Of a DNA stretch of 64,000 nucleotides, positions 1-64,000 are shown piece by piece. The stretch comes from Polaribacter sp. L3A8. GTDB taxonomy: Bacteria > Bacteroidota > Bacteroidia > Flavobacteriales > Flavobacteriaceae. Made by a program: the position numbers and the translations under genes. The notes beneath the pieces were generated by a model. It searched no databases. It had not been told where the DNA came from and saw only the letters and a list, made by a program, of their open reading frames with translations. The stretch is from assembly GCF_009796785.1 (NCBI RefSeq), contig NZ_CP047026.1, positions 372,001 to 436,000 of the forward strand, given 5' to 3'. The stretch's first letter is position 1. Every line of letters begins with the position of its first letter.

Positions 1-31
1 TGAGTATAAGATTTCTCAATATCTAAAAAGT

Positions 32-45
32 TCATTTCGAAATGA
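32..45. repeat. short palindrome in intergenic flank
   Basis: TCATTTCGAAATGA is a perfect 14-base palindrome just beyond the sirtuin stop codon, preceded by a GATTTCTCA string. The combination of 'TTCGAAATGACA' with 'GATTTCTC' resembles the dispersed intergenic repeat units common in flavobacterial genomes; a related unit lies near 54057-54147. Family membership is inferred from memory of such repeats and only this copy and the distant relative are visible. Confidence 0.35.
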
Positions 46-52
46 CAAGCTT

Positions 53-736
53 TCAGTAAATCAATAAATCAATCAATTTTTCTGTTCCAATACTTGCAAT
101 TTCTTTAATGATGGTTAAATTTTTAAAACTACTTTCAGAAATTGCAGGTTTTGTGTCTATAAAATAAATAGGTGTATTGGGTTTTACATAATCTACTAAA
201 CCTGCTGCAGGATAGACTTGCATAGAAGTACCAATAATAACCAAGATATCTGCTTTTTTAGTTATTTCTATGGCTTTATCTAACATGGGTACCATTTCTC
301 CAAACCAAACAATATGAGGTCTTAATTGGCTTTTTTTAGGACATAAGTCTCCCAAAACTAAATCTTTTTTCCAATCTAAAATAATTGTTTCATCAGCAGA
401 ACTTCTTACTTTTAAAAGTTCGCCATGTAAATGAGTTACATTTTTACTGCCAGCACGTTCATGTAAATCATCCACATTTTGTGTGATAATTTCTACATTA
501 AAATCCTTTTCTAATTCCATTAAATTAACATGGCCTTTGTTGGGATTAACGTCTAACAATTGCTTTCTGCGTTCATTGTAAAAGTTTAAAACTAATTCAG
601 GATTTGCAGCAAAACCATCTGGAGAAGCAACCTCCATAACATTATGACCTTCCCACAAACCATCTGCATCTCTAAAGGTTTGTATGCCGCTTTCTGCAGA
701 AATTCCTGCTCCAGTTAAAACAACTAATCTTTTCAT
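53..736 (-). CDS. cobB: Sir2-family NAD-dependent protein deacylase (class III sirtuin, CobB-like)
   Basis: Cytoplasmic NAD-dependent lysine deacylase of 227 residues, normal for a bacterial sirtuin. The NAD-binding GAGISAESGI motif is at residues 9-18, TQNVDD at 85-90 and the catalytic His104 lies in HLHGEL. Tyr53 and Arg56 (YNERR) match the class III signature that favours succinyl or malonyl lysine. The usual four zinc cysteines are missing: the segment between the catalytic His and RPHIVWFGE has a single Cys (near residue 132), so the zinc-ribbon module is probably metal-free, as I recall for other Bacteroidota members. Its start lies close to, and divergent from, trmH. Family assignment is firm; acyl preference is inference. 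Confidence 0.93.
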   Translation of the reverse strand: MKRLVVLTGAGISAESGIQTFRDADGLWEGHNVMEVASPDGFAANPELVLNFYNERRKQLLDVNPNKGHVNLMELEKDFNVEIITQNVDDLHERAGSKNVTHLHGELLKVRSSADETIILDWKKDLVLGDLCPKKSQLRPHIVWFGEMVPMLDKAIEITKKADILVIIGTSMQVYPAAGLVDYVKPNTPIYFIDTKPAISESSFKNLTIIKEIASIGTEKLIDLLIY

Positions 737-807
737 GAGAGTATCGGTTTTTGTATTTTTATAAAATCTTTAATGAAGATAAAAATAATAATTCTAAGTT
801 TGTAATT

Positions 808-1485
808 ATGATTGATGAAAAACTATTAAATTACTTTGAAACCTATTTAACAGATAAAAGAAAAGATCTTTTTAAAAAGGTTTTAGAAGATAGAACTCGA
901 CATTTTACAGTGGTTTTAGAAGATATTTTTCAACCTCATAATGCAAGTGCAGTGGTTAGAACTGCAGATATTTTTGGTGTACAAGATGTGCACGCTATAG
1001 AAAATAAATATACAAATAAGGTTTCTAGACACGTTGCAAAAGGTTCTCAAAAATGGATAACTTCTACACGTTATAAAAAAGACGGAGATAATACCAAAGT
1101 ATGTTTAGATAATTTACGAGAACAAGGATATCAAATTATTGCAACAACGCCTCATAATGATTCTTGTTTATTACAAGATTTTGATATCACTAAAAAATCG
1201 GCATTTGTATTTGGAGTAGAAGCAGAGGGCGTTTCTGATTATGTAAAGGAACAAGCTGATGGTTTTTTAAAAATACCAATGGTTGGTTTTACAGAAAGCT
1301 TAAATATTTCTGTAGCGGCAGCCATTATTTTACAAGATGTAACCACAAAATTAAGAAATTCTAACGTTGATTGGCAATTATCAAAAGAAGAAAAAGACGT
1401 TTTGTATTTTAATTGGGTAAAGAAAACAATTAAAAATGTAGATAAAATTGAAAAATATTATCAAGAAAATCTAAATAAAAAATAA
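808..1485 (+). CDS. trmH: TrmH-family tRNA/rRNA 2'-O-ribose methyltransferase
   Basis: SPOUT-fold SAM-dependent methyltransferase, probably modifying G18 of tRNAs. From the ATG at 808 it is 225 residues. The frame is open upstream to a TTG at 751, but family N-termini begin like MIDEKLLNYF, so the ATG is preferred. Motif 1 (NASAVVRTAD, with Asn45 and Arg51), motif 2 (FVFGVEAEGVS) and motif 3 (TESLNISVAAAI) are all present and intact. The resemblance to E. coli TrmH around PHNASAVVRTAD favours TrmH over RlmB or TrmL, though the exact substrate is not proved by sequence. It is divergent from the sirtuin and probably monocistronic. Confidence 0.9.
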   Translation: MIDEKLLNYFETYLTDKRKDLFKKVLEDRTRHFTVVLEDIFQPHNASAVVRTADIFGVQDVHAIENKYTNKVSRHVAKGSQKWITSTRYKKDGDNTKVCLDNLREQGYQIIATTPHNDSCLLQDFDITKKSAFVFGVEAEGVSDYVKEQADGFLKIPMVGFTESLNISVAAAIILQDVTTKLRNSNVDWQLSKEEKDVLYFNWVKKTIKNVDKIEKYYQENLNKK

Positions 1486-1535
1486 TGTTTTTAGAATTTT
1501 AATTATAACTCTTCATTATTAAAATTACTAAAAAT

Positions 1536-1562
1536 AGATTCCTGCTTTCGCAGGAATGACAA
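1536..1562. repeat. REP-like palindromic intergenic element
   Basis: The sequence has an 8-base perfect stem, ATTCCTGC, with loop TTTC and the return arm GCAGGAAT (1538-1557), followed by GACAA. It lies between two convergent genes, trmH and the DUF4258-like gene. It resembles the widespread 'TTCCTGC..GCAGGAATGACA' repeats of marine flavobacteria. It lacks a strong T-tract, so it is more likely a dispersed repeat than a classical terminator. Confidence 0.5.
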
Positions 1563-1580
1563 CAAAATATTTCTAAATTA

Positions 1581-1949
1581 TTATTCTACTATTACTTTTT
1601 CTATAGTAGCAGAAGTTTCGCAACGTTTTACTAATAAGCTTACTTTTTCTAATTCTTTTGTGCCTGTAATATAATATTCGGCACAAGGTTCTTGTCTGGG
1701 TTTGCTTTTGCCAAAATCAACATCACCGGTATATAAAATGGTGTTTATTTTTAACGTATCAATATTAAATTTGTGCATCGCATTTTTAGCGTCATCAGAA
1801 AATATACGCTGTTTAATTCTAATGCTTTTTAGAGTTCTAGCATCCATTCCGTAATCGAATGTTGCTTGTTTCTTTTGCCAGAAAAAATAAACAGCAACAG
1901 AACCTAATGATAAACCTACTAAATAATAACCTATTCGTTTAATGAGCAT
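1581..1949 (-). CDS. small membrane-anchored DUF4258-like protein
   Basis: 122 residues with a hydrophobic N-terminal segment (about residues 6-24, ending at a FFWQKK stop-transfer) and a soluble domain after it. The soluble part has DYGMDARTLKSIR, a central acidic/basic stretch and a terminal pair of Cys. It fits a family seen next to alanine dehydrogenase and tsaE in flavobacteria and annotated, as I recall, as DUF4258. The conserved order DUF4258-ald-tsaE is here interrupted by the T9SS giant at 2000-5827. Function is unknown; the topology suggests a periplasmic or cytoplasmic-face anchored domain. Could alternatively be an unrelated lineage-specific protein. Confidence 0.7.
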   Translation of the reverse strand: MLIKRIGYYLVGLSLGSVAVYFFWQKKQATFDYGMDARTLKSIRIKQRIFSDDAKNAMHKFNIDTLKINTILYTGDVDFGKSKPRQEPCAEYYITGTKELEKVSLLVKRCETSATIEKVIVE

Positions 1950-1999
1950 TGTACAATTTTGAGATGCAAATTTAAGTTTTTTAATCAGTTATAAGTAAT

Positions 2000-4900
2000 T
2001 TATCTTAGTAAAGAAAAGTGCGATCTAAAAATAGCTTCTTTTCCTTCTTTAGTATACTTTAATACAAACCAATAATCTGTATTTGGCATTTTATTTCCAT
2101 TAAAATTAAAACCATCCCATCCTAATTCACTTGGTTTAATAATATTTATAAGTTTACCATATCTATCATAAATAGTTATAGTAGATTTTAGATCGTTTTT
2201 TAAATCAGAGATGTTCCATCGATCATTTTTATTATCGTTGTTAGGAGTAAAAAATTTAGGATAATCTAATGCTACAAGTTCTAATGTTAAGTTATTACAA
2301 ATACCTGTAAGGTCTTTAATTGTAATGGTATATGTACCTGGTTTAATGTTTCCGAAGAAATTAGACTCTTGAAAAACACCATCATCTAAAGCATATTGAT
2401 AATTACCTAAACCTTCATTAATAGTCTTGATCTCTACAGCATAAAAATCAGAAAAATTATCCGTTAAAAATTTAATTTCAAATTCTGGCGTAGAGCTTTG
2501 TATAATTACTTCTGTTGGTTTATAGTTACAATCTGCATTACCTATTGGGTTAATTTTAGTAGCTTCTATAGTGTATGTTCCTGCTTTTAAAGCGTTCCAA
2601 TCAGACATAGAAGAATCTGGGTTTAGTAAGTTTCCTTCTAAAAACCATCTTATATCATAACTAGTTGGGTCTAAACCTGTTTCTATTAAAAATGGATTGT
2701 TTGTTTGGTTCGTTTCATTGTCTACACAAATAGCACCACCAAGAACATTTAAATCTAATAAAGGATATATCGTAATAGAAAAAACATCATCAATAAAACA
2801 ATCTGGGTGTTCTTCTTGATAGGCATGTACATAGATTTCTTGTGTTTCAGTTACACTTGTTACGTTTGTAATTGTGTATTCTGAAAGATCTATTAAATCT
2901 GTTTTATTTGGACCTCTATAATATTCTACTATTATATTAGGTATTGATATTGTTGGTAGCGTTACAGAGCCACATAGATCTATATCGTCTAATACTCCTA
3001 AATTTGGTTTTGCAAATACAGTAACTGTAAAACTACTATTATTTTGACAAGGAAAAAATCTTGTATCATCTCCTATAATATAAATAGTTTGCGTTGTGTC
3101 AATGACATCTCCTGCATTTAAGAGACCTGTTTTATTGCTGTTTTGATAATAATTACCTGGTTTTGTTAATGCAGGGAGCTCATAAAAAACACAGGCTTTT
3201 ACGTCATCAAAAACATCTACTTTAACATCTAAAATATTTACTGTAAAGGATTTCTCATTAGCACAAGTAGCAATGTCTGGGTCTTGATTATAGATATAAA
3301 CAACTTGTGTTTCTTCTATAGCTTCTCCTGGATTTAATTGAGTACCTGCACCGTTAGCTTCTGTAAAAAACTTACCACCAAAACTTAATGTTGGTAAAAT
3401 GTATGGTTCGCATACAGAAACATCAAAAAAATCGGGGATGGTTGGTATGGGTTTAATTGTAACTCTAAAACTTGTTTCATCATCACAACCAGTACTTGGA
3501 TTTTTATTAAATATATAAATTGTTTGTGTTCTATTTATTTCATCACCTTCAAATAAAGGAGTACCAGAACCTTTTGGTCCTGTAAAGTAGTTACCATTAA
3601 CTAAAGCTGGTAACGTAGGTAAATCGTCTACACATTTTATAATATCGTTTATTGTATCTACTTCTGGAAGCGGGTTAATTGTAATTGTAACATTATATCC
3701 AGTACAATTTGTGCTTGTTGTTATTTCATCGGCATAATAATATACATTTTGTGTAGCTGTAATATTTGTTCCTGGTCTTATTTCAGTATCACGAGTACTA
3801 TCTGTATAATATTTTCCGTTAGCTAAAGTTGGTATTCTATAGTTGCCACAAGCTGTAATATCTGTATAATTACTAGGGTTTATAATGGTTATTTTAAAAA
3901 TACTTTCGTTAGAGCAATCGGAGTCTGTATCGATATTGTAAATATAGATATCTTTGGTTTCGTTAATGATATCTCCAGCATTTAAAAGAGTTCCCGAACC
4001 ATTTGAACCTGTATAATAGTTTCCATTCGTTAAAGGGGCTAAGGTTACAGACCCGCAAGTAATTATATCATCTATCGTATCTACTAAGGGTAGTGGATGA
4101 ATAATTAGATTGAATGGAGTATCCTGACAAACGGTGCTATTTAATTCGGAATAAAAATGTACAGTAGTATCTTCTGTTAAGATGGTACCAACTGGAATTT
4201 CGTCTACACCATTTTGTTTTTTATAAAATTTTCCTAAAGAAGTATTTGGTATTGTATATGAGCCACAGTGTTCTAGCGCTATTTCAAAATTTCTTGCTAA
4301 TGAAACCTTAAAAGATGTTTCATTAGAACAACTGCTTACGGCGTCTTCATTGTAAATATATATCGTTGAGTTATTTGTTATTTTTTCACCTGCAGATAAT
4401 TTTGTACCACCTCCGGATGGAGCTGTATAATATTCTCCGTTTGTTAGTGTTGGTAATGTGTACTCATCACAAACTTGCACATCTGGTAAGTTATCAACTA
4501 AAGGTATTGCGCTAATTTTTATATTGAAACTAACCACATCAAAACAGGTTTTATCTTTATTAGATAATCTTGCCCAAAGCGTAAATGAATTACTTGGTAT
4601 TGTATAATTTGCAGGGGCTGTAATAGGATCTAAATTGTTATTTGCATTATCTTCTGTTGTATAATAGTTGATATTGTAATTTGCAGCCGTTAATCCGTTT
4701 AGTATTATAGAATCTATTCTATTTGGAATATTAATGATTGTATTATCTGTACAAATTGATACATCATCTGGTTTTGTAGCTTTAATAGTTGTTATTTTAA
4801 TTTCATCTTTTAATTGACAACTAACATCGGTTAAAGACGTAATTGTTAACCCGTAGGTATCTGGAGTGTTAACTGTTATTTCTGTTCCGATTTCTGTTAA

Positions 4901-5827
4901 AGGAATCCCGTTTTTTGTCCATTCAAATTTATAATTGTCTGTTTTAGAAAATCCAGAATCTAAAACAACTTCTTCTCCATCACAAATTTCTTTATTAGAA
5001 CCTAAATCTAAAGTATTGGTAAAAATTCCTGGTGCAATAAAAACAGCAGAATCATAATCTGAATTACTATAGTCTCCAATAACAAACTTTATTTGATATT
5101 CATTATTGGGAATTACGGTTGCAGAGGCATTTATAACTTCAGTAAAACCTCTCATATTAATAGTTGAGTTGTTACTATTATTACCATAATAAGATCCAAA
5201 TAATTCTATATTACTTGAATCGCAGATACCGTTATGTTGATTATCTCTAATGTTTTCAACAGATATATTTGTATCGGATTCTGGTATTGTTGCAATATTA
5301 ATAGCGTCTCCTGTATCTATATTTGTTAATATGATTGCAAATAAATCTCTACTTTTACACTGAAACTCTCCATATTCATTAGAGGCAAATATGTAATTAA
5401 AGCTAATTTTTTTTCCTATTGGAGTAAAATTAAATTCTAAAAAACCTACGTCGGTAATATTAGAAATATCTCCTTCTTGTTCATTTATTTGTTGTAAATC
5501 TGTATCACCATTAGTAGAGTTTTCTGTACTTAGGTTTGTATTTGTAAAGGAACCCTCGGAGTTTTTTGCTGTTCCTGTTCTAATAATAATACCTTTCGAT
5601 ATTGGAAAACTACCTCCATTATTATTAAAAGAAGCAACAGATTGGTTAGAAGAGATATTAAAATTAGATTTTGAGATACAAGTACTCTCAACAAGTTGGT
5701 TTACAAGCTGTTCTTCTGTATAAGAAGTATCATCTACACTTACGGTTTGAGAAAATAATGAACTTGAAATTATTAGTGTAATAATAAAAACAAAAGTGTC
5801 AAAAAATCTATTTAAGGGGGGTGTCAT
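2000..5827 (-). CDS. giant T9SS type B surface protein (choice-of-anchor L, gliding-motility-type C-terminus)
   Basis: Secreted or surface protein of about 1275 residues. The ATG at 5827 gives a clean signal peptide (FVFIITLIISSSLFSQ); a start 20 codons upstream is possible but adds a polar lead. The N-terminal 250 or so residues (TSYTEEQLVNQLVEST, then FISKGIIIRTGTA-like and FNYIFASNEYGEFQ) match choice-of-anchor L domains. Next come an Ig/PKD-like segment and about eight repeats of 70-75 residues, each with a Cys near its start (VCDEYTLPTL, TCGSVTLAPL and similar), a G-x-Y/F-Y/F-T centre, a YIYN-like strand and a second Cys. The end (YPKFFTPNNDNKNDRWNI ... WDGFNFNGNKMPNTDYWFVL) is the type B sorting domain, expected to be handled by PorU/SprF-type machinery. 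Ligand is unknown; adhesion is inference. Confidence 0.9.
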   Translation of the reverse strand: MTPPLNRFFDTFVFIITLIISSSLFSQTVSVDDTSYTEEQLVNQLVESTCISKSNFNISSNQSVASFNNNGGSFPISKGIIIRTGTAKNSEGSFTNTNLSTENSTNGDTDLQQINEQEGDISNITDVGFLEFNFTPIGKKISFNYIFASNEYGEFQCKSRDLFAIILTNIDTGDAINIATIPESDTNISVENIRDNQHNGICDSSNIELFGSYYGNNSNNSTINMRGFTEVINASATVIPNNEYQIKFVIGDYSNSDYDSAVFIAPGIFTNTLDLGSNKEICDGEEVVLDSGFSKTDNYKFEWTKNGIPLTEIGTEITVNTPDTYGLTITSLTDVSCQLKDEIKITTIKATKPDDVSICTDNTIINIPNRIDSIILNGLTAANYNINYYTTEDNANNNLDPITAPANYTIPSNSFTLWARLSNKDKTCFDVVSFNIKISAIPLVDNLPDVQVCDEYTLPTLTNGEYYTAPSGGGTKLSAGEKITNNSTIYIYNEDAVSSCSNETSFKVSLARNFEIALEHCGSYTIPNTSLGKFYKKQNGVDEIPVGTILTEDTTVHFYSELNSTVCQDTPFNLIIHPLPLVDTIDDIITCGSVTLAPLTNGNYYTGSNGSGTLLNAGDIINETKDIYIYNIDTDSDCSNESIFKITIINPSNYTDITACGNYRIPTLANGKYYTDSTRDTEIRPGTNITATQNVYYYADEITTSTNCTGYNVTITINPLPEVDTINDIIKCVDDLPTLPALVNGNYFTGPKGSGTPLFEGDEINRTQTIYIFNKNPSTGCDDETSFRVTIKPIPTIPDFFDVSVCEPYILPTLSFGGKFFTEANGAGTQLNPGEAIEETQVVYIYNQDPDIATCANEKSFTVNILDVKVDVFDDVKACVFYELPALTKPGNYYQNSNKTGLLNAGDVIDTTQTIYIIGDDTRFFPCQNNSSFTVTVFAKPNLGVLDDIDLCGSVTLPTISIPNIIVEYYRGPNKTDLIDLSEYTITNVTSVTETQEIYVHAYQEEHPDCFIDDVFSITIYPLLDLNVLGGAICVDNETNQTNNPFLIETGLDPTSYDIRWFLEGNLLNPDSSMSDWNALKAGTYTIEATKINPIGNADCNYKPTEVIIQSSTPEFEIKFLTDNFSDFYAVEIKTINEGLGNYQYALDDGVFQESNFFGNIKPGTYTITIKDLTGICNNLTLELVALDYPKFFTPNNDNKNDRWNISDLKNDLKSTITIYDRYGKLINIIKPSELGWDGFNFNGNKMPNTDYWFVLKYTKEGKEAIFRSHFSLLR

Positions 5828-5896
5828 TTCTGCTATTTTTTTATGTTGATAATTATCTAAAATTAATGAATAAAAACAAGATATCAAAAAAAGAAC

Positions 5897-7093
5897 TTAA
5901 AGAATTAATAAGTTAATATCTCTAAAAGGTAAATCGAACCAATCTGCAACAGTTCTGTTTGTTAGAATTCCGTGATAAAAATACATTCCGTTTCGTAAAC
6001 TTTTATCAAAACGGGCAGCGTTTTCAAAACCACCTTCTTCTGCAATATTTAATAAATAAGGCGTAAAAATATTACTAATAGACAAAGAAGCTGTTCTTGC
6101 ATAACGGGCAGGAATATTAGGTACGCAATAATGTACAACTCCGTGTTTTATAAATGTAGGTGTTTTATGTGTAGTTACATTAGAGGTTTCAAAACAACCA
6201 CCTCTATCTATACTTACATCAATAATTACAGCACCTTCTTTCATCGTTTCTACCATTTCTTCGGTAGCACAAATGGGCGATCTATTTTTACCTCTAATGG
6301 CTCCAATAGCAACATCGGCACGCATTAATGCTTTTGCAACAGACTTTGGTTGTAAGGTAGATGTGTAAATTGGTGAATTAAGGCAATCTTGTAATTTACG
6401 TAATTTACTAATAGAATTGTCAAAAACTTTTACTCTTGCTCCTAATCCAATTGCTGTTTTTGCAGCATATTCTCCAACCGTTCCTGCACCGAAAATAACA
6501 ACACTAGAAGGCGGAACACCACCTATGTTGCCTAATAATAGGCCATTACCTTTATTAATTCCGCTCATTAATTCTGCGGCAATTAATACAGAGGCTGTAC
6601 CTGCAATTTCACTTAAAGATTTTACAATAGGATAGGTGTTGTGGTCATCTTTTATATAATCGAAAGCCACTGCTGTAATTCGTTTTTTTGCGAGACATTC
6701 AAAATAATTTTTGTTCTGAGTTTTTAATTGTAAAGAAGAAATTAGAATCGTTTGAGGATTTATATATTCTATTTCTCTTTCTGTTGGTGGCGCTACTTTT
6801 AAAACAATATTACATTTAAAAGCTTCTTCTACATCGTAAGAAATTTTTGCACCTGCTTCAGAGTATTCTCTATCGGCATAATTTGCATTGTCTCCAGCAC
6901 CTGTTTCTACAACTATTCTATGCCCATGAGCGCATAAAGCAGAAACAGCATCTGGTGTTAAGCAAACACGCTTTTCGCCTAAATAAGTTTCTTTAGGTAG
7001 GCCTATAAAAAGTTCTCCTTTTTGTCTTTTAATTTCTAACATTTCTTCTTGTGGAAGCAATTCTTCTTTACTGAAAGGAGAAAATGAACTCAT
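5897..7093 (-). CDS. ald: alanine dehydrogenase
   Basis: 398-residue NAD-dependent alanine dehydrogenase (L-alanine to pyruvate and ammonia), with the AlaDH/PNT N-terminal domain (GLPKETYLGEKRVCLTP, about residues 32-48) and the NAD-binding Rossmann segment VVIFGAGTVGEYAAKTA (about 199-215). The region near SIDRGGCFETS matches family active-site and dimer features. It carries an N-terminal extension (MSSFSPFSKEELLPQEEM) seen in Bacteroidota Ald and is slightly longer than the 370-residue B. subtilis enzyme. It starts 8 bases after tsaE on the same strand, so the two are probably co-transcribed. Transhydrogenase alpha subunit is the main alternative but would need its partner subunits, which are absent. 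Confidence 0.93.
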   Translation of the reverse strand: MSSFSPFSKEELLPQEEMLEIKRQKGELFIGLPKETYLGEKRVCLTPDAVSALCAHGHRIVVETGAGDNANYADREYSEAGAKISYDVEEAFKCNIVLKVAPPTEREIEYINPQTILISSLQLKTQNKNYFECLAKKRITAVAFDYIKDDHNTYPIVKSLSEIAGTASVLIAAELMSGINKGNGLLLGNIGGVPPSSVVIFGAGTVGEYAAKTAIGLGARVKVFDNSISKLRKLQDCLNSPIYTSTLQPKSVAKALMRADVAIGAIRGKNRSPICATEEMVETMKEGAVIIDVSIDRGGCFETSNVTTHKTPTFIKHGVVHYCVPNIPARYARTASLSISNIFTPYLLNIAEEGGFENAARFDKSLRNGMYFYHGILTNRTVADWFDLPFRDINLLIL

Positions 7094-7100
7094 AGTTTGG

Positions 7101-7508
7101 TTATTTTAGTTGAATGTTTCTTTGGTGGTCATTTAAAATAGATAAATGAATTTGAATAGCATCTAAAGGTAGTAAATTTTCTATATTTTCTGGCCATTCT
7201 ATCAAACACCAGTCATTATTATCAAAATATTCTTCAATTCCCATGTCTAATGCTTCTTCTTCGTCTTCAATTCTGTAAAAATCAAAATGAAAAACACTTT
7301 CGTTTTTTGAGGTTTGATATTCATTTACTAGCGAAAAAGTTGGGGAAGAAATGGTGTCTAAAACATTAAGTTGCTTACAAATTTCTTTAATCAATGTTGT
7401 TTTACCAACGCCCATTTGTCCGTAAAATAATAAGGTTTTATTTTCTACGGATGCAATAAGTTCTGCAGCAACTTCAGATAAGTTTTCTAAAGAATAGTTT
7501 TTGTTCAT
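7101..7508 (-). CDS. tsaE: tRNA threonylcarbamoyladenosine biosynthesis ATPase TsaE
   Basis: 135-residue P-loop ATPase needed with TsaB and TsaD for t6A37 formation on ANN-decoding tRNAs. The Walker A motif GQMGVGKTT lies at about residues 30-38, the TsaE hallmark SSPTFSLVNEY at about 54-64, HFDFYRIEDEEEA at about 75-87, and the C-terminal CLIEWPE at about 102-108. All family residues look intact and the length is normal. It leads the tsaE-ald unit. Its ATG follows a consensus promoter so closely (4 bases after the -7 box) that the mRNA may be leaderless. Confidence 0.95.
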   Translation of the reverse strand: MNKNYSLENLSEVAAELIASVENKTLLFYGQMGVGKTTLIKEICKQLNVLDTISSPTFSLVNEYQTSKNESVFHFDFYRIEDEEEALDMGIEEYFDNNDWCLIEWPENIENLLPLDAIQIHLSILNDHQRNIQLK

Positions 7509-7512
7509 AGTA

Positions 7513-7545
7513 CAAAAATAAGAAACATATCAATTATAAATTCAA
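7513..7545 (-). promoter_or_regulatory. Bacteroidota-type promoter of tsaE-ald
   Basis: On the minus strand, TTG (7543-7545), a 22-base spacer and TATTTTTG (7513-7520) match the flavobacterial -33/-7 consensus. Only 4 bases separate the -7 box from the tsaE ATG (7506-7508), so transcription should begin at or next to the start codon. Confidence 0.6.
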
Positions 7546-7633
7546 TGAGAGGTTAAAATATACCTACTTGTAAGTATTTTTTATTTTGAATGTATTTTTA
7601 TTTTTGTTGAAATTAATTTTAAATAAAATTGCT

Positions 7634-10600
7634 ATGAAAATAAGATTACTATGTACTATATGTTTGTTTTTGAGCATAACTTTATTTGCTCAAAACACTA
7701 CTTACATTCCTGACGACAATTTTGAACAAGCTTTAATTGATGCTGGTATTGATGATATATTAGATGATTATGTATTAACCAGTAATATTGAAAATTTAAC
7801 GGAACTAAATATTCAATCTAAAGGAATTGTTGATATCACAGGTATTTCTGGTTTTGAAAATCTTGAAATTCTAAATTGTGCTTATAACCAAATTGTAACA
7901 TTAGATTTGACTAGTAATTTAAAATTAACAAATTTAAATTGTAAACATGCTGCAATTGAAGAACTAATAATTACTAGCAATATTCAATTACTTGATTTAG
8001 ATGCAAGTAATAATGAATTACTTAGTTTAGATATAAGCGGCAATGTTAATATACAGAAAATTGACATTAATGATGCGAGTCTTTATACCGGAGGTAATAA
8101 ATTAACAGAACTAGATGTTAGTAACAATTTAGAACTTACTACGCTAAATTGTTCTGCAAATAATATTACTAATTTAGATGTAAGTAAAAACACAAAAATG
8201 ATTTCATTAAGTTGTGCTTATAATCCACTACAAAATTTAAATGTTAAAAATGGTAATAATAAAAACTTTACTTTTTTTAGTTCTTATTGGTCACAAGTAT
8301 CTTGTATTAAAGTAGATGATGCAGAATGGAGTAGCACAAATTGGTCTGCTAGGACTACAAATAGTGGTTTTAGTGAATTTTGTAGTGATGGAGGAAACAC
8401 TAAAATTAATGATAATAATTTAGAACAAGCTCTAATAGATTTAGGTCATGACAGTATTGGTGAGTTAGATGGTTTTGTGCCAACAGAAGAAATTGTTAAT
8501 ATCACTGATTTAGATTTATCTAATAGAAACATAAAACATATAGCAGGTTTAAAAGCTTTTACTTCTTTAAAAAATTTAAATTTATCTAATAATATAATGG
8601 ATTATGAATGTCAAGTACAAATGTCTTTGTATTTTAATAGTTATATAATTGAAAAATTAGATGTTTCAAATAATCTTCTAACAGGTTGTTTTAAAGTAAG
8701 TGGATGGGCTAATCTAAAAGAGTTTAATTGCGCTAACAATCAATTATCTTCAATATTATTACAAGAAGATAGTAATCTAGAAAAGCTTACATGTAATAAT
8801 AATTTACTAACTGCAATCGATGTATCTAAAACCTATAAGCTTGAAACATTATCGATTAGTGATAATCCAATATCTCAATTAAATATCACAAACAATACAG
8901 AGTTAAAAACACTTGACGTATCAAATTGTGGTTTAAATAACATCAATACAACTAACAACACAAAATTAGAGTCATTTTATCTAAATAACAATTCTATAGA
9001 TATTATTGATGTATCTAAAAATTTAAATATTAAAGATTTAAGAGTAAATAATAATCAAATACAAGAATTAGATATATCTAAGCATCAAAATTTAATTAGA
9101 TTATTTGCCTCAGATAATAAATTAACAAATGTAAATATTAAAAATGGTAATAATATAAACATATCAAATGTAAATTTAAAATTATCAAACAACCCAAACT
9201 TAACCTGTATTCAAGTAGATAACCAACAATATAGTTTAGATAACTGGATTTTTATAGATGCACAAACAGGTTTTAGCGAAGACTGTTCTCAAAACGATGC
9301 TGTTTCTAATTACTATACAACAGTGCCAGATACTGATTTTGAAAAAGTATTAATATACTATAACATTGATGATGTAGTTGATGGTAAATTTATTACTAAA
9401 AATGCTTACTATATAACAGAAATAATTACTGATATACAAACTAATGGAGAGGATTTAAGACCTATAGATTTAAAAGGTATAGAAGCACTTAAATCTTTGA
9501 AAAAGTTACAATGTGGTAGTTATCGACTAGAAAGAATAGATTTAAGCAAAAATTTAGCCCTAGAAGAAATAAATATAGATGGAAAAGTTACAGAATTAGA
9601 TGTAAGCAATCTTGTCAATTTAAAAAAATTATATTGTGATAATGGAGAATTAACCAGTTTAAATTTGGCTGGGGCAATTAATTTAGAAATACTTCAAACT
9701 CAAGGAAATCAACTTACAACTATAGATGTTTCAACAAATACTAAATTAACTTGGTTAAATGTTAGTAATAACCAATTAACTAATATAAATGTAACTAATA
9801 ATACAGCTTTACAAACTTTTGCTTGTTATGATAATGAAATTGAATATTTATATTTAGGTCAGCTAGAAAATTTGATAAATTTTTCTGCTCAAAGAAATAA
9901 TCTAAAATATCTAAATATAAAGAATGGAGGCAATAAAACAATGAGTGATTTTTACGTTAAAGAAAATCCAAATTTAAGCTGTATACAAGTTGATGATGAA
10001 GCATGGAGTTCTGCTTATTGGGCTAGTACTAAAGACGATATAGCCAGTTTTAGTAATGAATGTTCTGCTATAGATTTGCCTATAAATGTAGAAGGTATGT
10101 GGAATGATCCTTCAAATTGGGCGAGTGGAGTAGTACCAACAGCAACAGACAATGTTGTCATTCCTTCAGGTACAACGTTACAAATTAGTGCAGATATTTC
10201 TGAAATTAACTCTTTAGAAAATGACGGAACCATTGTTATTAGCCCTACTTTTTCTTTAAAATCTAAAAGTAATATGGTTAACAACGGTACTATTGTTATG
10301 GATTCTAATGCTGATGATAGTTCAGTATTATTTATCGTAGGAACTTCTACAGGAGAAGTTAAATACACTCGTGGAGGCTTAAAAGCAAACAAATGGAGTT
10401 TAGTGACTCCGCCTGTTTTTGGTCAAAAAATTAAAGAATTTGCAATAGATGTTACTAATGATATTCGTAAAAATACTACAGTAACTCCAAATAAATATGC
10501 TATTGGTTTTTATGATGATTCAAATTCTGGAGGAACAAAATGGGGATATTACACAGAAAATGTAGATGAAAACTTATCATTTACTGCAGGAGAGAGTTAT

Positions 10601-11653
10601 GCAATTTCTAGAAACACAGACGGTGCTGTAAGTTTTACAGGAACTTTAACTACCAATAATTTAGATAAAATGTTAAAACCGGGAGAATGGAATGCTATTG
10701 GTAATCCTTTTACAACTTATTATCCTGCAAATAAAAATAGTAGTACTAGTTTTTTAAATGACAATTATGCTATTTTAGATGATAATTTTAAAGGTTTGTA
10801 TGTTTGGGATACTACTCAAAATAAATATGTAATTGTTAGTGAGTTAGATCTCCAAAATCGATCATTTACACCTGGTCAAGGTTTTTTTATAAAAGTAAAA
10901 GCAGATGCCAATAAAATTGAGTTTAAAGAAGCAAAACGTAGTATAAAACCAACAACAGGTAATACTGGTTTTAGTAAAAGAGAAAACAGCTATATAAAAT
11001 TGTTGGCTAATAATGGTGTAAATACAGTTGCTACAGATATTAAGTTTTTTAATAATGCAACTACTGGTTTTGATATTGGTTTTGATATTGGGAATTTTGA
11101 TAGCTCTTTCGATTTATATACGCACTTAGTAGATAAAAGTAATACAAATAATTATACAATTCAATCGTTACCTATTCATAATGAAGAAAAAGTTATTATA
11201 CCACTAGGTTTATCAGCAAAAGATACCGAAGTAATATTTTCTTCTTTCCATAATAGTCTACCAGAAGATACAACTTTAGTGTTAGAAGATAGAAAATATG
11301 AAACATTTACAGATATTACAGATGAGGGCAGTACTTATAAAATTTCCGTGAAAGATGCTATTTTAAGTAATAGATTTTATCTACATGTTAATTATTCAAA
11401 AGCTGCTTTAAGTTTAGAAAATTCAACTATAAATGCAATTCAAATTTATGCAAATAACAAAACACTTTTTGTAAAAGGATTAAAGAATAAGTTTTATTTA
11501 GAGTTGTATAATCTTTTAGGGCAAAATGTTTTTAAAATGACAATGAATAAGGATCAAGAAATAAAATTACCAAAGTCAATCAAACAAGGTGTTTATAGTG
11601 TAAAATTAAGTTCTAGTACCAATGTTGTTACAAAAAATATTATAATCGAATAA
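7634..11653 (+). CDS. giant leucine-rich-repeat T9SS type A surface protein
   Basis: About 1339 residues from the ATG at 7634, which gives a signal peptide (MKIRLLCTICLFLSITLFAQ); an upstream in-frame ATG at 7586 would precede it with an unneeded hydrophobic lead. Three homologous modules follow, each opening with a D-x-x-F/L-E-x-x-LI motif (IPDDNFEQALIDAGIDD, INDNNLEQALIDLGHDS, VPDTDFEKVLIYYNIDD). Each continues with about 20-residue leucine-rich repeats of the pattern LDVSNN..L..L.C..N.LT, and each ends with NIKNG-N ... CIQVD..W. A beta-rich region (about residues 800-1250) and a type A sorting domain follow (LYNLLGQNVFKM ... GVYSVKL ... KNIIIE). This architecture points to surface adhesion or glycan/protein binding; the ligand is unknown. 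Confidence 0.9.
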   Translation: MKIRLLCTICLFLSITLFAQNTTYIPDDNFEQALIDAGIDDILDDYVLTSNIENLTELNIQSKGIVDITGISGFENLEILNCAYNQIVTLDLTSNLKLTNLNCKHAAIEELIITSNIQLLDLDASNNELLSLDISGNVNIQKIDINDASLYTGGNKLTELDVSNNLELTTLNCSANNITNLDVSKNTKMISLSCAYNPLQNLNVKNGNNKNFTFFSSYWSQVSCIKVDDAEWSSTNWSARTTNSGFSEFCSDGGNTKINDNNLEQALIDLGHDSIGELDGFVPTEEIVNITDLDLSNRNIKHIAGLKAFTSLKNLNLSNNIMDYECQVQMSLYFNSYIIEKLDVSNNLLTGCFKVSGWANLKEFNCANNQLSSILLQEDSNLEKLTCNNNLLTAIDVSKTYKLETLSISDNPISQLNITNNTELKTLDVSNCGLNNINTTNNTKLESFYLNNNSIDIIDVSKNLNIKDLRVNNNQIQELDISKHQNLIRLFASDNKLTNVNIKNGNNINISNVNLKLSNNPNLTCIQVDNQQYSLDNWIFIDAQTGFSEDCSQNDAVSNYYTTVPDTDFEKVLIYYNIDDVVDGKFITKNAYYITEIITDIQTNGEDLRPIDLKGIEALKSLKKLQCGSYRLERIDLSKNLALEEINIDGKVTELDVSNLVNLKKLYCDNGELTSLNLAGAINLEILQTQGNQLTTIDVSTNTKLTWLNVSNNQLTNINVTNNTALQTFACYDNEIEYLYLGQLENLINFSAQRNNLKYLNIKNGGNKTMSDFYVKENPNLSCIQVDDEAWSSAYWASTKDDIASFSNECSAIDLPINVEGMWNDPSNWASGVVPTATDNVVIPSGTTLQISADISEINSLENDGTIVISPTFSLKSKSNMVNNGTIVMDSNADDSSVLFIVGTSTGEVKYTRGGLKANKWSLVTPPVFGQKIKEFAIDVTNDIRKNTTVTPNKYAIGFYDDSNSGGTKWGYYTENVDENLSFTAGESYAISRNTDGAVSFTGTLTTNNLDKMLKPGEWNAIGNPFTTYYPANKNSSTSFLNDNYAILDDNFKGLYVWDTTQNKYVIVSELDLQNRSFTPGQGFFIKVKADANKIEFKEAKRSIKPTTGNTGFSKRENSYIKLLANNGVNTVATDIKFFNNATTGFDIGFDIGNFDSSFDLYTHLVDKSNTNNYTIQSLPIHNEEKVIIPLGLSAKDTEVIFSSFHNSLPEDTTLVLEDRKYETFTDITDEGSTYKISVKDAILSNRFYLHVNYSKAALSLENSTINAIQIYANNKTLFVKGLKNKFYLELYNLLGQNVFKMTMNKDQEIKLPKSIKQGVYSVKLSSSTNVVTKNIIIE

Positions 11654-11662
11654 TTAAGAATT

Positions 11663-11809
11663 ATGGAAAATATATCAAGAAAAGAAGCCATAAAAAAAAT
11701 AGGAAATTATAGCAAATATGCAGTATTAACTGCAATAGGAACGTATATAATTTTGTCTCCAAAAAAAGCACAAGCTGCAAGTCCAGAGCCTTTAGGAACC
11801 GGTTTTTAA
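11663..11809 (+). CDS. 48-residue conserved small protein downstream of T9SS cargo
   Basis: An open frame from ATG 11663 to TAA 11807 encodes 48 residues: a charged start (MENISRKEAIKKIGNY), a hydrophobic stretch (YAVLTAIGTYIILSP), KKAQAA, then a short Pro/Gly tail ending PLGTGF. It begins 9 bases after the LRR protein stop and ends just before a strong terminator, so it is the last gene of that transcript. I recall similar ISRKEALKKMG...LNP..AQA peptides after other flavobacterial T9SS proteins, and the layout (basic segment, hydrophobic core, AQA-like site) resembles a Tat-less signal sequence with almost nothing after it. Function is unknown. Small size leaves some doubt. Confidence 0.7.
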   Translation: MENISRKEAIKKIGNYSKYAVLTAIGTYIILSPKKAQAASPEPLGTGF

Positions 11810-11823
11810 AGTTATTAAAATAA

Positions 11824-11853
11824 AAAAAGAGTTAACTTAGGTTAACTCTTTTT
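11824..11853. terminator. bidirectional intrinsic terminator
   Basis: Perfect 13-bp stem AAAAAGAGTTAAC / GTTAACTCTTTTT with loop TTAG. It lies between the 48-residue peptide gene (+) and porX (-), so it can serve both converging transcripts through its U-rich arms. Confidence 0.85.
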
Positions 11854-11918
11854 GTTTTACTGTAAAAACAAGCTATAGAAATCATAAGATTTTAATGGTT
11901 TGTTATAAATATATATTT

Positions 11919-13466
11919 CTATTTAGGACTATAAACTGCACATGGAATAATCATTTCCTCTAAAGAAACGCCACCGTGTTGATACGTGTTTTTATAGTAT
12001 TTTACAAAGTGATTAAAGTTGTTTGGATAGGCAAAAAATAAGTCTTCTTTTGCAAAAACAAAAGAACTATTCATTGCTATCGTTGGTAAAAAAATATCTT
12101 TCGGGTTTCTTACAGCATATACATCTTTGTCTTCGTATGTAAGGCTTTTACCAGTCTTGTAACGAAGGTTTGCACTAATGTTTTTATCGCCAATTACTTT
12201 TGTTGGGTGTTTACAATTAATGGTTCCGTGATCTGTGGTAATAATTAATTTCTGCCCTAATTGTTGTGCTTTTTGTATAACTTCAAACAAAGGAGAGTTT
12301 TTAAACCAGCTCAATGTAAGGCTTCTATAAGCTTTGTCATCTCCTGCCAATTCTTTTATTACTTCCATTTCTGTTTTAGAGTGTGATAGCATATCAACAA
12401 AATTATACACCACTGCCGTTAAGTCGTTTTGTTTTGTTCCGTTGTAATTATCGGCTAAATCTTTACCGTTTTTTAGGTTGGTAATCTTATAATATTCGTG
12501 TGTAATATTTAAACCTAAACGTTTTATTTGTGCTGATAAAAAGTCGTTTTCATACAGATTCATACCACCTTCATCAGTATCGTTTTTCCAAAAATTTGGA
12601 TGACGTTTTTCCATTTCAGAAGGCATTAAGCCAGAAAAAATGGCATTTCTAGCGTATTGTGTTGCCGTTGGTAGAATAGAAAAATAAGAATATTCTTCGT
12701 CTTTTTTGTAATGATTATTAATTAATGGTTCTAAAATTCGGTATTGATCGTAACGTAAATTATCAATAACCACCCATAAAACACCTTGGTCTTTGTTTAA
12801 TTGTGGTACTACATAATCTTTAAATAAGGTATGAGAAAAGGTAGGCTTGTCATGTGCTGTTAAATAATCTTCATAATTTTTTTTGATAAATTTAAAAAAC
12901 TGACTATTGGCTTCTTGTTTCTGACTTTCTAGAATTCCTAACATTCCTGGGTCACTAATATTTTCTAATTCTAGTTCCCAATGCACCAATTTTTTGTATA
13001 ATTCAATCCATTCTTCATAAGAATTTACCATGGCCAAATCCATAGAAATTTTTCTAAATTCTTGCTGATAACTAGACGTTGTTTTTTCGGATACCAAACG
13101 TGAGTGATCTAAGTTCTTTTTTAAACTTAATAAAATCTGACTTGGGTTTACTGGTTTTATCAAATAATCGGCAATTTTAGAACCAATTGCTTCTTCCATT
13201 ATATATTCTTCTTCACTTTTAGTAATCATTACTACAGGCAAATTTGCTTGTTTTTGTTTAATTTCTGCAAGTGTATCTAAGCCAGTTAAACCAGGCATAT
13301 TTTCATCTAAAAAAACGATATCAAAATTTTGTTCTCCCACTAAATCAATAGCATCTGCACCGTTTGTACAAGTAGTTACTTTGTAATTTTTACGTTCTAA
13401 AAAAAGAATGTGAGGTTTTAATAATTCTATCTCATCATCAACCCATAAAATTTGGATACTGCTCAT
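11919..13466 (-). CDS. porX: PorX: response regulator with PglZ-type effector domain (T9SS regulator)
   Basis: 515 residues. Residues 1-125 form a receiver domain: acidic pocket Asp10-Asp11, phospho-acceptor Asp54 in FLDENMPG, and the conserved Lys in YLIKPVN. Residues from about 200 to the end form an alkaline-phosphatase-like PglZ domain (WVVIDNLRYDQYR, PTATQYARNAIFSG, KLIITTDHGTINC, QHGGVSLEEMIIP) with metal ligands typical of PorX. In Porphyromonas gingivalis PorX acts with PorY and SigP to activate T9SS genes and its effector cleaves oligonucleotides. Length is close to P. gingivalis PorX (about 518). The presence of two giant T9SS cargo genes upstream is consistent with this. The partner porY is not in the window. 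Confidence 0.95.
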   Translation of the reverse strand: MSSIQILWVDDEIELLKPHILFLERKNYKVTTCTNGADAIDLVGEQNFDIVFLDENMPGLTGLDTLAEIKQKQANLPVVMITKSEEEYIMEEAIGSKIADYLIKPVNPSQILLSLKKNLDHSRLVSEKTTSSYQQEFRKISMDLAMVNSYEEWIELYKKLVHWELELENISDPGMLGILESQKQEANSQFFKFIKKNYEDYLTAHDKPTFSHTLFKDYVVPQLNKDQGVLWVVIDNLRYDQYRILEPLINNHYKKDEEYSYFSILPTATQYARNAIFSGLMPSEMEKRHPNFWKNDTDEGGMNLYENDFLSAQIKRLGLNITHEYYKITNLKNGKDLADNYNGTKQNDLTAVVYNFVDMLSHSKTEMEVIKELAGDDKAYRSLTLSWFKNSPLFEVIQKAQQLGQKLIITTDHGTINCKHPTKVIGDKNISANLRYKTGKSLTYEDKDVYAVRNPKDIFLPTIAMNSSFVFAKEDLFFAYPNNFNHFVKYYKNTYQHGGVSLEEMIIPCAVYSPK

Positions 13467-13678
13467 ATTTCGTTTGTAATTTTAACATTTAACGATAAAA
13501 GTAACCAATTGTTATACCTTTTTTGTTTTAAAAGTGATAAAATATTGCCAATTTTGTTTTTTCATATAATTGATATATTCTCATTTTTTTTTAACAAATA
13601 AAATTGATCTTCTTAATTTAAAAAAAAGCTTCTTTTTTCTAATGATAATGGCTTTTAAAAAAATCTAAAACTATAAAT

Positions 13679-13709
13679 TTGTCAATTCGTGGCATTAATT
13701 TGTATTTTG
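13679..13709 (+). promoter_or_regulatory. candidate promoter of HD-domain gene
   Basis: TTG (13679-13681), about 21 bases, then TATTTTG (13703-13709), one base short of the TAnnTTTG consensus. It lies 27 bases before the TTG start codon of the HD gene and supports that start, since there is no upstream ATG in frame. Confidence 0.4.
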
Positions 13710-13735
13710 CCATAGATTGATAAATAAAGCTCCTT

Positions 13736-14959
13736 TTGAAGAAAAAAAAACATAATAAATTAAAGATATTAAACGATCCTATTTACGGATTTATACAAAT
13801 ACCAAATACTTTAATTTTTGATTTAATAGAACATCCTTATTTTCAGCGTTTAAGAAGAATTGCTCAAATGGGTTTTTCTAATTTAGTGTATCCAGGTGCA
13901 AATCACACCCGTTTTCACCACGCAATTGGTTGCATGCATTTAATGCAGAAAGCAGTAAGAGTTTTACGTTTTAAACAGATAGAAATTTCTAATGAGGAAG
14001 AAAACGCTGTTTATATCGCTATTTTATTACACGATATTGGTCATGGATCATTTTCGCATGCTTTAGAACATAGTATCGTAAATGGTATTTCTCATGAAGA
14101 AATCTCTTTAAAATTTATGAGAAAGTTAAACGATGAGTTTAACGGAAAATTAGATTTGGCAATAGAAATTTTTGAAGGTAGGTATCATAGAAAATTTCTT
14201 TGCAAGTTAATTTCTAGTCAATTAGATATTGATCGATTAGATTATTTAAAAAGAGACAGCTTTTATACAGGTGTTACAGAGGGTAATATTTCTTCAGACA
14301 GGTTAATAGCCATGATGAATGTAAAAGATGATGAGTTAGTTATAGAAGGAAAAGGTATTTATTCTGTAGAAAACTTTTTAATTGCGAGACGTTTAATGTA
14401 TTGGCAAGTGTATTTACATAAAACAGGTTTAGTGGCAGAAAACATGCTAGTAAATGTTTTAAAAAGAGCGAAAGAATTAGCAGAAAAAGGAGAGGTTTTA
14501 TTCGCAAGTACTTCTTTAGGTTATTTCTTGTACAACAAAATATCGCAAGAAAATTTTACAGATGAAACTCTAGAAATGTTCTCTAAATTAGATGATTATG
14601 ATGTAATGTCTGCTATAAAAGAATGGACCAATCATAGTGATAAAGTTTTATCTTTATTATCTAAAATGATTGTAGATAGAAAATTGTTACGCATAGAAAT
14701 ACAGCAAGATGCTTTTAAAGAAAGTTATTTAGATAAAAAATTAAATAAGGTTACTAAAAAGTTTCAGATTACATCAGAAGAAAGTAATTACTTTGTTTTT
14801 TCACAGCAAATAAGTAACCAAGCTTATAGTACAAATAAACCTATTTATATCTTAAATAAAAAAGGAAAATTAATGGATATTGCAAAAGCATCAGATCAAT
14901 TAAATCTGCTAGCGCTTACAAATCCTGTCGTAAAATATTTTATTTGTTATCCAAAGTAA
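13736..14959 (+). CDS. HD-domain phosphohydrolase (dGTPase/SAMHD1-like)
   Basis: 407 residues starting at TTG 13736; no ATG exists near the conserved N-terminus KLKILNDPIYGFIQIP, so the TTG start is well supported. The metal site is complete: His61 in RFHHAIG, His99-Asp100 in LLHDIGHG and a later Asp in QLDIDRLDYLKRD. This matches the COG1078 family of HD enzymes, close to deoxynucleotide triphosphohydrolases, which cleave dNTPs to nucleoside and triphosphate; the exact substrate in Bacteroidota is not established. It ends 46 bases before lpxD and may read into it, but the -7 box before lpxD suggests a separate start. Confidence 0.88.
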   Translation: MKKKKHNKLKILNDPIYGFIQIPNTLIFDLIEHPYFQRLRRIAQMGFSNLVYPGANHTRFHHAIGCMHLMQKAVRVLRFKQIEISNEEENAVYIAILLHDIGHGSFSHALEHSIVNGISHEEISLKFMRKLNDEFNGKLDLAIEIFEGRYHRKFLCKLISSQLDIDRLDYLKRDSFYTGVTEGNISSDRLIAMMNVKDDELVIEGKGIYSVENFLIARRLMYWQVYLHKTGLVAENMLVNVLKRAKELAEKGEVLFASTSLGYFLYNKISQENFTDETLEMFSKLDDYDVMSAIKEWTNHSDKVLSLLSKMIVDRKLLRIEIQQDAFKESYLDKKLNKVTKKFQITSEESNYFVFSQQISNQAYSTNKPIYILNKKGKLMDIAKASDQLNLLALTNPVVKYFICYPK

Positions 14960-14991
14960 TAAGGATATTAGCCAAATCGTTATAATTTTTA

Positions 14992-14999
14992 TATTTTTG
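14992..14999 (+). promoter_or_regulatory. -7 promoter box before lpxD
   Basis: TATTTTTG matches TAnnTTTG and ends 6 bases before the lpxD ATG at 15006, so a transcript starting here would be nearly leaderless. No TTG is found at the expected -33 distance, which lowers confidence. Confidence 0.4.
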
Positions 15000-15005
15000 C
15001 CTTTA

Positions 15006-16049
15006 ATGAAATTTACAGCACAAAAAATAGCAGAGATTTTAGAAGGTGATGTCATTGGAAACCCCAATGTAGAAGTTTCTAAATTAACTAAAATAGAAGA
15101 AGGAGAAAAAGGTTCTTTAACCTTTCTTTCTAATCCAAAATACAATTCTTTTTTATACAAAACAAATGCTTCAGTTGTTATTGTTAATAAGACTTTTCTG
15201 CCAGAAAAGGAATTTAACGCAACACTGATAAAAGTAGAAAATGCGTACGAAGCCTTTTCTCAAATATTAGCATTTTATAATGATATAAAAAATAATAAGA
15301 CAGGTAGAGAAGTACCACATTTTATTTCAGATTCAGCAAAAATTGGTGAAAATGAATATATTGGTGCCTTCTCATATATAGGAGAAAATGTGGTTCTTGG
15401 AGAAAATGTAAAAATTTATCCAAATGCGTACATTGGTGATAATGCTTTAATAGGTAATAATTGTGTAATCTTTTCTGGTGTAAAAATATATTCTGAAACC
15501 GTAATAGGGAATAATTGTAAAATACATTCAGGTAGTATTATTGGAGCAGATGGCTTTGGTTTTGCTCCAAATAAAAACGGAGAATATAAAGCAATACCAC
15601 AAATAGGTAATGTTATTATAGAAGATAACGTAGATATTGGATCTGCCTGTACTATAGATAGAGCTACCATGGGATCTACTATTATACGTAAAGGCGTTAA
15701 ATTAGATAACCAAATACAAGTTGCTCATAATGTAGAGATTGGAAAAAATACTGTAATTGCTGCTCAAACAGGAATTGCGGGTTCAACCAAAATTGGTGAA
15801 AATTGTATGATTGGTGGACAAGTAGGGTTTGTTGGTCATATTACTGTAGGTAATTATGTGAAAATTTTAGCCCAAGCAGGTATCTCAAAAAATTTAAAAG
15901 ATAATGAGGTTGTAAACGGATCACCAGCATTTAAAATACAAGATTTTAATAAAAGTTCTGTCTATTTTAGAAATTTACCTAAAATGGCCTCGAAAATTAA
16001 CAATATAGAAAAAGAGTTGAAGACTCAAAAATCAATCATAAATGAGTAA
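15006..16049 (+). CDS. lpxD: UDP-3-O-acylglucosamine N-acyltransferase LpxD
   Basis: Third step of lipid A synthesis: transfers a 3-hydroxyacyl chain from ACP to the 2-amino group of UDP-3-O-acyl-glucosamine. From the ATG at 15006 (a TTG three codons upstream lies inside the -7 promoter box) it has 347 residues. The N-terminal LpxD uridine-binding domain is visible (ILEGDVIG ... KIEEGEKGSLTFLSNPKY), then a left-handed beta-helix of hexapeptide repeats (IGENVVLGENVKIYPNAYIG onwards), including the catalytic His region QVAHNVEIGKN. It overlaps lpxC-fabZ by 8 bases, typical of translational coupling. A second LpxD-like gene at 18862 raises the question of which copy is the housekeeping one; this one is the better-placed candidate. 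Confidence 0.92.
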   Translation: MKFTAQKIAEILEGDVIGNPNVEVSKLTKIEEGEKGSLTFLSNPKYNSFLYKTNASVVIVNKTFLPEKEFNATLIKVENAYEAFSQILAFYNDIKNNKTGREVPHFISDSAKIGENEYIGAFSYIGENVVLGENVKIYPNAYIGDNALIGNNCVIFSGVKIYSETVIGNNCKIHSGSIIGADGFGFAPNKNGEYKAIPQIGNVIIEDNVDIGSACTIDRATMGSTIIRKGVKLDNQIQVAHNVEIGKNTVIAAQTGIAGSTKIGENCMIGGQVGFVGHITVGNYVKILAQAGISKNLKDNEVVNGSPAFKIQDFNKSSVYFRNLPKMASKINNIEKELKTQKSIINE

Positions 16050-17433
16050 GAAACAAAAAACGATTCAAAGAGAAGTAAGTTTATCTGGTGTTGGTATTCA
16101 CACTGGTAATACCGTAAAAATGACAATTAAACCTGCACCTATAAATCATGGCTTTGCTTTTAGTAGAGTAGATTTAGAAGGATCACCAATTATAGCGGCA
16201 AAGGCAGAATATGTTGTAAATACACAAAGAGGAACAAACCTAGAAAAAAACGGTGTTCAAATTCAGACTTCAGAGCATGTTTTGGCTGCTGCAGTAGGTT
16301 TAGATATAGACAACCTTTTAATAGAACTAGACTCTTCTGAACCACCAATTATGGATGGTTCTTCTAAATACTTTGTAGAAGCTTTAGAAAAAGCCGGAAT
16401 AGAAGAACAAGATGCAGACATTGAAGAATATGTTGTAAAAGAAATTATATCTTTTAAAGACGATGTTACAGGAAGTGAAATTATTTTAATGCCTTCGGAT
16501 GAATACCAAGTTACAGCTATGGTAGATTTTGGAACTAAAATTTTAGGAACTCAAAATGCAAATCTAGAAAAGATTTCTGATTTTAAAGAAGAAATTGCTG
16601 GCGCAAGAACGTTTAGTTTTTTACATGAAATTGAAATGCTTTTAGAACACGATCTTATTAAAGGTGGTGATTTAAACAACGCTATTGTTTATGTAGACAA
16701 AGAATTGTCTAGCGAAACAATGGAGAAATTAAAAAAAGCATTTAATAAAGAAGACATTACAATTAAGCCAAATGGTATTTTAGACAACCTAACTTTACAT
16801 TGGGCTAATGAAGCCGCAAGACATAAATTATTAGATGTAATTGGAGATTTAGCTTTAGTTGGTATTCGTATTAAAGGAAAAGTAATTGCTAATAAACCAG
16901 GACACTTAATTAATACTCAATTTGCTAAAAAATTAGCAAAAATTATTAAGCTAGAAAAAAGAAACAATGTTCCTTCATATGATTTAAATTTACCTCCATT
17001 ATTAGACATTCATCAAATTATGGAGATTCTTCCTCATAGACCTCCGTTTTTATTGATTGATAGAATTTTAGAGCTTTCTGACAAACATGTAGTTGGAATG
17101 AAGAATGTAACCATGAATGAAAACTTTTTTGTTGGTCACTTTCCAGGTTCACCAGTAATGCCAGGAGTTTTACAAGTAGAAGCTATGGCACAGTGTGGTG
17201 GAGTTCTAGTTTTAAACACCGTTCCAGATCCAGAAAACTATTTAACTTACTTTATGAAAATGGATAAAGTAAAGTTTAAACAAAAAGTTTTACCAGGAGA
17301 TACTATCATTTTTAAATGTGAGTTAATTACACCAATCAGAAGAGGTATCTGTCACATGCAAGCGTATGCTTATGCAAACGGAAAACTAGTTGCAGAAGCA
17401 GAATTAATGGCTCAAATTGCTAGAAAAAAATAA
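16042..17433 (+). CDS. lpxC-fabZ: bifunctional UDP-3-O-acyl-GlcNAc deacetylase / 3-hydroxyacyl-ACP dehydratase (LpxC-FabZ fusion)
   Basis: 463 residues fusing two enzymes, an arrangement characteristic of Bacteroidota. Residues 1 to about 310 are LpxC, the zinc deacetylase committing to lipid A: His79 in SEHVLAAA, and the second zinc/catalytic cluster in LHWANEAARHKLLDVIGD. From about residue 320 comes FabZ, the dehydratase of fatty acid elongation, with His366 in FVGHFPGSPVMPG and Glu380 in LQVEAMAQ. The fusion ties hydroxyacyl-ACP use by lipid A to its use by phospholipid synthesis. It is flanked by lpxD (overlapping) and lpxA (3-base gap), so one operon. Confidence 0.97.
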   Translation: MSKKQKTIQREVSLSGVGIHTGNTVKMTIKPAPINHGFAFSRVDLEGSPIIAAKAEYVVNTQRGTNLEKNGVQIQTSEHVLAAAVGLDIDNLLIELDSSEPPIMDGSSKYFVEALEKAGIEEQDADIEEYVVKEIISFKDDVTGSEIILMPSDEYQVTAMVDFGTKILGTQNANLEKISDFKEEIAGARTFSFLHEIEMLLEHDLIKGGDLNNAIVYVDKELSSETMEKLKKAFNKEDITIKPNGILDNLTLHWANEAARHKLLDVIGDLALVGIRIKGKVIANKPGHLINTQFAKKLAKIIKLEKRNNVPSYDLNLPPLLDIHQIMEILPHRPPFLLIDRILELSDKHVVGMKNVTMNENFFVGHFPGSPVMPGVLQVEAMAQCGGVLVLNTVPDPENYLTYFMKMDKVKFKQKVLPGDTIIFKCELITPIRRGICHMQAYAYANGKLVAEAELMAQIARKK

Positions 17434-17436
17434 ACT

Positions 17437-18222
17437 ATGAATCAACCATTAGCGTATGTACATCCGCAAGCAAAAATAGCAAGAAACGTAGTAATAGAAC
17501 CATTTACAACCATTCATAATAATGTTACTATAGGTTCTGGTACTTGGATAGGTTCTAACGTAACTATAATGGAGGGTGCTAAAATTGGTGAAAATTGTAG
17601 AATTTTTCCAGGAGCAGTAATTTCTGCAATTCCTCAAGATTTAAAATTTAATGACGAGGAAACTACCGTAGAAATAGGTAATAATGTTACCATTAGAGAG
17701 TGTGTTACTATTAATAGAGGTACTTCAGATAGAATGAAAACCAAAATTGGAGATAATTGTTTAATTATGGCATATTGCCATATTGCACATGATACTTATG
17801 TTGGCAATAATTGTATTTTTTCTAACAATACTACGTTAGCAGGTCATGTAACTATTGGAGACAACGTTGTGTTGGCTGGTATGGTTGCAGTGCATCAATT
17901 TGCTTCTGTAGGTAATCATGCTTTTGTAACCGGAGGTTCTTTGGTAAGAAAAGATGTTCCTCCATTTGTTAAAGCCGCAAGAGAGCCACTTTCTTATGTT
18001 GGTATTAACTCTGTAGGATTGCGTAGAAGAGGATTTTCAACAGAAAAAATTAGAGAGATTCAAGATATTTACAGAATACTTTTTCAAAGAAATTATAATA
18101 ATTCCCAAGCAATCGATATCATAGAAGCAGAAATGGAAGCAACTCCAGAACGTGATGAGATCATTCAATTTATTAAAGATTCGCACAGAGGAATTATGAA
18201 AGGATATTATAAAGCTAATTAA
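17437..18222 (+). CDS. lpxA: UDP-N-acetylglucosamine acyltransferase LpxA
   Basis: 261-residue first enzyme of lipid A synthesis, transferring hydroxyacyl from ACP to the 3-OH of UDP-GlcNAc. Hexapeptide left-handed helix repeats run from about residue 8 to 190 (IARNVVIEPFTTIHNNVTIG, IGDNCLIMAYCHIAHDTYVG), with the catalytic His in CHIAHDTYVG. The C-terminal helical domain (SYVGINSVGLRRRGFS, IYRILFQRNYN) is that of LpxA rather than LpxD. It begins 3 bases after lpxC-fabZ and is followed by efp after 9 bases; co-transcription with efp is likely. Confidence 0.96.
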   Translation: MNQPLAYVHPQAKIARNVVIEPFTTIHNNVTIGSGTWIGSNVTIMEGAKIGENCRIFPGAVISAIPQDLKFNDEETTVEIGNNVTIRECVTINRGTSDRMKTKIGDNCLIMAYCHIAHDTYVGNNCIFSNNTTLAGHVTIGDNVVLAGMVAVHQFASVGNHAFVTGGSLVRKDVPPFVKAAREPLSYVGINSVGLRRRGFSTEKIREIQDIYRILFQRNYNNSQAIDIIEAEMEATPERDEIIQFIKDSHRGIMKGYYKAN

Positions 18223-18231
18223 AAAATAGAA

Positions 18232-18798
18232 ATGGCAACAACATCAGATATTAGAAATGGATTGTGTATTAGATACAATAACGATATATACAAAATAATA
18301 GAATTTTTACACGTAAAACCAGGTAAAGGGCCTGCTTTTGTAAGAACAAAATTAAAAAGTGTTACCAATGGTAAAGTAGTAGATAATACGTTTCCTGCAG
18401 GAAGAAAAATTGATGATGTAAGAGTAGAAACACATAAGTTTCAGTTTTTATATCACGATGGAGAGTTTTATCATTTTATGAACGAAGCAGATTATACTCA
18501 AATTCGTTTGTTAGAAGCTGCTTTAGACAATCCTGGATTAATGAAAGAAGGAGAAATAGTAACTATTATCATCAATTCTGAAGATAATATGCCACTTTCT
18601 GTAGATTTACCAGCAAGTGTAATTTTAGAAGTTACGCATGCAGAACCTGGAGTTAAAGGTAATACAGCTACAAATGCAACAAAACCTGCAACTGTAGAAA
18701 CAGGAGCGCTAGTTAATGTGCCTTTATTTATAAATGAAGGAGATAAAATTAAAGTAGAAACAACCAAAGGTACTTATCAAGAACGTATTAAAGAATAG
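18232..18798 (+). CDS. efp: translation elongation factor P
   Basis: 188 residues with the three-domain beta-barrel layout of EF-P, which rescues ribosomes stalled on polyproline. The domain I loop (HVKPGKGPAFVRTKLKS) places Lys32 at the tip that contacts the P-site tRNA. Domains II and III are recognisable (DVRVETHKFQFLYHDGEFY; ASVILEVTHAEPGVKGNTA), ending GTYQERIKE. Whether Lys32 is modified cannot be said; no epmA, epmB or earP gene lies in the window. The position after lpxA is common in this group. Confidence 0.97.
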   Translation: MATTSDIRNGLCIRYNNDIYKIIEFLHVKPGKGPAFVRTKLKSVTNGKVVDNTFPAGRKIDDVRVETHKFQFLYHDGEFYHFMNEADYTQIRLLEAALDNPGLMKEGEIVTIIINSEDNMPLSVDLPASVILEVTHAEPGVKGNTATNATKPATVETGALVNVPLFINEGDKIKVETTKGTYQERIKE

Positions 18799-18861
18799 TT
18801 TGTTAGCAATACGCTTTAGGCACTATGCTTAAAGCTTATTACATAAAGCATATAGCAAATA

Positions 18862-19788
18862 ATGAAATTCAAAAAACCACAAACTCTACAAGAAATTGCA
18901 TCATTAATTAATGTAAATTATATAGGTGATGCAAATTTTGAAATTTCAGGAATTAATGAAATTCATGTTGTAACCAAGGGAGATATCGTTTTTGTAGATC
19001 ATCCAAAGTATTATGAAAAAGCATTAAATTCTGCAGCAACTACTATTTTAATTAATAAAGAAGTAGCGTGTCCAGAAGGAAAAGCTTTGTTAATTTCAGA
19101 CGATCCATTTCGTGATTTTAATAAAATAACAAAGTATTTTAATCCTTTTATAGCTTCTAAAGTTAGTATTTCGGATTCTGCGGTTATTGGTGCAAATACA
19201 ATTATTCAGCCAAATGTTTTTGTTGGTAACCATGTAACTATTGGTCAAAATTGTGTAATTCATCCTAATGTTACTATTTATGATCATTCTGTTATTGGTA
19301 ATAACGTAACTATTCATGCAAATACCGTTTTAGGTGCAGATGCATTTTATTATAAAAACAGACCAGAAGGATTTGATAAATTAATTTCTGGAGGAAGAGT
19401 TGTTTTAGAAGACGATGTAGATTTAGGAGCATCTTGCACAATAGATAAAGGTGTTACTGGTGATACAACAATTGGAAAAGGTACCAAAATTGATAATCAG
19501 GTTCATGTTGGGCATGATACTAAAATTGGAAAAAAATGTTTAATAGCATCACAAACCGGTATTGCTGGTTGTGTAATTATTGAAGATGAAGTAACCATTT
19601 GGGGACAAGTAGGTACAAATAGCGGAATTACAATAGGCAAAGGAGCTGTAATTCTAGGGCAAACAGGAGTTACAAAGTCTGTTGCAGGAGGAAAAAGTTA
19701 TTTTGGAACACCGGTTTCAGAGTCAAGAGAAAAATTAAAAGAAATGGCAGAAATAAAACGTTTTTTAAAAGAGAGAAAGAATTCTTAA
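18862..19788 (+). CDS. second LpxD-like N-acyltransferase
   Basis: 308 residues, with an LpxD-type N-terminal domain (EIASLINVNYIG ... VVTKGDIVFVDHPKYYEKAL) and a hexapeptide helix (IGANTIIQPNVFVGNHVTIG to about residue 270) including QVHVGHDTKIGKKC at the catalytic-His position. It is shorter than the lpxD at 15006 and lacks its C-terminal extension. It lies downstream of efp in the same direction, after a 63-base spacer holding a small inverted repeat. It may acylate a different sugar nucleotide or use a different chain; alternatively it is a redundant lpxD. The duplication around lpxA-efp recurs, as I recall, in other flavobacteria. Confidence 0.85.
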   Translation: MKFKKPQTLQEIASLINVNYIGDANFEISGINEIHVVTKGDIVFVDHPKYYEKALNSAATTILINKEVACPEGKALLISDDPFRDFNKITKYFNPFIASKVSISDSAVIGANTIIQPNVFVGNHVTIGQNCVIHPNVTIYDHSVIGNNVTIHANTVLGADAFYYKNRPEGFDKLISGGRVVLEDDVDLGASCTIDKGVTGDTTIGKGTKIDNQVHVGHDTKIGKKCLIASQTGIAGCVIIEDEVTIWGQVGTNSGITIGKGAVILGQTGVTKSVAGGKSYFGTPVSESREKLKEMAEIKRFLKERKNS

Positions 19789-19816
19789 AATCCTTTTTTA
19801 AAAACAATCAATAAAC

Positions 19817-19824
19817 TATTTTTG
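19817..19824 (+). promoter_or_regulatory. -7 promoter box before sucD
   Basis: TATTTTTG matches the -7 consensus, 26 bases before the sucD ATG. No TTG is at -33, though a T-rich run occupies that place. This suggests sucD is transcribed separately from the lipid A genes. Confidence 0.4.
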
Positions 19825-19849
19825 CGTAACAAAATAAAATATCAAACCA

Positions 19850-20722
19850 ATGAGTGTTTTAGTAAATAAAAATTCAAAGATTATTGTTCAAGGTTTTACA
19901 GGTAGTGAAGGTACTTTTCACGCTGGTCAAATGATTGATTATGGAACGAATGTTGTTGGAGGTGTAACTCCAGGTAAAGGAGGGCAAGTACATTTAGATA
20001 AACCTGTTTTTAATACAGTAAAAGAATCTGTAGAACAAGTAGGAGCTGATACTTCAATAATTTTTGTACCACCAGCTTTTGCTGCAGATGCAATTATGGA
20101 AGCTGCAGACGCAGGTATTAAAGTAATTATTTGTATTACGGAAGGAATTCCTACTGCAGATATGGTAAAAGTAAAAGCATATATAGACAACAGAGATTGT
20201 AGATTAGTTGGTCCTAACTGTCCAGGTGTAATTACTCCAGATGAAGCTAAAGTTGGTATTATGCCAGGTTTTATTTTCAAAAAAGGTAGAGTAGGTATTG
20301 TATCTAAATCTGGTACGTTAACTTATGAAGCAGCAGACCAAGTAGTAAAACAAGGTTACGGAATTACAACAGCAATTGGTATTGGTGGAGATCCAATTAT
20401 TGGAACGACTACTAAAGAAGCAGTTGAGTTGTTAATGAATGACCCAGAAACAGAAGCAATTGTTATGATTGGTGAAATTGGTGGTAATTTAGAAGCAGAA
20501 GCTGCACAATGGATTAAAGCTGATGGAAATAGAAAACCAGTTGTTGGTTTTATCGCAGGTCAAACTGCACCAGCAGGAAGAACAATGGGGCATGCAGGTG
20601 CTATTGTTGGTGGCGCTGATGATACAGCACAAGCAAAAATGAAAATTTTAGCAGAAAACGGAATTCACGTTGTGAGTTCTCCAGCTAAAATTGGTGAAAT
20701 GATTGCAAAAGTATTAAAGTAA
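19850..20722 (+). CDS. sucD: succinyl-CoA synthetase alpha subunit
   Basis: 290-residue subunit of the TCA-cycle succinyl-CoA ligase, which conserves energy as ATP or GTP. The CoA-binding Rossmann segment [18 protein letters not shown] is at about residues 15-32, PNCPGVI at about 123-129, and the phosphohistidine loop [13 protein letters not shown] near 243-255. Length and motifs are typical. The beta subunit sucC is not adjacent, as is common in Bacteroidota. Its product pool links to the methylmalonyl-CoA mutase genes at 49986-53917. A strong terminator follows. Confidence 0.97.
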
Positions 20723-20770
20723 ATCAATTTTCATTAAGAAACTGTTAAAGTTTTGTGATAAAATAGTATA

Positions 20771-20807
20771 AACTCCGATGAATTCGTAAATTCATCGGAG
20801 TTTTTTT
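20771..20807 (+). terminator. intrinsic terminator of sucD
   Basis: Perfect 12-bp stem AACTCCGATGAA / TTCATCGGAGTT (20771-20802) with an 8-base loop, followed by a run of T to 20807. Confidence 0.9.
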
Positions 20808-20828
20808 ATTTCAACCAAAATTATTATT

Positions 20829-23792
20829 ATGAAAAAGATTAAATTGTTATGTATTAGCTTTTTGTTAGTTGCAGCCGCGAGTTGTAAAACAGAAACAAAA
20901 AAGAGTTACGGAGTAGCATCACAAAAGGATGCCAACGGGTTATCCTACGAAACGGTAGAAAATGATCCGACAGGTTTACGCTTGTACACTTTAGAAAATG
21001 GATTAAAAGTCTATTTAAGTCAGAATTCTGATGAACCTAAAATTCAAACTTACATTGCAGTAAGAGCAGGTTCTAATTACGATCCTAAAGAATCTACAGG
21101 TTTGGCTCACTATTTAGAGCACATGGTGTTTAAAGGAACACACAAAATAGGAACTGCAGATTGGGAAAAAGAAAAAGTATTTTTAGATACAATTTCTAAT
21201 TTGTATGAGCAACACAGAGCAGAAAAAGACGCTGACAAAAAATTAGCGCTCTATAAAGAAATTGATAGAGTTTCTTTAGAAGCCTCTAACTATTCAATTG
21301 CTAACGAATATGATAAAATGACTGCCTCTTTAGGGGCTACAGGTACCAATGCATATACTTGGTTTGAGCAAACTGTGTATACCAATAAAATACCAGCCAA
21401 CGAATTAGATAAATGGGTAGATTTAGAAGCTGAGCGTTTTGGTACTTTAGTGTTGCGTTTATTTCATACAGAATTAGAAGCTGTTTTTGAAGAGTTTAAC
21501 CGCGGACAAGACAATGATTTTAGAAAACGTTATGCAGCAATGTTAGATGGTTTGTTTCCGAATCATCCATACGGACAACAAACAACAATTGGTAAAGCAG
21601 AGCATTTAAAAAATCCATCTATGGTAGATATTCAAAACTACTTTAATAAATATTATGTGCCCAATAATATGGCTGTAATTTTAGTTGGAGATTTTGAATT
21701 TGAACCAACCATTAAAAAAATAAATGCCACTTTTGGTAAATTTGAGAGAAAAGAATTAACGCACCCAACTTTAGCAAAAGAAACTAAAATTACAGCACCA
21801 ATTGTAAATGAAGTTTTCGGGCCAACATCAGAATCTATTTCTATAGCATTTAGATCTGAAGGAATTAATAGCGAAGAAGAAAAAATGGTAACGCTGTGCG
21901 ATATGATTATGTCTAATGGAAATGCAGGTATTATCGATTTAAATTTAAATCAGAAACAATTGGTGCAAAGAGCAGGTTGTTCTCCTACTTTTTTAAATGA
22001 TTATGGTTATCACTCATTTACAGGATCTCCAAAAACAGGTCAAACTTTAGATGAAGTTAAAGATTTATTATTAGCTCAAATAGAAAAATTAAAAAAAGGT
22101 GAGTTTGAAGACTGGATGATTGAAGCAGTTGTTAATGACTTAAAATTAAGTCAGACAAAAGAGTATGAAAACAATTCTACTTTAGCAGATACTTATGTAA
22201 ATGCTTTCATTTATCAACAAGATTGGTCTAAAAGAGTTCAGTTTTTAGATGATTTAAAGAAAATATCAAAAGAACAATTAACTGTATTTGCTAAGAAATT
22301 TTATCAAGATAATTACGTAGTAACCTATAAAAGAAATGGAGAAGATAAAAATATTGTAAAAGTAGCAAACCCAGGTATTACGCCAGTTCATTTAAATAGA
22401 GATAAAAGCTCTGTATATTTAACAGCTTTTAATAAAGTTGAGTCGAAACCTTTACAACCTAAATATGTAGATTATAAAACAGCAATTAAAGAAACAAAAA
22501 CAGCAAACGGAATTAAAGTTTCTTATGTTTTAAATGATAAAAATGATTTGTTTGATATGAATATCATTTTTGATATGGGAAGTGATAATGACAAAAAATT
22601 AACTTTAGCTGCTGGATATTTAGAATATATTGGTACAGATAAATATACCAATGAAGCGCTTAAAAAAGAGTTTTACAAATTAGGGATTTCTTATTATGTA
22701 AACACCTCAAATGATAAAACATATGTTGGCTTAAATGGATTGAAAGAAAATTTACCAAAAGGGTTAGAGTTATTAGAAGATCTTTGGGATAACGCTAAAG
22801 CGGATAAAGATGCTTATAATAAATATGTAGAAAAAATTTACAAAGGGCGTCAGGATGGAAAAACTCAAAAAGGAAATATTCTTTGGAATGGTTTGATGAA
22901 TTATGGTAAATACGGAGAAAATTCTTCATTAAGAGACATCATGCAAATTGACGAATTAAAAGCAATCGATCCAGAAGAATTAGTGGCACTTGTAAAAGAT
23001 ATGAAAAACTACAAGCAGCGTATTTTTTATTATGGTAAAGATGTAGAAGCAGCTGTTGCCGCATTAAATACAAATCATAAAATATATGGAGAATTAAAAG
23101 AATATCCGGTAGCTAAAGAATATAAAGAAACTGAAACAGGTGGAAATGTATTTTTTACAGATTATGATATGGTACAAACCGAATTGATGTTTTTAGCAAA
23201 AGGCGCTCCTTTTAAGCCAGAAAACATGGCAGCATCAACGTTGTTTAATACATATTTTGGTAGTGGATTATCATCAATTGTATTTCAAGAGATAAGAGAA
23301 TCTAAATCTTTGGCATATTCTGCTTTTGCCGCTTATAGCAATGCATCTAAAAAAGGAGATGCCAATTATGTAATGGCTTATGTGGGTACACAAGCTAATA
23401 AATTAGAGCAAGCTGTAGATGCTATGATGGAATTGATGAATGATATGCCAGAAGCAGAAAAACAATTTAATGCAGCAAAAGAAGCAACCTTAAAAAAATT
23501 AGCAGCTCAAAGAATTACTAAATCTAGTATTTTCTGGTCTTTTGAAAGATTACAAAAATTAGGTATTGATAACGATAATAGAGAAGAAATGTACAACGCT
23601 ATAAAAGGGATGACTATAGGTGATTTAAAAGCATTCTTTAATAAAAACATTAAAGGAGAATCTTATAATGTTATGGTGATTGGTAATAAGAAAGATTTAA
23701 ATGTTGAATCTCTACAAAAACTAGGGAAAATAAAGGAATTAGATATCGATTATCTATTTAACTACGTAGATAAAAAGGAAGTAAAACAATAG
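20829..23792 (+). CDS. M16-family zinc metallopeptidase lipoprotein
   Basis: 987 residues. The N-terminal lipobox (LLVAAASC, Cys19) predicts a lipoprotein. The N-terminal half is a catalytic M16 unit: inverted zinc motif HYLEH (His94, Glu97, His98) and a downstream Glu in LEAVFEEFNRGQ about 120 residues later. The C-terminal half repeats the fold without the zinc motif (NGIKVSYVLNDKND, FGSGLSSIVFQEIRESKSLAYSA), as in single-chain pitrilysins, so the two halves should form one clam-shell. It degrades peptides in the periplasm by inference; the substrate is unknown. Bounded by terminators on both sides, hence monocistronic. Confidence 0.93.
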   Translation: MKKIKLLCISFLLVAAASCKTETKKSYGVASQKDANGLSYETVENDPTGLRLYTLENGLKVYLSQNSDEPKIQTYIAVRAGSNYDPKESTGLAHYLEHMVFKGTHKIGTADWEKEKVFLDTISNLYEQHRAEKDADKKLALYKEIDRVSLEASNYSIANEYDKMTASLGATGTNAYTWFEQTVYTNKIPANELDKWVDLEAERFGTLVLRLFHTELEAVFEEFNRGQDNDFRKRYAAMLDGLFPNHPYGQQTTIGKAEHLKNPSMVDIQNYFNKYYVPNNMAVILVGDFEFEPTIKKINATFGKFERKELTHPTLAKETKITAPIVNEVFGPTSESISIAFRSEGINSEEEKMVTLCDMIMSNGNAGIIDLNLNQKQLVQRAGCSPTFLNDYGYHSFTGSPKTGQTLDEVKDLLLAQIEKLKKGEFEDWMIEAVVNDLKLSQTKEYENNSTLADTYVNAFIYQQDWSKRVQFLDDLKKISKEQLTVFAKKFYQDNYVVTYKRNGEDKNIVKVANPGITPVHLNRDKSSVYLTAFNKVESKPLQPKYVDYKTAIKETKTANGIKVSYVLNDKNDLFDMNIIFDMGSDNDKKLTLAAGYLEYIGTDKYTNEALKKEFYKLGISYYVNTSNDKTYVGLNGLKENLPKGLELLEDLWDNAKADKDAYNKYVEKIYKGRQDGKTQKGNILWNGLMNYGKYGENSSLRDIMQIDELKAIDPEELVALVKDMKNYKQRIFYYGKDVEAAVAALNTNHKIYGELKEYPVAKEYKETETGGNVFFTDYDMVQTELMFLAKGAPFKPENMAASTLFNTYFGSGLSSIVFQEIRESKSLAYSAFAAYSNASKKGDANYVMAYVGTQANKLEQAVDAMMELMNDMPEAEKQFNAAKEATLKKLAAQRITKSSIFWSFERLQKLGIDNDNREEMYNAIKGMTIGDLKAFFNKNIKGESYNVMVIGNKKDLNVESLQKLGKIKELDIDYLFNYVDKKEVKQ

Positions 23793-23835
23793 TTGTTACG
23801 CCGGAAAAAATAAATATCTAAATTTATTGCAAATA

Positions 23836-23873
23836 AAAACTCGTAGACCAAATTTTGGTTTACGAGTTTTTTT
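23836..23873 (+). terminator. intrinsic terminator of M16 peptidase gene
   Basis: Stem AAAACTCGTAGACCA / TGGTTTACGAGTTTT (one G-T wobble) with loop AATTT, then a T tract. It lies just upstream of the fabG promoter region. Confidence 0.88.
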
Positions 23874-23913
23874 ATTTTTAGTATCTTTACGGCCGTAAAA
23901 ACAACTAAATTAT

Positions 23914-24657
23914 ATGAAATTATTAGAAAATAAATCAGCAATTATTACTGGTGCTACAAGAGGAATTGGTCGTGGAATTGCTATTGAATTTGCCAAACAA
24001 GGTGCAAATGTGGCTTTTACTTACAGTTCTTCTGTTGATGCTGCAAACGCTTTAGAAGAAGAATTAAAAGCTTTTGGAGTTTCTGCAAAAGGATATCAAT
24101 CTAATGCAGCAGATTTTGATGCTGCTCAAGAATTAGCAAAAGAAGTTTTAAAAGAATTTGGAGCTATTGATATTTTAGTAAATAATGCAGGTATTACAAA
24201 AGATAATTTGTTAATGCGTATTTCTGAAGACGATTTTGATAAAGTAATAGAAGTAAATTTAAAGTCTGTATTTAATTTAACCAAAGCAGTTATTCGTCCG
24301 ATGATGAAACAACGTAAAGGGTCTATTATTAATATGAGTTCTGTTGTAGGTATTAAAGGAAATGCTGGTCAAACTAATTATGCAGCTTCTAAAGCTGGTA
24401 TTGTTGGGTTTTCTAAATCGGTTGCATTAGAGTTAGGTTCTAGAAATATTAGAAGTAACGTTGTTGCTCCTGGTTTTATAGAAACAGAAATGACAGAAAA
24501 ATTAGATGAAGCAACTGTACAAAGTTGGAGAGACGGAATTCCTTTAAAAAGGGGAGGACAACCAATAGATATTGCGAATGCTTGTGTGTTTTTAGCTTCT
24601 GATATGAGTGCTTATATAACTGGGCAAACATTGTCTGTAGATGGTGGAATGAATTAA
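23914..24657 (+). CDS. fabG: 3-oxoacyl-ACP reductase FabG
   Basis: 247-residue classical short-chain dehydrogenase reducing beta-ketoacyl-ACP with NADPH in fatty acid elongation. The cofactor motif TGATRGIGRG is at about residues 12-21, NNAG at about 89-92, catalytic Ser in INMSSVVG and Tyr/Lys in NYAASKAG. The C-terminus ITGQTLSVDGGMN is the FabG hallmark. It stands alone, with a weak -7 box (TATCTTTA, 23882-23889) upstream and a strong terminator downstream, not in a fab cluster. It contrasts with the atypical SDR at 61149, which lacks the Tyr. Confidence 0.95.
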   Translation: MKLLENKSAIITGATRGIGRGIAIEFAKQGANVAFTYSSSVDAANALEEELKAFGVSAKGYQSNAADFDAAQELAKEVLKEFGAIDILVNNAGITKDNLLMRISEDDFDKVIEVNLKSVFNLTKAVIRPMMKQRKGSIINMSSVVGIKGNAGQTNYAASKAGIVGFSKSVALELGSRNIRSNVVAPGFIETEMTEKLDEATVQSWRDGIPLKRGGQPIDIANACVFLASDMSAYITGQTLSVDGGMN

Positions 24658-24680
24658 TAAAACACTTCTTATAAAATAAA

Positions 24681-24717
24681 AAAAAGCTTTAATAGTACTA
24701 CTATTAAAGCTTTTTTT
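24681..24717. terminator. bidirectional terminator between fabG and NUDIX regulator
   Basis: Perfect 15-bp stem AAAAAGCTTTAATAG / CTATTAAAGCTTTTT with loop TACTA and T-tracts on both strands; it ends 6 bases before the convergent regulator stop. Confidence 0.92.
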
Positions 24718-24722
24718 GTGTC

Positions 24723-25460
24723 TTAAATATTGATTAAATAATTTTTCTGAAACATTTTATCATAAATATCTTTACTAAACATGTATAATTGAGCTGGTTT
24801 TTTTGATACTCCAACTTGTTTTTCATCTAAAGGAACAATGTATTTTTTATTAATTAACTTTCTTCTAAAGTTTCTATTATCAATTTCTATAGCCAAAATA
24901 GATTGGTATAAGTCTTGCACTTCATTAATGGTAAACTTATCTGGTAATAATTCAAAAATAATAGGTTCTTGCAAACATTTTATTTTTAAATCTTCATAAG
25001 CTTCTTCTATAATTTGTTGATGATCGAAACCTAATTCTGGTAAATCATTAATAGAAAACCATTTTGCTTGGTATTTATTATCGGTAAGGGAAACGTCTTC
25101 GGTTTTTAATAAAAAATAGTAAGCAATGGTAATTGTTCTTAAATTGAATTTTTCATTTTCAATCCAAAGCAAATCTTTTTCATCCATCAACCTGTTAGGG
25201 TTTCCAAAAGCCTTAAATTGTTTTTTATAGAGGTTTGTTAATCCTGTTAGTTCTTTTAAAACTCTAGAAGCAGCAGTATCTAATGTTTCACTTTCAAATA
25301 CATGATATCCTGTTAATACGTAATCATCAACAAGTACTTTCTTTTCGGTTTTAGATTCTAAATAACGTTTTATCAATAATACATTTAACGATTTTGCGTC
25401 TGTATCGTAACCAAAAACAACACAATCTACCGATAAATTGGGGATCTTCTTAATTTCCAT
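24723..25460 (-). CDS. NUDIX-domain transcriptional regulator (NrtR/AraR-type) of the polyol operon
   Basis: 245 residues: a NUDIX-fold domain (about 1-150) and a winged-helix DNA-binding domain (about 155-240; NEVQDLYQSILAIEIDNRNFRRKL). The NUDIX box is degenerate: GYHVFESETLDTAAS then RVLKELTGL replaces the REUxEE core, so the domain is probably a ligand sensor, not a hydrolase. In Bacteroides such a regulator (AraR) senses arabinose. Here it is divergent from the mannitol-type operon, so it probably responds to a polyol, sugar or sugar phosphate from that pathway. The inverted repeat at 25722-25734 is a plausible operator. Ligand and sign of regulation are inference. Confidence 0.85.
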   Translation of the reverse strand: MEIKKIPNLSVDCVVFGYDTDAKSLNVLLIKRYLESKTEKKVLVDDYVLTGYHVFESETLDTAASRVLKELTGLTNLYKKQFKAFGNPNRLMDEKDLLWIENEKFNLRTITIAYYFLLKTEDVSLTDNKYQAKWFSINDLPELGFDHQQIIEEAYEDLKIKCLQEPIIFELLPDKFTINEVQDLYQSILAIEIDNRNFRRKLINKKYIVPLDEKQVGVSKKPAQLYMFSKDIYDKMFQKNYLINI

Positions 25461-25680
25461 AATATAATTTAGGGTGTAAATTTACATTAATATTTTATAA
25501 AGCACTAATAAACGTCAAATATACATTATTAGTTAATATGTTTTTTTTTTTTTACCTTAAAAATTAAGAATTGTAATTTTTTTATTTTTTTACAAGGCTT
25601 TAAATCCTTGTAAATACAACAATGTAGTGTTAATTTAGAGTACTATAAAGTTAATTTAGAATATTTTTTTAATTATTTTT

Positions 25681-25712
25681 TTGAGTTTGTATTCTTTTTT
25701 TATATACATTTG
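25681..25712 (+). promoter_or_regulatory. consensus promoter of the polyol operon
   Basis: TTG at 25681-25683, a 21-base spacer, then TACATTTG at 25705-25712. Both elements match the flavobacterial consensus exactly. The start site is expected near 25716-25718, about 65 bases before the ATG at 25780, leaving a leader that contains the inverted repeat. Confidence 0.75.
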
Positions 25713-25721
25713 CGAATCAAA

Positions 25722-25734
25722 CGTCATAATGACG
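25722..25734. promoter_or_regulatory. candidate operator (inverted repeat)
   Basis: CGTCAT-A-ATGACG is a perfect 6-bp inverted repeat around a central base, beginning about 10 bases after the -7 box. A protein bound here would overlap the initial transcribed region, the classic place for a repressor such as the divergent NUDIX regulator. Confidence 0.55.
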
Positions 25735-25779
25735 CTTTTTGAAAAATTGATTTTAAAATAACTAATTAAATTAAAAACA

Positions 25780-26640
25780 ATGAAACTAACATTTCAGCAT
25801 TTAAAACAAAAAAGCACATTTACTTTAAAAGTAAATGTGCAATCACTATTTGTTATTGCAATTTTTCTATTTGTATTTCAAACAATGAATGCTCAGGAAA
25901 ATAATACAAAAGGCGATTACCAGGCATTTACAATTGGTGGACATTTAAAAAACATGCATTTATGGCATGGGTTTGTTGTGCATTCAGGAGCATTATTTGC
26001 TACCAATTTAGAATACAATTCTAAAAACAGTAAATTTACCTTAGGTGTTTGGGGAGGAGCTGGTTTTGCAGGGGCAGATGTTTGGAATAATACAACTCAG
26101 CAATATGTAAATGCAAATTATAAAGAGTTCTCTATTTATACTTCTTATCGTTTTTCTGATAATTTCTTTATAGAAGCAGTTACACATAATAATTTTACAG
26201 GTGTAGAAGAAAGAGGAGATCAATTGCATTATTGGAGTTATGATAAAACACAAGGGTATAATTTTGTAGACATTAACTTTGGATACAATCTTACACAAAA
26301 CACCTCTTTATATTTAGCGACCATTATTGGTGGTGGTTCTGGTGATTATGAAGTACAAACAGATGGCTCTCTTAAAGATTCTTGGACACAGTATTTAGAA
26401 GTTAAAAGCAAGGTTTGGGAAAAAGAGGATGCTAAATTATCTTTATTTGTAGGTGGAGCTTGGTCTTTGGCAACAGATAAAACTTTTTACACAGAAAGTA
26501 AAGGAAATATTATTAATGTAGGAGCTGCCTTTAATAAAAAAATAAAAATAGCTAACTTTAGCTTACCTGTAGAAGTTACTGCTATGTGGAACCCAGAAAA
26601 GGAAATTACTGTATTACAGTTAGACCTTACTTTATTTTAA
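25780..26640 (+). CDS. outer-membrane beta-barrel protein of the polyol operon
   Basis: 286 residues. The N-terminus is long and basic followed by a hydrophobic core ending TMNAQ (cleavage about residue 39), a Sec signal. The mature part is rich in alternating aromatic strands (LHYWSYDKTQGYNFVDINFG, EFSIYTSYRFSDNFFIEA) and ends in ...LDLTLF, the terminal Phe typical of outer-membrane barrels. As first gene of an operon with an ABC importer it may be the outer-membrane pore for the polyol, taking the place of a SusC/SusD pair; none is present. No named family recognised, so the channel role is inference. Confidence 0.7.
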   Translation: MKLTFQHLKQKSTFTLKVNVQSLFVIAIFLFVFQTMNAQENNTKGDYQAFTIGGHLKNMHLWHGFVVHSGALFATNLEYNSKNSKFTLGVWGGAGFAGADVWNNTTQQYVNANYKEFSIYTSYRFSDNFFIEAVTHNNFTGVEERGDQLHYWSYDKTQGYNFVDINFGYNLTQNTSLYLATIIGGGSGDYEVQTDGSLKDSWTQYLEVKSKVWEKEDAKLSLFVGGAWSLATDKTFYTESKGNIINVGAAFNKKIKIANFSLPVEVTAMWNPEKEITVLQLDLTLF

Positions 26641-26661
26641 ACGAAACTAATTTACTTAATT

Positions 26662-27720
26662 ATGAAAACAAAAAAAAATATCTTAAAGGAAATTCTTACA
26701 CCGATTATTGCATTGGTATTAATGTTTACTTTTTCTAGTTGTTTAGATCAAGAAAGTACTACTTCTGCAAATGTAAATAGTTCTGATGCTTCTGGTGAAA
26801 TCTATGAAAGTGCTATAAACTTAACAGGTAAAAAAATTGGCTATTGTACGCCTTCCTTAAATGCACCTTATTACCAAGCGCTGTTTCAAAGCATAAAAGC
26901 AACTACAGAAAAAAACGGAATGATTTTTTTATCTGCAGACGGTCAAGATGATATTAATAAACAAGTTGCCGCTGTAGAAGATTTAATAACCAAAGGTGTA
27001 GATGCTTTGTTATTAAATCCTAAAGATCCAGATGCTTTGGTTGGTGTAACTAAATTAGCAAAAGCAGCGGGTATACCTGTTTTTATTATTGATAGTTCTA
27101 TCAATCCTTCTGCCGATTATGTAACTACAATTCAGTCTAATAATTTGGCAAACGGTGAATTAGCAGGTGAGTGGCTTGTTAAAAAAATGGGGAAAACTAA
27201 AATGAATATTGCTTTATTAAGTGGTAATGCTGGTAACCCTGTAGGAAGAACTCGTAAACAAGGTTTGTTACAAGGTATTACAGAAGAGCAATTAAGAACC
27301 CAAGGTAAAATTGATTTAAATGTAAAAACGCAAGCTTATACAGATTGGACCTATGCTGGAGGATTAAAAGCAATGGAAGATATTTTAGTAGCACATCCAG
27401 ATATTAATGTAGTAATTACAGAGTCTGATGTTTGTGTGCTAGGTGCTATTAAAGCGATTGCACAAGCAGGTAAAACAGATGATATTTTAATTGTTGCTGG
27501 AGCTGACGGACAAAAAGAAGCGATTAAATATATTATGGATACCAATTTTTATGGATGTACCGCCATGAATAGCCCTGTTCAAATAGGAAAAAATGCTGTT
27601 AAATGTGCCATTCAATTTATCAACGGAAAAAAAGATTTTCCTAAAAAATCATATACAGCACCGCTTTTAATTACAAAAGAAAATGCTGCTAAATATTACA
27701 ATCCAAAAGCTTTATTTTAA
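26662..27720 (+). CDS. sugar/polyol ABC transporter substrate-binding lipoprotein
   Basis: 352 residues, RbsB/FrcB-like periplasmic-binding fold. A lipobox (MFTFSSC, Cys about residue 27) predicts membrane anchoring in the periplasm, unusual for this mostly Gram-negative soluble class. The first lobe shows KKIGYCTPSLNAPYYQALF and AAVEDLITKGVDALLLNPKD; the second shows ALLSGNAGNPVGRTRKQG and VAGADGQKEAIKYI. It lies 21 bases after the barrel gene and 12 before the ATPase gene. Ligand is unknown; the downstream enzymes suggest mannitol or a related polyol. Confidence 0.93.
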   Translation: MKTKKNILKEILTPIIALVLMFTFSSCLDQESTTSANVNSSDASGEIYESAINLTGKKIGYCTPSLNAPYYQALFQSIKATTEKNGMIFLSADGQDDINKQVAAVEDLITKGVDALLLNPKDPDALVGVTKLAKAAGIPVFIIDSSINPSADYVTTIQSNNLANGELAGEWLVKKMGKTKMNIALLSGNAGNPVGRTRKQGLLQGITEEQLRTQGKIDLNVKTQAYTDWTYAGGLKAMEDILVAHPDINVVITESDVCVLGAIKAIAQAGKTDDILIVAGADGQKEAIKYIMDTNFYGCTAMNSPVQIGKNAVKCAIQFINGKKDFPKKSYTAPLLITKENAAKYYNPKALF

Positions 27721-27732
27721 GAACCAAACTTC

Positions 27733-29262
27733 ATGATTATGAAAACTTCAAATAGCGAATATAGGCTCGAAATGACTGGAATTTCCAAAAGTTTTGGTGT
27801 TGTTTCTGTCCTAGAAAATGTAAATCTAAAAGTAAAGCCAGGAGAAATCCATGCTTTATTGGGCGAAAACGGTGCGGGAAAATCTACTTTGGTTAAAATT
27901 CTTAGTGGAGTACATCAAAAAGATAGTGGTAAGGTTGTCTTAAATGGAGAAGAAATCAACCCGAAAAACACGCACGACGGACAAATACTAGGAATTAGTG
28001 TGGTGTATCAAGAGTTGTCTTTAGTAAACGATTTATCGGTTGCAGAAAATATTTATTTACACAAGTTAGGTGCAAGTAAATTTTGGATGAATTGGACAAA
28101 AATAACAAAAGATGCACAAGAATTAATAGATTCTTTAGGTTTCGAAATTGATGCTTCTGCAAAGGTTAGAGACTTAAGTATTGTGCAAAAACAAGTAGTA
28201 GAAATTGCAAAAGCTTTATCCGAAGATACTAAAGTACTAGTGTTAGATGAGCCTACTACAGTTTTTGATCCTACAGATACTAAGAAGTTATTTGAAAACC
28301 TTTTTAAACTAAAAGCAAAAGGAATTTCAATTATTTATATCTCACATCATTTAGAAGAAATTTTTAAAATAGCAGATTCAATTACGGTATTAAGAGATGG
28401 AGTAGATACCGGAAGTATGGCGGTAGCCGATACAGATACAGATGGTGTAATACGATTAATGATTGGTCGTGAATTAAAAGATTTATATCCTACAAGAAAT
28501 GTTGTAATTGGAAAAGTGCCTGTTTTTGAAGTTAAAAATTTAACGGCAAAGGATAATTTGGTGCATGATGTATCTTTTTCGGTAAGACCGGGAGAAGTGT
28601 TAGGAATTGCAGGTTTAGGAGGAAGTGGAAGAACGGAAACAGCGAAACTTATTTTTGGTGCTGACAAGAAGAAATCGGGAACTTTAATTTTAAACGGAAA
28701 AGAAATAACCACCAAAACTCCTGTTTGCGCAGTTGGTCATCAAATTGGTTTTGTATCCGAAGATAGAAAAGAAGATGGTGTGTTTTTACCACTATCTATT
28801 AGAAGAAATATAAGTGTTACTAATTTTACAGGTATTTCTGGCAAATTAGGTTTTATCAATACAGAAAACGAATATAAAAATGTTTTAGGTTTAATTGAAA
28901 AGTTAAATATTAAAGCACCTAGTTCTGAGGTTGATGTTAAAAATCTAAGTGGTGGAAATCAGCAAAAAGTAGCTTTAGCAAAATGGTTAAGTATAGATAG
29001 TAAAGTAATATTTATTGATGAACCTACACGTGGAGTAGATGTTGGTGCAAAAATTGAGATTTATAACCTTATAAATGAAGTTGCTAAAAAAGGTGTTGCA
29101 GTAGTGGTTATCTCTTCTGATATGCCAGAAATAATGGGGATTTCAGACCGTATTTTGGTGATGCATGAAGGTACATTTTACGGCGAATTATCTAAGGAAG
29201 AGTTTTCTGAAGAAAACATTCTACGTTACTCAATAGGGAAAGAATTAAAAAAAGCAATTTAA
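27733..29262 (+). CDS. sugar ABC transporter ATP-binding protein (two-NBD, RbsA/MglA-type)
   Basis: 509 residues, with two tandem nucleotide-binding domains as in carbohydrate uptake CUT2 importers. NBD1 has Walker A GENGAGKST (residues 44-52), a loose signature (DLSIVQKQVVEIAKAL) and Walker B VLVLDEPT. NBD2 has a degenerate Walker A (LGGSGRTETAK), signature LSGGNQQKVALAKWL and Walker B VIFIDEPTRGVD. The mismatch between the two halves is normal for this family. An alternative ATG lies two codons downstream (27739). It works with the permease at 29283 and the binding lipoprotein upstream. Confidence 0.95.
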   Translation: MIMKTSNSEYRLEMTGISKSFGVVSVLENVNLKVKPGEIHALLGENGAGKSTLVKILSGVHQKDSGKVVLNGEEINPKNTHDGQILGISVVYQELSLVNDLSVAENIYLHKLGASKFWMNWTKITKDAQELIDSLGFEIDASAKVRDLSIVQKQVVEIAKALSEDTKVLVLDEPTTVFDPTDTKKLFENLFKLKAKGISIIYISHHLEEIFKIADSITVLRDGVDTGSMAVADTDTDGVIRLMIGRELKDLYPTRNVVIGKVPVFEVKNLTAKDNLVHDVSFSVRPGEVLGIAGLGGSGRTETAKLIFGADKKKSGTLILNGKEITTKTPVCAVGHQIGFVSEDRKEDGVFLPLSIRRNISVTNFTGISGKLGFINTENEYKNVLGLIEKLNIKAPSSEVDVKNLSGGNQQKVALAKWLSIDSKVIFIDEPTRGVDVGAKIEIYNLINEVAKKGVAVVVISSDMPEIMGISDRILVMHEGTFYGELSKEEFSEENILRYSIGKELKKAI

Positions 29263-29282
29263 AAAACTAAAAAAATAAAATC

Positions 29283-30251
29283 ATGGCATTCACATTAAAA
29301 CAACAATTAAGTAGCCCTGGGGGGTTTCTTAAGTTTCTAGTAAAATACAATACAATATTCATTTTTATATTGTTGGTCGTTTTTTCAGCATTTATTTCTG
29401 ATGTATTTTTTACTTCTGTAAATCTTTCAAATTTATTAAAACAAGTATCTAGTATTGGTATTATCAGTATTGGTATGTTGTTGGTAATATTAACAGGCGG
29501 AATCGATTTATCTGTAGGTTCTATGGTGGCTTTATTAGCTGTCGTTTTTGCAATTTTAGTCAATACGGTTGTATTACCCGCGGCTATTGTATTAACCATT
29601 GCTTTAGGTTTTGGTTTAGGTAGTGTCTCTGGATATCTTGTAGCTTACCAAAAAATGGCGCCATTTGTGGCAACTTTAGCTTTAATGACCATTGCAAGAG
29701 GTTTAGGGTTTATCTACTCTAAAGGATCACCAATTACGTTTAGAACATCAGGAGGAGAATTTATGTCAAACTTTGCAAATAATTCTACTTTAGGGATTCC
29801 TAACATTGCAATTGTGTTCTTTTTAATTGTAATTTTTGCCATGGTAATGCTACGTTACAATGTATTTGGTAGATTAATAATTGCAATTGGAAGTAATGAA
29901 GAGGCTTCTCGTTTATCGGGTATAAAAGTAAATAAATACAAGTTTTTAGTCTACGCAATTTCTGGAGCTTTGGCGGCAACTGCTGCTGTTGTTGTGGCTT
30001 CTAGAACCAATTTAGGTTCTCCAAATATGGGAATGGCCTGGGAGTTAGATGCCATTGCTGCTGTAGTAATTGGTGGTGCAAGTTTAAATGGAGGAAAAGG
30101 AACTGCTATTAACACTTTAATGGGAGTACTTATTTTAGGTTTAATAGGTAATATTTTAAACCTATTAAATGTTCCTTCTTATCCACAACAAGTCGTAAAA
30201 GGTGCAATTATCATTTTTGCTGTATTGTTACAACGTTTTGAAAGTAAATAA
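29283..30251 (+). CDS. sugar ABC transporter permease (RbsC/FrcC-type)
   Basis: 322 residues with about eight to ten hydrophobic segments and the CUT2 permease hallmarks: ILTGGIDLSVGSMVAL near residues 75-90, MTIARGLGFIYSKG, and VIGGASLNGGKGT near 260. A single permease gene, presumably acting as homodimer. It starts 20 bases after the ATPase stop and is followed by mannitol dehydrogenase after 11 bases. CUT2 importers are uncommon in Bacteroidota, which usually take up sugars through TonB-dependent systems, so acquisition by transfer followed by operon assembly is possible; base composition does not differ visibly. Confidence 0.95.
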   Translation: MAFTLKQQLSSPGGFLKFLVKYNTIFIFILLVVFSAFISDVFFTSVNLSNLLKQVSSIGIISIGMLLVILTGGIDLSVGSMVALLAVVFAILVNTVVLPAAIVLTIALGFGLGSVSGYLVAYQKMAPFVATLALMTIARGLGFIYSKGSPITFRTSGGEFMSNFANNSTLGIPNIAIVFFLIVIFAMVMLRYNVFGRLIIAIGSNEEASRLSGIKVNKYKFLVYAISGALAATAAVVVASRTNLGSPNMGMAWELDAIAAVVIGGASLNGGKGTAINTLMGVLILGLIGNILNLLNVPSYPQQVVKGAIIIFAVLLQRFESK

Positions 30252-30262
30252 AAAAATATATC

Positions 30263-31753
30263 ATGAAAACTTATAAATTAAACAACCATAACTTATCTCA
30301 ATTTTCCGAAGTAGTTTCTATCCCCCAATACGATAGATCTAAAGTAAAAGCAGGTATTGTACATGTTGGTGTTGGTGGCTTTCATAGAGCGCACGAAGCC
30401 TATTATACAGATCAATTGTTGCATAAAGAAACAGAAGGAAATTGGGGTATTTGTGGTATTGCATTATTAGAATATGATGCTAAAATTTACAATACTCTTA
30501 AAGATCAAGATGGTTTATACACATTAATTGTAAAAGAACTAGATGGTACTTTAACCAAACGAGTAATTGGATCTATTGTAGAGTATTTATATGCTCCTGA
30601 AAATCCAATAAAAGTGGTTGAAAAAATGGCGAATCCAGACATTAAAATCATCACTTTAACTATTACAGAAGGAGGTTATAATTATAGTGAAGCAACAGGG
30701 GAATTTAATTTCGAAAATTCTGCTATTCAGTTTGATTTAGAAAACCCACAAGCACCAAAAACAATTTTTGGCTTCTTAACGCAAGCTTTAAAAATGCGTA
30801 AAGAAAAAGGATTAAAAGGTGTTACCATTCAGTCTTGTGATAATATTCAGGGAAATGGGCAGATGGCAGAAAAAATGTTGCTGAGTTATGTAAAAGTTGC
30901 TGAACCAACATTAGTGTCTTGGATTAATGAAAATGTTTCGTTTCCGAATGCCATGGTAGATCGAATTACGCCTGCAACAAATGCTACAGATATTTCTAGT
31001 TTAAAAGAAACATCGGGTATTGATGATGCTTGGCCAGTAGTTTGTGAGCCTTTTAAACAATGGGTTATAGAAGATAATTTTGCAGCAGGAAGACCTGCTT
31101 GGGAAACTGTTGGCGCTCAGTTTGTTGATGATGTGGTTCCGTTTGAAAAAATGAAATTAAGCTTATTAAATGCAGGACATACAGTTTTAGGCATTCTAGG
31201 TGATTTAATGGGGTACGCAACTATTGATGAGTCTGTACATAACAAAGAGATACAAAACTTTTTACATAATTATATGAATATTGAAGTAACACCAACTTTG
31301 GCAGGATTAGAAGGTGTTAATCTAGAAGAATACAAAGAGTCATTATTACAACGATTTGGAAACATATATATTAAAGATCAAATTGACAGAATTTGTTCTG
31401 AAAGTTCGGCTAAATTTCCAATATTTATTTTACCAACAGTAAACAAGCAATTAGAAAATAAAGGTTCTGTTCAGTTTGCAGCTTTTGTGGTAGCTGCTTG
31501 GGCAATTTATAGTTTAGGAAAAAATGAAAATGGTAAACCTTTATTAATTAAAGATGCCATGCAAGGTATTTTGAATGATAAAGCAATAGCCTCGAAAGAA
31601 AATCCTACAGAATTTTTAGAAATAGCAGCTGTTTTTGGAAAGTTAAAAGAGTCTAAAACTTTTGTAGATGCGTACACAACTTCTTATCAAAATATTACAA
31701 AAAATGGTGTAGAGAAATGTGTTATTATTATGAATAATTCTATACTTAATTAA
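30263..31753 (+). CDS. mannitol 2-dehydrogenase (polyol-specific long-chain dehydrogenase)
   Basis: 496 residues, NAD-dependent oxidation of D-mannitol to D-fructose, though D-arabitol and sorbitol are handled by near relatives. The N-terminal Rossmann motif is IVHVGVGGFHRAHEAYY (about residues 33-49). The catalytic segment KMKLSLLNAGHTVLG (about 295-310) carries the family Lys-Asn-His set. MVDRITPATN is a further hallmark. The next gene, a fructokinase 6 bases downstream, strongly supports fructose as product and hence mannitol or sorbitol as substrate. Altronate or mannonate oxidoreductases are the alternatives, but the ABC importer and lack of uronate genes argue against them. Confidence 0.92.
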   Translation: MKTYKLNNHNLSQFSEVVSIPQYDRSKVKAGIVHVGVGGFHRAHEAYYTDQLLHKETEGNWGICGIALLEYDAKIYNTLKDQDGLYTLIVKELDGTLTKRVIGSIVEYLYAPENPIKVVEKMANPDIKIITLTITEGGYNYSEATGEFNFENSAIQFDLENPQAPKTIFGFLTQALKMRKEKGLKGVTIQSCDNIQGNGQMAEKMLLSYVKVAEPTLVSWINENVSFPNAMVDRITPATNATDISSLKETSGIDDAWPVVCEPFKQWVIEDNFAAGRPAWETVGAQFVDDVVPFEKMKLSLLNAGHTVLGILGDLMGYATIDESVHNKEIQNFLHNYMNIEVTPTLAGLEGVNLEEYKESLLQRFGNIYIKDQIDRICSESSAKFPIFILPTVNKQLENKGSVQFAAFVVAAWAIYSLGKNENGKPLLIKDAMQGILNDKAIASKENPTEFLEIAAVFGKLKESKTFVDAYTTSYQNITKNGVEKCVIIMNNSILN

Positions 31754-31759
31754 TAGCTT

Positions 31760-32650
31760 ATGAAAAATATAGTTTGTTTTGGTGAGGTTTTATGGGATGT
31801 ATTTCCGAATCATAAAAAAATTGGAGGAGCACCCTTAAACGTAGCTTTAAGATTACAATCTTTAGAGAACAAAGTTGCTGTAATTACAAGAATAGGTAAG
31901 GACGTGGCTGGAGATAAAATAAAAGACTTTATTGAAGAACGAGGAGTACAAACGGAAAATGTCCAGATAGATGCAACTTTAAAAACAGGAGAAGTAGCTG
32001 TTGTTTTAGATACAAATGGAGCAGCATCTTATACTATAAATTTTCCAAGAGCTTGGGATGGTATTCAGTTAACAGCAACAGCAAAAGAAATTACTAAAAA
32101 ATCTGATGCTTTTATCTTTGGTAGTTTAGTTGCTAGAAATGATGTTTCTAGAGATACTTTATATCAACTTTTAAAAATAGCAAAATATAAAATTTTTGAT
32201 GTAAATCTTAGAGCTCCACATTATACAATAGCTATCTTAAATGATTTAATGCAGGAAGCTAGTTTTATCAAATTTAATGATGATGAAATTTTTGAAATAG
32301 CAAAAGGGTTAGCGTTTAGTTCAAACTCATTAGAAGAGAATATAAAGTTTATTGCAGAAGCTACAAACACAAAATCTATTTGTGTTACAAAAGGTGGTGA
32401 TGGTGCTATTTTATATTATAATGATGTTTTTTACTATAATAATGGTTATAAAATTGAGGTTGTAGATACAGTTGGAGCAGGAGATTCTTTTTTAGCATCC
32501 TTAATTAATAAGTTATTAAAAGGAACTTTGCCTCAAGAGGCGATAGATTTTGCTTGTGCAGTAGGTGCTTTAATAGCTGGTAGCGAAGGAGCAAATCCTG
32601 AAATTAAAGAAACAGAAATTTTAAACTTTATTAAACAAGCAACGATATAA
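31760..32650 (+). CDS. fructokinase (PfkB-family carbohydrate kinase)
   Basis: 296 residues. Ribokinase-fold kinase with glycine-rich N-terminal motif (GEVLWDVFPNHKKIGGAPLNVA) and the PfkB signature DTVGAGDSFLASL (near 235-247) carrying the catalytic Asp. The GGAPLNVA form and length fit fructokinases. It would convert fructose from the preceding dehydrogenase into fructose 6-phosphate for glycolysis. It closes the operon before the strong terminator at 32671. Sugar specificity rests on context; a broader hexose kinase is possible. Confidence 0.92.
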   Translation: MKNIVCFGEVLWDVFPNHKKIGGAPLNVALRLQSLENKVAVITRIGKDVAGDKIKDFIEERGVQTENVQIDATLKTGEVAVVLDTNGAASYTINFPRAWDGIQLTATAKEITKKSDAFIFGSLVARNDVSRDTLYQLLKIAKYKIFDVNLRAPHYTIAILNDLMQEASFIKFNDDEIFEIAKGLAFSSNSLEENIKFIAEATNTKSICVTKGGDGAILYYNDVFYYNNGYKIEVVDTVGAGDSFLASLINKLLKGTLPQEAIDFACAVGALIAGSEGANPEIKETEILNFIKQATI

Positions 32651-32670
32651 AAGTCGAGTTTTGATAGAAT

Positions 32671-32710
32671 AAAAAAAAGGTTTCTCATTATAATGAGAAA
32701 CCTTTTTTTT
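32671..32710. terminator. bidirectional terminator, 40-base perfect palindrome
   Basis: Twenty bases (eight A, GGTTTCTCATTA) are followed directly by their exact complement, with T-tracts at both ends. It ends 2 bases before the convergent DMT transporter stop codon and serves both units. Confidence 0.93.
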
Positions 32711-32712
32711 GT

Positions 32713-33621
32713 TTAAGAATATAATATAAAAAATACGCCTAACATGATTCCGAAAAGCGGAATTAGTTTTTTACGTTTATTTTGTTCTTTAAAAATAAGT
32801 CCACCCACCACCACGGCAATTAAAATCTGACTTCTTTTTATGGCAGACAATAACATAATTAATGCATCAGGATCTTGTAATGCCTTAAAATAAAAGTAAT
32901 CTGCTGTCTGTAATAAGATTCCCACTGCGGGTATAGACCATCTCCATTTAAAAGCTTTTCTTTTATCAGCATAGGGAAACCATGTAATAGATAAAATAAC
33001 AAACAAGATTAGTATAGTATAAAAACAGAACCAAAATTGTAATGTTTGAGGGTTTAGTGTTAAACTTTGTATTAGAAATTTATCATACAAACCACTAGAA
33101 GCTCCTAAAAAAGTAGCACCTATAATTGCAAAAATCCATTTATTTCTTTTAAAGTTAATTCCTTCCTTTTTTCCAATTTTAGAATATAAAAGTACCGAAA
33201 GAATAATTAGGAAAAAACCAATCCATTGTAAAAAGTTTGGTTTTTCTTGATAAATAAAAATGGCACCTATAAACGTGAAAAAAGGGCCTGCAGATCTAAT
33301 TGGTGTTACAATAGTAATTGGTAAATGTTTTAAAGCCTGATAAGCCAAAACCCAAGAAGCTGCCATTATCATCGATTTTATAAAAATAAACCCATGAGTA
33401 GTCCAAGGAATACTTGTTATATAAAACCCTATCTTTTGCATATAATCTGGATTCCAAATAGATCCCAAATAGAAGGGAAGTATCAACAGAAAACCAGCAG
33501 AAATAGTGCCCAACAATACAGGGAAAACCTCATTACCTTGTACGGCATGTTTTTTACATAAATTGTGTAACCCTAAAAATAAAGCAGCTAAAAGTCCTAA
33601 GTACATCCACATAATGCGCAC
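32713..33621 (-). CDS. EamA/DMT-superfamily transporter
   Basis: 302 residues with about ten predicted membrane segments in two EamA halves (first: YLGLLAALFLGLHNLCKKHA; second: WIFAIIGATFLGASSGLYDK). The second half ends with the short KRKKLIPLFGIMLGVFFIL segment. DMT proteins export or exchange metabolites, amino acids or nucleotide sugars; the sequence gives no clear substrate. It is convergent with the polyol operon and has no partner gene. The substrate cannot be inferred from position. Confidence 0.88.
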   Translation of the reverse strand: MRIMWMYLGLLAALFLGLHNLCKKHAVQGNEVFPVLLGTISAGFLLILPFYLGSIWNPDYMQKIGFYITSIPWTTHGFIFIKSMIMAASWVLAYQALKHLPITIVTPIRSAGPFFTFIGAIFIYQEKPNFLQWIGFFLIILSVLLYSKIGKKEGINFKRNKWIFAIIGATFLGASSGLYDKFLIQSLTLNPQTLQFWFCFYTILILFVILSITWFPYADKRKAFKWRWSIPAVGILLQTADYFYFKALQDPDALIMLLSAIKRSQILIAVVVGGLIFKEQNKRKKLIPLFGIMLGVFFILYS

Positions 33622-34096
33622 GAAGATACTAGAATCAAAAAAATATGAAACAGTTAATTATTAGTATTTTATTTAAAATTAAAAACATCAATTAAAATTA
33701 AGGTTAACTTGTTGTTAAATAGTGTTTTACTTTTTGTTTGATGTTTATTATTAAAAAGTTATTTTTTTAATAACAAACTTTTTCAATTTTTTAAGAGAAT
33801 AAACGCTATCTTTTGTAGGTATTTTAAGAAAGTACCTAAATGCAGGTTTTTTAATTAAAAAAAGCGCTTTTATTGTTGTTTTTTATAGATTTCACTATTG
33901 TTTTCGTCTTTTTAACAAATAAATGCATATCAATTATATCCTTATTGTTGATTTATTAAAGATTTGGTATCAATTTATTATTATTACTGTAAAAAAATAA
34001 ATGAAATAAAATTACTATTACAATAATCGCAACATAATTTAAAAATCATTGATATTTTCATAAAACTAATTTATATTTACTAAAAAATTATAAGAT
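33622..34096. other. 475-base AT-rich intergenic region
   Basis: Lies between divergent genes (DMT transporter and ATP-grasp). Very AT-rich, with repeated runs of T and A; no convincing open frame, RNA gene or repeat was seen. The right end contains the promoter listed at 34049-34079. Confidence 0.6.
34049..34079 (+). promoter_or_regulatory. candidate promoter of the ATP-grasp / alpha-E pair
   Basis: TTG (34049-34051), 20 bases, TATATTTA (34072-34079), one mismatch to TAnnTTTG. It ends 17 bases before the TTG start codon and supports that start. Confidence 0.45.
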
Positions 34097-35563
34097 TTGA
34101 AAAAAACTACAACACTACCGCTATTTTCAACTTACGAATTAGATTCTAGATTTTATGATGAGCTCTTTAATAAGAATAATGAAATAAGAGAAGTTTATAA
34201 AACTTTGTATAATTTATTTGGATCTTATTCTGTGTCAGAATTCGATCGTTTAAATAAAAAGGCAAAAGATTCTTTTTTTAATTTAGGAATTACGTTTCAG
34301 GTTTATGGTGAGAAGGAGGTAAAAGAGAAAATTTTTCCTTTCGATTTATTTCCAAGAATTATTAATAATAAAGAATGGACGACCATAGAAAAAGGTGTTT
34401 TGCAAAGAAGCAAAGCGCTAAATCTTTTTCTTTGGGACCTTTATCATGATCAGAAAATTATAAAACAAGGTATTGTACCAGAAGATTTAATTAAATCTTC
34501 TGTCAACTTTTTACCTCAAATGATTGGGTTAGATCCTCCTGGAGGAATTTATAATCATATTTCTGGTACCGATTTAATAAAACATTCTGATGGTAATTAT
34601 TATGTTTTAGAAGATAATATTAGATGTCCTTCTGGTGTGAGTTATGTCATTGGAAATAGAACTGCTGTAAAACACGCGTTGTTTGGTGTTTTTAATCAAT
34701 ACAATGCACATACTGTTGTAGATTATGGTTCTAAGTTATTAGAAACCATGGAATCTGTAAAACCGAATGGAGTAGATGCTCCTGTTTGTGTTATTATTAC
34801 GCCTGGTGTTTATAACTCTGCTTATTATGAGCATTCCTTTTTAGCAAAACAAATGGGTGTTGTTTTAGTAGAAGGACGAGATCTGTTTGTAGAAAATGGA
34901 TTTGTATATATGAGAACTATTTATGGGCCAGAAAAAGTAGATGTTATTTATAGAAGAATAGATGATTTATTTATAGATCCTCTAGTCTTTAAAAAGGATT
35001 CTATGTTGGGAGTTCCTGGGTTGTTTTCTGTGTATTTAAAAGGAAACGTAACTTTAGTAAATGCACCCGGTACAGGTGTTGCAGATGATAAAGCTGTTTA
35101 TACGTATATGCCAGAAATTATTAAATACTATTTAGATGAAGAACCTATTTTAAATAATGTACACACCTATCATTGTAGTAGAAAAGACGAATTAAAGTAT
35201 GTGCTAGAAAACATTGATAAGTTGGTTGTAAAACCTGTTGATGAGTCTGGTGGATATGGAATTTCTATTGGTAGTAAATTAACAAAAGAAGAAATTGAAA
35301 AAGTTAAAAAGACAATATTAGCAGACCCTAGAAAATACATAGCACAACCTATTATGTCTTTATCTACACACCCAACGTATGTGGATGAAAATGAGTCTTT
35401 TGAGTCTAGACACGTAGATTTAAGAACTTTTACTTTATTAGGAAAAGACATCGATTTTGTATTAAAAGGAGGGTTGTCTAGAGTTGCGCTTAAAAAAGGA
35501 AATTTAATAGTAAATTCATCTCAAGGTGGTGGTTCAAAAGACACTTGGGTTTTAAAAAAATAA
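34097..35563 (+). CDS. circularly permuted ATP-grasp protein
   Basis: 488 residues from a TTG start, in a frame whose N-terminus (KKTTTLPLFSTYELDSRFYDE) has no ATG. Its family (COG2308, DUF404/DUF407) is predicted to be a circularly permuted ATP-grasp ligase that activates a carboxylate as acyl-phosphate and joins it to an amine. Visible hallmarks are QMIGLDPPGGIYNHISGTDL, YVLEDNIRCPSGVSYV, VEGRDLFVENGFVYMRT and the C-terminal ATP-site strands VVKPVDESGGYGISIG and HVDLRTFTLLG. It is directly followed by the alpha-E gene. A related, longer ATP-grasp fused to alpha-E lies at 37609. Substrates are unknown. Confidence 0.9.
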   Translation: MKKTTTLPLFSTYELDSRFYDELFNKNNEIREVYKTLYNLFGSYSVSEFDRLNKKAKDSFFNLGITFQVYGEKEVKEKIFPFDLFPRIINNKEWTTIEKGVLQRSKALNLFLWDLYHDQKIIKQGIVPEDLIKSSVNFLPQMIGLDPPGGIYNHISGTDLIKHSDGNYYVLEDNIRCPSGVSYVIGNRTAVKHALFGVFNQYNAHTVVDYGSKLLETMESVKPNGVDAPVCVIITPGVYNSAYYEHSFLAKQMGVVLVEGRDLFVENGFVYMRTIYGPEKVDVIYRRIDDLFIDPLVFKKDSMLGVPGLFSVYLKGNVTLVNAPGTGVADDKAVYTYMPEIIKYYLDEEPILNNVHTYHCSRKDELKYVLENIDKLVVKPVDESGGYGISIGSKLTKEEIEKVKKTILADPRKYIAQPIMSLSTHPTYVDENESFESRHVDLRTFTLLGKDIDFVLKGGLSRVALKKGNLIVNSSQGGGSKDTWVLKK

Positions 35564-35569
35564 AGAAAT

Positions 35570-36619
35570 ATGTTAGCAAGAGTAGCCAATAACCTTTTTT
35601 GGATGGGAAGATATATTGAACGTTCAGAGCACTTAGCAAGGTTTTTAAACGTCAATTATTTTTCTTCTTTAGATGCACCAGATGAATTATCACAATCTAG
35701 ACAATTTGTATTGCGTTCTGTAATGTACATGTCTGCAAATGAAATTATAGATGCAGATATTACATTAGATGAAGAAGCTGTTTTATTTAATGTTGGGTTA
35801 AATTTAGAAAAACCTTATTCTGTTGTAAATACATTTGCAAATGCGCATGAAAATGCTCGAAGTTCTAGAGATTTAATTTCCACTGAATTATTTGAATGTA
35901 TTAATACCGTTAACCATAGAATTAAAGCATATCCAATAGAGCTATTTGTAAAAAGTGGCTTGTATGATTTTACGTCTATTGTAACACAGTCTGCATCAGA
36001 TGTAAGAAGTAAAATTAAAAGTACACTTTTACATGATGAAGTATATGCTATTATTATGTTGGGAGTTTATTTAGAAAGAGCCATTCAGGTATCAAGAATT
36101 ATAAATTCTAAACTAAGTGATGTTGCTGCTTCAAAAGAACTTTATGGAGATTTAGCAGATAATTACCAATGGTCTACACTTTTAAAATGTGTTTCTACGC
36201 ACGATATGATGCGTCGTTACTATAAAAAAACGCCTACTAGAAAAACAGCCTTAGAGTTTATTATTTTAAATGAAAAATGCCCAAGATCTATAAAAAATTG
36301 TTTAGCTCAAATTTATAAATATATCTGTATTATTTCTAAAGATAAAGTGATATCAAATGATTCTGCCGCTTTTTTAATTGGTAAAATGAAAGCTGAGTTT
36401 GAGTATAAATTATTTACTGATATCGATGATAATTTAGAGGAGTTTATTGCTGATTTAATAGAGAAATTAGTATTAATAGCATCTAAACTAGAAGAGAATT
36501 ATTTTAATATTACAGACCCTAGTTTTGTAAAAGAACAACAAGGAAGTAATGATGAAAAAATAGAGGAAGAAGAAGTGAAAGCTGAAAAGGAAGTAACTCA
36601 AAAGCAAAAACAAAAATAA
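35570..36619 (+). CDS. alpha-E domain protein (DUF403)
   Basis: 349 residues, all-helical alpha-E domain (COG2307) starting MLARVANNLFWMGRYIERSEHLARFLN; the NLFWMGRYIER motif is the family hallmark. The domain spans roughly 1-310 and a highly charged Glu/Lys tail (SNDEKIEEEEVKAEKEVTQKQK) ends the protein. It begins 6 bases after the ATP-grasp gene, and the same pair is fused in one chain at 37609-40179, strong evidence that the two proteins act together. Its activity is unknown; it has been proposed to work with ATP-grasp and transglutaminase-like proteins. Confidence 0.92.
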   Translation: MLARVANNLFWMGRYIERSEHLARFLNVNYFSSLDAPDELSQSRQFVLRSVMYMSANEIIDADITLDEEAVLFNVGLNLEKPYSVVNTFANAHENARSSRDLISTELFECINTVNHRIKAYPIELFVKSGLYDFTSIVTQSASDVRSKIKSTLLHDEVYAIIMLGVYLERAIQVSRIINSKLSDVAASKELYGDLADNYQWSTLLKCVSTHDMMRRYYKKTPTRKTALEFIILNEKCPRSIKNCLAQIYKYICIISKDKVISNDSAAFLIGKMKAEFEYKLFTDIDDNLEEFIADLIEKLVLIASKLEENYFNITDPSFVKEQQGSNDEKIEEEEVKAEKEVTQKQKQK

Positions 36620-36630
36620 GTGTTTATATT

Positions 36631-36673
36631 CTTTTTGTTCATTTTGATAAAAAATATCAAAATGAACAAAAAG
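36631..36673. terminator. bidirectional terminator, 19-bp perfect stem
   Basis: CTTTTTGTTCATTTTGATA (36631-36649), loop of five A, then its exact complement (36655-36673). It separates the two converging halves of the ATP-grasp locus. Confidence 0.88.
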
Positions 36674-36686
36674 ATAATTTTTTAGT

Positions 36687-37607
36687 TTAAAATTGAGTTT
36701 GATACTGACTTTGATTATTTTTTGTTGGTCTTAAATCTACAGAAACATCCATTTTGCTTTTACCTGTACTATAAATTACACCTTTTAATGGAGGTACATC
36801 ATAATAATCTCTACCATGTGCAACTACAATATGTTGATTTTTTGGTATTTGATTGTTGGTAGGGTCAAAATCTACCCAACCCAAAGTAGGTATAAATACA
36901 GAAAACCAAGCATGAGAAGCATCTGTACCAATCAATTTTTCTTTACCTTCTGGTGCTACTGTTTCTATATAACCACTAACATATCTTGCAGGTAAGCCCA
37001 TAGACCTAACACAAGCAATGGCAATTTGCGCAAAATCTTGGCAAACACCTTTTTTCTCTTTCATTACTTCTTTTAATGGTGTAGCTATGTTTGTAAAACC
37101 AGAAACAAAATCAAAATCGGTAAAAATACGTTGCATTAATTCATAAGAAGCTTCATATAAAGATCTTTCTGGTTTAAAAGAAACCAATGCATATTCTTTA
37201 ATTACAGCACTCATATCAGAAATTAATGGAGAGCCTAATACAAATTGTCTTGCTTCAATAATGTCTGGTTGTATTCCTTTTAATAATTTTAAAGATTCTT
37301 CTACAGTCACTTTTTTTCCTTCCACAAAATTTTCTCCTTCTATTTGAAGGTTGTAATCTCTAGCAACTTTACTACGTGCGATAACAATTAGTTCTTCATG
37401 ATTTTGCTGTATAGAAAAGCGTGTAACCGTATTACCAAAAAAATCTATTCTTTCAGAAATGTCTGTCGGAGTCGGACTTATTTCTAATACGTATTCTAAA
37501 ACAGCTTGTCCTTTAAAACTTTTAGGTTTTAAGGTGGTTATGTTATGGCAAAAGGAAGCTCCGTTTTCATAACTATATTTTGTTTTGTGCCAAAGATCAA
37601 AAATCAT
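36687..37607 (-). CDS. transglutaminase-like cysteine peptidase-fold protein
   Basis: 306 residues. A bacterial transglutaminase N-terminal beta domain (about 1-100, FDLWHKTKYSYENGASFCHN) precedes the papain-fold transglutaminase core with Cys189 (KKGVCQDFAQIAIACVRSMG), His232 (ASHAWFSVFIP) and Asp248 (WVDFDPTNN). All three catalytic residues are present. No signal peptide is visible, so it is cytoplasmic. It starts 1 base after the ATP-grasp/alpha-E fusion, an extremely tight spacing. It may hydrolyse or transfer peptides made by the ligases; whether it is a peptidase, amidase or transferase is open. Confidence 0.92.
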   Translation of the reverse strand: MIFDLWHKTKYSYENGASFCHNITTLKPKSFKGQAVLEYVLEISPTPTDISERIDFFGNTVTRFSIQQNHEELIVIARSKVARDYNLQIEGENFVEGKKVTVEESLKLLKGIQPDIIEARQFVLGSPLISDMSAVIKEYALVSFKPERSLYEASYELMQRIFTDFDFVSGFTNIATPLKEVMKEKKGVCQDFAQIAIACVRSMGLPARYVSGYIETVAPEGKEKLIGTDASHAWFSVFIPTLGWVDFDPTNNQIPKNQHIVVAHGRDYYDVPPLKGVIYSTGKSKMDVSVDLRPTKNNQSQYQTQF

Positions 37608-37608
37608 A

Positions 37609-40179
37609 TTAATTAGAAATTTTTCTATCTACCAACTGTTTCTGTTGTTGAGAGTGGTTAAAGTATGTGTCTGAAACAGACAAAGAAGTAGTGTGTAATA
37701 AATCGCTTAAATCAGATAATAATTCATCTAAATTCTTACGCATATTAGAAGTTTCATCAATTTCTAAAATTTCTTCTAATGATAAACTTTGTATTTTGTC
37801 AATAACTGATTCAATATTTTTTTGACAATCGGTCATTTCTATCGATACATTTGTATTAGGTAATCTATCAATATCTTTCTTCATTCGTTGTACTTGGTAC
37901 ATTAAAGATCTAGAATACTCTTTATCTAAAAGTAATAATTTCAGTACGTTTTCTATACTTAAATAAGATTTGTAACTGTATCTATAAATATTTAAACTTT
38001 CATGACTATTTAAAAGCGATTCTAAAATTTCGTATTCTAATTCTTCATTATAATTTACAATAATTAAAGATCTAAATTTTTCTATGGTCATAGAAGCTTG
38101 CTCTACCTGCAAACCAATAAAGTAGAGTAGTAGTCCTTGTCTTACTAAAATACTTTCTTCTGTTAAAGCCATAAATGCAATTAGTCTGGTAATAATTTTA
38201 TCAAAAAATTTAGATAAGGTAGTAGCAGAGTAATCTTCTTCTTCTTTTAATTTGACCAATTGTTTCTGTATTCCATCAAAAACGCGCCACATATCTTTAG
38301 ACCACAAGTTTCTTAAAGAATAATAAGAGTTGTTAAAGCTTTGCATAGACTGTGCAAAACCACCTATTCTTTGGGTATCTAAAGTAAGTGCTTTAATTTC
38401 TTTTAACGGATTTTTTAAAGCTTCTTCTGCTTTTTCTCCTGTAAAACCAGGAAATGTAGACGTTATGTTAGTAATAGATTGAAATAATATTTTTAAACTT
38501 TCTGATTCTGATTTCCGATCGTTGTTATATTGTACATGCGTCATTTGGTTTAAAACCATTCTTAAATACCTTGCAGTAAACAATGTTCTACCTAAATATC
38601 TACCAGACCAATATAAATTTTCGGCAGTATTACTTGGCACATCATTAATACTTTCTGTGTGCTTAGAGGTTGTTTTGTTCCAAGAATAGTTTTGTAAATA
38701 ATTTTGTTTTTTATCACAAACAATCCAAAAATCTTTACTGGTTCCTCCTCTATGGTTAGATACAAATAAATCTTCTCGTTCTGTTGCAACCCTAACTAAA
38801 CCACCAGGCATTACGCTATAACCATTATCTTTTGCTATAGAAAAAGTTCTACATAAAATTTTACGAGGTTCTAACTTGTCTTCTACAAAATTTGGTGCTG
38901 TAGAAAAAGATATTTTTTCTTGAGCAACAAATCTATTTGGGTTTTCTAATATTTCTGCTTTTAAATCTTTAAGTTCTTCTTTACTTAAAAACTCACAGAA
39001 ATAAATATGTTCTCTATGCGATCTGTCAATTCTTTTTACCACATAAGAGGGCAGGTCTTCTAGTACATGTTTTCGTTCTTTTTCTTGTCCGCACCACCAC
39101 GAAGCAATTTGTGGTAAAATCAATTTTTCTTTTAAGAAGAATTCACAGATGTTTTCCATAAATGGAATAAGGGCAGGGTTTTCTAAAATACCACTTCCAA
39201 TAGGGTTTACGATGGCAACATTTTGTAAACGAACTACTTCTAATAAACCTGCAACTCCTAAATAAGAGTCTTCCTTTAATTCTAAAGGATCCATAAAATT
39301 ATCATCTACACGTCTTAAAATAACATCAACTTGTTTTAATCCCTTTAAAGATTTTAACCAAACTTTACCGTGTCTTACCACTAAATCATTTCCTTTTACC
39401 AAAGGATGCCCTAAAAATGAAGATAAAAAAGAATGTTCAAAATAAGTTTCATTATGTGGTCCTGGTGTTAAAATAACCACCATTGGGTTTTCTTTATTAG
39501 ACGGAGCAACATTCAACAATAATTTGTTAAAATCATTAAAGAAAGTAGAAGGTTGCTTTACATTGATGTTGTTAAATATTTCAGGTATAATTTTACTTGT
39601 AGAAAATCTATTTTCTAAAGCATATCCCATACCAGAAGGAGCTTGTGTTCTATCATTAACAACCCACATTCTTCCATCTGGACCTCTCGCTAAATCTACA
39701 GCATGTACCAATAATTGTTTTGCTGTTTTATATTCTATTTGATCGCAAGAACGTAAAAAACCTCTATGTGCATAAATTACTTCTGGCGGAATAATTCCGT
39801 TTTTAAGCAATTCACGTTTACCATATAAATCTTTTAAAATTAGGTCTAAAAGCTCAGATCTTTGTTGAATTCCTTTCTCAACTTCTGTCCATTCATTTTG
39901 ATGAATCATAAACGGCACAACATTTAAATTCCAAGGTCTATTTAATCCTTTAGGATCATTATATACATTGTAAGTAACACCGTTTTCTGCTAAAAGCCAA
40001 TCTATATCAGCTTGTTTAGAAGCTAATTCTTTGGGACCAATTTTTTGTAAATTGTCTAATAAAATTTTCCAATCCGATTTTTCGTCCATCTTAGAGATTA
40101 ATAATTCGTCATATTTCGTTTTATTTAAAAAATAATCATATAAAATTGTCTTTTCAACTTTCTTGTCTTCTATCATCAT
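37609..40179 (-). CDS. circularly permuted ATP-grasp / alpha-E fusion protein
   Basis: 856 residues. Residues of about 60-500 are the circularly permuted ATP-grasp (DPKGLNRPWNLNVVPFMIHQ, VVNDRTQAPSGMGYALENR, VVRHGKVWLKSLKG, RRVDDNFMDPLELKEDS, YVVKRIDRSHREHIYF) and about 525-840 the alpha-E domain (NTAENLYWSGRYLGRTLFTARYL). Both domains correspond to the separate genes at 34097 and 35570, but sequence identity is low and the fusion's glycine-rich ATP-site differs (IDRSHREHIYF versus DESGGYGISIG), so it may be a diverged or even inactive subunit. It lies between the two transglutaminase-like genes, with gaps of 1 and 26 bases. Confidence 0.92.
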   Translation of the reverse strand: MMIEDKKVEKTILYDYFLNKTKYDELLISKMDEKSDWKILLDNLQKIGPKELASKQADIDWLLAENGVTYNVYNDPKGLNRPWNLNVVPFMIHQNEWTEVEKGIQQRSELLDLILKDLYGKRELLKNGIIPPEVIYAHRGFLRSCDQIEYKTAKQLLVHAVDLARGPDGRMWVVNDRTQAPSGMGYALENRFSTSKIIPEIFNNINVKQPSTFFNDFNKLLLNVAPSNKENPMVVILTPGPHNETYFEHSFLSSFLGHPLVKGNDLVVRHGKVWLKSLKGLKQVDVILRRVDDNFMDPLELKEDSYLGVAGLLEVVRLQNVAIVNPIGSGILENPALIPFMENICEFFLKEKLILPQIASWWCGQEKERKHVLEDLPSYVVKRIDRSHREHIYFCEFLSKEELKDLKAEILENPNRFVAQEKISFSTAPNFVEDKLEPRKILCRTFSIAKDNGYSVMPGGLVRVATEREDLFVSNHRGGTSKDFWIVCDKKQNYLQNYSWNKTTSKHTESINDVPSNTAENLYWSGRYLGRTLFTARYLRMVLNQMTHVQYNNDRKSESESLKILFQSITNITSTFPGFTGEKAEEALKNPLKEIKALTLDTQRIGGFAQSMQSFNNSYYSLRNLWSKDMWRVFDGIQKQLVKLKEEEDYSATTLSKFFDKIITRLIAFMALTEESILVRQGLLLYFIGLQVEQASMTIEKFRSLIIVNYNEELEYEILESLLNSHESLNIYRYSYKSYLSIENVLKLLLLDKEYSRSLMYQVQRMKKDIDRLPNTNVSIEMTDCQKNIESVIDKIQSLSLEEILEIDETSNMRKNLDELLSDLSDLLHTTSLSVSDTYFNHSQQQKQLVDRKISN

Positions 40180-40205
40180 AATTCACACTACCTATAAAAA
40201 TTTCC

Positions 40206-43200
40206 TTACTTTTTTCTTAAATCTAAAGTATAAGGAAATTCAAAATTAACAGGCAACTCTTTAAACTTAAATCGTTTAGAGCTACTGTTTTGTTCTACAC
40301 TTCTACTTGTGCTTTCTGTATTTGGGTTGATACTTTCTACAGGGTCAATTTCACCTTGTGTGTGTCCAAATTCCCAGAAGCGATTTATTCGTCTTGATTC
40401 TGCTTCATAACTATTTACTGGATATTCGTCATAAGATCTACCTCCTGGATGTGCCACAAAATAAGTACAACCACCAATAGAGCGTTTGTTCCAAGTATCT
40501 ACAATATCAAAAACAAGCGGAGTATCTACAGGTATTGTTGGGTGTAAAGCAGAGAAAGGATCCCAAGCTTTATAACGCACACCTGCAACATATTCTCCAT
40601 GAACACCAGTACTATTTAATTGCACTTTAACACCGTTACAACTTAATACAAAGCGGTCTTCATTAAAATTAGAAACTTTTACTTGTAGTCTTTCTAAAGA
40701 AGAATCTACATATCTAGCAGTTCCTCCACCAGTCATTTCTTCACCTAAAACATTCCAAGGTTCTATACCAGCTCTTAATTCTAAATGAATATTATTAATG
40801 TCTACCATCCCATGTAATGGGAATCTAAATTCGAAAAATGGATCGAACCAATCTTCTTTAAAGTCGTAACCCGCTTTATTTAATTGATCTACAATGTCTT
40901 TAATGTCTTCTCTTACATAATGTTCTATTAAGAATTTATCATGTAATTCTGTTCCCCAACGTACTAAATTATGTTCGTAAGGTTTTTTCCAAAACCAAGC
41001 TACTAAGGTTCTAACCAATAGCATTTGTACCAAACTCATTTTTGGATGCGGAGGCATATCAAAACCACGTAACTCTAAAATACCTAATCTTCCTGTAGAA
41101 GAATCTGGCGAGTATAGTTTATCAATACAAAATTCTGCTCTGTGCGTATTACCCGTTAAATCGGTTAATAAATGTCTAAACAATCTATCGGTTAACCAAA
41201 AAGGAACTTCTCCATCTTTCGGAATTTGATTAAAGGCAATTTCTAACTCGTATAAGTTGTCTAAACGAGCTTCATCTACTCTTGGTGCCTGACTTGTTGG
41301 CCCCACAAAAGAACCAGAGAATAAATACGTTAATCCTGGGTGATGTTGCCAAAAAGTTAACAAACTACGTAACAAACTTGGTTTACGTAATAAAGGACTG
41401 TCTGCAGGACTTGTACCTCCTAAAGTAACGTGGTTTCCACCACCAGTTCCTGTATGTTTACCATCTAGCATAAACTTTTCTGTACCTAATCTTGCTTTTT
41501 TAGCCTCGTTGTAAAAAGTAAATGTGTTTTTACATAAGTCTTCCCAATTGGTAACTGGGTGTACATTAACCTCTATAACAGCAGGGTCTGGTGTTATTTT
41601 TAGAGATTCTAATCTATTGTCATGAGGAGGTTCATAACCTTCCATAATAACAGGTACATTTAATTCTTTTGCTGTAATTTCTATGGCAGCAATTAAATCT
41701 AAAAACATTTCTGCCGTTTCTAAAGGAGGTAAAAATAAATACAATTTATCTTCTCTAATTTCTGCACAAAGTGCAGTACGTACAAAATAGTTTGGTTGGT
41801 TTAATTCTAGTCCAAAATCTAAAAAATCTTGATATCTTTTCTTTACAATATTTTTAAAACTTGGTAAACGTTTCTTTTTAGAAAATAAATCGGGTTCATA
41901 AATTGGAAAAACTTCATGTTCTGGTTTTTCCATTAATGAATCTAAAGGCAATCTTAATCCCATAGGAGAATTCCCTGGAGTTAAAAAGATGTGCTGTCTT
42001 CTAAAAGTCCAAGCACTGGTAAACCATTTATCTTCTGTTTTATTTAAAGGAAGTAAATGACCAACAGGTGTAGATGCTCCTTTTTCATAAATTTCATGTA
42101 ATTTTTTACGCGCTAAAGAACCGTCTTTGTCCTTTGCAGGATCTATATCTATAGGTAAATTTCCTTGTTCCCATAAATGATAAAAAGGATCTTCGTAACT
42201 TGGTAAAATATGTTCTGTAGAAACACGTAAATATTTGGTAAGTGTTTCTAAAAATAATTTATCAGAATTTTCTGGTACAATAGGGTTATCAGCATAGCTA
42301 GATAAATACTTTTTGTTATACCAAATTGGTCTACCATCTTTACGCCAGCAAATTTCTATTTGCCATCTTGGTAAAGGCTCTCCAGGATACCATTTTCCTT
42401 GTGCATGATGTAAAACAGCTCCGTTACCAAATTTGTCATATAAACCTTTGGTTAAATCGCCAGCTAATTTTCTTTTATTTGGTCCATCTGCGGTTGTATT
42501 CCACTCTGGAGATTCTAAATCATCAATAGAAATAAAGGTAGGTTCGCCACCCATTGTTAATCTTACATCACCCTTTTCTAATTGCTTCTCTACTTTATTA
42601 CCTAGTTTGTATACTTCTTTCCATTGTTCTTCTGTATACGGTTTTGTAACTCTTGGAGATTCTAAAATTCGTGTCACTTTGTTCTCAAAAAAGAATTCAG
42701 TTTCACATTTATCTGTCATTCCAGAAACTGGCGCAGCACTTTCAAAAGAAGGTGTACAGGCTAACGGAATATGACCTTCACTAGCCAAAAGACCAGAAGT
42801 AGCGTCAAAACCAATCCAACCAGCACCTGGCAAATAAACTTCTGCCCAAGCGTGTAAATCTGTAAAATCTTCTTCTGGACCAGAAGGGCCATCTAAAGAC
42901 TTTTCATCAGATTTTAATTGCACTAAATATCCAGAAACAAAACGTGCTCCAAAACCTAAGTGACGTAGAGTTTGCACAAATAACCATGCATAATCTCTAC
43001 AAGATCCATTTTTCTGATTCAAAGTTTCTTCACAACTTTGAACACCCGGATCCATTCTAATATTATAATTTAAAAACTCGTAAATTTTCTGGTTGATATC
43101 AATCAAAAAATAAATAGTTTTTCTAGGCGTATAATCTAATGTTTTTATAAATTCTTCTAATAATTTCCCTTTATCTGTAATTTCTAAATAAGGCTGTAAC

Positions 43201-43538
43201 TCTTTCTTAACTGTTTCTGTATATACAAACGGATATTCTTCGGCATATTCTTCAATAAAGAAATCAAAAGGGTTTATCGTTTTTAAATCTGCAATAATCT
43301 CAACATCAATAGACATTTCATCCGTTTTCTCAGGAAAAACCAAACGAGCAACATAATTACCAAAAGGATCTTGTTGCCAGTTAAAAAATTGTTCTTCTGG
43401 CGTAATTTTAATTGAGTACGATTCTATGGGAGTTCTAGAGTGTGGTGCTGGTCTAAGTCTAAAAATATGAGGAGATAAGGATACTTTTCTATCATACTTA
43501 TAAGTAGTCTTGTGTGATATTACGATTTTTAATGCCAT
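40206..43538 (-). CDS. transglutaminase-like / DUF2126 fusion protein (COG4196 type)
   Basis: 1110 residues. Residues 1-300 repeat the transglutaminase layout (N-terminal beta domain; Cys180 in NGSCRDYAWLFVQTLRHLG; His229 in TDLHAWAEVYLPG; Asp245 in WIGFDATSG). From about 328 (LTMGGEPTFISIDD) to 1080 follows DUF2126. Within it EVNVHP (656-661) and GTGGGNHVTLGG (697-708) look like metal/ATP-binding motifs of glutamine-synthetase or GCS-like amidoligases; I infer that without a profile search. It begins the minus-strand unit. With the ATP-grasps it gives this locus two predicted ligase types and two transglutaminase-type enzymes, a full toolkit for peptide synthesis and processing. Confidence 0.93.
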   Translation of the reverse strand: MALKIVISHKTTYKYDRKVSLSPHIFRLRPAPHSRTPIESYSIKITPEEQFFNWQQDPFGNYVARLVFPEKTDEMSIDVEIIADLKTINPFDFFIEEYAEEYPFVYTETVKKELQPYLEITDKGKLLEEFIKTLDYTPRKTIYFLIDINQKIYEFLNYNIRMDPGVQSCEETLNQKNGSCRDYAWLFVQTLRHLGFGARFVSGYLVQLKSDEKSLDGPSGPEEDFTDLHAWAEVYLPGAGWIGFDATSGLLASEGHIPLACTPSFESAAPVSGMTDKCETEFFFENKVTRILESPRVTKPYTEEQWKEVYKLGNKVEKQLEKGDVRLTMGGEPTFISIDDLESPEWNTTADGPNKRKLAGDLTKGLYDKFGNGAVLHHAQGKWYPGEPLPRWQIEICWRKDGRPIWYNKKYLSSYADNPIVPENSDKLFLETLTKYLRVSTEHILPSYEDPFYHLWEQGNLPIDIDPAKDKDGSLARKKLHEIYEKGASTPVGHLLPLNKTEDKWFTSAWTFRRQHIFLTPGNSPMGLRLPLDSLMEKPEHEVFPIYEPDLFSKKKRLPSFKNIVKKRYQDFLDFGLELNQPNYFVRTALCAEIREDKLYLFLPPLETAEMFLDLIAAIEITAKELNVPVIMEGYEPPHDNRLESLKITPDPAVIEVNVHPVTNWEDLCKNTFTFYNEAKKARLGTEKFMLDGKHTGTGGGNHVTLGGTSPADSPLLRKPSLLRSLLTFWQHHPGLTYLFSGSFVGPTSQAPRVDEARLDNLYELEIAFNQIPKDGEVPFWLTDRLFRHLLTDLTGNTHRAEFCIDKLYSPDSSTGRLGILELRGFDMPPHPKMSLVQMLLVRTLVAWFWKKPYEHNLVRWGTELHDKFLIEHYVREDIKDIVDQLNKAGYDFKEDWFDPFFEFRFPLHGMVDINNIHLELRAGIEPWNVLGEEMTGGGTARYVDSSLERLQVKVSNFNEDRFVLSCNGVKVQLNSTGVHGEYVAGVRYKAWDPFSALHPTIPVDTPLVFDIVDTWNKRSIGGCTYFVAHPGGRSYDEYPVNSYEAESRRINRFWEFGHTQGEIDPVESINPNTESTSRSVEQNSSSKRFKFKELPVNFEFPYTLDLRKK

Positions 43539-44117
43539 ATATACAGATATTATGAGTGCAAATTAGCGAGTTAATTTTAGATAACTTATTATAAATAAAG
43601 CGAAAAAAAACGCGGACAAATTTAAGTATTTATTATTCTAAATACGCTTAAATTTTTCAATAAAAATGAGTCTTAAAAAGATTATCACTAAATAATAGCT
43701 CAATTTTTAATATCATTTTGTTTCGATTATATTTTTTATAAATTTACTAATAAAAAAATGTAAAACCTTAATTAATTACATTGTATTTGTTTATTTTATT
43801 GATGTAGTAATAATATTTACGCAAATTTATTGTTAAAATGATAATATAGTGATTTGATGTTGTTTTATCAGAGAAAAAGAATTTAACGATATATAAAGTA
43901 GAAGACATTTAATTATTCAAATTATTTATTTGCAAAAATTTAAATAAAACCTCATGATCTTAGATGTGTAAACAAGAATTATTTTGGAGTTGTAATTATA
44001 ATTGTCACTATAACTACTTTGGATACTTATAAAATAGGTTTTTAAAATTGACAAATTATCTGTTTCCTTCTAATTTTTACCTGAATTAAAAAAACAGCTA
44101 TCATCGACAACCCCTAA

Positions 44118-44222
44118 TCATCAAGAGACCTTCATCCTAGCTTTCCCAAAAGCTTAAGAAAGAAAGTAGATACCTATTTTAAAACACGTAATAAAAGAAG
44201 AAATATCAATAATCACTCTACG
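44118..44222 (+). pseudogene. probable decayed fragment of an acyl-CoA desaturase gene
   Basis: A 35-codon open stretch between stops translates as SSRDLHPSFPKSLRKKVD then TYFKTRNKRRNIN. The core SFPKSLRKKVDTYFK resembles the FxKTLRKRVNxYFK N-terminus of the long type of acyl-CoA desaturase found in Bacteroidota. No start codon precedes it and a stop follows at 44223, so it could only be a remnant. Similarity is from memory, over about 20 residues, so chance remains possible. Confidence 0.35.
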
Positions 44223-44414
44223 TAGTAGGTAAAATGTAAAAGTTTTTTTTAATCTAATTGACAGTGAGTAGTTTACCTTTTTTATAATAACTTAATAATA
44301 GAATAGAATCGTGAGAATAGCATGGTTAGTTTTTTTCTTTTTTGTTAAATATACAACTGCTTTTAATTGTCTAGGAACATGACAACTATCATAGTCTAAA
44401 ATATATATGTAAGC

Positions 44415-44422
44415 TAAATTTG
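44415..44422 (+). promoter_or_regulatory. -7 promoter box before mce
   Basis: TAAATTTG matches the -7 consensus and ends 22 bases before the mce ATG. No TTG lies at the expected -33 distance. Confidence 0.4.
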
Positions 44423-44444
44423 AGGAAATTAAAATATCGAAGTT

Positions 44445-44849
44445 ATGAATATTTCACATATAGAGCATTTAGGTATTGCTGTTGATAATTTAGAGGAATC
44501 AATAAAATACTATGAAGAGGTCTTAGGATTGAAGTGTTATTCTATAGAAGAGGTTGCTGACCAAAAGGTTAAGACAGCCTTTTTTTTGGTAGGTAATACA
44601 AAAATTGAACTATTAGAAAGTACTTCTCCGGATGGACCCATTGGTAAGTTTATAGAAAAGAAAGGAGCTGGCATTCATCATATTGCTTTTGCCGTCCCCA
44701 ATGCAACAGAAGCGTTAAAAACAGCAGAGAAACGAGGAGTGAGGTTGGTTGATAAAGTTTCTAGAAAAGGAGCAGAAGGACTAAATATTGGTTTCTTACA
44801 TCCAAAATCTACATTAGGAGTACTTACAGAACTTTGTTCTAAAGAATAA
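44445..44849 (+). CDS. mce: methylmalonyl-CoA epimerase
   Basis: 134-residue vicinal-oxygen-chelate enzyme interconverting (2R)- and (2S)-methylmalonyl-CoA. HIEHLGIAVDNLEESIKYYEE at the N-terminus and GAGIHHIAFAVPN near residue 75 supply the metal His residues, with IELLESTSPDGPIG between. Length is typical. It opens the methylmalonyl-CoA cluster, preceding the decarboxylase genes, and connects the mutase product with the decarboxylase substrate stereochemistry. Confidence 0.96.
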   Translation: MNISHIEHLGIAVDNLEESIKYYEEVLGLKCYSIEEVADQKVKTAFFLVGNTKIELLESTSPDGPIGKFIEKKGAGIHHIAFAVPNATEALKTAEKRGVRLVDKVSRKGAEGLNIGFLHPKSTLGVLTELCSKE

Positions 44850-44875
44850 TCGACAAGAAAAATACATAAATAATA

Positions 44876-46435
44876 ATGGCAAATCAAGATAAAATTAACG
44901 AGCTCATAGAAAAAAGAGCAGAAGCTAAAATGGGGGGAGGAGAAAAACGTATCGATTCTCAACACGCCAAAGGTAAATTAACAGCACGAGAACGTATAGA
45001 TATTCTTTTAGACGAAGATAGTTTTGAAGAGTTTGACATGTTTGTAACCCACCGAACAAAATCTTTTGGGTTGGATAAACAAATTTATCTTTCTGATGGT
45101 GTGGTTACAGGGCACGGTACAATAGACGGAAGAATTGTTTATGTCTTTGCGCAAGATTTTACTGTTTTCGGAGGTTCATTGTCTGAAACCTATGCTTTAA
45201 AGATTTGTAAGGTAATGGATATGGCTATGAAAATTGGGGTTCCGGTTATCGGATTAAACGATTCTGGTGGCGCACGTATTCAAGAGGGAGTAAGGTCTTT
45301 AGCTGGTTATGCAGAAATTTTTCAAAGAAACATTATGGCATCTGGGGTCATTCCTCAAATTTCGTCAATTTTAGGACCTTGTGCTGGTGGAGCGGTTTAT
45401 TCTCCGGCATTAACAGACTTTACTATTATGACAGAAAATACAAGTTATATGTTTGTTACTGGTCCAAAAGTAGTAAAATCGGTAACTGGAGAAGTGGTTA
45501 CAGCAGAAGAACTAGGAGGTGCTAAAATTCATTCTACTAGATCTGGTGTTTCTCATTTCTTAGCAGCAAATGATGAAGAAAATTTATTGCTCGTTCGCAA
45601 GTTGTTAAGTTATATGCCTGCAAACAATTTAGAAGAACCACCAATAATTGCATGTAATGATCCTATTGATCGATTAGATGATGCTTTAAATGAAATTATT
45701 CCAGAAAATCCAAATCAACCTTATGACATTGTTGATGTAATATCAATACTTGCAGACAACGGAGAGTTTACAGAAGTGCATAGAAATTATGCACGTAATA
45801 TTTGTGTAGGTTTTGCAAGGTTTAATGGTCGTCCGGTTGGTATTGTTGCCAATCAACCAAAATATTATGCAGGTGTTTTAGATATTGATGCATCAAGAAA
45901 AGCGGCTCGTTTTGTACGTTTTTGTGATGCTTTTAATATTGCAATTGTAACGCTTGTTGATGTTCCAGGATTCTTACCAGGTACTGGTCAAGAATATGGA
46001 GGAATTATTTTACATGGAGCAAAATTATTGTTTGCTTATGGAGAAGCTACGGTACCTAAAGTAACTATTACTTTGCGTAAATCTTATGGTGGTGCGCACG
46101 ATGTAATGAGTTGCAAGCAACTAAGGGGTGATGTAAATTATGCATGGCCAACTGCAGAAATTGCGGTAATGGGAGCAAAGGGAGCTGTTGAGGTTTTAGA
46201 AGGATCTAATATTAGAAAAATAGAAGATGCTGGAGAAAAACAAGAGTACATTCAGAAAAAAGAGGATGAGTATACAGAGAAGTTTGCCAATCCTTATATG
46301 GCAGCAAAATATGGGTTTATAGATGATGTAATTGAGCCAAGAAACACCCGTTTTAGAATTGTTAGAGCTTTAGAATTACTTCAAAATAAAAAAGATGTAA
46401 ACCCTCCAAAAAAACACTCAAATATTCCATTATAA
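44876..46435 (+). CDS. mmdA: methylmalonyl-CoA decarboxylase / propionyl-CoA carboxylase carboxyltransferase subunit
   Basis: 519 residues, carboxyltransferase of the Na+-pumping methylmalonyl-CoA decarboxylase; propionyl-CoA carboxylase beta is homologous. Biotin-carboxyltransferase hallmarks: [51 protein letters not shown] and [12 protein letters not shown]. The next three genes encode the gamma/delta, biotin carrier and membrane beta subunits, and no biotin carboxylase gene is present, which favours the decarboxylase. It transfers the carboxyl of (S)-methylmalonyl-CoA to biotin, releasing propionyl-CoA. Its stop overlaps the next start by one base. Confidence 0.94.
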
Positions 46436-46794
46436 TGACATATCTACTAATAAATACAAACACAATAAGTGAAGGTTACGTTATCTTATTTACTGGGTTA
46501 TTCATTGTTTTTAGTGCCTTGGTAACACTTGCACTTGTTTTTAATTATGGATTGCCTGTAATGCTTTATGTGTATAACATAATTACCAAAGGAAAGGACA
46601 AAAAAGTTAGTGAAATTAAAATAAAAAAAGATAGCAATTTCACAGGAGAAATTTCTGCGGTTATAGGAGCTGCAATTCACATGTATACAAGTGAACAGCA
46701 TGATCATGAAAGCGCAATTTTAACAATTAAACAAGTTAAAAAAACATATTCACCTTGGAGTTCTAAAATTTACGGAATTCAAAATAGATTATAA
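46435..46794 (+). CDS. OadG-like small membrane subunit of sodium-pumping decarboxylase
   Basis: 119 residues, one N-terminal membrane helix (about 15-45, ILFTGLFIVFSALVTLALVFN) followed by a polar tail. The tail contains EISAVIGAAIHMYTSEQHDHE and SPWSSKIYGIQNRL. This is the pattern of gamma (OadG) or delta (MmdD) subunits, which tether the carboxyltransferase to the membrane beta subunit. It overlaps mmdA by 1 base and is 3 bases from the carrier gene. Family assignment depends partly on this context. Confidence 0.88.
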   Translation: MTYLLINTNTISEGYVILFTGLFIVFSALVTLALVFNYGLPVMLYVYNIITKGKDKKVSEIKIKKDSNFTGEISAVIGAAIHMYTSEQHDHESAILTIKQVKKTYSPWSSKIYGIQNRL

Positions 46795-46797
46795 CAA

Positions 46798-47217
46798 ATG
46801 AAAAGCTATAAATTTAAAGTAAACGATAACGGTTACACCGTTAATATAAAGTCACATGAAGACAATATTATTAACCTAGAAGTTAATGGTACTTTATATG
46901 AGGTGAAAATGAACGAGGAGATTAAAAAATCTAAAACTCCTACTTTAGTTCGTGCTGCATCGCTTAGACCTGCAGAGCCTCTAAAAGTAAATCCTAAGTC
47001 TCAAAAAACACGTATTGTAGCCCCAATTCCTGGTGTTGTATTATCTATCGATGTAAAAGTAGGAGATACACTTAAGGTAGGAGACAGAGTGCTTGTTTTA
47101 GAAGCAATGAAAATGGAAAATAGTATTGTTTGTGAAAATGCTGGTACAATTACGGCTATAAAAATTAGCGTTGGTCAGCAAGTATTGCATGATGAATTAA
47201 TGATAGAACTAGAATAA
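46798..47217 (+). CDS. mmdC: biotin carboxyl carrier subunit
   Basis: 139 residues. An N-terminal extension (about 1-60) precedes a Pro/basic linker and a biotinyl-lipoyl domain (KTRIVAPIPGVVLSID). The biotin-attachment motif LEAMKMEN places the biotinyl lysine at residue 105. It shuttles the carboxyl group from the carboxyltransferase to the membrane beta subunit. It starts 3 bases after the OadG-like gene and is 10 bases from mmdB. A matching biotin ligase must be elsewhere. Confidence 0.95.
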   Translation: MKSYKFKVNDNGYTVNIKSHEDNIINLEVNGTLYEVKMNEEIKKSKTPTLVRAASLRPAEPLKVNPKSQKTRIVAPIPGVVLSIDVKVGDTLKVGDRVLVLEAMKMENSIVCENAGTITAIKISVGQQVLHDELMIELE

Positions 47218-47227
47218 AATACAAAAC

Positions 47228-48559
47228 ATGAAAAAAGTAATATTAATATTTTGTGTTCTATCTTTATTGATCTTTATAAGACCAGTATTAGGTTTTGACA
47301 CAAATTCGAACACCGACAGCTTAAACGATGCTACGGTTTCTACTACGCAGGTTGATAAAGCATCACCACAACAAGGTGTTTTTGATGGAGCGCTTAAAGG
47401 GATTAAAACATTTTATGGGTACACCGGTTTTGCAAATGCAACATCAGGAAACTTAATAATGATTATAATCGGAATTGTATTTATCTACTTAGGTATTAAA
47501 TATGATTACGAGCCCTTACTGTTAATACCTATTGGTGCTGGTGTTATTATAGGAAACATCCCTTTTGTCGCCGGAAATCAAACCGGAATCTATGAGACAG
47601 GATCTGTGTTAAACTTTCTTTATTTTGGGGTGGTAAAAGGAATTTATCCGCCATTAATTTTTTTAGGAATTGGTGCAATGACAGATTTTTCATCTTTAAT
47701 TGCAAATCCAAAATTAATGCTTTTAGGTGCTGCTGCTCAAATTGGGGTTTTTGCTACTTTTATGGGAGCATTGTATTTAGGGTTTAACCTTCCAGAAGCA
47801 GGTGCAATTGGTATTATTGGTGGTGCAGATGGACCAACAGCTATTTTTCTTTCTTCTAAATTAGCCAATGGAGTTAATATAATGGCAGATGGTACTACGG
47901 TAAAAAATCTAATTGGGCCTATTGCTATTGCAGCCTATTCTTACATGGCATTGGTGCCTGTAATTCAACCTCCTTTAATGAGAATGTTAATCTCTAAAGA
48001 GGATAGAAAAATTAAAATGAAACCACCAAGAGCTGTTAGTCAAAAGGAAAAAATGATTTTCCCTGTGGTAGCTTTAATTTTAACAACGTTCATTTCTCCG
48101 AGTGCATTACCGTTATTAGGTATGTTATTCTTTGGTAATTTACTTAAAGAATCTGGCAGAACAGAAAGGTTAGCAGATACAGCAAGAACTAAATTAATAG
48201 ACATTGTAACCATTTTACTAGGGGTTACTGTAGGTGCTTCTACACAGGCAGACATCTTTATTACTAAAGATTCTTTGTTAATATTTGGTTTAGGAGCCAT
48301 ATCATTTGTGATTGCTACTTGTGGAGGTTTATTATTTGCTCGATTTATGAATAGATTCTTAAAAGGCGATAATAAAATTAATCCATTAATTGGTGCAGCA
48401 GGTGTATCTGCAGTACCAGATAGTGCAAGAGTTGTACATACTGAGGGATTAAAATATGATTCCAGTAATTATTTATTAATGCACGCCATGGCGCCAAATG
48501 TAGCGGGAGTTATTGGGTCTGCAATTGCTGCGGGGATTATACTAAGTTTCTTAGGATAA
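47228..48559 (+). CDS. mmdB: sodium ion-translocating decarboxylase beta subunit
   Basis: 443-residue integral membrane protein with a hydrophobic signal-like N-terminus and about ten or eleven membrane segments. The Na+-pump hallmarks GGADGPTAIFLSSKLA and QADIFITKD and the C-terminal ALPLLGMLFFGNLLKESG segment match OadB/MmdB/GcdB. It decarboxylates carboxybiotin and couples this to Na+ export. In OadB an Asp in the GGADGP region is central to Na+ transport; it is present here. The N-terminal 60 or so residues (NTDSLNDATVSTTQ) are longer than in classical OadB. It ends the decarboxylase set, 58 bases before the CoA-transferase. Confidence 0.95.
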   Translation: MKKVILIFCVLSLLIFIRPVLGFDTNSNTDSLNDATVSTTQVDKASPQQGVFDGALKGIKTFYGYTGFANATSGNLIMIIIGIVFIYLGIKYDYEPLLLIPIGAGVIIGNIPFVAGNQTGIYETGSVLNFLYFGVVKGIYPPLIFLGIGAMTDFSSLIANPKLMLLGAAAQIGVFATFMGALYLGFNLPEAGAIGIIGGADGPTAIFLSSKLANGVNIMADGTTVKNLIGPIAIAAYSYMALVPVIQPPLMRMLISKEDRKIKMKPPRAVSQKEKMIFPVVALILTTFISPSALPLLGMLFFGNLLKESGRTERLADTARTKLIDIVTILLGVTVGASTQADIFITKDSLLIFGLGAISFVIATCGGLLFARFMNRFLKGDNKINPLIGAAGVSAVPDSARVVHTEGLKYDSSNYLLMHAMAPNVAGVIGSAIAAGIILSFLG

Positions 48560-48617
48560 AAAACGGTTCGTTTAATTATTTAAATGAACAAAACAACAAT
48601 TTTTAAATTTTGATGAA

Positions 48618-49907
48618 ATGAAAATACCAAATAAGATGACAGCAGATGAGGCTGTTAAATTAATCAAATCTAACAATAGAGTTTTAATACAAGGAGGTTC
48701 TGCAACGCCACAAGCATTAATTAATGCCATGGTTAAAAGAGCTCCAGAATTAAGAAATGTTGAACTTGTTCATTTACATACTGAAGGAGCATGTGGATAC
48801 ACTGCTCCAGAATTAAGAGAAAGTTTTCATACCAATGCTTTTTTTATTGGTGGTAACATTCGTAAAATGGTGGGTGATACTGTAGATTATATTCCTGTTT
48901 TTTTAAGTGAAATACCAAGTTTATTCCGTCAAGGCTATATGGATTTAGATGTGGTACTGGTAAATGTGTCACCACCAGATAAACATGGTTTTTGTTCTTT
49001 GGGAGTTTCTGTAGACATTGTTATTTCTGGTATTGAACGAGGTAAAAAAGTGATTGCTCAAATTAATTCGCGCATGCCTAGAACTTTTGGAGATGCTCAA
49101 ATACATTTAAAACATTTTGATGCATGTGTAGAAATAGAAGAAGAAATCTACGAAATGAAATTTGTAGAACCTTCAGGTATTGAAAAATCGATAGGTAAAA
49201 ACATTGCAGAAATTATTGATGACGGAGCAACCCTTCAAATGGGGATTGGTGGAATTCCAAATGCAGTTTTAACCTTTTTACACAACCACAAAAACTTAGG
49301 GGTACATACAGAAATGTTTTCTGAAGGGATTGTAGATTTGGTTAAAAACGGTGTTGTAAACGGTTCTAAAAAGAATACAAATCCGTATAAAATTGTTTCT
49401 GGTTTTGCAATGGGAACAAGGCGTTTATATGATTTTATGGATGATAATCCAGAAATTGAAATGAATGATATTGCGTATGTTAATGATACTTCTATCATTC
49501 GTAAGAATCCAAAAGTAACTGCAATTAACTCGGCTATAGAAGTAGATTTAACAGGGCAAATTTGTGCAGATTCTATTGGTCAGAGAATGTTTTCTGGTGT
49601 TGGTGGTCAAATGGATTTTATGCGAGGAGCTGCTTTATCTGAAGGAGGAAAACCTATCTGTGCAATTACTTCTACAACATGTAAAGGTGTTTCTAAAATT
49701 ACGCCCGTTTTAAAAGTAGGTGCAGGTGTAGTAACAACGCGTGCACATGCAAGGTTTGTAGCTACAGAATATGGTATTGCAGAGCTGTTTGGTAGAAACC
49801 TAAAACAACGTGCGCAATCGCTAAGAGATATTGCACACCCAGATCACAGAGAAGAATTGGATAAAGCAATTTTTGAAAGATTTAAAAGTAGTTTAATGAC
49901 AAAATAA
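48618..49907 (+). CDS. acetyl-CoA hydrolase/transferase family protein (probable propionyl-CoA:succinate or acetate CoA-transferase)
   Basis: 429 residues, Cat1-type CoA-transferase. Glycine-rich LQMGIGGIPNAVL lies near residue 200, and NSAIEVDLTGQICADS near 300 carries the Glu that forms the acyl-glutamyl intermediate. GVGGQMDFMRGA and TTRAHARFVATEYGIAELFG are typical. Placed between the decarboxylase genes and the mutase genes, it most likely exchanges CoA between propionyl-CoA and succinate (or acetate), completing a succinate-propionate cycle. Acetyl-CoA:acceptor activity is the main alternative. Confidence 0.9.
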   Translation: MKIPNKMTADEAVKLIKSNNRVLIQGGSATPQALINAMVKRAPELRNVELVHLHTEGACGYTAPELRESFHTNAFFIGGNIRKMVGDTVDYIPVFLSEIPSLFRQGYMDLDVVLVNVSPPDKHGFCSLGVSVDIVISGIERGKKVIAQINSRMPRTFGDAQIHLKHFDACVEIEEEIYEMKFVEPSGIEKSIGKNIAEIIDDGATLQMGIGGIPNAVLTFLHNHKNLGVHTEMFSEGIVDLVKNGVVNGSKKNTNPYKIVSGFAMGTRRLYDFMDDNPEIEMNDIAYVNDTSIIRKNPKVTAINSAIEVDLTGQICADSIGQRMFSGVGGQMDFMRGAALSEGGKPICAITSTTCKGVSKITPVLKVGAGVVTTRAHARFVATEYGIAELFGRNLKQRAQSLRDIAHPDHREELDKAIFERFKSSLMTK

Positions 49908-49985
49908 ATTAGTTAAATTTACAGAATATTTAAAAAACGACTTAAAATCACTGTAAATTTAACATTATTAATAAATTCACACATA

Positions 49986-51788
49986 ATGAGCAATAAAAAT
50001 AAACCACTTTTTTCTGATTTCTCTCCAGTTACAACTGAGCAGTGGATGGAAAGAGTGAATGTAGATTTAAAAGGAGCTGATTTTGATAGAAAACTAGTTT
50101 GGAAAAACCTTACTGGAATCAATTTTCAGCCTTGTTATAATATTGAAAACAAAATCACGCAGCTTACAAATACCGGAGAGAATTCTCAATCGTTGGTAAA
50201 TTATAGATGTATTGCTGCTTGTTGTGGGAAATCTGGAAATGATTTAGCTTTAAAAGCAATTGAAGAAGGAATAAATGGTATCATTTTTCAAATGATGACT
50301 AATGTAGCTGTAAAAGAACTTTTAAACGGAATTGATTTAGATAAAATTTCGGTTTCATTTAAATTAAATAACAACGCACTAGTTTTTACGAAAGATTTAG
50401 TAGCTTTTGCAAAAGGTAAAAACTTAAAAGGATACATAGATACAGGCTTAATCTCTAGTTATGTAACAACCGGTACGTTTAATGAAAATCTTGTAGAGGT
50501 TACTGCAGAATTAGTGAAATTAACAACTAATTTTCCAAACTTTAAAGCAATTACTATTTCTGGAACTGAGTATTTAGATGCTGGTGCAAACCAAGTGCAA
50601 GAAATAGCGTATACTTTAAGTTCTCTTGTTTTTTTAACGGAAAAATTAAAAGAAAAAGGAATTTCTGTTCAAGCTATTTTCGATAATTTAAATTTCAATT
50701 TAGCTGTTGGTTTAGAGTATTTTGTAGAGATTGGTAAATTTAGAGCATTCAATAACTTATTAGCTGAGGTTGCGGCTAAATATCAGCTTGCTGATTTTTC
50801 GAATACAATAACCGCTAAAACATCTATTTGGAGTAAATCTATTACAGATGCAGAAACTAATTTGTTACGTTGTACAACAGAAGCAATGGCGGCAATATTA
50901 GGTAATGTAGACGGAGTTTTAATTGATGCTTATGATAAAGAATTTAAAAGTTCTTCTGATTTTTCTAGCAGAATAGCAGGTAATATTACCACTATTTTAA
51001 GAGAGGAATCTTACTTTGGTAAAGTTTCTAACCCTGTTGATGGCTCTTATTATATAGAAGAAGTAAGTTCTAAAATTGCAGATAAAGCTTTAGAGTTATT
51101 TAAAGAAACAGAAAAGAATGGTGGATTTTACATCAATTTTGAAAACGAAACCATTCAACAACAAATTACTGAAATTCGTTTGCAAAAATTAAAATTAATT
51201 AGCCAACGTAGAACACCGATGGTAGGTGTTAATAAGTATCCTAACTTAATGGAAACGGTTGCTGCAAATATACTTTCTAAAGATGGTGGTATCGCTAACT
51301 CAAAAGTATTAACTCCAAGAAGAGCTTCTTTAGAAATTGAAGCAATGCGCAGAGTAACTGAGGAGTTGGTTGCAGAAACAAATGTGCGTCCAATTGTACA
51401 ATTAGCTAGTTATGGTAATTTAAATATGCGTAAAGCAAGAGCTGCTTTTGCGTATGATTTTATTGGAGTAAGCGGTTTTGATGTGCATCAAGAAGAAAGT
51501 TTTGCAAGTGCAGAAGTTGCCGCTAGAGAAAGTGCAAAATCTGCTGCACACGTGGTTGTTATTTGTAGTTCTGATGAAGATTATGATCAAACGGCTGTCA
51601 ACTTTGTAAAAACATTTAGAGCTATAAATACTGAGAAAGTATTGTTGTTAGCCGGTGCTCCAAAAAATATGGATGAATTAACGGCTGCTGGTTTAGATGG
51701 TGTTGTTAACATGAGATCAGATGTTTTGGTAACGCTCTCAGCAATTCAGCAAAAAGTTCTACAAACCTTAAAATCTTTAGTAATATGA
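49986..51788 (+). CDS. mutA: methylmalonyl-CoA mutase small (beta) subunit
   Basis: 600 residues, non-catalytic partner of the large subunit. It shares the TIM-barrel fold ([49 protein letters not shown]) and a degenerate C-terminal Rossmann domain ([13 protein letters not shown]) that lacks the DxHxxG B12-ligand motif. This is normal for heterodimeric mutases. Its end overlaps the large-subunit gene by 4 bases (ATGA), an arrangement that helps equal translation. Confidence 0.96.
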
Positions 51789-53917
51789 GACCAGATTTTT
51801 CAGATATCAAAATAAATTCAGCTGTTAAACAAACCGCTGCAACTTCAGATAATCATCACGTTTGGAATACTCCTGAAGGTATTCCTGTAAAAAAACAATT
51901 TACAAAACAAGATATTACCAAAGCAGAACATTTAGGTTTTGCAGCAGGTGTACCTCCTTTTTTAAGAGGACCATATAGTGCCATGTATGCAATGCGTCCT
52001 TGGACCATTCGTCAATACGCAGGTTTTTCAACCGCAGAAGAATCCAATGCTTTTTACAGAAGAAACTTAGCGGCAGGACAAAAAGGACTTTCAGTAGCTT
52101 TTGATTTAGCCACGCACCGTGGATATGATTCAGATCATCCACGTGTAACTGGAGATGTTGGTAAGGCCGGTGTTGCCATCGATTCTATTTTAGATATGGA
52201 GATTTTGTTCGATCAAATTCCGTTAGATAAAATGTCTGTTTCTATGACAATGAATGGAGCAGTATTGCCAATTATGGCTTTTTATATTGCTGCAGCAAGA
52301 AAACAAGGTGTTGCTTTAGATCAACTTTCTGGGACTATTCAGAATGATATTTTAAAAGAATTTATGGTGCGTAACACCTATATTTATCCACCATTACCTT
52401 CTATGAAAATTATTGGTGATATTTTTGATTACACCACTAAGAATATGCCGAAATTTAACTCCATTTCTATTTCTGGTTATCACATGCAAGAAGCCGGTGC
52501 AACTGCGGATATTGAATTAGCATATACTTTGGCAGATGGAATGGAGTACATTAGAACGGGATTAAAATCTGGTTTAAAAATTGATGAATTTGCGCCTCGT
52601 TTATCATTCTTTTGGGCTGTTGGTATGAATCATTTTATGGAAATTGCAAAAATGCGTGCTGCACGTATGCTTTGGGCAAAAATTATAAAAACGTTCAATC
52701 CAAAGAATCCAAAATCGATGGCATTGCGTACGCATAGTCAGACCTCTGGTTGGAGTTTAAGTGAGCAAGATCCTTTTAATAATGTTGCAAGAACTTGTGT
52801 AGAAGCAATGGCGGCAACTTTAGGAGGTACACAATCTTTACATACCAATGCATTGGATGAAGCGATTGCCTTGCCAACAGATTTCTCTGCAAGAATTGCA
52901 CGTAATACACAGATTTTTATTCAGGATGAAACGCAGATGACCAAATCAGTAGATCCTTGGGCAGGTTCTTATTATGTTGAATATTTAACACAAGAAATTG
53001 CCAAAAAAGCATGGAAACTAATTGAAGAAGTGGAAGAACTAGGAGGGATGGCAAAAGCGATTGAAACCGGAGTTCCAAAATTACGTATTGAGGAAGCATC
53101 TGCACGTAAACAGGCACGTTTAGATTCTGGTCAGGATATTTTAGTGGGAGTAAATAAATTTAAAACGACTGAAAAAACGAATATTGAAATCTTAGATGTA
53201 GATAATACAGTTGTTAGAGATTCTCAGATAGCGCGTATCAATAAAATGAAAGCAGCACGTAATTCTGTACTAGTTGCAGCTAACTTAAAAGCATTAGAAG
53301 ATTGTGCAGGAACAGGAAAAGGTAATTTATTAGCTTTGGCTGTTGAAGCTGCAGAAAATTTTGCTACTTTAGGTGAGATATCAGATGCTTTAGAAGTTCA
53401 TTTTGGAAGACATAAAGCAGATACTAAATTAATAAGTGGAGTGTACGGAAAAGAAGTGAAAAACGATGATACATTTGCTAGAGCGCAAAAATTAACTGAT
53501 AAATTTGCAGAAATCGAAGGTCGTAGACCAAGAGTTATGATTGCAAAAATGGGTCAAGATGGGCATGATAGAGGTGCAAAAGTAGTTGCTTCTAGTTTTG
53601 CAGATTTAGGTTTTGATGTAGATATGGGCTCTTTGTTTCAAACTCCGGAAGAGGTAGCAAAACAAGCTGTAGAAAACGATGTACATTTTGTTGGGGCGTC
53701 TAGTTTGGCGGCAGGTCATAAAACATTAATTCCGCAATTAATTGGCGAATTAGAAAAATTAGGAAGACCAGATATTATGGTTTTTGCTGGTGGAGTTATT
53801 CCTGCACAAGATTATGATTTTTTATTAGATAGAAAAGTAGTTGCCATTTTTGGTCCTGGAACGGTAATTTCTGAATCTGCGATTACTATTATGGAAAAAT
53901 ACTTAGAGCAAGAATAA
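51785..53917 (+). CDS. scpA: methylmalonyl-CoA mutase large (alpha) subunit
   Basis: 710 residues, adenosylcobalamin-dependent isomerisation of succinyl-CoA and (R)-methylmalonyl-CoA. Substrate-domain motifs include [18 protein letters not shown] and [19 protein letters not shown]. The B12-binding DxHxxG in [13 protein letters not shown] places the axial ligand at His594, followed by the Ser-Leu and GG loops ([25 protein letters not shown]). All catalytic and cofactor features look intact. Activity needs adenosylcobalamin and the G-protein MeaB, whose gene is at 55008. A terminator follows. Confidence 0.98.
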
Positions 53918-53939
53918 GTTTAAAATTTATAAATAAAAG

Positions 53940-53970
53940 AGCCCAAACATTAAATTGTTTGGGCTTTTTT
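53940..53970 (+). terminator. intrinsic terminator of the methylmalonyl-CoA cluster
   Basis: Stem AGCCCAAACA / TGTTTGGGCT (53940-53949, 53956-53965), 10 bp perfect, followed by TTTTTT. Confidence 0.93.
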
Positions 53971-54056
53971 GTTGTTATCATCCACATAAATACGATTTTA
54001 GATTGTTATGTGTTTGTAATTATGAGTACTATATTGGTGAAAAAAACATAAGAACT

Positions 54057-54147
54057 TGTCACTTCGACCTGAGGAGAAGTCTCATAATACTGATAACACA
54101 AAAATGAGCACCTTTATGTGATTTCTCCCTTTGGTCGAAAAGACAAA
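54057..54147. repeat. inverted pair of dispersed-repeat units
   Basis: GTCACTTCGACCTGAGGAGAAGTCTCA on the left is mirrored, imperfectly, by TGATTTCTCCCTTTGGTCGAAAAGAC on the right, separated by a spacer of about 35 bases. It lies between converging genes (scpA and the thioesterase). Such 'TTCGACC.GAG.GAGAAATCTC' units are scattered through flavobacterial genomes, so this is likely a BIME-like composite. The 304-base space 53918-54221 otherwise holds only the terminator above. Confidence 0.6.
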
Positions 54148-54221
54148 ACTGTATGGAAAGTTGAATGTTAGATAAAATATTTACAAAAAAAAACAAAAAG
54201 ACAAACTGTGCTCGGTAAATG

Positions 54222-54974
54222 TCAATAAACTTTCCAAATAGTCTTTGCAGTAGCACAAACTTTATCGCTGCCTTTAATTTTGATGGTATGTGTAAAAGAA
54301 TTTTCTATTTCATCTTTTTCAGTTAACGATACAACCGTGTCTCCATATGCTGCTTCAGCAATAAAGCGTCCGTCTATTTCGTATAAATAATAATTGTCTA
54401 CAATATCTTCAGGAATAGATTCAATAACCCATTGTAAATATCTAATATTATTAACATGCTTATTCATGTCTGTATCAAACCTATTAACTCTAAATTGTTT
54501 TGTGTATTCAGAGAAATCTACAGCATTTATTTTTTTCTTAATATTTCTATTAATCGCTTTTTTATTAAAAGAAGACCATTTTTCTTTAATTTCATTAAAA
54601 ATAGGGACAGGTTTTCTGTTTTTTATATCAAAAAATACCCATAAACCTTTTGCGCTACCAATAATTTTATCGTTTTCATCATAGATAATATTTTCTCTAT
54701 AACCTTTAATTAAAGTGTAATCTGACAACCAAGTTCTAATGGTAATTCTTTCTTTATAATTTGGATAACGCTCCATTTGTAAAACACCAGAAACTAAAAC
54801 CCAACCCACATTTTTCTTTACAAGATCGAATAAACTGTGGTTTATGGAGTAGCAATGGTCTGCAGCGGTTTCTTCTAATAAGGCTAAAATAATTGTAGGT
54901 GTTGCTAGCCCTAATTTATTCATTTCAAAATACCTTAATTCAAATTGCTTGTCAAAATATTTATCGAATTCCAT
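54222..54974 (-). CDS. acyl-ACP thioesterase family protein
   Basis: 250 residues with two hot-dog domains in the FatA/FatB layout: first DKQFELRYFEMNKLGLATPTIILALLEETAADHC (about 5-40), then NAVDFSEYTKQFRVNRFDTDMNKHVNNIRYLQWVIESIP (about 155-195), whose NKHVNN region holds the catalytic Asn/His pair of the plant enzymes. It would release free fatty acids from acyl-ACP. It ends 304 bases downstream of the mutase and is followed upstream by meaB on the same strand, after 33 bases, so it may belong to a meaB unit. Substrate length is unknown. Confidence 0.88.
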   Translation of the reverse strand: MEFDKYFDKQFELRYFEMNKLGLATPTIILALLEETAADHCYSINHSLFDLVKKNVGWVLVSGVLQMERYPNYKERITIRTWLSDYTLIKGYRENIIYDENDKIIGSAKGLWVFFDIKNRKPVPIFNEIKEKWSSFNKKAINRNIKKKINAVDFSEYTKQFRVNRFDTDMNKHVNNIRYLQWVIESIPEDIVDNYYLYEIDGRFIAEAAYGDTVVSLTEKDEIENSFTHTIKIKGSDKVCATAKTIWKVY

Positions 54975-55007
54975 ATTTTATATTTTGAAGGTGAGCGTAA
55001 AAATTGT

Positions 55008-56012
55008 TTAAAATGATTTCTTAAATTGATCTATAATTTTTTGTGCTGCTTTAACAGGTGAAATTTTACTAGTAATAATCTCTTTTTCTATTTCTGAAAG
55101 TTGATTTTTAATATCTTTTGAACCGTAAAACAAATGTTTCAGTTCTTCATTAATATTATTATACATCCATTTTATTTGTTGATGGTTTCTGTTTTTTAAA
55201 AAGTAACCATTTTCATCAACTAACTTTTTAAAATTTAAAATTTCATTCCACACATTAGAAATTCCAATATTTTTTATTGCTGAAGCTGTACTCGCAACAG
55301 GAGTCCAACCAGACTCTGATGCTGGAAAAATATGCAGTGCGTTTTGGTATTGTCTTTTAGCTAATTTACTCATGGTAATATTATCGCCATCGGCTTTATT
55401 GATGACCACCATGTCTGCCATTTCCATTATTCCTTTTTTAATTCCCTGCAATTCATCACCAGCACCGGCAAGCATCAGTAATAAAAAGAAATCAGTCATT
55501 CCGTGTACAGCCGTTTCCGATTGTCCAACACCAACGGTTTCTATTAGAACAACATCGTAACCAGCAGCTTCACAAAGTAACATGGTTTCACCGGTTTTGT
55601 TAGAAACACCACCTAGAGTATCGCCAGAGGCGGAAGGTCTAATATACGCTTCTTGCAAGACAGATAATTCGTCCATTCTAGTTTTATCACCCAAAATACT
55701 TCCACGAGAACGCTGACTTGTTGGGTCTATGGATAATATGGCTACTTTATGTCCTTCTTTTACTAAATGCAAACCAAACACTTCTATAAAGGTACTCTTA
55801 CCAACGCCTGGAACTCCAGTAATACCAATACGGATTGATTTACCTGAGTTTGGTAATATTTTTTGGATTATTTCTTTGGCTAAACTTTTATCACTTTCTA
55901 AATTACTCTCGATAATGGTAATTGCTCTAGAAAGAATTACTCTATCACCTTTTAAAACACCGTCTATATAGGCTTGTGCAAGTAATCTTTTTTTGGGTTT
56001 GTAGTTTTTCAT
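55008..56012 (-). CDS. meaB: MeaB-type GTPase chaperone of methylmalonyl-CoA mutase
   Basis: 334-residue G3E GTPase that protects and reloads mutase B12. Walker A GVPGVGKS is at 66-73; IGVTGVPG-like core GITGVPGVGKSTFIEVFG precedes SIDPTSQRSRGSILGDKTRM, and GVGQSE and VINKADGDN (G4 motif) complete the site. Family-typical FLLLMLAGAGDELQGIKKGI is present. It lies about 1.1 kb from scpA on the opposite strand, with a thioesterase gene between, an easily recognised functional pair even though not one operon. Confidence 0.97.
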   Translation of the reverse strand: MKNYKPKKRLLAQAYIDGVLKGDRVILSRAITIIESNLESDKSLAKEIIQKILPNSGKSIRIGITGVPGVGKSTFIEVFGLHLVKEGHKVAILSIDPTSQRSRGSILGDKTRMDELSVLQEAYIRPSASGDTLGGVSNKTGETMLLCEAAGYDVVLIETVGVGQSETAVHGMTDFFLLLMLAGAGDELQGIKKGIMEMADMVVINKADGDNITMSKLAKRQYQNALHIFPASESGWTPVASTASAIKNIGISNVWNEILNFKKLVDENGYFLKNRNHQQIKWMYNNINEELKHLFYGSKDIKNQLSEIEKEIITSKISPVKAAQKIIDQFKKSF

Positions 56013-56153
56013 TTTAGAGACTAAAAACTAAGTTTATAGGCTAGTTTTCAGGTATAACAAAGATACAAATAATGAAAAAAACACCAATAATTAAAGAGGG
56101 TTTTTAAATGATTTTTCTAGTTATAAATTCGAATAAATTTACTTTAAAAATGT

Positions 56154-56172
56154 ATTTACCTAAATTAGGTAA
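56154..56172. promoter_or_regulatory. palindrome before toxin-antitoxin module
   Basis: TTACCTAA-A-TTAGGTAA (56156-56172) is a perfect 8-bp inverted repeat around one base, about 23 bases upstream of the TTG box of the module promoter. Type II TA modules are usually autoregulated through such palindromes. The 10-base unit ATTTACCTAA that begins it recurs after the module at 56753-56762. Confidence 0.5.
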
Positions 56173-56194
56173 TAGTAAAAAAACTCTTATACAA

Positions 56195-56224
56195 TTGAAA
56201 ATCGGACTGAATTTTGTAATTTTG
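56195..56224 (+). promoter_or_regulatory. consensus promoter of toxin-antitoxin module
   Basis: TTG (56195-56197), 19 bases, TAATTTTG (56217-56224). The -7 box ends only 5 bases before the antitoxin ATG at 56230, so the mRNA is predicted to be leaderless or nearly so. Confidence 0.65.
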
Positions 56225-56229
56225 ATATT

Positions 56230-56463
56230 ATGGATATAAACCTACAAAATAAAAAAATTGAATTGATACAATGGTTGTCAACTTTAAACGATGTTTCTTT
56301 AATTGAAAAGTTAATGAAACTTAGAGATAAAGAGAAAACTGATTGGTGGAATGAAATTTCTACAGAAGAAAAAAAATCTATTGAAAAAGGAGTACTTGAC
56401 GCAGATAATGGAAAAATAACTTCTCATTCTACTGTAAAAGAAATATATGAAAAGTGGCTTTAA
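56230..56463 (+). CDS. addiction-module antitoxin
   Basis: 77 residues with the pattern of flavobacterial addiction-module antitoxins: N-terminal IQWLSTLNDVSLIEKLMKLRD, then TDWWNEISTEEKKSIEKGV and a C-terminal VKEIYEKWL. The N-terminal helices are probably for dimerisation and DNA binding and the C-terminal part for toxin contact. It overlaps the toxin gene by 17 bases. Neutralises the ParE/RelE-like protein by inference from the gene order. Confidence 0.85.
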   Translation: MDINLQNKKIELIQWLSTLNDVSLIEKLMKLRDKEKTDWWNEISTEEKKSIEKGVLDADNGKITSHSTVKEIYEKWL

Positions 56464-56749
56464 AATATTTTGGACTGACCATGCTATTTCTGAATTAAAA
56501 GAAACTCTTGAGTATTTAGAATATCAATGGACAGAAAGAGAATTGAGAATTTTTTCAGCAAAATTAGACCACACAATAACTTTAATTTCTAAATCTCCTG
56601 AAATATTCCCTTCGTCATTAGGGAAAAATGGAATTAGAAAAGCTGTTATTGAAAAACATAATACTTTATATTATAGGATAAATATTGATACTATTGAAAT
56701 TCTATCTTTATTTTCAAATAGACAAAACCCAAAGAAAAATAAATTATAA
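56447..56749 (+). CDS. ParE/RelE-family toxin
   Basis: 100 residues, RelE/ParE superfamily: KIFWTDHAISELKETLEYLEYQW at the N-terminus, KLDHTITLISKSPEIFPSS in the middle and KAVIEKHNTLYYRINIDTIEILSLFSNRQNP at the C-terminus, in which the FSNRQNP end is the ParE-like Arg region. ParE-like toxins poison gyrase, RelE-like ones cleave mRNA on the ribosome; the sequence does not settle which, but the pattern is closer to ParE. Forms a type II pair with the preceding antitoxin. Confidence 0.88.
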   Translation: MKSGFKIFWTDHAISELKETLEYLEYQWTERELRIFSAKLDHTITLISKSPEIFPSSLGKNGIRKAVIEKHNTLYYRINIDTIEILSLFSNRQNPKKNKL

Positions 56750-56752
56750 TAC

Positions 56753-56762
56753 ATTTACCTAA
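56753..56762. repeat. 10-base direct repeat, right copy, flanking the TA module
   Basis: ATTTACCTAA here matches 56154-56163 exactly, in the same orientation; the two copies bracket the toxin-antitoxin genes. The left copy is part of the palindrome; the right copy is not. Confidence 0.4.
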
Positions 56763-56862
56763 TTCCGTACAAACTTACTTGCTACTTTTAGTTCACTTGG
56801 AAACAAAGTTTATAATAACGTTTAAAAATAAAGAATAGAAATCAACCTTTTTTTACAAAGTA

Positions 56863-57603
56863 TTACTCTTTTATTTTGATGGCTTTCAGTTTAATCAACC
56901 CAAAAAAGTCTAAAACTTTTATAATTAAATACGTCATGTCTATTTCGTGCCATTTTACACCAAAATTAGGACTACTTGCATGTTTATGATGATTATTATG
57001 ATAACCTTCTCCCATCATTAAGAAATCGAAATGAAAAAGATTCTTACTGGTGTTTTTCATTTTATAATTTACATAACCATAAATATGTCCAAACCAATTG
57101 ATGATAACTCCGTGAATAGGTGCCATTAAAAAAGCGATTGGTAATAAAAGCCATTGCCACCAAGAAGTTACAAAGAAGGCAAAGAATAAAATGTAAAATG
57201 CAATCCAAAAAATACGAGAAAAACGAGAACCAGCAAAAGCATCAAACGTTTTCCATTGAGGAACATTTTTAGTAAAACGATCATCAATAGCAATACGTTG
57301 CTCATTTATATCTTGATAAATAGTTTTTGTTTTCCACATCATTGCAAACATATTTGCATCGTAAGAAGGAGAGTGTGGGTCTTTTTCTGTATCTGTATAC
57401 GCATGATGCATTCTGTGCATAATTCCGTATCCGTAAGCACTTAAGTAACTAGATCCTTGAAAAATCCATGTTAAAATAAAGGTGATTTTTTCCATGGTTT
57501 TAGACATGGTAAATACTTGGTGTGCCGCATAACGGTGTAAAAAGAAAGATTGAAAAAACAAACCTCCATACCAAAGCACTATAATAAAAATAACTACTGC
57601 CAT
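56863..57603 (-). CDS. membrane acyl-CoA / acyl-lipid desaturase
   Basis: 246 residues, delta-9-type fatty acid desaturase with membrane helices and three His boxes: HRYAAH (23-28), HRMHH (63-67) and HNNHH (about 200-206). Eight His ligands for the di-iron centre are visible. YTDTEKDPHSPSYDA after the second box is typical. It would introduce a cis double bond into acyl-CoA or lipid chains, adjusting membrane fluidity, relevant to a cold-marine host. The Crp-like gene lies upstream on the same strand (gap 142 bases) but the desaturase has its own promoter. Confidence 0.94.
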   Translation of the reverse strand: MAVVIFIIVLWYGGLFFQSFFLHRYAAHQVFTMSKTMEKITFILTWIFQGSSYLSAYGYGIMHRMHHAYTDTEKDPHSPSYDANMFAMMWKTKTIYQDINEQRIAIDDRFTKNVPQWKTFDAFAGSRFSRIFWIAFYILFFAFFVTSWWQWLLLPIAFLMAPIHGVIINWFGHIYGYVNYKMKNTSKNLFHFDFLMMGEGYHNNHHKHASSPNFGVKWHEIDMTYLIIKVLDFFGLIKLKAIKIKE

Positions 57604-57617
57604 ATTTGTATTTTTTA

Positions 57618-57648
57618 CAAAGGTAGTTCGCTATTTTAAGGGAAACAA
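57618..57648 (-). promoter_or_regulatory. consensus promoter of the desaturase gene
   Basis: On the minus strand TTG (57646-57648), 20 bases, TACCTTTG (57618-57625), ending 14 bases before the ATG (57601-57603). Both elements match the consensus. Confidence 0.65.
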
Positions 57649-57693
57649 TGAACCTAAATCAATTAAAAAAAGAAATACAACCTTTAATTTTTG

Positions 57694-57711
57694 TTTCCGC
57701 CGTGGCGGAAA
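57694..57711. repeat. GC-rich hairpin in AT-rich spacer
   Basis: TTTCCGCC-GT-GGCGGAAA forms an 8-bp perfect stem, strikingly GC-rich against its surroundings, between the desaturase and Crp-like genes. It may terminate the upstream (minus-strand) Crp transcript or be a dispersed hairpin repeat; the A-tract after it on the plus strand is a T-tract only in the other direction. Confidence 0.45.
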
Positions 57712-57745
57712 AAACTTTATAAATGAACATTTAGAAAAAAAAACT

Positions 57746-58318
57746 TTAAATTATCCGTTTTCTAATTCTGCTTAAAGCTTGTGCCGTAATACCTATGTAA
57801 GAACTAATGTATTTTAAAGGAACTTCTTTTAAAAGTTCTGGGCGTTCTTTAAATAATTTTAGATAACGTTCTTCTGCTGTTAGGTTTAAAAGATTTTGTT
57901 CTCTACTAGATTTGATTAAAAAAAGGCGTTCTGCGGTTAATCGACCAATTAAATTACCAATTTGAGTTGTTCTGTAAATTTCTTGTAAATCTGTATAAGA
58001 AATGCTTAAAAGGGTAGTGTCTGTAAGTGCTTGTAACTGGTAAGCAGATGGTTTTTGCGTTAAAAAAGAATCGTAAGCACTAATAAATTGGTCTTTAAAA
58101 CTAAAACCAAAGGTGATTTCTTTTTCTGGATTTTCTTTCGGGATAAATAAACGCACCACGCCAGATTCTATAAAAGAAATATGGTTCTCTATTTCGTTCA
58201 GTTTTAAGAAAACAGTTTTCTTTTTAATGATACGAGGTTTTAATTTTGACGTAAAAAAAGCCCAATCTTCTTGAGATATGTTGGCTATTTGCTGTAAGTA
58301 TGCTTTTATCTGTTCCAA
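57746..58318 (-). CDS. Crp/Fnr-family transcriptional regulator
   Basis: 190 residues from a TTG at 58316-58318 (MEQIKAYLQQIANISQEDW), the usual N-terminus of Bacteroidota Crp-like proteins. A cNMP-binding fold (VFLKLNEIENHISFIESGVVRLF) is followed by a helical link and a short winged-helix end, with recognition helix ITAQALSRIRKRII. No Cys cluster, so it is not an oxygen-sensing Fnr. The frame is open to a TTG ten codons earlier at 58346-58348, but that triplet is the end of a TATATTTG promoter box (58346-58353), so the later start is preferred. Ligand is unknown; the adjacent desaturase is a possible target. Confidence 0.85.
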   Translation of the reverse strand: MEQIKAYLQQIANISQEDWAFFTSKLKPRIIKKKTVFLKLNEIENHISFIESGVVRLFIPKENPEKEITFGFSFKDQFISAYDSFLTQKPSAYQLQALTDTTLLSISYTDLQEIYRTTQIGNLIGRLTAERLFLIKSSREQNLLNLTAEERYLKLFKERPELLKEVPLKYISSYIGITAQALSRIRKRII

Positions 58319-58345
58319 ATGTGTTTTTAGACTAAAATAGAGTTG

Positions 58346-58353
58346 CAAATATA
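58346..58353 (-). promoter_or_regulatory. -7 promoter box of the Crp-like gene
   Basis: CAAATATA on the plus strand is TATATTTG on the minus strand, matching TAnnTTTG. It ends 27 bases before the chosen TTG start. No TTG at -33. Confidence 0.4.
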
Positions 58354-58470
58354 CGGATTCAGAAAGCCTATTTTGGTCTTATTTCTGTTATATAATACTC
58401 CTTTTATTTTTAAACAAAACAATTTAGCTTCACCAACAGTTATTTCTTTAATTAACTAGAACGATATTGT

Positions 58471-58478
58471 TACCTTTG
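58471..58478 (+). promoter_or_regulatory. -7 promoter box of the helicase operon
   Basis: TACCTTTG matches the consensus and ends 15 bases before the ATG at 58494. No TTG is found at -33. Confidence 0.45.
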
Positions 58479-58493
58479 CAAAAAATATATTTA

Positions 58494-59834
58494 ATGTCAA
58501 AAACTTTTTCATCTTTAGGAATTCATAAAGAACTAGAAGCACGTTTAGCAAAATTAGAAATTACAGTTCCTACTGCGGTTCAAGAAAAAACCATTCCTTT
58601 TATCTTACATAAAAAGAAAGATATGGTGGTTTTAGCAAAAACAGGAACTGGTAAAACAGCTGCTTTCGGTTTGCCTTTATTGCAAAAAATTAAAGCTGAT
58701 GAAACTCATATACAAGTTTTAATCTTAGCACCAACAAGGGAATTAGGACATCAGATATATGATAATTTAATTTCTTTTGCTTCTGATGAACAAAAAGAAA
58801 AGATTGTTTCTATTTGTGGAGGAATCCCAATAAAACCACAGATTGAAGCCATTAAAAAGAACCCAAGTATTGTAATTGCAACTCCAGGTCGTTTGGTAGA
58901 TTTAATGAAACGTGAAGCGATTGATATTAAAAAAATCAACTATTTTGTTTTAGATGAAGCAGATGAAATGGTAAGCGCTTTAAAGGAAGAAGTAGATGCT
59001 ATTATAAAAGAAATTCCGAATGTTAGAAGAACGTTGTTGTTTACAGCAACGATGCCCGGAACCATCAAGCAATTGATACAAAACTATATGTCTAAACACG
59101 TAGAACATATAGAAACTGATATGGATTCTGTTGGGCATAAAGGAATCGATCATCAATATGTGGTGGTAGAACCAATTGAAAAATTGAATGTTTTAATGCA
59201 CTTTTTATCGACTAAAGAAGGAGAACGCGGAATTATTTTCTGTAAAACAAAAGCTGCCGTTAATAAATTAGCTAAAAATTTAGCGATTAATAAATTTTCA
59301 TCAGGTGCTTTACACGGTAGTTTAACCCAAGGTATTCGTGATCGAGTTATGGGACAATTTAGAGAAGGAAATATCGATATTTTGGTGGCTACAGATTTAG
59401 CAGCTCGTGGTATTGACGTTAAAGAAATTTCTTACGTAGTAAATTACCATTTACCAGACAGGTATGATACGTATGTACATAGAAGCGGACGTACAGCTAG
59501 GGCAGGAGCAACCGGACTTTCTTTAAGTGTGATACAACCAGAAGAATTAGAAGAAATTCCTGAATTTGAAGAAGATTTAGGTTTGACTTTTAAAGAATAT
59601 AAAAAAGCAGATGCACAAAGTATAGAAGACAATAATACAATTCTGTGGGCTAAAAAAGTGTTTAAAACAAAACCAAATCGTGGTATTTCAGAAGATTTAA
59701 AAGCAGAGATTAAAACAATTTTTCATCATTTAACCAAAGAAGAATTGGTAGATAAAGTTTTGGCTAATTATTTAGCACAAACAGCAAGTGCAAAAACAAA
59801 AACAGCAGTAATTAAAAAGAAGAAAAAGAAATAA
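58494..59834 (+). CDS. DEAD-box RNA helicase
   Basis: 446 residues from the ATG at 58494 (a TTG nine codons upstream is part of the frame but lies within the promoter zone). Full motif set: Q-motif region VPTAVQEKTIPFIL, motif I AKTGTGKTAA, Ia PTRELGHQ, II LDEADEM, III FTATMPG, and IV-VI ending YVHRSGRTARAG. A Lys-rich end (VIKKKKKK) may bind RNA. It unwinds RNA with ATP, probably in ribosome assembly or RNA decay. The gene is followed by a second helicase after 2 bases. Exact paralogue (DeaD, RhlE, SrmB type) is not determined. Confidence 0.95.
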   Translation: MSKTFSSLGIHKELEARLAKLEITVPTAVQEKTIPFILHKKKDMVVLAKTGTGKTAAFGLPLLQKIKADETHIQVLILAPTRELGHQIYDNLISFASDEQKEKIVSICGGIPIKPQIEAIKKNPSIVIATPGRLVDLMKREAIDIKKINYFVLDEADEMVSALKEEVDAIIKEIPNVRRTLLFTATMPGTIKQLIQNYMSKHVEHIETDMDSVGHKGIDHQYVVVEPIEKLNVLMHFLSTKEGERGIIFCKTKAAVNKLAKNLAINKFSSGALHGSLTQGIRDRVMGQFREGNIDILVATDLAARGIDVKEISYVVNYHLPDRYDTYVHRSGRTARAGATGLSLSVIQPEELEEIPEFEEDLGLTFKEYKKADAQSIEDNNTILWAKKVFKTKPNRGISEDLKAEIKTIFHHLTKEELVDKVLANYLAQTASAKTKTAVIKKKKKK

Positions 59835-59836
59835 GC

Positions 59837-61144
59837 ATGGCAAATATTATAAAAACTCAACAAGATATATTATCAAAATTGCAGATTGAAGAGTTAAATC
59901 AAATGCAAAAAGAAGCTATTGCTACCATTCATAAAAATGATAATGTAATTTTACTTTCGCCAACAGGAACGGGAAAAACATTGGCTTTTTCTTTACCTTT
60001 ATTAGAATTTTTAGATCCAAATTTAGAAGAAGTACAAGCTTTAATTTTAGTACCTTCCAGAGAATTAGCAATTCAAATAGAACAAGTAATTCGTTCTATG
60101 GGTTCTGGTTTTAAGGTAAATGCGGTGTATGGAGGTAGACCGATGTCTAAAGATAAGATAGAATTAAAGCATATTCCTGCAATTTTAATAGGAACACCAG
60201 GTCGAATTTCTGACCACTTTGCAAACGATCGTTTTTCTAAAGAGCATATAAAAACTTTAATTTTAGATGAATTTGATAAATCTTTAGAGGTTGGTTTTGA
60301 ATATGAAATGCGTAATATTATCAATCAATTATCTTTAAATAAACGCATATTAACTTCTGCAACACAGGGAGTTGAAATTCCTGATTTTGTAGGTTTAAGT
60401 AAACCAAACACAGTTAATTACTTAAAAGCAGTAACTTCTAAATTAGAAATAAGAACAGTAGTTTCTCCTGCTAAAAACAAACTGAATACCTTATTACATT
60501 TACTAAATCATTTAGGAAATAAGCAAGGTATCGTTTTTTGTAATTTAAAAGATTCTATAAATAATGTAAGTACATTTTTAGAGAGCAAGAACATAAAACA
60601 TGGTTGTTTTAGTGGAGGAATGGAGCAGAAAGATAGAGAACGTTCTTTAATAAAATTTAGAAACGGGACCAATCAATTATTAATTGCTACAGATTTAGCA
60701 GCAAGAGGTATCGATGTACCAGAAATGAGTTTCATCATTCATTATGAATTGCCACAAGCAGTAGAAGAATTTACACATAGAAACGGGCGTACAGCAAGAG
60801 TTTCTGCAGAAGGAACAGCCTTTGTTTTAAAATGGAAAGACGAACGTTTACCAGATTTTATTAAACATGCAGATTTACAAGATATTTCTAAACAAGCAGA
60901 AAGAAGTCCTGTTTTTTGGGAAACTTTATTTATTTCTGGGGGTAGAAAAGACAAAATTTCGAAAGGAGATATTGCTGGTTTGTTTATAAAACAAGGAAAA
61001 TTAAGTAAAGATCAACTGGGTGACATAGAGTTGAAACAAGATTGTGCTTTTGTAGCAGTGCCATCAACATTAACAGCAGAATTAATAGAAAAATTAAACA
61101 ATTCTCGTTTAAAAAAGAAAAAAGTACGTATTTACGAAGTGTAA
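59837..61144 (+). CDS. DEAD-box-like helicase with DEFD motif
   Basis: 435 residues. Motif [12 protein letters not shown], Ia [17 protein letters not shown] and [12 protein letters not shown] are intact, but motif II reads LDEFDKSL instead of DEAD, so the third position is Phe. Helicase 2 domain features ([24 protein letters not shown]) are present. A C-terminal region after about residue 330 ([40 protein letters not shown]) resembles a DbpA-type RNA-binding fold, suggesting 23S rRNA interaction; this is inference. Co-transcribed with the preceding helicase and the SDR gene (4-base gap). Confidence 0.92.
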
Positions 61145-61148
61145 TAAT

Positions 61149-62684
61149 ATGAGTAATAAAGATTTAAATACAGAGGTAGATTCGTGTATTAATACCCTTC
61201 AAAAATTATTGGAGGACACAAATCAGCTTTTTGAATTGCCAGAAGAACAAAGAGTAGCGCTTTTTAAAGTTGCTGGCGAATTATCTCGTCCAAATAGAGA
61301 TGAGTTTCAGCGTAGACGTAAAGATGCTAAAAAAGCGGCAAAACGTAAAATGATTGAAAGCGATAAACACGCTAGAAAATCTACCGGAATACGTTCTGCA
61401 AGAGAAGCCGCATTATTTGTTGCACCAAAATTATTAGGAGCAGCAGAATTAAATGAAGATACACCAGAATTAGAATCGCCAAGAAATTGTTATGTCTGTA
61501 AAACGGTTTTTACCAAATTGCATCATTTTTATGACACGATGTGTACCGAATGTGGAGATTTAAATTATGCAAAACGTTTTCAAACAACAGATTTAAAAGG
61601 TCAAGTAGCAGTAATTACAGGTTCTCGTTTAAAAATCGGATACCACATTACCTTAATGTGTTTACGTTCTGGAGCTACGGTTGTGGCAACTACGCGTTTT
61701 CCTGCAGATTCTGCAATTCGTTTTTCTAAAGAAGAAGATTATAAAGATTGGAGTCATCGTTTACACATTCATGGCTTAGATTTAAGACATATACCAAGTG
61801 TAGAAATTTTCTGTAATTATATAGAACAAAAATACGATCGATTAGATATTTTAATTAATAATGCAGCACAAACTGTAAGACGTCCGTCTGGTTTTTATTT
61901 CCATTTAATGGAAAATGAAAAATTACCGGTAGATCAACTTCCTAAATTGGCTCAAACATTATTAAAAGATCATTCTAGCTGTTTAGAAGAATTAGCAGAT
62001 CTAAGTGTTTCTACTTCTAAAACAGATAAAAATAATGTTTTGCCAGTTACTTGGCACGGACCAGAACCTGGTATTGGTTTAAGAAATTCGGCAGAATTAT
62101 CTCAAATACCGTATAGTTTTGACAACTCATTACAAACAGCAGAAGTTTTTCCGGAAGGAGAATTAGATGCCGATTTACAACAAGTAGATTTAAGAAAAAC
62201 AAATAGTTGGCGTTTAAAATTAGGGGAAATAGAAACGACAGAAATGGTAGAAGTACAGTTAGTAAATGCTGTTGCTCCGTTTGTGTTATGTAATCGTTTG
62301 TCTAATTTAATGATGAAAGAAAATACGGGTAAAAAGCATATTATCAATGTAACTGCGATGGAAGGGAAGTTTCATCGATTTAAAAAAGTAGATAGACATC
62401 CGCATACAAATATGGCTAAAGCAGCCTTAAATATGTTAACACATACATCTGCATCTACATTTGCAAAGTCTGGTATTTATATGAATGCTGTAGATACAGG
62501 TTGGGTTACAGATGAAGATCCTGCAGAATTATCTAAGCACAAAGTAGAAACTCATGATTTTCAGCCACCGTTAGATATTGTAGATGGCGCTGCAAGAGTT
62601 ATGGATCCATTAATTGATGGTATAAATACGGGTAAACATTGGTCTGGAAAATTCTTAAAAGATTATTTTCCGATAGATTGGTAG
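61149..62684 (+). CDS. atypical SDR-fold protein with embedded Cys4 motif
   Basis: 511 residues, far longer than a classical SDR. Residues 1-110 are charged and helical ([18 protein letters not shown], probably nucleic-acid or partner contact). A CxxC pair (114/117) and a second CxxC (132/135) could form a zinc knuckle. A Rossmann core follows ([12 protein letters not shown], about 154-164) with [17 protein letters not shown]. At the catalytic position the usual YxxxK is TNMAK: Lys424 is present but Tyr is replaced by Thr420, and the Ser motif reads NVTAMEG. It may bind NAD(P) without classical dehydrogenase activity. It forms an operon with two RNA helicases, so an RNA-linked role is likely. 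Function unknown. Confidence 0.85.
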
Positions 62685-62704
62685 CATAACCTAAACAATT
62701 AAAC

Positions 62705-62737
62705 AAAAGCTCAACTATAACTGGTTGAGCTTTTTTT
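62705..62737 (+). terminator. intrinsic terminator of the helicase operon
   Basis: Perfect 11-bp stem AAAAGCTCAAC / GTTGAGCTTTT with loop TATAACTG, followed by T-rich sequence. It separates the helicase operon from the cas genes. Confidence 0.92.
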
Positions 62738-62812
62738 ATACAAAAATTTTGCTCAGTTACGGTTTTCAGTAAATTAAATATAAATTTTATGTCTATTCTT
62801 ACCTTAGTTATA

Positions 62813-62841
62813 TTGTTAAAGTATTCTTTTTTAATAATTTG
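62813..62841 (+). promoter_or_regulatory. candidate promoter of cas1
   Basis: TTG (62813-62815), 18 bases, ATAATTTG (62834-62841), matching the TTTG end but not the leading TA of the -7 consensus. It lies 24 bases upstream of the first cas1 ATG, consistent with a separate cas transcription unit. Confidence 0.3.
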
Positions 62842-62874
62842 ACAGTAGAAATCGTCTAGTATAAAATGAAAACT

Positions 62875-63762
62875 ATGATTAAAAGAACGTTATTTTTTTC
62901 TAATAAATATTCTTTAACTACAAAATTAGAGCAACTTGTAGTTAAGAATGAAAAACAAGAGATAAAAACTGTCCCCATAGAAGATATTGGTTTTATTGTC
63001 ATAGAAAATCAAGAAACATATATTTCTGTTCCAGCACTTTCTAAATTAGCCGCTAACAATGTAAGTGTTATTTTTTGTGATCATAAACACATGCCGCAAA
63101 GCATGCTTTTAAATTTAGACAACCATCATATTCAACAAGAATTATTTAAACATCAAATAAATGCTACAGAACCACTAAAAAAACAACTGTGGCAACAAAT
63201 AATAAAGTATAAAATAGAAAACCAAGCGTTACTTTTAGACAAGCAAGGGAAAATTAACACCCCTTTAAATTATTATAAATCTAAAGTTTTAAGTGGCGAT
63301 ATTGATAATAGAGAAGGGGTAGCTGCAGCCTATTATTGGAAAAATATTTTCGACTTCAAGTTTAAAAGAGAAAGAGTAGGAGTGTACCCAAATTTGTTTT
63401 TAAATTATGGTTATATTGTTTTAAGAGCTGCAGTTGCAAGAGCACTTTCTGGTAGTGGCTTATTAAATACACTAGGTATTCATCATCATAATAAATACAA
63501 TGCATTTTGTTTGGCAGATGATATTATGGAACCTTACAGACCTTTAGTAGATGCAAAAGTTTTAGAAATTATAAATAAGTACGATGAGCACGATTTAATA
63601 ACGCCCATTAAGTTAGATTTATTAAGTGTATTAACACAAACAGTTTATTTTGAAGATAAAAAAAGCCCATTAATGGTAGCTTTAAGCAGTACAACAAGTT
63701 CTTTACAACAGTGTTATGCAGGTAAATCTAGAAAAATTTTGTATCCAAAACTATGGATTTAA
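62875..63762 (+). CDS. cas1: CRISPR-associated integrase Cas1 (type II)
   Basis: 295 residues from ATG 62875 (MIKRTLFFSNKYSL, the usual type II start); an ATG three codons upstream at 62866 is also possible. Cas1 dimers with Cas2 insert new spacers. The metal residues are recognisable as Glu147 (IDNREGVAAAYYW), His203-205 (LGIHHHNKYN) and Glu219 (DIMEPYRPLVD). The SGSGLLNTLGIHHHN stretch and N-terminal form are those of type II-C Cas1 of Bacteroidota. It is the first cas gene here; no cas9 precedes it. Confidence 0.95.
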   Translation: MIKRTLFFSNKYSLTTKLEQLVVKNEKQEIKTVPIEDIGFIVIENQETYISVPALSKLAANNVSVIFCDHKHMPQSMLLNLDNHHIQQELFKHQINATEPLKKQLWQQIIKYKIENQALLLDKQGKINTPLNYYKSKVLSGDIDNREGVAAAYYWKNIFDFKFKRERVGVYPNLFLNYGYIVLRAAVARALSGSGLLNTLGIHHHNKYNAFCLADDIMEPYRPLVDAKVLEIINKYDEHDLITPIKLDLLSVLTQTVYFEDKKSPLMVALSSTTSSLQQCYAGKSRKILYPKLWI

Positions 63763-64000
63763 ATGGGTATAGAATTATGTGGTTATTTGTTTTTTTTGAT
63801 TTACCTACCGATACTAAAAAAGACCGCAGAAATGCACAATTGTTTAGAAAAAACTTATTAAAAGATGGTTTTACAATGATGCAATTTTCTGTTTATATGC
63901 GGCATTGTGCGAGTAGCGAAAGTGCAGATGCTCATGAAAAAAGGATAAAAGCTTTGTTACCACCTTACGGAAAAGTAAGTATTTTAAGAATTACAGATAA
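63753..64000 (+). CDS. cas2: CRISPR-associated endoribonuclease-fold Cas2, truncated by window end
   Basis: The ATG at 63753 overlaps cas1 by 10 bases and gives MDLNGYRIMWLFVFFDLPT, matching the type II Cas2 N-terminus (xxYRIMWxLVxFDLP); an internal ATG at 63777 would cut off the conserved YRI lead. The conserved Asp is residue 16. Eighty-two codons are visible, ending in KVSILRITD; the 3' end lies beyond the window. It forms the Cas1-Cas2 adaptation complex. Confidence 0.94.
   Translation, partial: MDLNGYRIMWLFVFFDLPTDTKKDRRNAQLFRKNLLKDGFTMMQFSVYMRHCASSESADAHEKRIKALLPPYGKVSILRITD

Follow-up and report, generated by a model that had tools for sequence, protein, structure and literature searches.

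The genome of Polaribacter sp. L3A8 (4.22 Mb, one contig) carries a five-gene locus that belongs to a known kind of system and whose second ATP-grasp protein, judged from its sequence and those of its relatives, is very probably not a ligase. The locus occupies positions 34097-43538 of the window (the whole 64,000-nucleotide stretch that was analysed) and forms two converging units (Table 1): a stand-alone ATP-grasp gene (gS) and an alpha-E gene (aE) on the plus strand, and a transglutaminase-like gene (TG), an ATP-grasp/alpha-E fusion (FUS), and a transglutaminase-like/DUF2126 gene (giant) on the minus strand. The five genes, their strands, and their converging order as given in the initial annotation were borne out by the ORF coordinates and the Pfam matches, which also agreed with its gene set of ATP-grasp, alpha-E, and transglutaminase types (an ATP-grasp gene next to an alpha-E gene, plus a transglutaminase-like gene). 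Since the same genes recur together in loci of several phyla, the grouping is more than chance. None of the five proteins matched any NCBIfam model, and none matched the PADLOC (anti-phage defence) models at an E value of 0.01. The conserved stretches upstream of gS (33952..34096) and of the giant (43540..43845) are probable promoter or leader regions. Such ATP-grasp/alpha-E/transglutaminase systems are widespread and strongly conserved, and the cited literature names no product; the five-gene set, of a kind common among bacteria, probably makes and unmakes a peptide-like molecule. The analysis, which is based on gene content, conserved residues, motif loss in FUS, the predicted fold of FUS, and co-inheritance, narrows the question to gS as the predicted ligase, FUS as its probable non-catalytic partner, and the giant as a dependent enzyme.

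Table 1. Features of the five-gene locus and its upstream stretches (positions in the window)
Feature	Positions	Strand	Remarks
Stretch directly upstream of gS, conserved	33952..34096	+	82-83% identical in two congeneric genomes; in a third, 74% across part of it
gS: stand-alone circularly permuted ATP-grasp	34097..35563	+	488 aa; Pfam CP_ATPgrasp_2, 525 bits
gS codons 172-174 (E-D-N), ExN motif	34610..34618	+	E and N in 71/71 separate copies
aE: stand-alone alpha-E helical protein adjoining gS	35570..36619	+	349 aa; Pfam Alpha-E, 221 bits
TG: transglutaminase-like; C189, H232, D248	36687..37607	-	306 aa; Pfam Bact_transglu_N + Transglut_core
FUS: ATP-grasp/alpha-E fusion, predicted pseudo-ligase	37609..40179	-	856 aa
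FUS alpha-E region, residues 515-840	37660..38637	-	Pfam Alpha-E, 180 bits; helical in predicted model
FUS ATP-grasp region, residues 89-465	38785..39915	-	Pfam CP_ATPgrasp_2, 488 bits
FUS codons 175-177 (N-D-R), where ExN is expected	39649..39657	-	E..N in 0/53 fused copies
Giant: transglutaminase-like domain + DUF2126	40206..43538	-	1110 aa; Pfam Bact_transglu_N + Transglut_core + DUF2126
Giant, DUF2126 part, residues 276-1108, putative second amidoligase	40215..42713	-	Pfam PF09899, 1258 bits
Giant, transglutaminase-like part, about residues 1-270; C180, H229, D245	42729..43538	-	triad in 81/81
Stretch directly upstream of giant, conserved	43540..43845	-	76% identity to two congeneric genomes

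Relatives of the locus were collected by searching named genomes for the giant; this gave at least 576 confirmed relatives, of which the best 80 were kept. gS matched the chain of 3N6X, by its title a putative glutathionylspermidine synthase of Methylobacillus flagellatus, over nearly its full length (phmmer E value, 2.1e-159), and it has the CP_ATPgrasp profile, the ExN motif, and the Lys and Asp catalytic positions of ATP-grasp ligases (ExN as defined in the passages of PMC4431377 on the family; the roles of Lys379 and Asp159 were assigned from strand positions). ExN, the Gly triad, Lys379, and Asp159 were present in all 42 gS copies of the giant loci (best 80 of at least 576), and E172 with N174 in 71 of 71 separate ATP-grasp copies; gS is predicted to be an active carboxylate-amine ligase. 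An alpha-E gene followed gS in 41 of 41 cases (80 giant loci, best of at least 576), and W11, R14, R18, G165, and E169 of aE were common to separate and fused alpha-E (94/94). At an E value of 0.01, no Pfam domain beyond ATP-grasp and Alpha-E was found in gS or FUS, and neither has a fused amidase as in glutathionylspermidine synthetase/amidase. In the glutathionylspermidine/trypanothione synthetase/amidases the amidase lies on the same chain as the synthetase and belongs to a family other than the transglutaminase-like one seen here. These enzymes and the eukaryotic-type glutathione synthetases showed 9-13% identity in the structural comparison. The bifunctional enzyme of E. coli offers a parallel for a polyamine or amine conjugation pathway, in which a polyamine would be linked by gS to a glutamyl or glutathione-like peptide and the conjugate hydrolysed by TG; however, the structural match to glutathione synthetases was as strong or stronger, the fold is uninformative on the substrate, and by-eye inspection of the recurring neighbour clusters revealed no polyamine gene, so that we consider this pathway distinctly unlikely.

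The ATP-grasp/alpha-E ligase had been described initially as duplicated. Two ATP-grasp copies are indeed present, but a recent copy is contradicted by the identity of gS to the ATP-grasp part of FUS (35% over 423 residues) and by their positions in two separate clades. A tree of 124 ATP-grasps (LG+G4 model, quick method; several long-branch warnings) placed 53 fused copies on one side of a branch with an SH-aLRT value of 100 and 71 separate copies on the other, the latter side taking in copies with and without Anbu or the giant nearby. The copies were first labelled as fused-type or separate-type by their bit scores to the two proteins of the window, and the clade labels and the tree are therefore not wholly independent. 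On this sequence comparison, gS and FUS are placed in two old clades, with no recent duplication.

The ExN pair was found in none of the 53 fused copies, 50 of which had Arg at the position of N174, and in none of 120 among the closest listed homologues of FUS. At Gly385/386/388, GGG occurred in 42/42 separate versus 0/52 fused copies (giant loci, best 80 of at least 576); Gly386 alone was kept in about half of the fused copies, and none of DDK330-332, H439/D441, and NSSQ473-476 was kept as a set in them. Among 119 positions nearly invariant in the separate copies (17 listed site positions and 102 others), those kept in at least 80% of the fused copies numbered 0/17 and 60/102, respectively; the list of 17 was partly drawn up after the alignment had been seen, with ExN and the Gly loop known beforehand. 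Two FUS copies from giant-less genomes were also without ExN, which the separate gS of the same genomes keeps. The predicted model of FUS is an ATP-grasp fold, with a structural match spanning model residues 20-488, and its nearest fold is again 3N6X, which has ExN at the aligned place, whereas FUS does not. As modelled, FUS has the ATP-grasp fold but lacks the ExN that defines an ATP-grasp ligase. It appears to have lost the catalytic site and probably helps gS rather than serving as a second enzyme. Conservation peculiar to the fused copies was seen at 29 positions, and therefore the FUS protein is maintained.

Two ATP-grasp ligases acting in sequence, as the initial annotation had suggested, are unsupported because ExN and the Gly triad are missing in every fused copy compared; of the two ATP-grasps, for which a shared loss of nucleotide-binding residues had been named there as counter-evidence, FUS alone lacks the site. 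Nucleotide binding or unusual chemistry by FUS is possible, since it keeps the Lys379 position in 47/53 copies, the Asp159 position in 44/53, and R443 and R286/R287 in most. FUS might even be a working ligase whose site is rearranged and which has a substrate of its own: its predicted fold is intact, these Lys and Asp positions are mostly kept, new conserved residues stand at the site, and, according to the motif definitions quoted from PMC4431377, the N of ExN is at times another polar residue and one family has ExGD. Nevertheless, E and N are both gone in 53/53 copies (N to Arg in 50), the GGG triad in 52/52 (giant loci, best 80 of at least 576), and the three further residue sets are not kept as such, which makes a second active ligase quite improbable.

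Both transglutaminase-like proteins named initially have full Cys-His-Asp triads, in 55/55 aligned copies of TG (C189, H232, D248) and in 81/81 aligned giants (C180, H229, D245); this is the triad of transglutaminase-like thiol enzymes, a function here predicted from sequence. A TG gene came after a complete FUS gene in 50 of 51 cases (80 giant loci, best of at least 576). The giant's relatives among the matches listed were 53-95% identical to it, the nearest being from Polaribacter (95% and 92%). The EVNVHP and GTGGGNH motifs pointed out earlier in DUF2126 are present: GTGGGNH was exact in 119/120 and EVN.HP in 83/120 of the closest listed homologues, and E656, N658, P661, and H703 were identical in all 81 aligned giants, with many invariant residues besides. 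Pfam describes DUF2126 as 'Putative amidoligase enzyme'. With hhalign, DUF2126 gave no match to GS, GCS2, or Amidoligase_2, five of the six control comparisons among those families being equally silent, and the structure model of the giant, built on 7 sequences, had a pLDDT of 36. A short DUF2126 protein (about 710 aa) without the transglutaminase domain was seen in 5 of the 35 genomes with DUF2126 in the gammaproteobacterial sample described below (L183:7421-9547 in G483 and L182:360-2489 in G462; also G342, G347, and G453). In L183, a separate transglutaminase-like gene adjoins the short gene on the other strand; in L182 (G462:C104), three consecutive DUF2126 genes (709, 1118, and 1168 aa) lie on a 9.9-kb contig.

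Within the genus (58 genomes, 45 of them with a completeness of 90% or more and a contamination of 5% or less), the giant was found in nine genomes, in one as a contig-end fragment; separate and fused alpha-E were both present in precisely these nine, and fused alpha-E occurred nowhere else in the 58. Two giant-less genomes had the separate but not the fused alpha-E, as part of a gS-aE-TG set from a different lineage (identity of gS, about 51%; no Anbu-like gene recognised within 12 kb in either set, L163 or L164), and 47 had neither giant nor alpha-E. In seven congeneric relatives all five genes were together with differing flanks, three arranged as in the window and four having gS-aE on the opposite flank of the giant. 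In a phylum sample of 118 genomes, the giant was found in 3, alpha-E in 40, and an Anbu-like gene in 6, and 37 of the 40 alpha-E genomes were without the giant. Of the control genomes, that of Synechococcus elongatus gave matches to both DUF2126 and alpha-E. The genomes of 39 of the 80 giant loci (best of at least 576) had separate alpha-E in 39/39 (one partial match) and fused alpha-E in 35/39, one of the four remaining genomes having a truncated fused-type gene at a contig end. In a gammaproteobacterial class sample (centre, G147), the giant or its fragments were found in 35 of 185 genomes, all 35 with separate alpha-E; FUS was found in 15 genomes, 13 with and 2 without the giant (the fused call was an open frame of at least 830 aa with at most 250 bits, and the sequence check covered the two giant-less genomes). 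One locus, L184, has a gS-aE-FUS-TG set without the giant. The hypergeometric value for FUS with the giant among 55 alpha-E genomes was 0.028, with kinship ignored. The giant was thus accompanied by alpha-E in every genome examined for both (3, 9, 39, and 35 genomes). Independent occurrence of the genes, which had been named as an argument against a joint system, applies to alpha-E (37/40 without the giant) but not to the giant. The giant is accompanied by gS-aE, and FUS counts as an accessory, because it occurs in only 13 of the 35 giant genomes and 2 of the 15 FUS genomes are without the giant (gammaproteobacterial sample). The giant is tied genome by genome to the separate pair, and within one genus the set is either present or missing as a whole.

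Judged by their record titles, the best 80 of at least 576 giants came from Bacteroidota, Pseudomonadota, Campylobacterota, Desulfuromonas, Poribacteria, Verrucomicrobia, and Acidobacteriota. Among the 51 of these loci flanked on each side by more than 9 kb, the fusion was found in 37, separate alpha-E in 29, both in 20, an Anbu-like gene in 15, and none of fusion, alpha-E, and Anbu in 5; an Anbu-like gene lay within the examined stretch of 17/80 giant loci (best of at least 576). One locus (L047) with giant, fusion, and TG is from a metagenome bin titled Helicobacter pylori PMSS1, a title that probably misnames an environmental bin. No Anbu was found in the Polaribacter sp. L3A8 genome with the Anbu-like protein of L108 as query (E value, 1e-3), the query that matched the 6/118 genomes of the phylum sample. 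By sequence search, the locus is not an Anbu operon, no Anbu gene having been found in operon or genome. Like the Anbu operon, as outlined in the sources cited below, it pairs members of the gS and aE families and includes transglutaminase-like proteins; it differs in that no Anbu was found and in the additional fusion and giant. For that operon it was once suggested (PMC6376114, passages on the operon) that proteins are tagged; here proteins would receive a peptide tag from gS-aE (and DUF2126), to be removed or transferred by the transglutaminases. The 17/80 loci with an Anbu-like gene are in keeping with tagging. Against it stand the lack of a detectable Anbu in this genome, the by-eye inspection of the 25 largest neighbour clusters (first residues only), in which no protease beside Anbu was recognised, and the three intergenic gaps, in which no convincing gene for a small tag, a substrate peptide, or the precursor of a graspetide-type RiPP was seen among 13 small ORFs. 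Two of these ORFs (short, overlapping, in a conserved non-coding-looking stretch) had weak matches in one or two congeneric genomes and the other 11 had none, so the earlier remark that no obvious substrate-peptide gene is nearby holds for the three gaps. We regard protein tagging as unlikely.

The ATP-grasp, alpha-E, and transglutaminase system, often found with the proteasome relative Anbu, was proposed in 2009 to make or modify peptides (Iyer et al. 2009, as cited in PMC6376114 and PMC5666114). In the assays quoted from PMC6376114, the release of phosphate from ATP is the one activity reported for a gS relative, and interaction between the operon proteins was undetected; the passages of PMC5666114 on the operon describe its proteins as dispensable under non-stress conditions and Anbu as raised under nitrogen limitation in P. 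putida. In Burkholderia cenocepacia H111, the cluster I35_5080-83, which encodes members of these families, depends on NtrC (-6.0 to -9.4 fold; PMC5491218); as in our locus, DUF404/407, DUF403, TG, and a large transglutaminase-like protein are encoded in one cluster, whereas the ATP-grasp/alpha-E fusion present in Polaribacter sp. L3A8 is not mentioned in the passages of that paper on the cluster. In Pseudomonas putida, PP_2685 (annotated as bacterial proteasome, beta subunit, presumably Anbu) and PP_2688 (circularly permuted ATP-grasp) are listed as up on nitrate versus ammonium by log2 values of 4.44 and 3.99, respectively (PMC8050072). In the parts of these sources considered (PMC5491218, PMC8050072, PMC5666114), nitrogen control of such clusters is known from Proteobacteria alone. 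Because the Burkholderia and Pseudomonas relatives switch on when nitrogen is limiting or poor, the product is, by analogy, most likely a nitrogen-related peptide or amine conjugate.

In the scheme that we propose, gS with its helical partner aE would use ATP to turn a carboxylate into an acyl phosphate, which would then be joined to an amine, as the family and the kept residues suggest; this would be the chemistry of glutathione and glutathionylspermidine synthetases, with which the gS family has its fold in common. FUS would be non-ligating; as a subunit of either the gS-aE ligase or the neighbouring TG, it may serve as a scaffold, hold the substrate, or regulate. The weakest step is that DUF2126 of the giant might, as a second ligase, extend or cap the product. 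The transglutaminase-like domains, as thiol amidases or transamidases, may release, trim, or attach the product, and one module would therefore both make and unmake it. That the locus is a self-contained module of amide-bond synthesis and cleavage working by these steps appears evenly balanced to us. The fuller combination, that FUS is a conserved pseudo-ATP-grasp which, as a subunit, carries the substrate for or regulates a heteromeric ligase formed with gS-aE, and that the module makes an undescribed, nitrogen-regulated class of peptide or amine conjugate across many phyla, is tentative and, taken whole, somewhat unlikely.

Downstream of the module, at 44445-48559, lie genes for a 134-aa methylmalonyl-CoA epimerase-like protein, a carboxyltransferase-like protein, and an OadB-like protein (named by eye), perhaps a sodium-pumping decarboxylase set; their order was the same in three congeneric genomes as far as the examined stretches extend.
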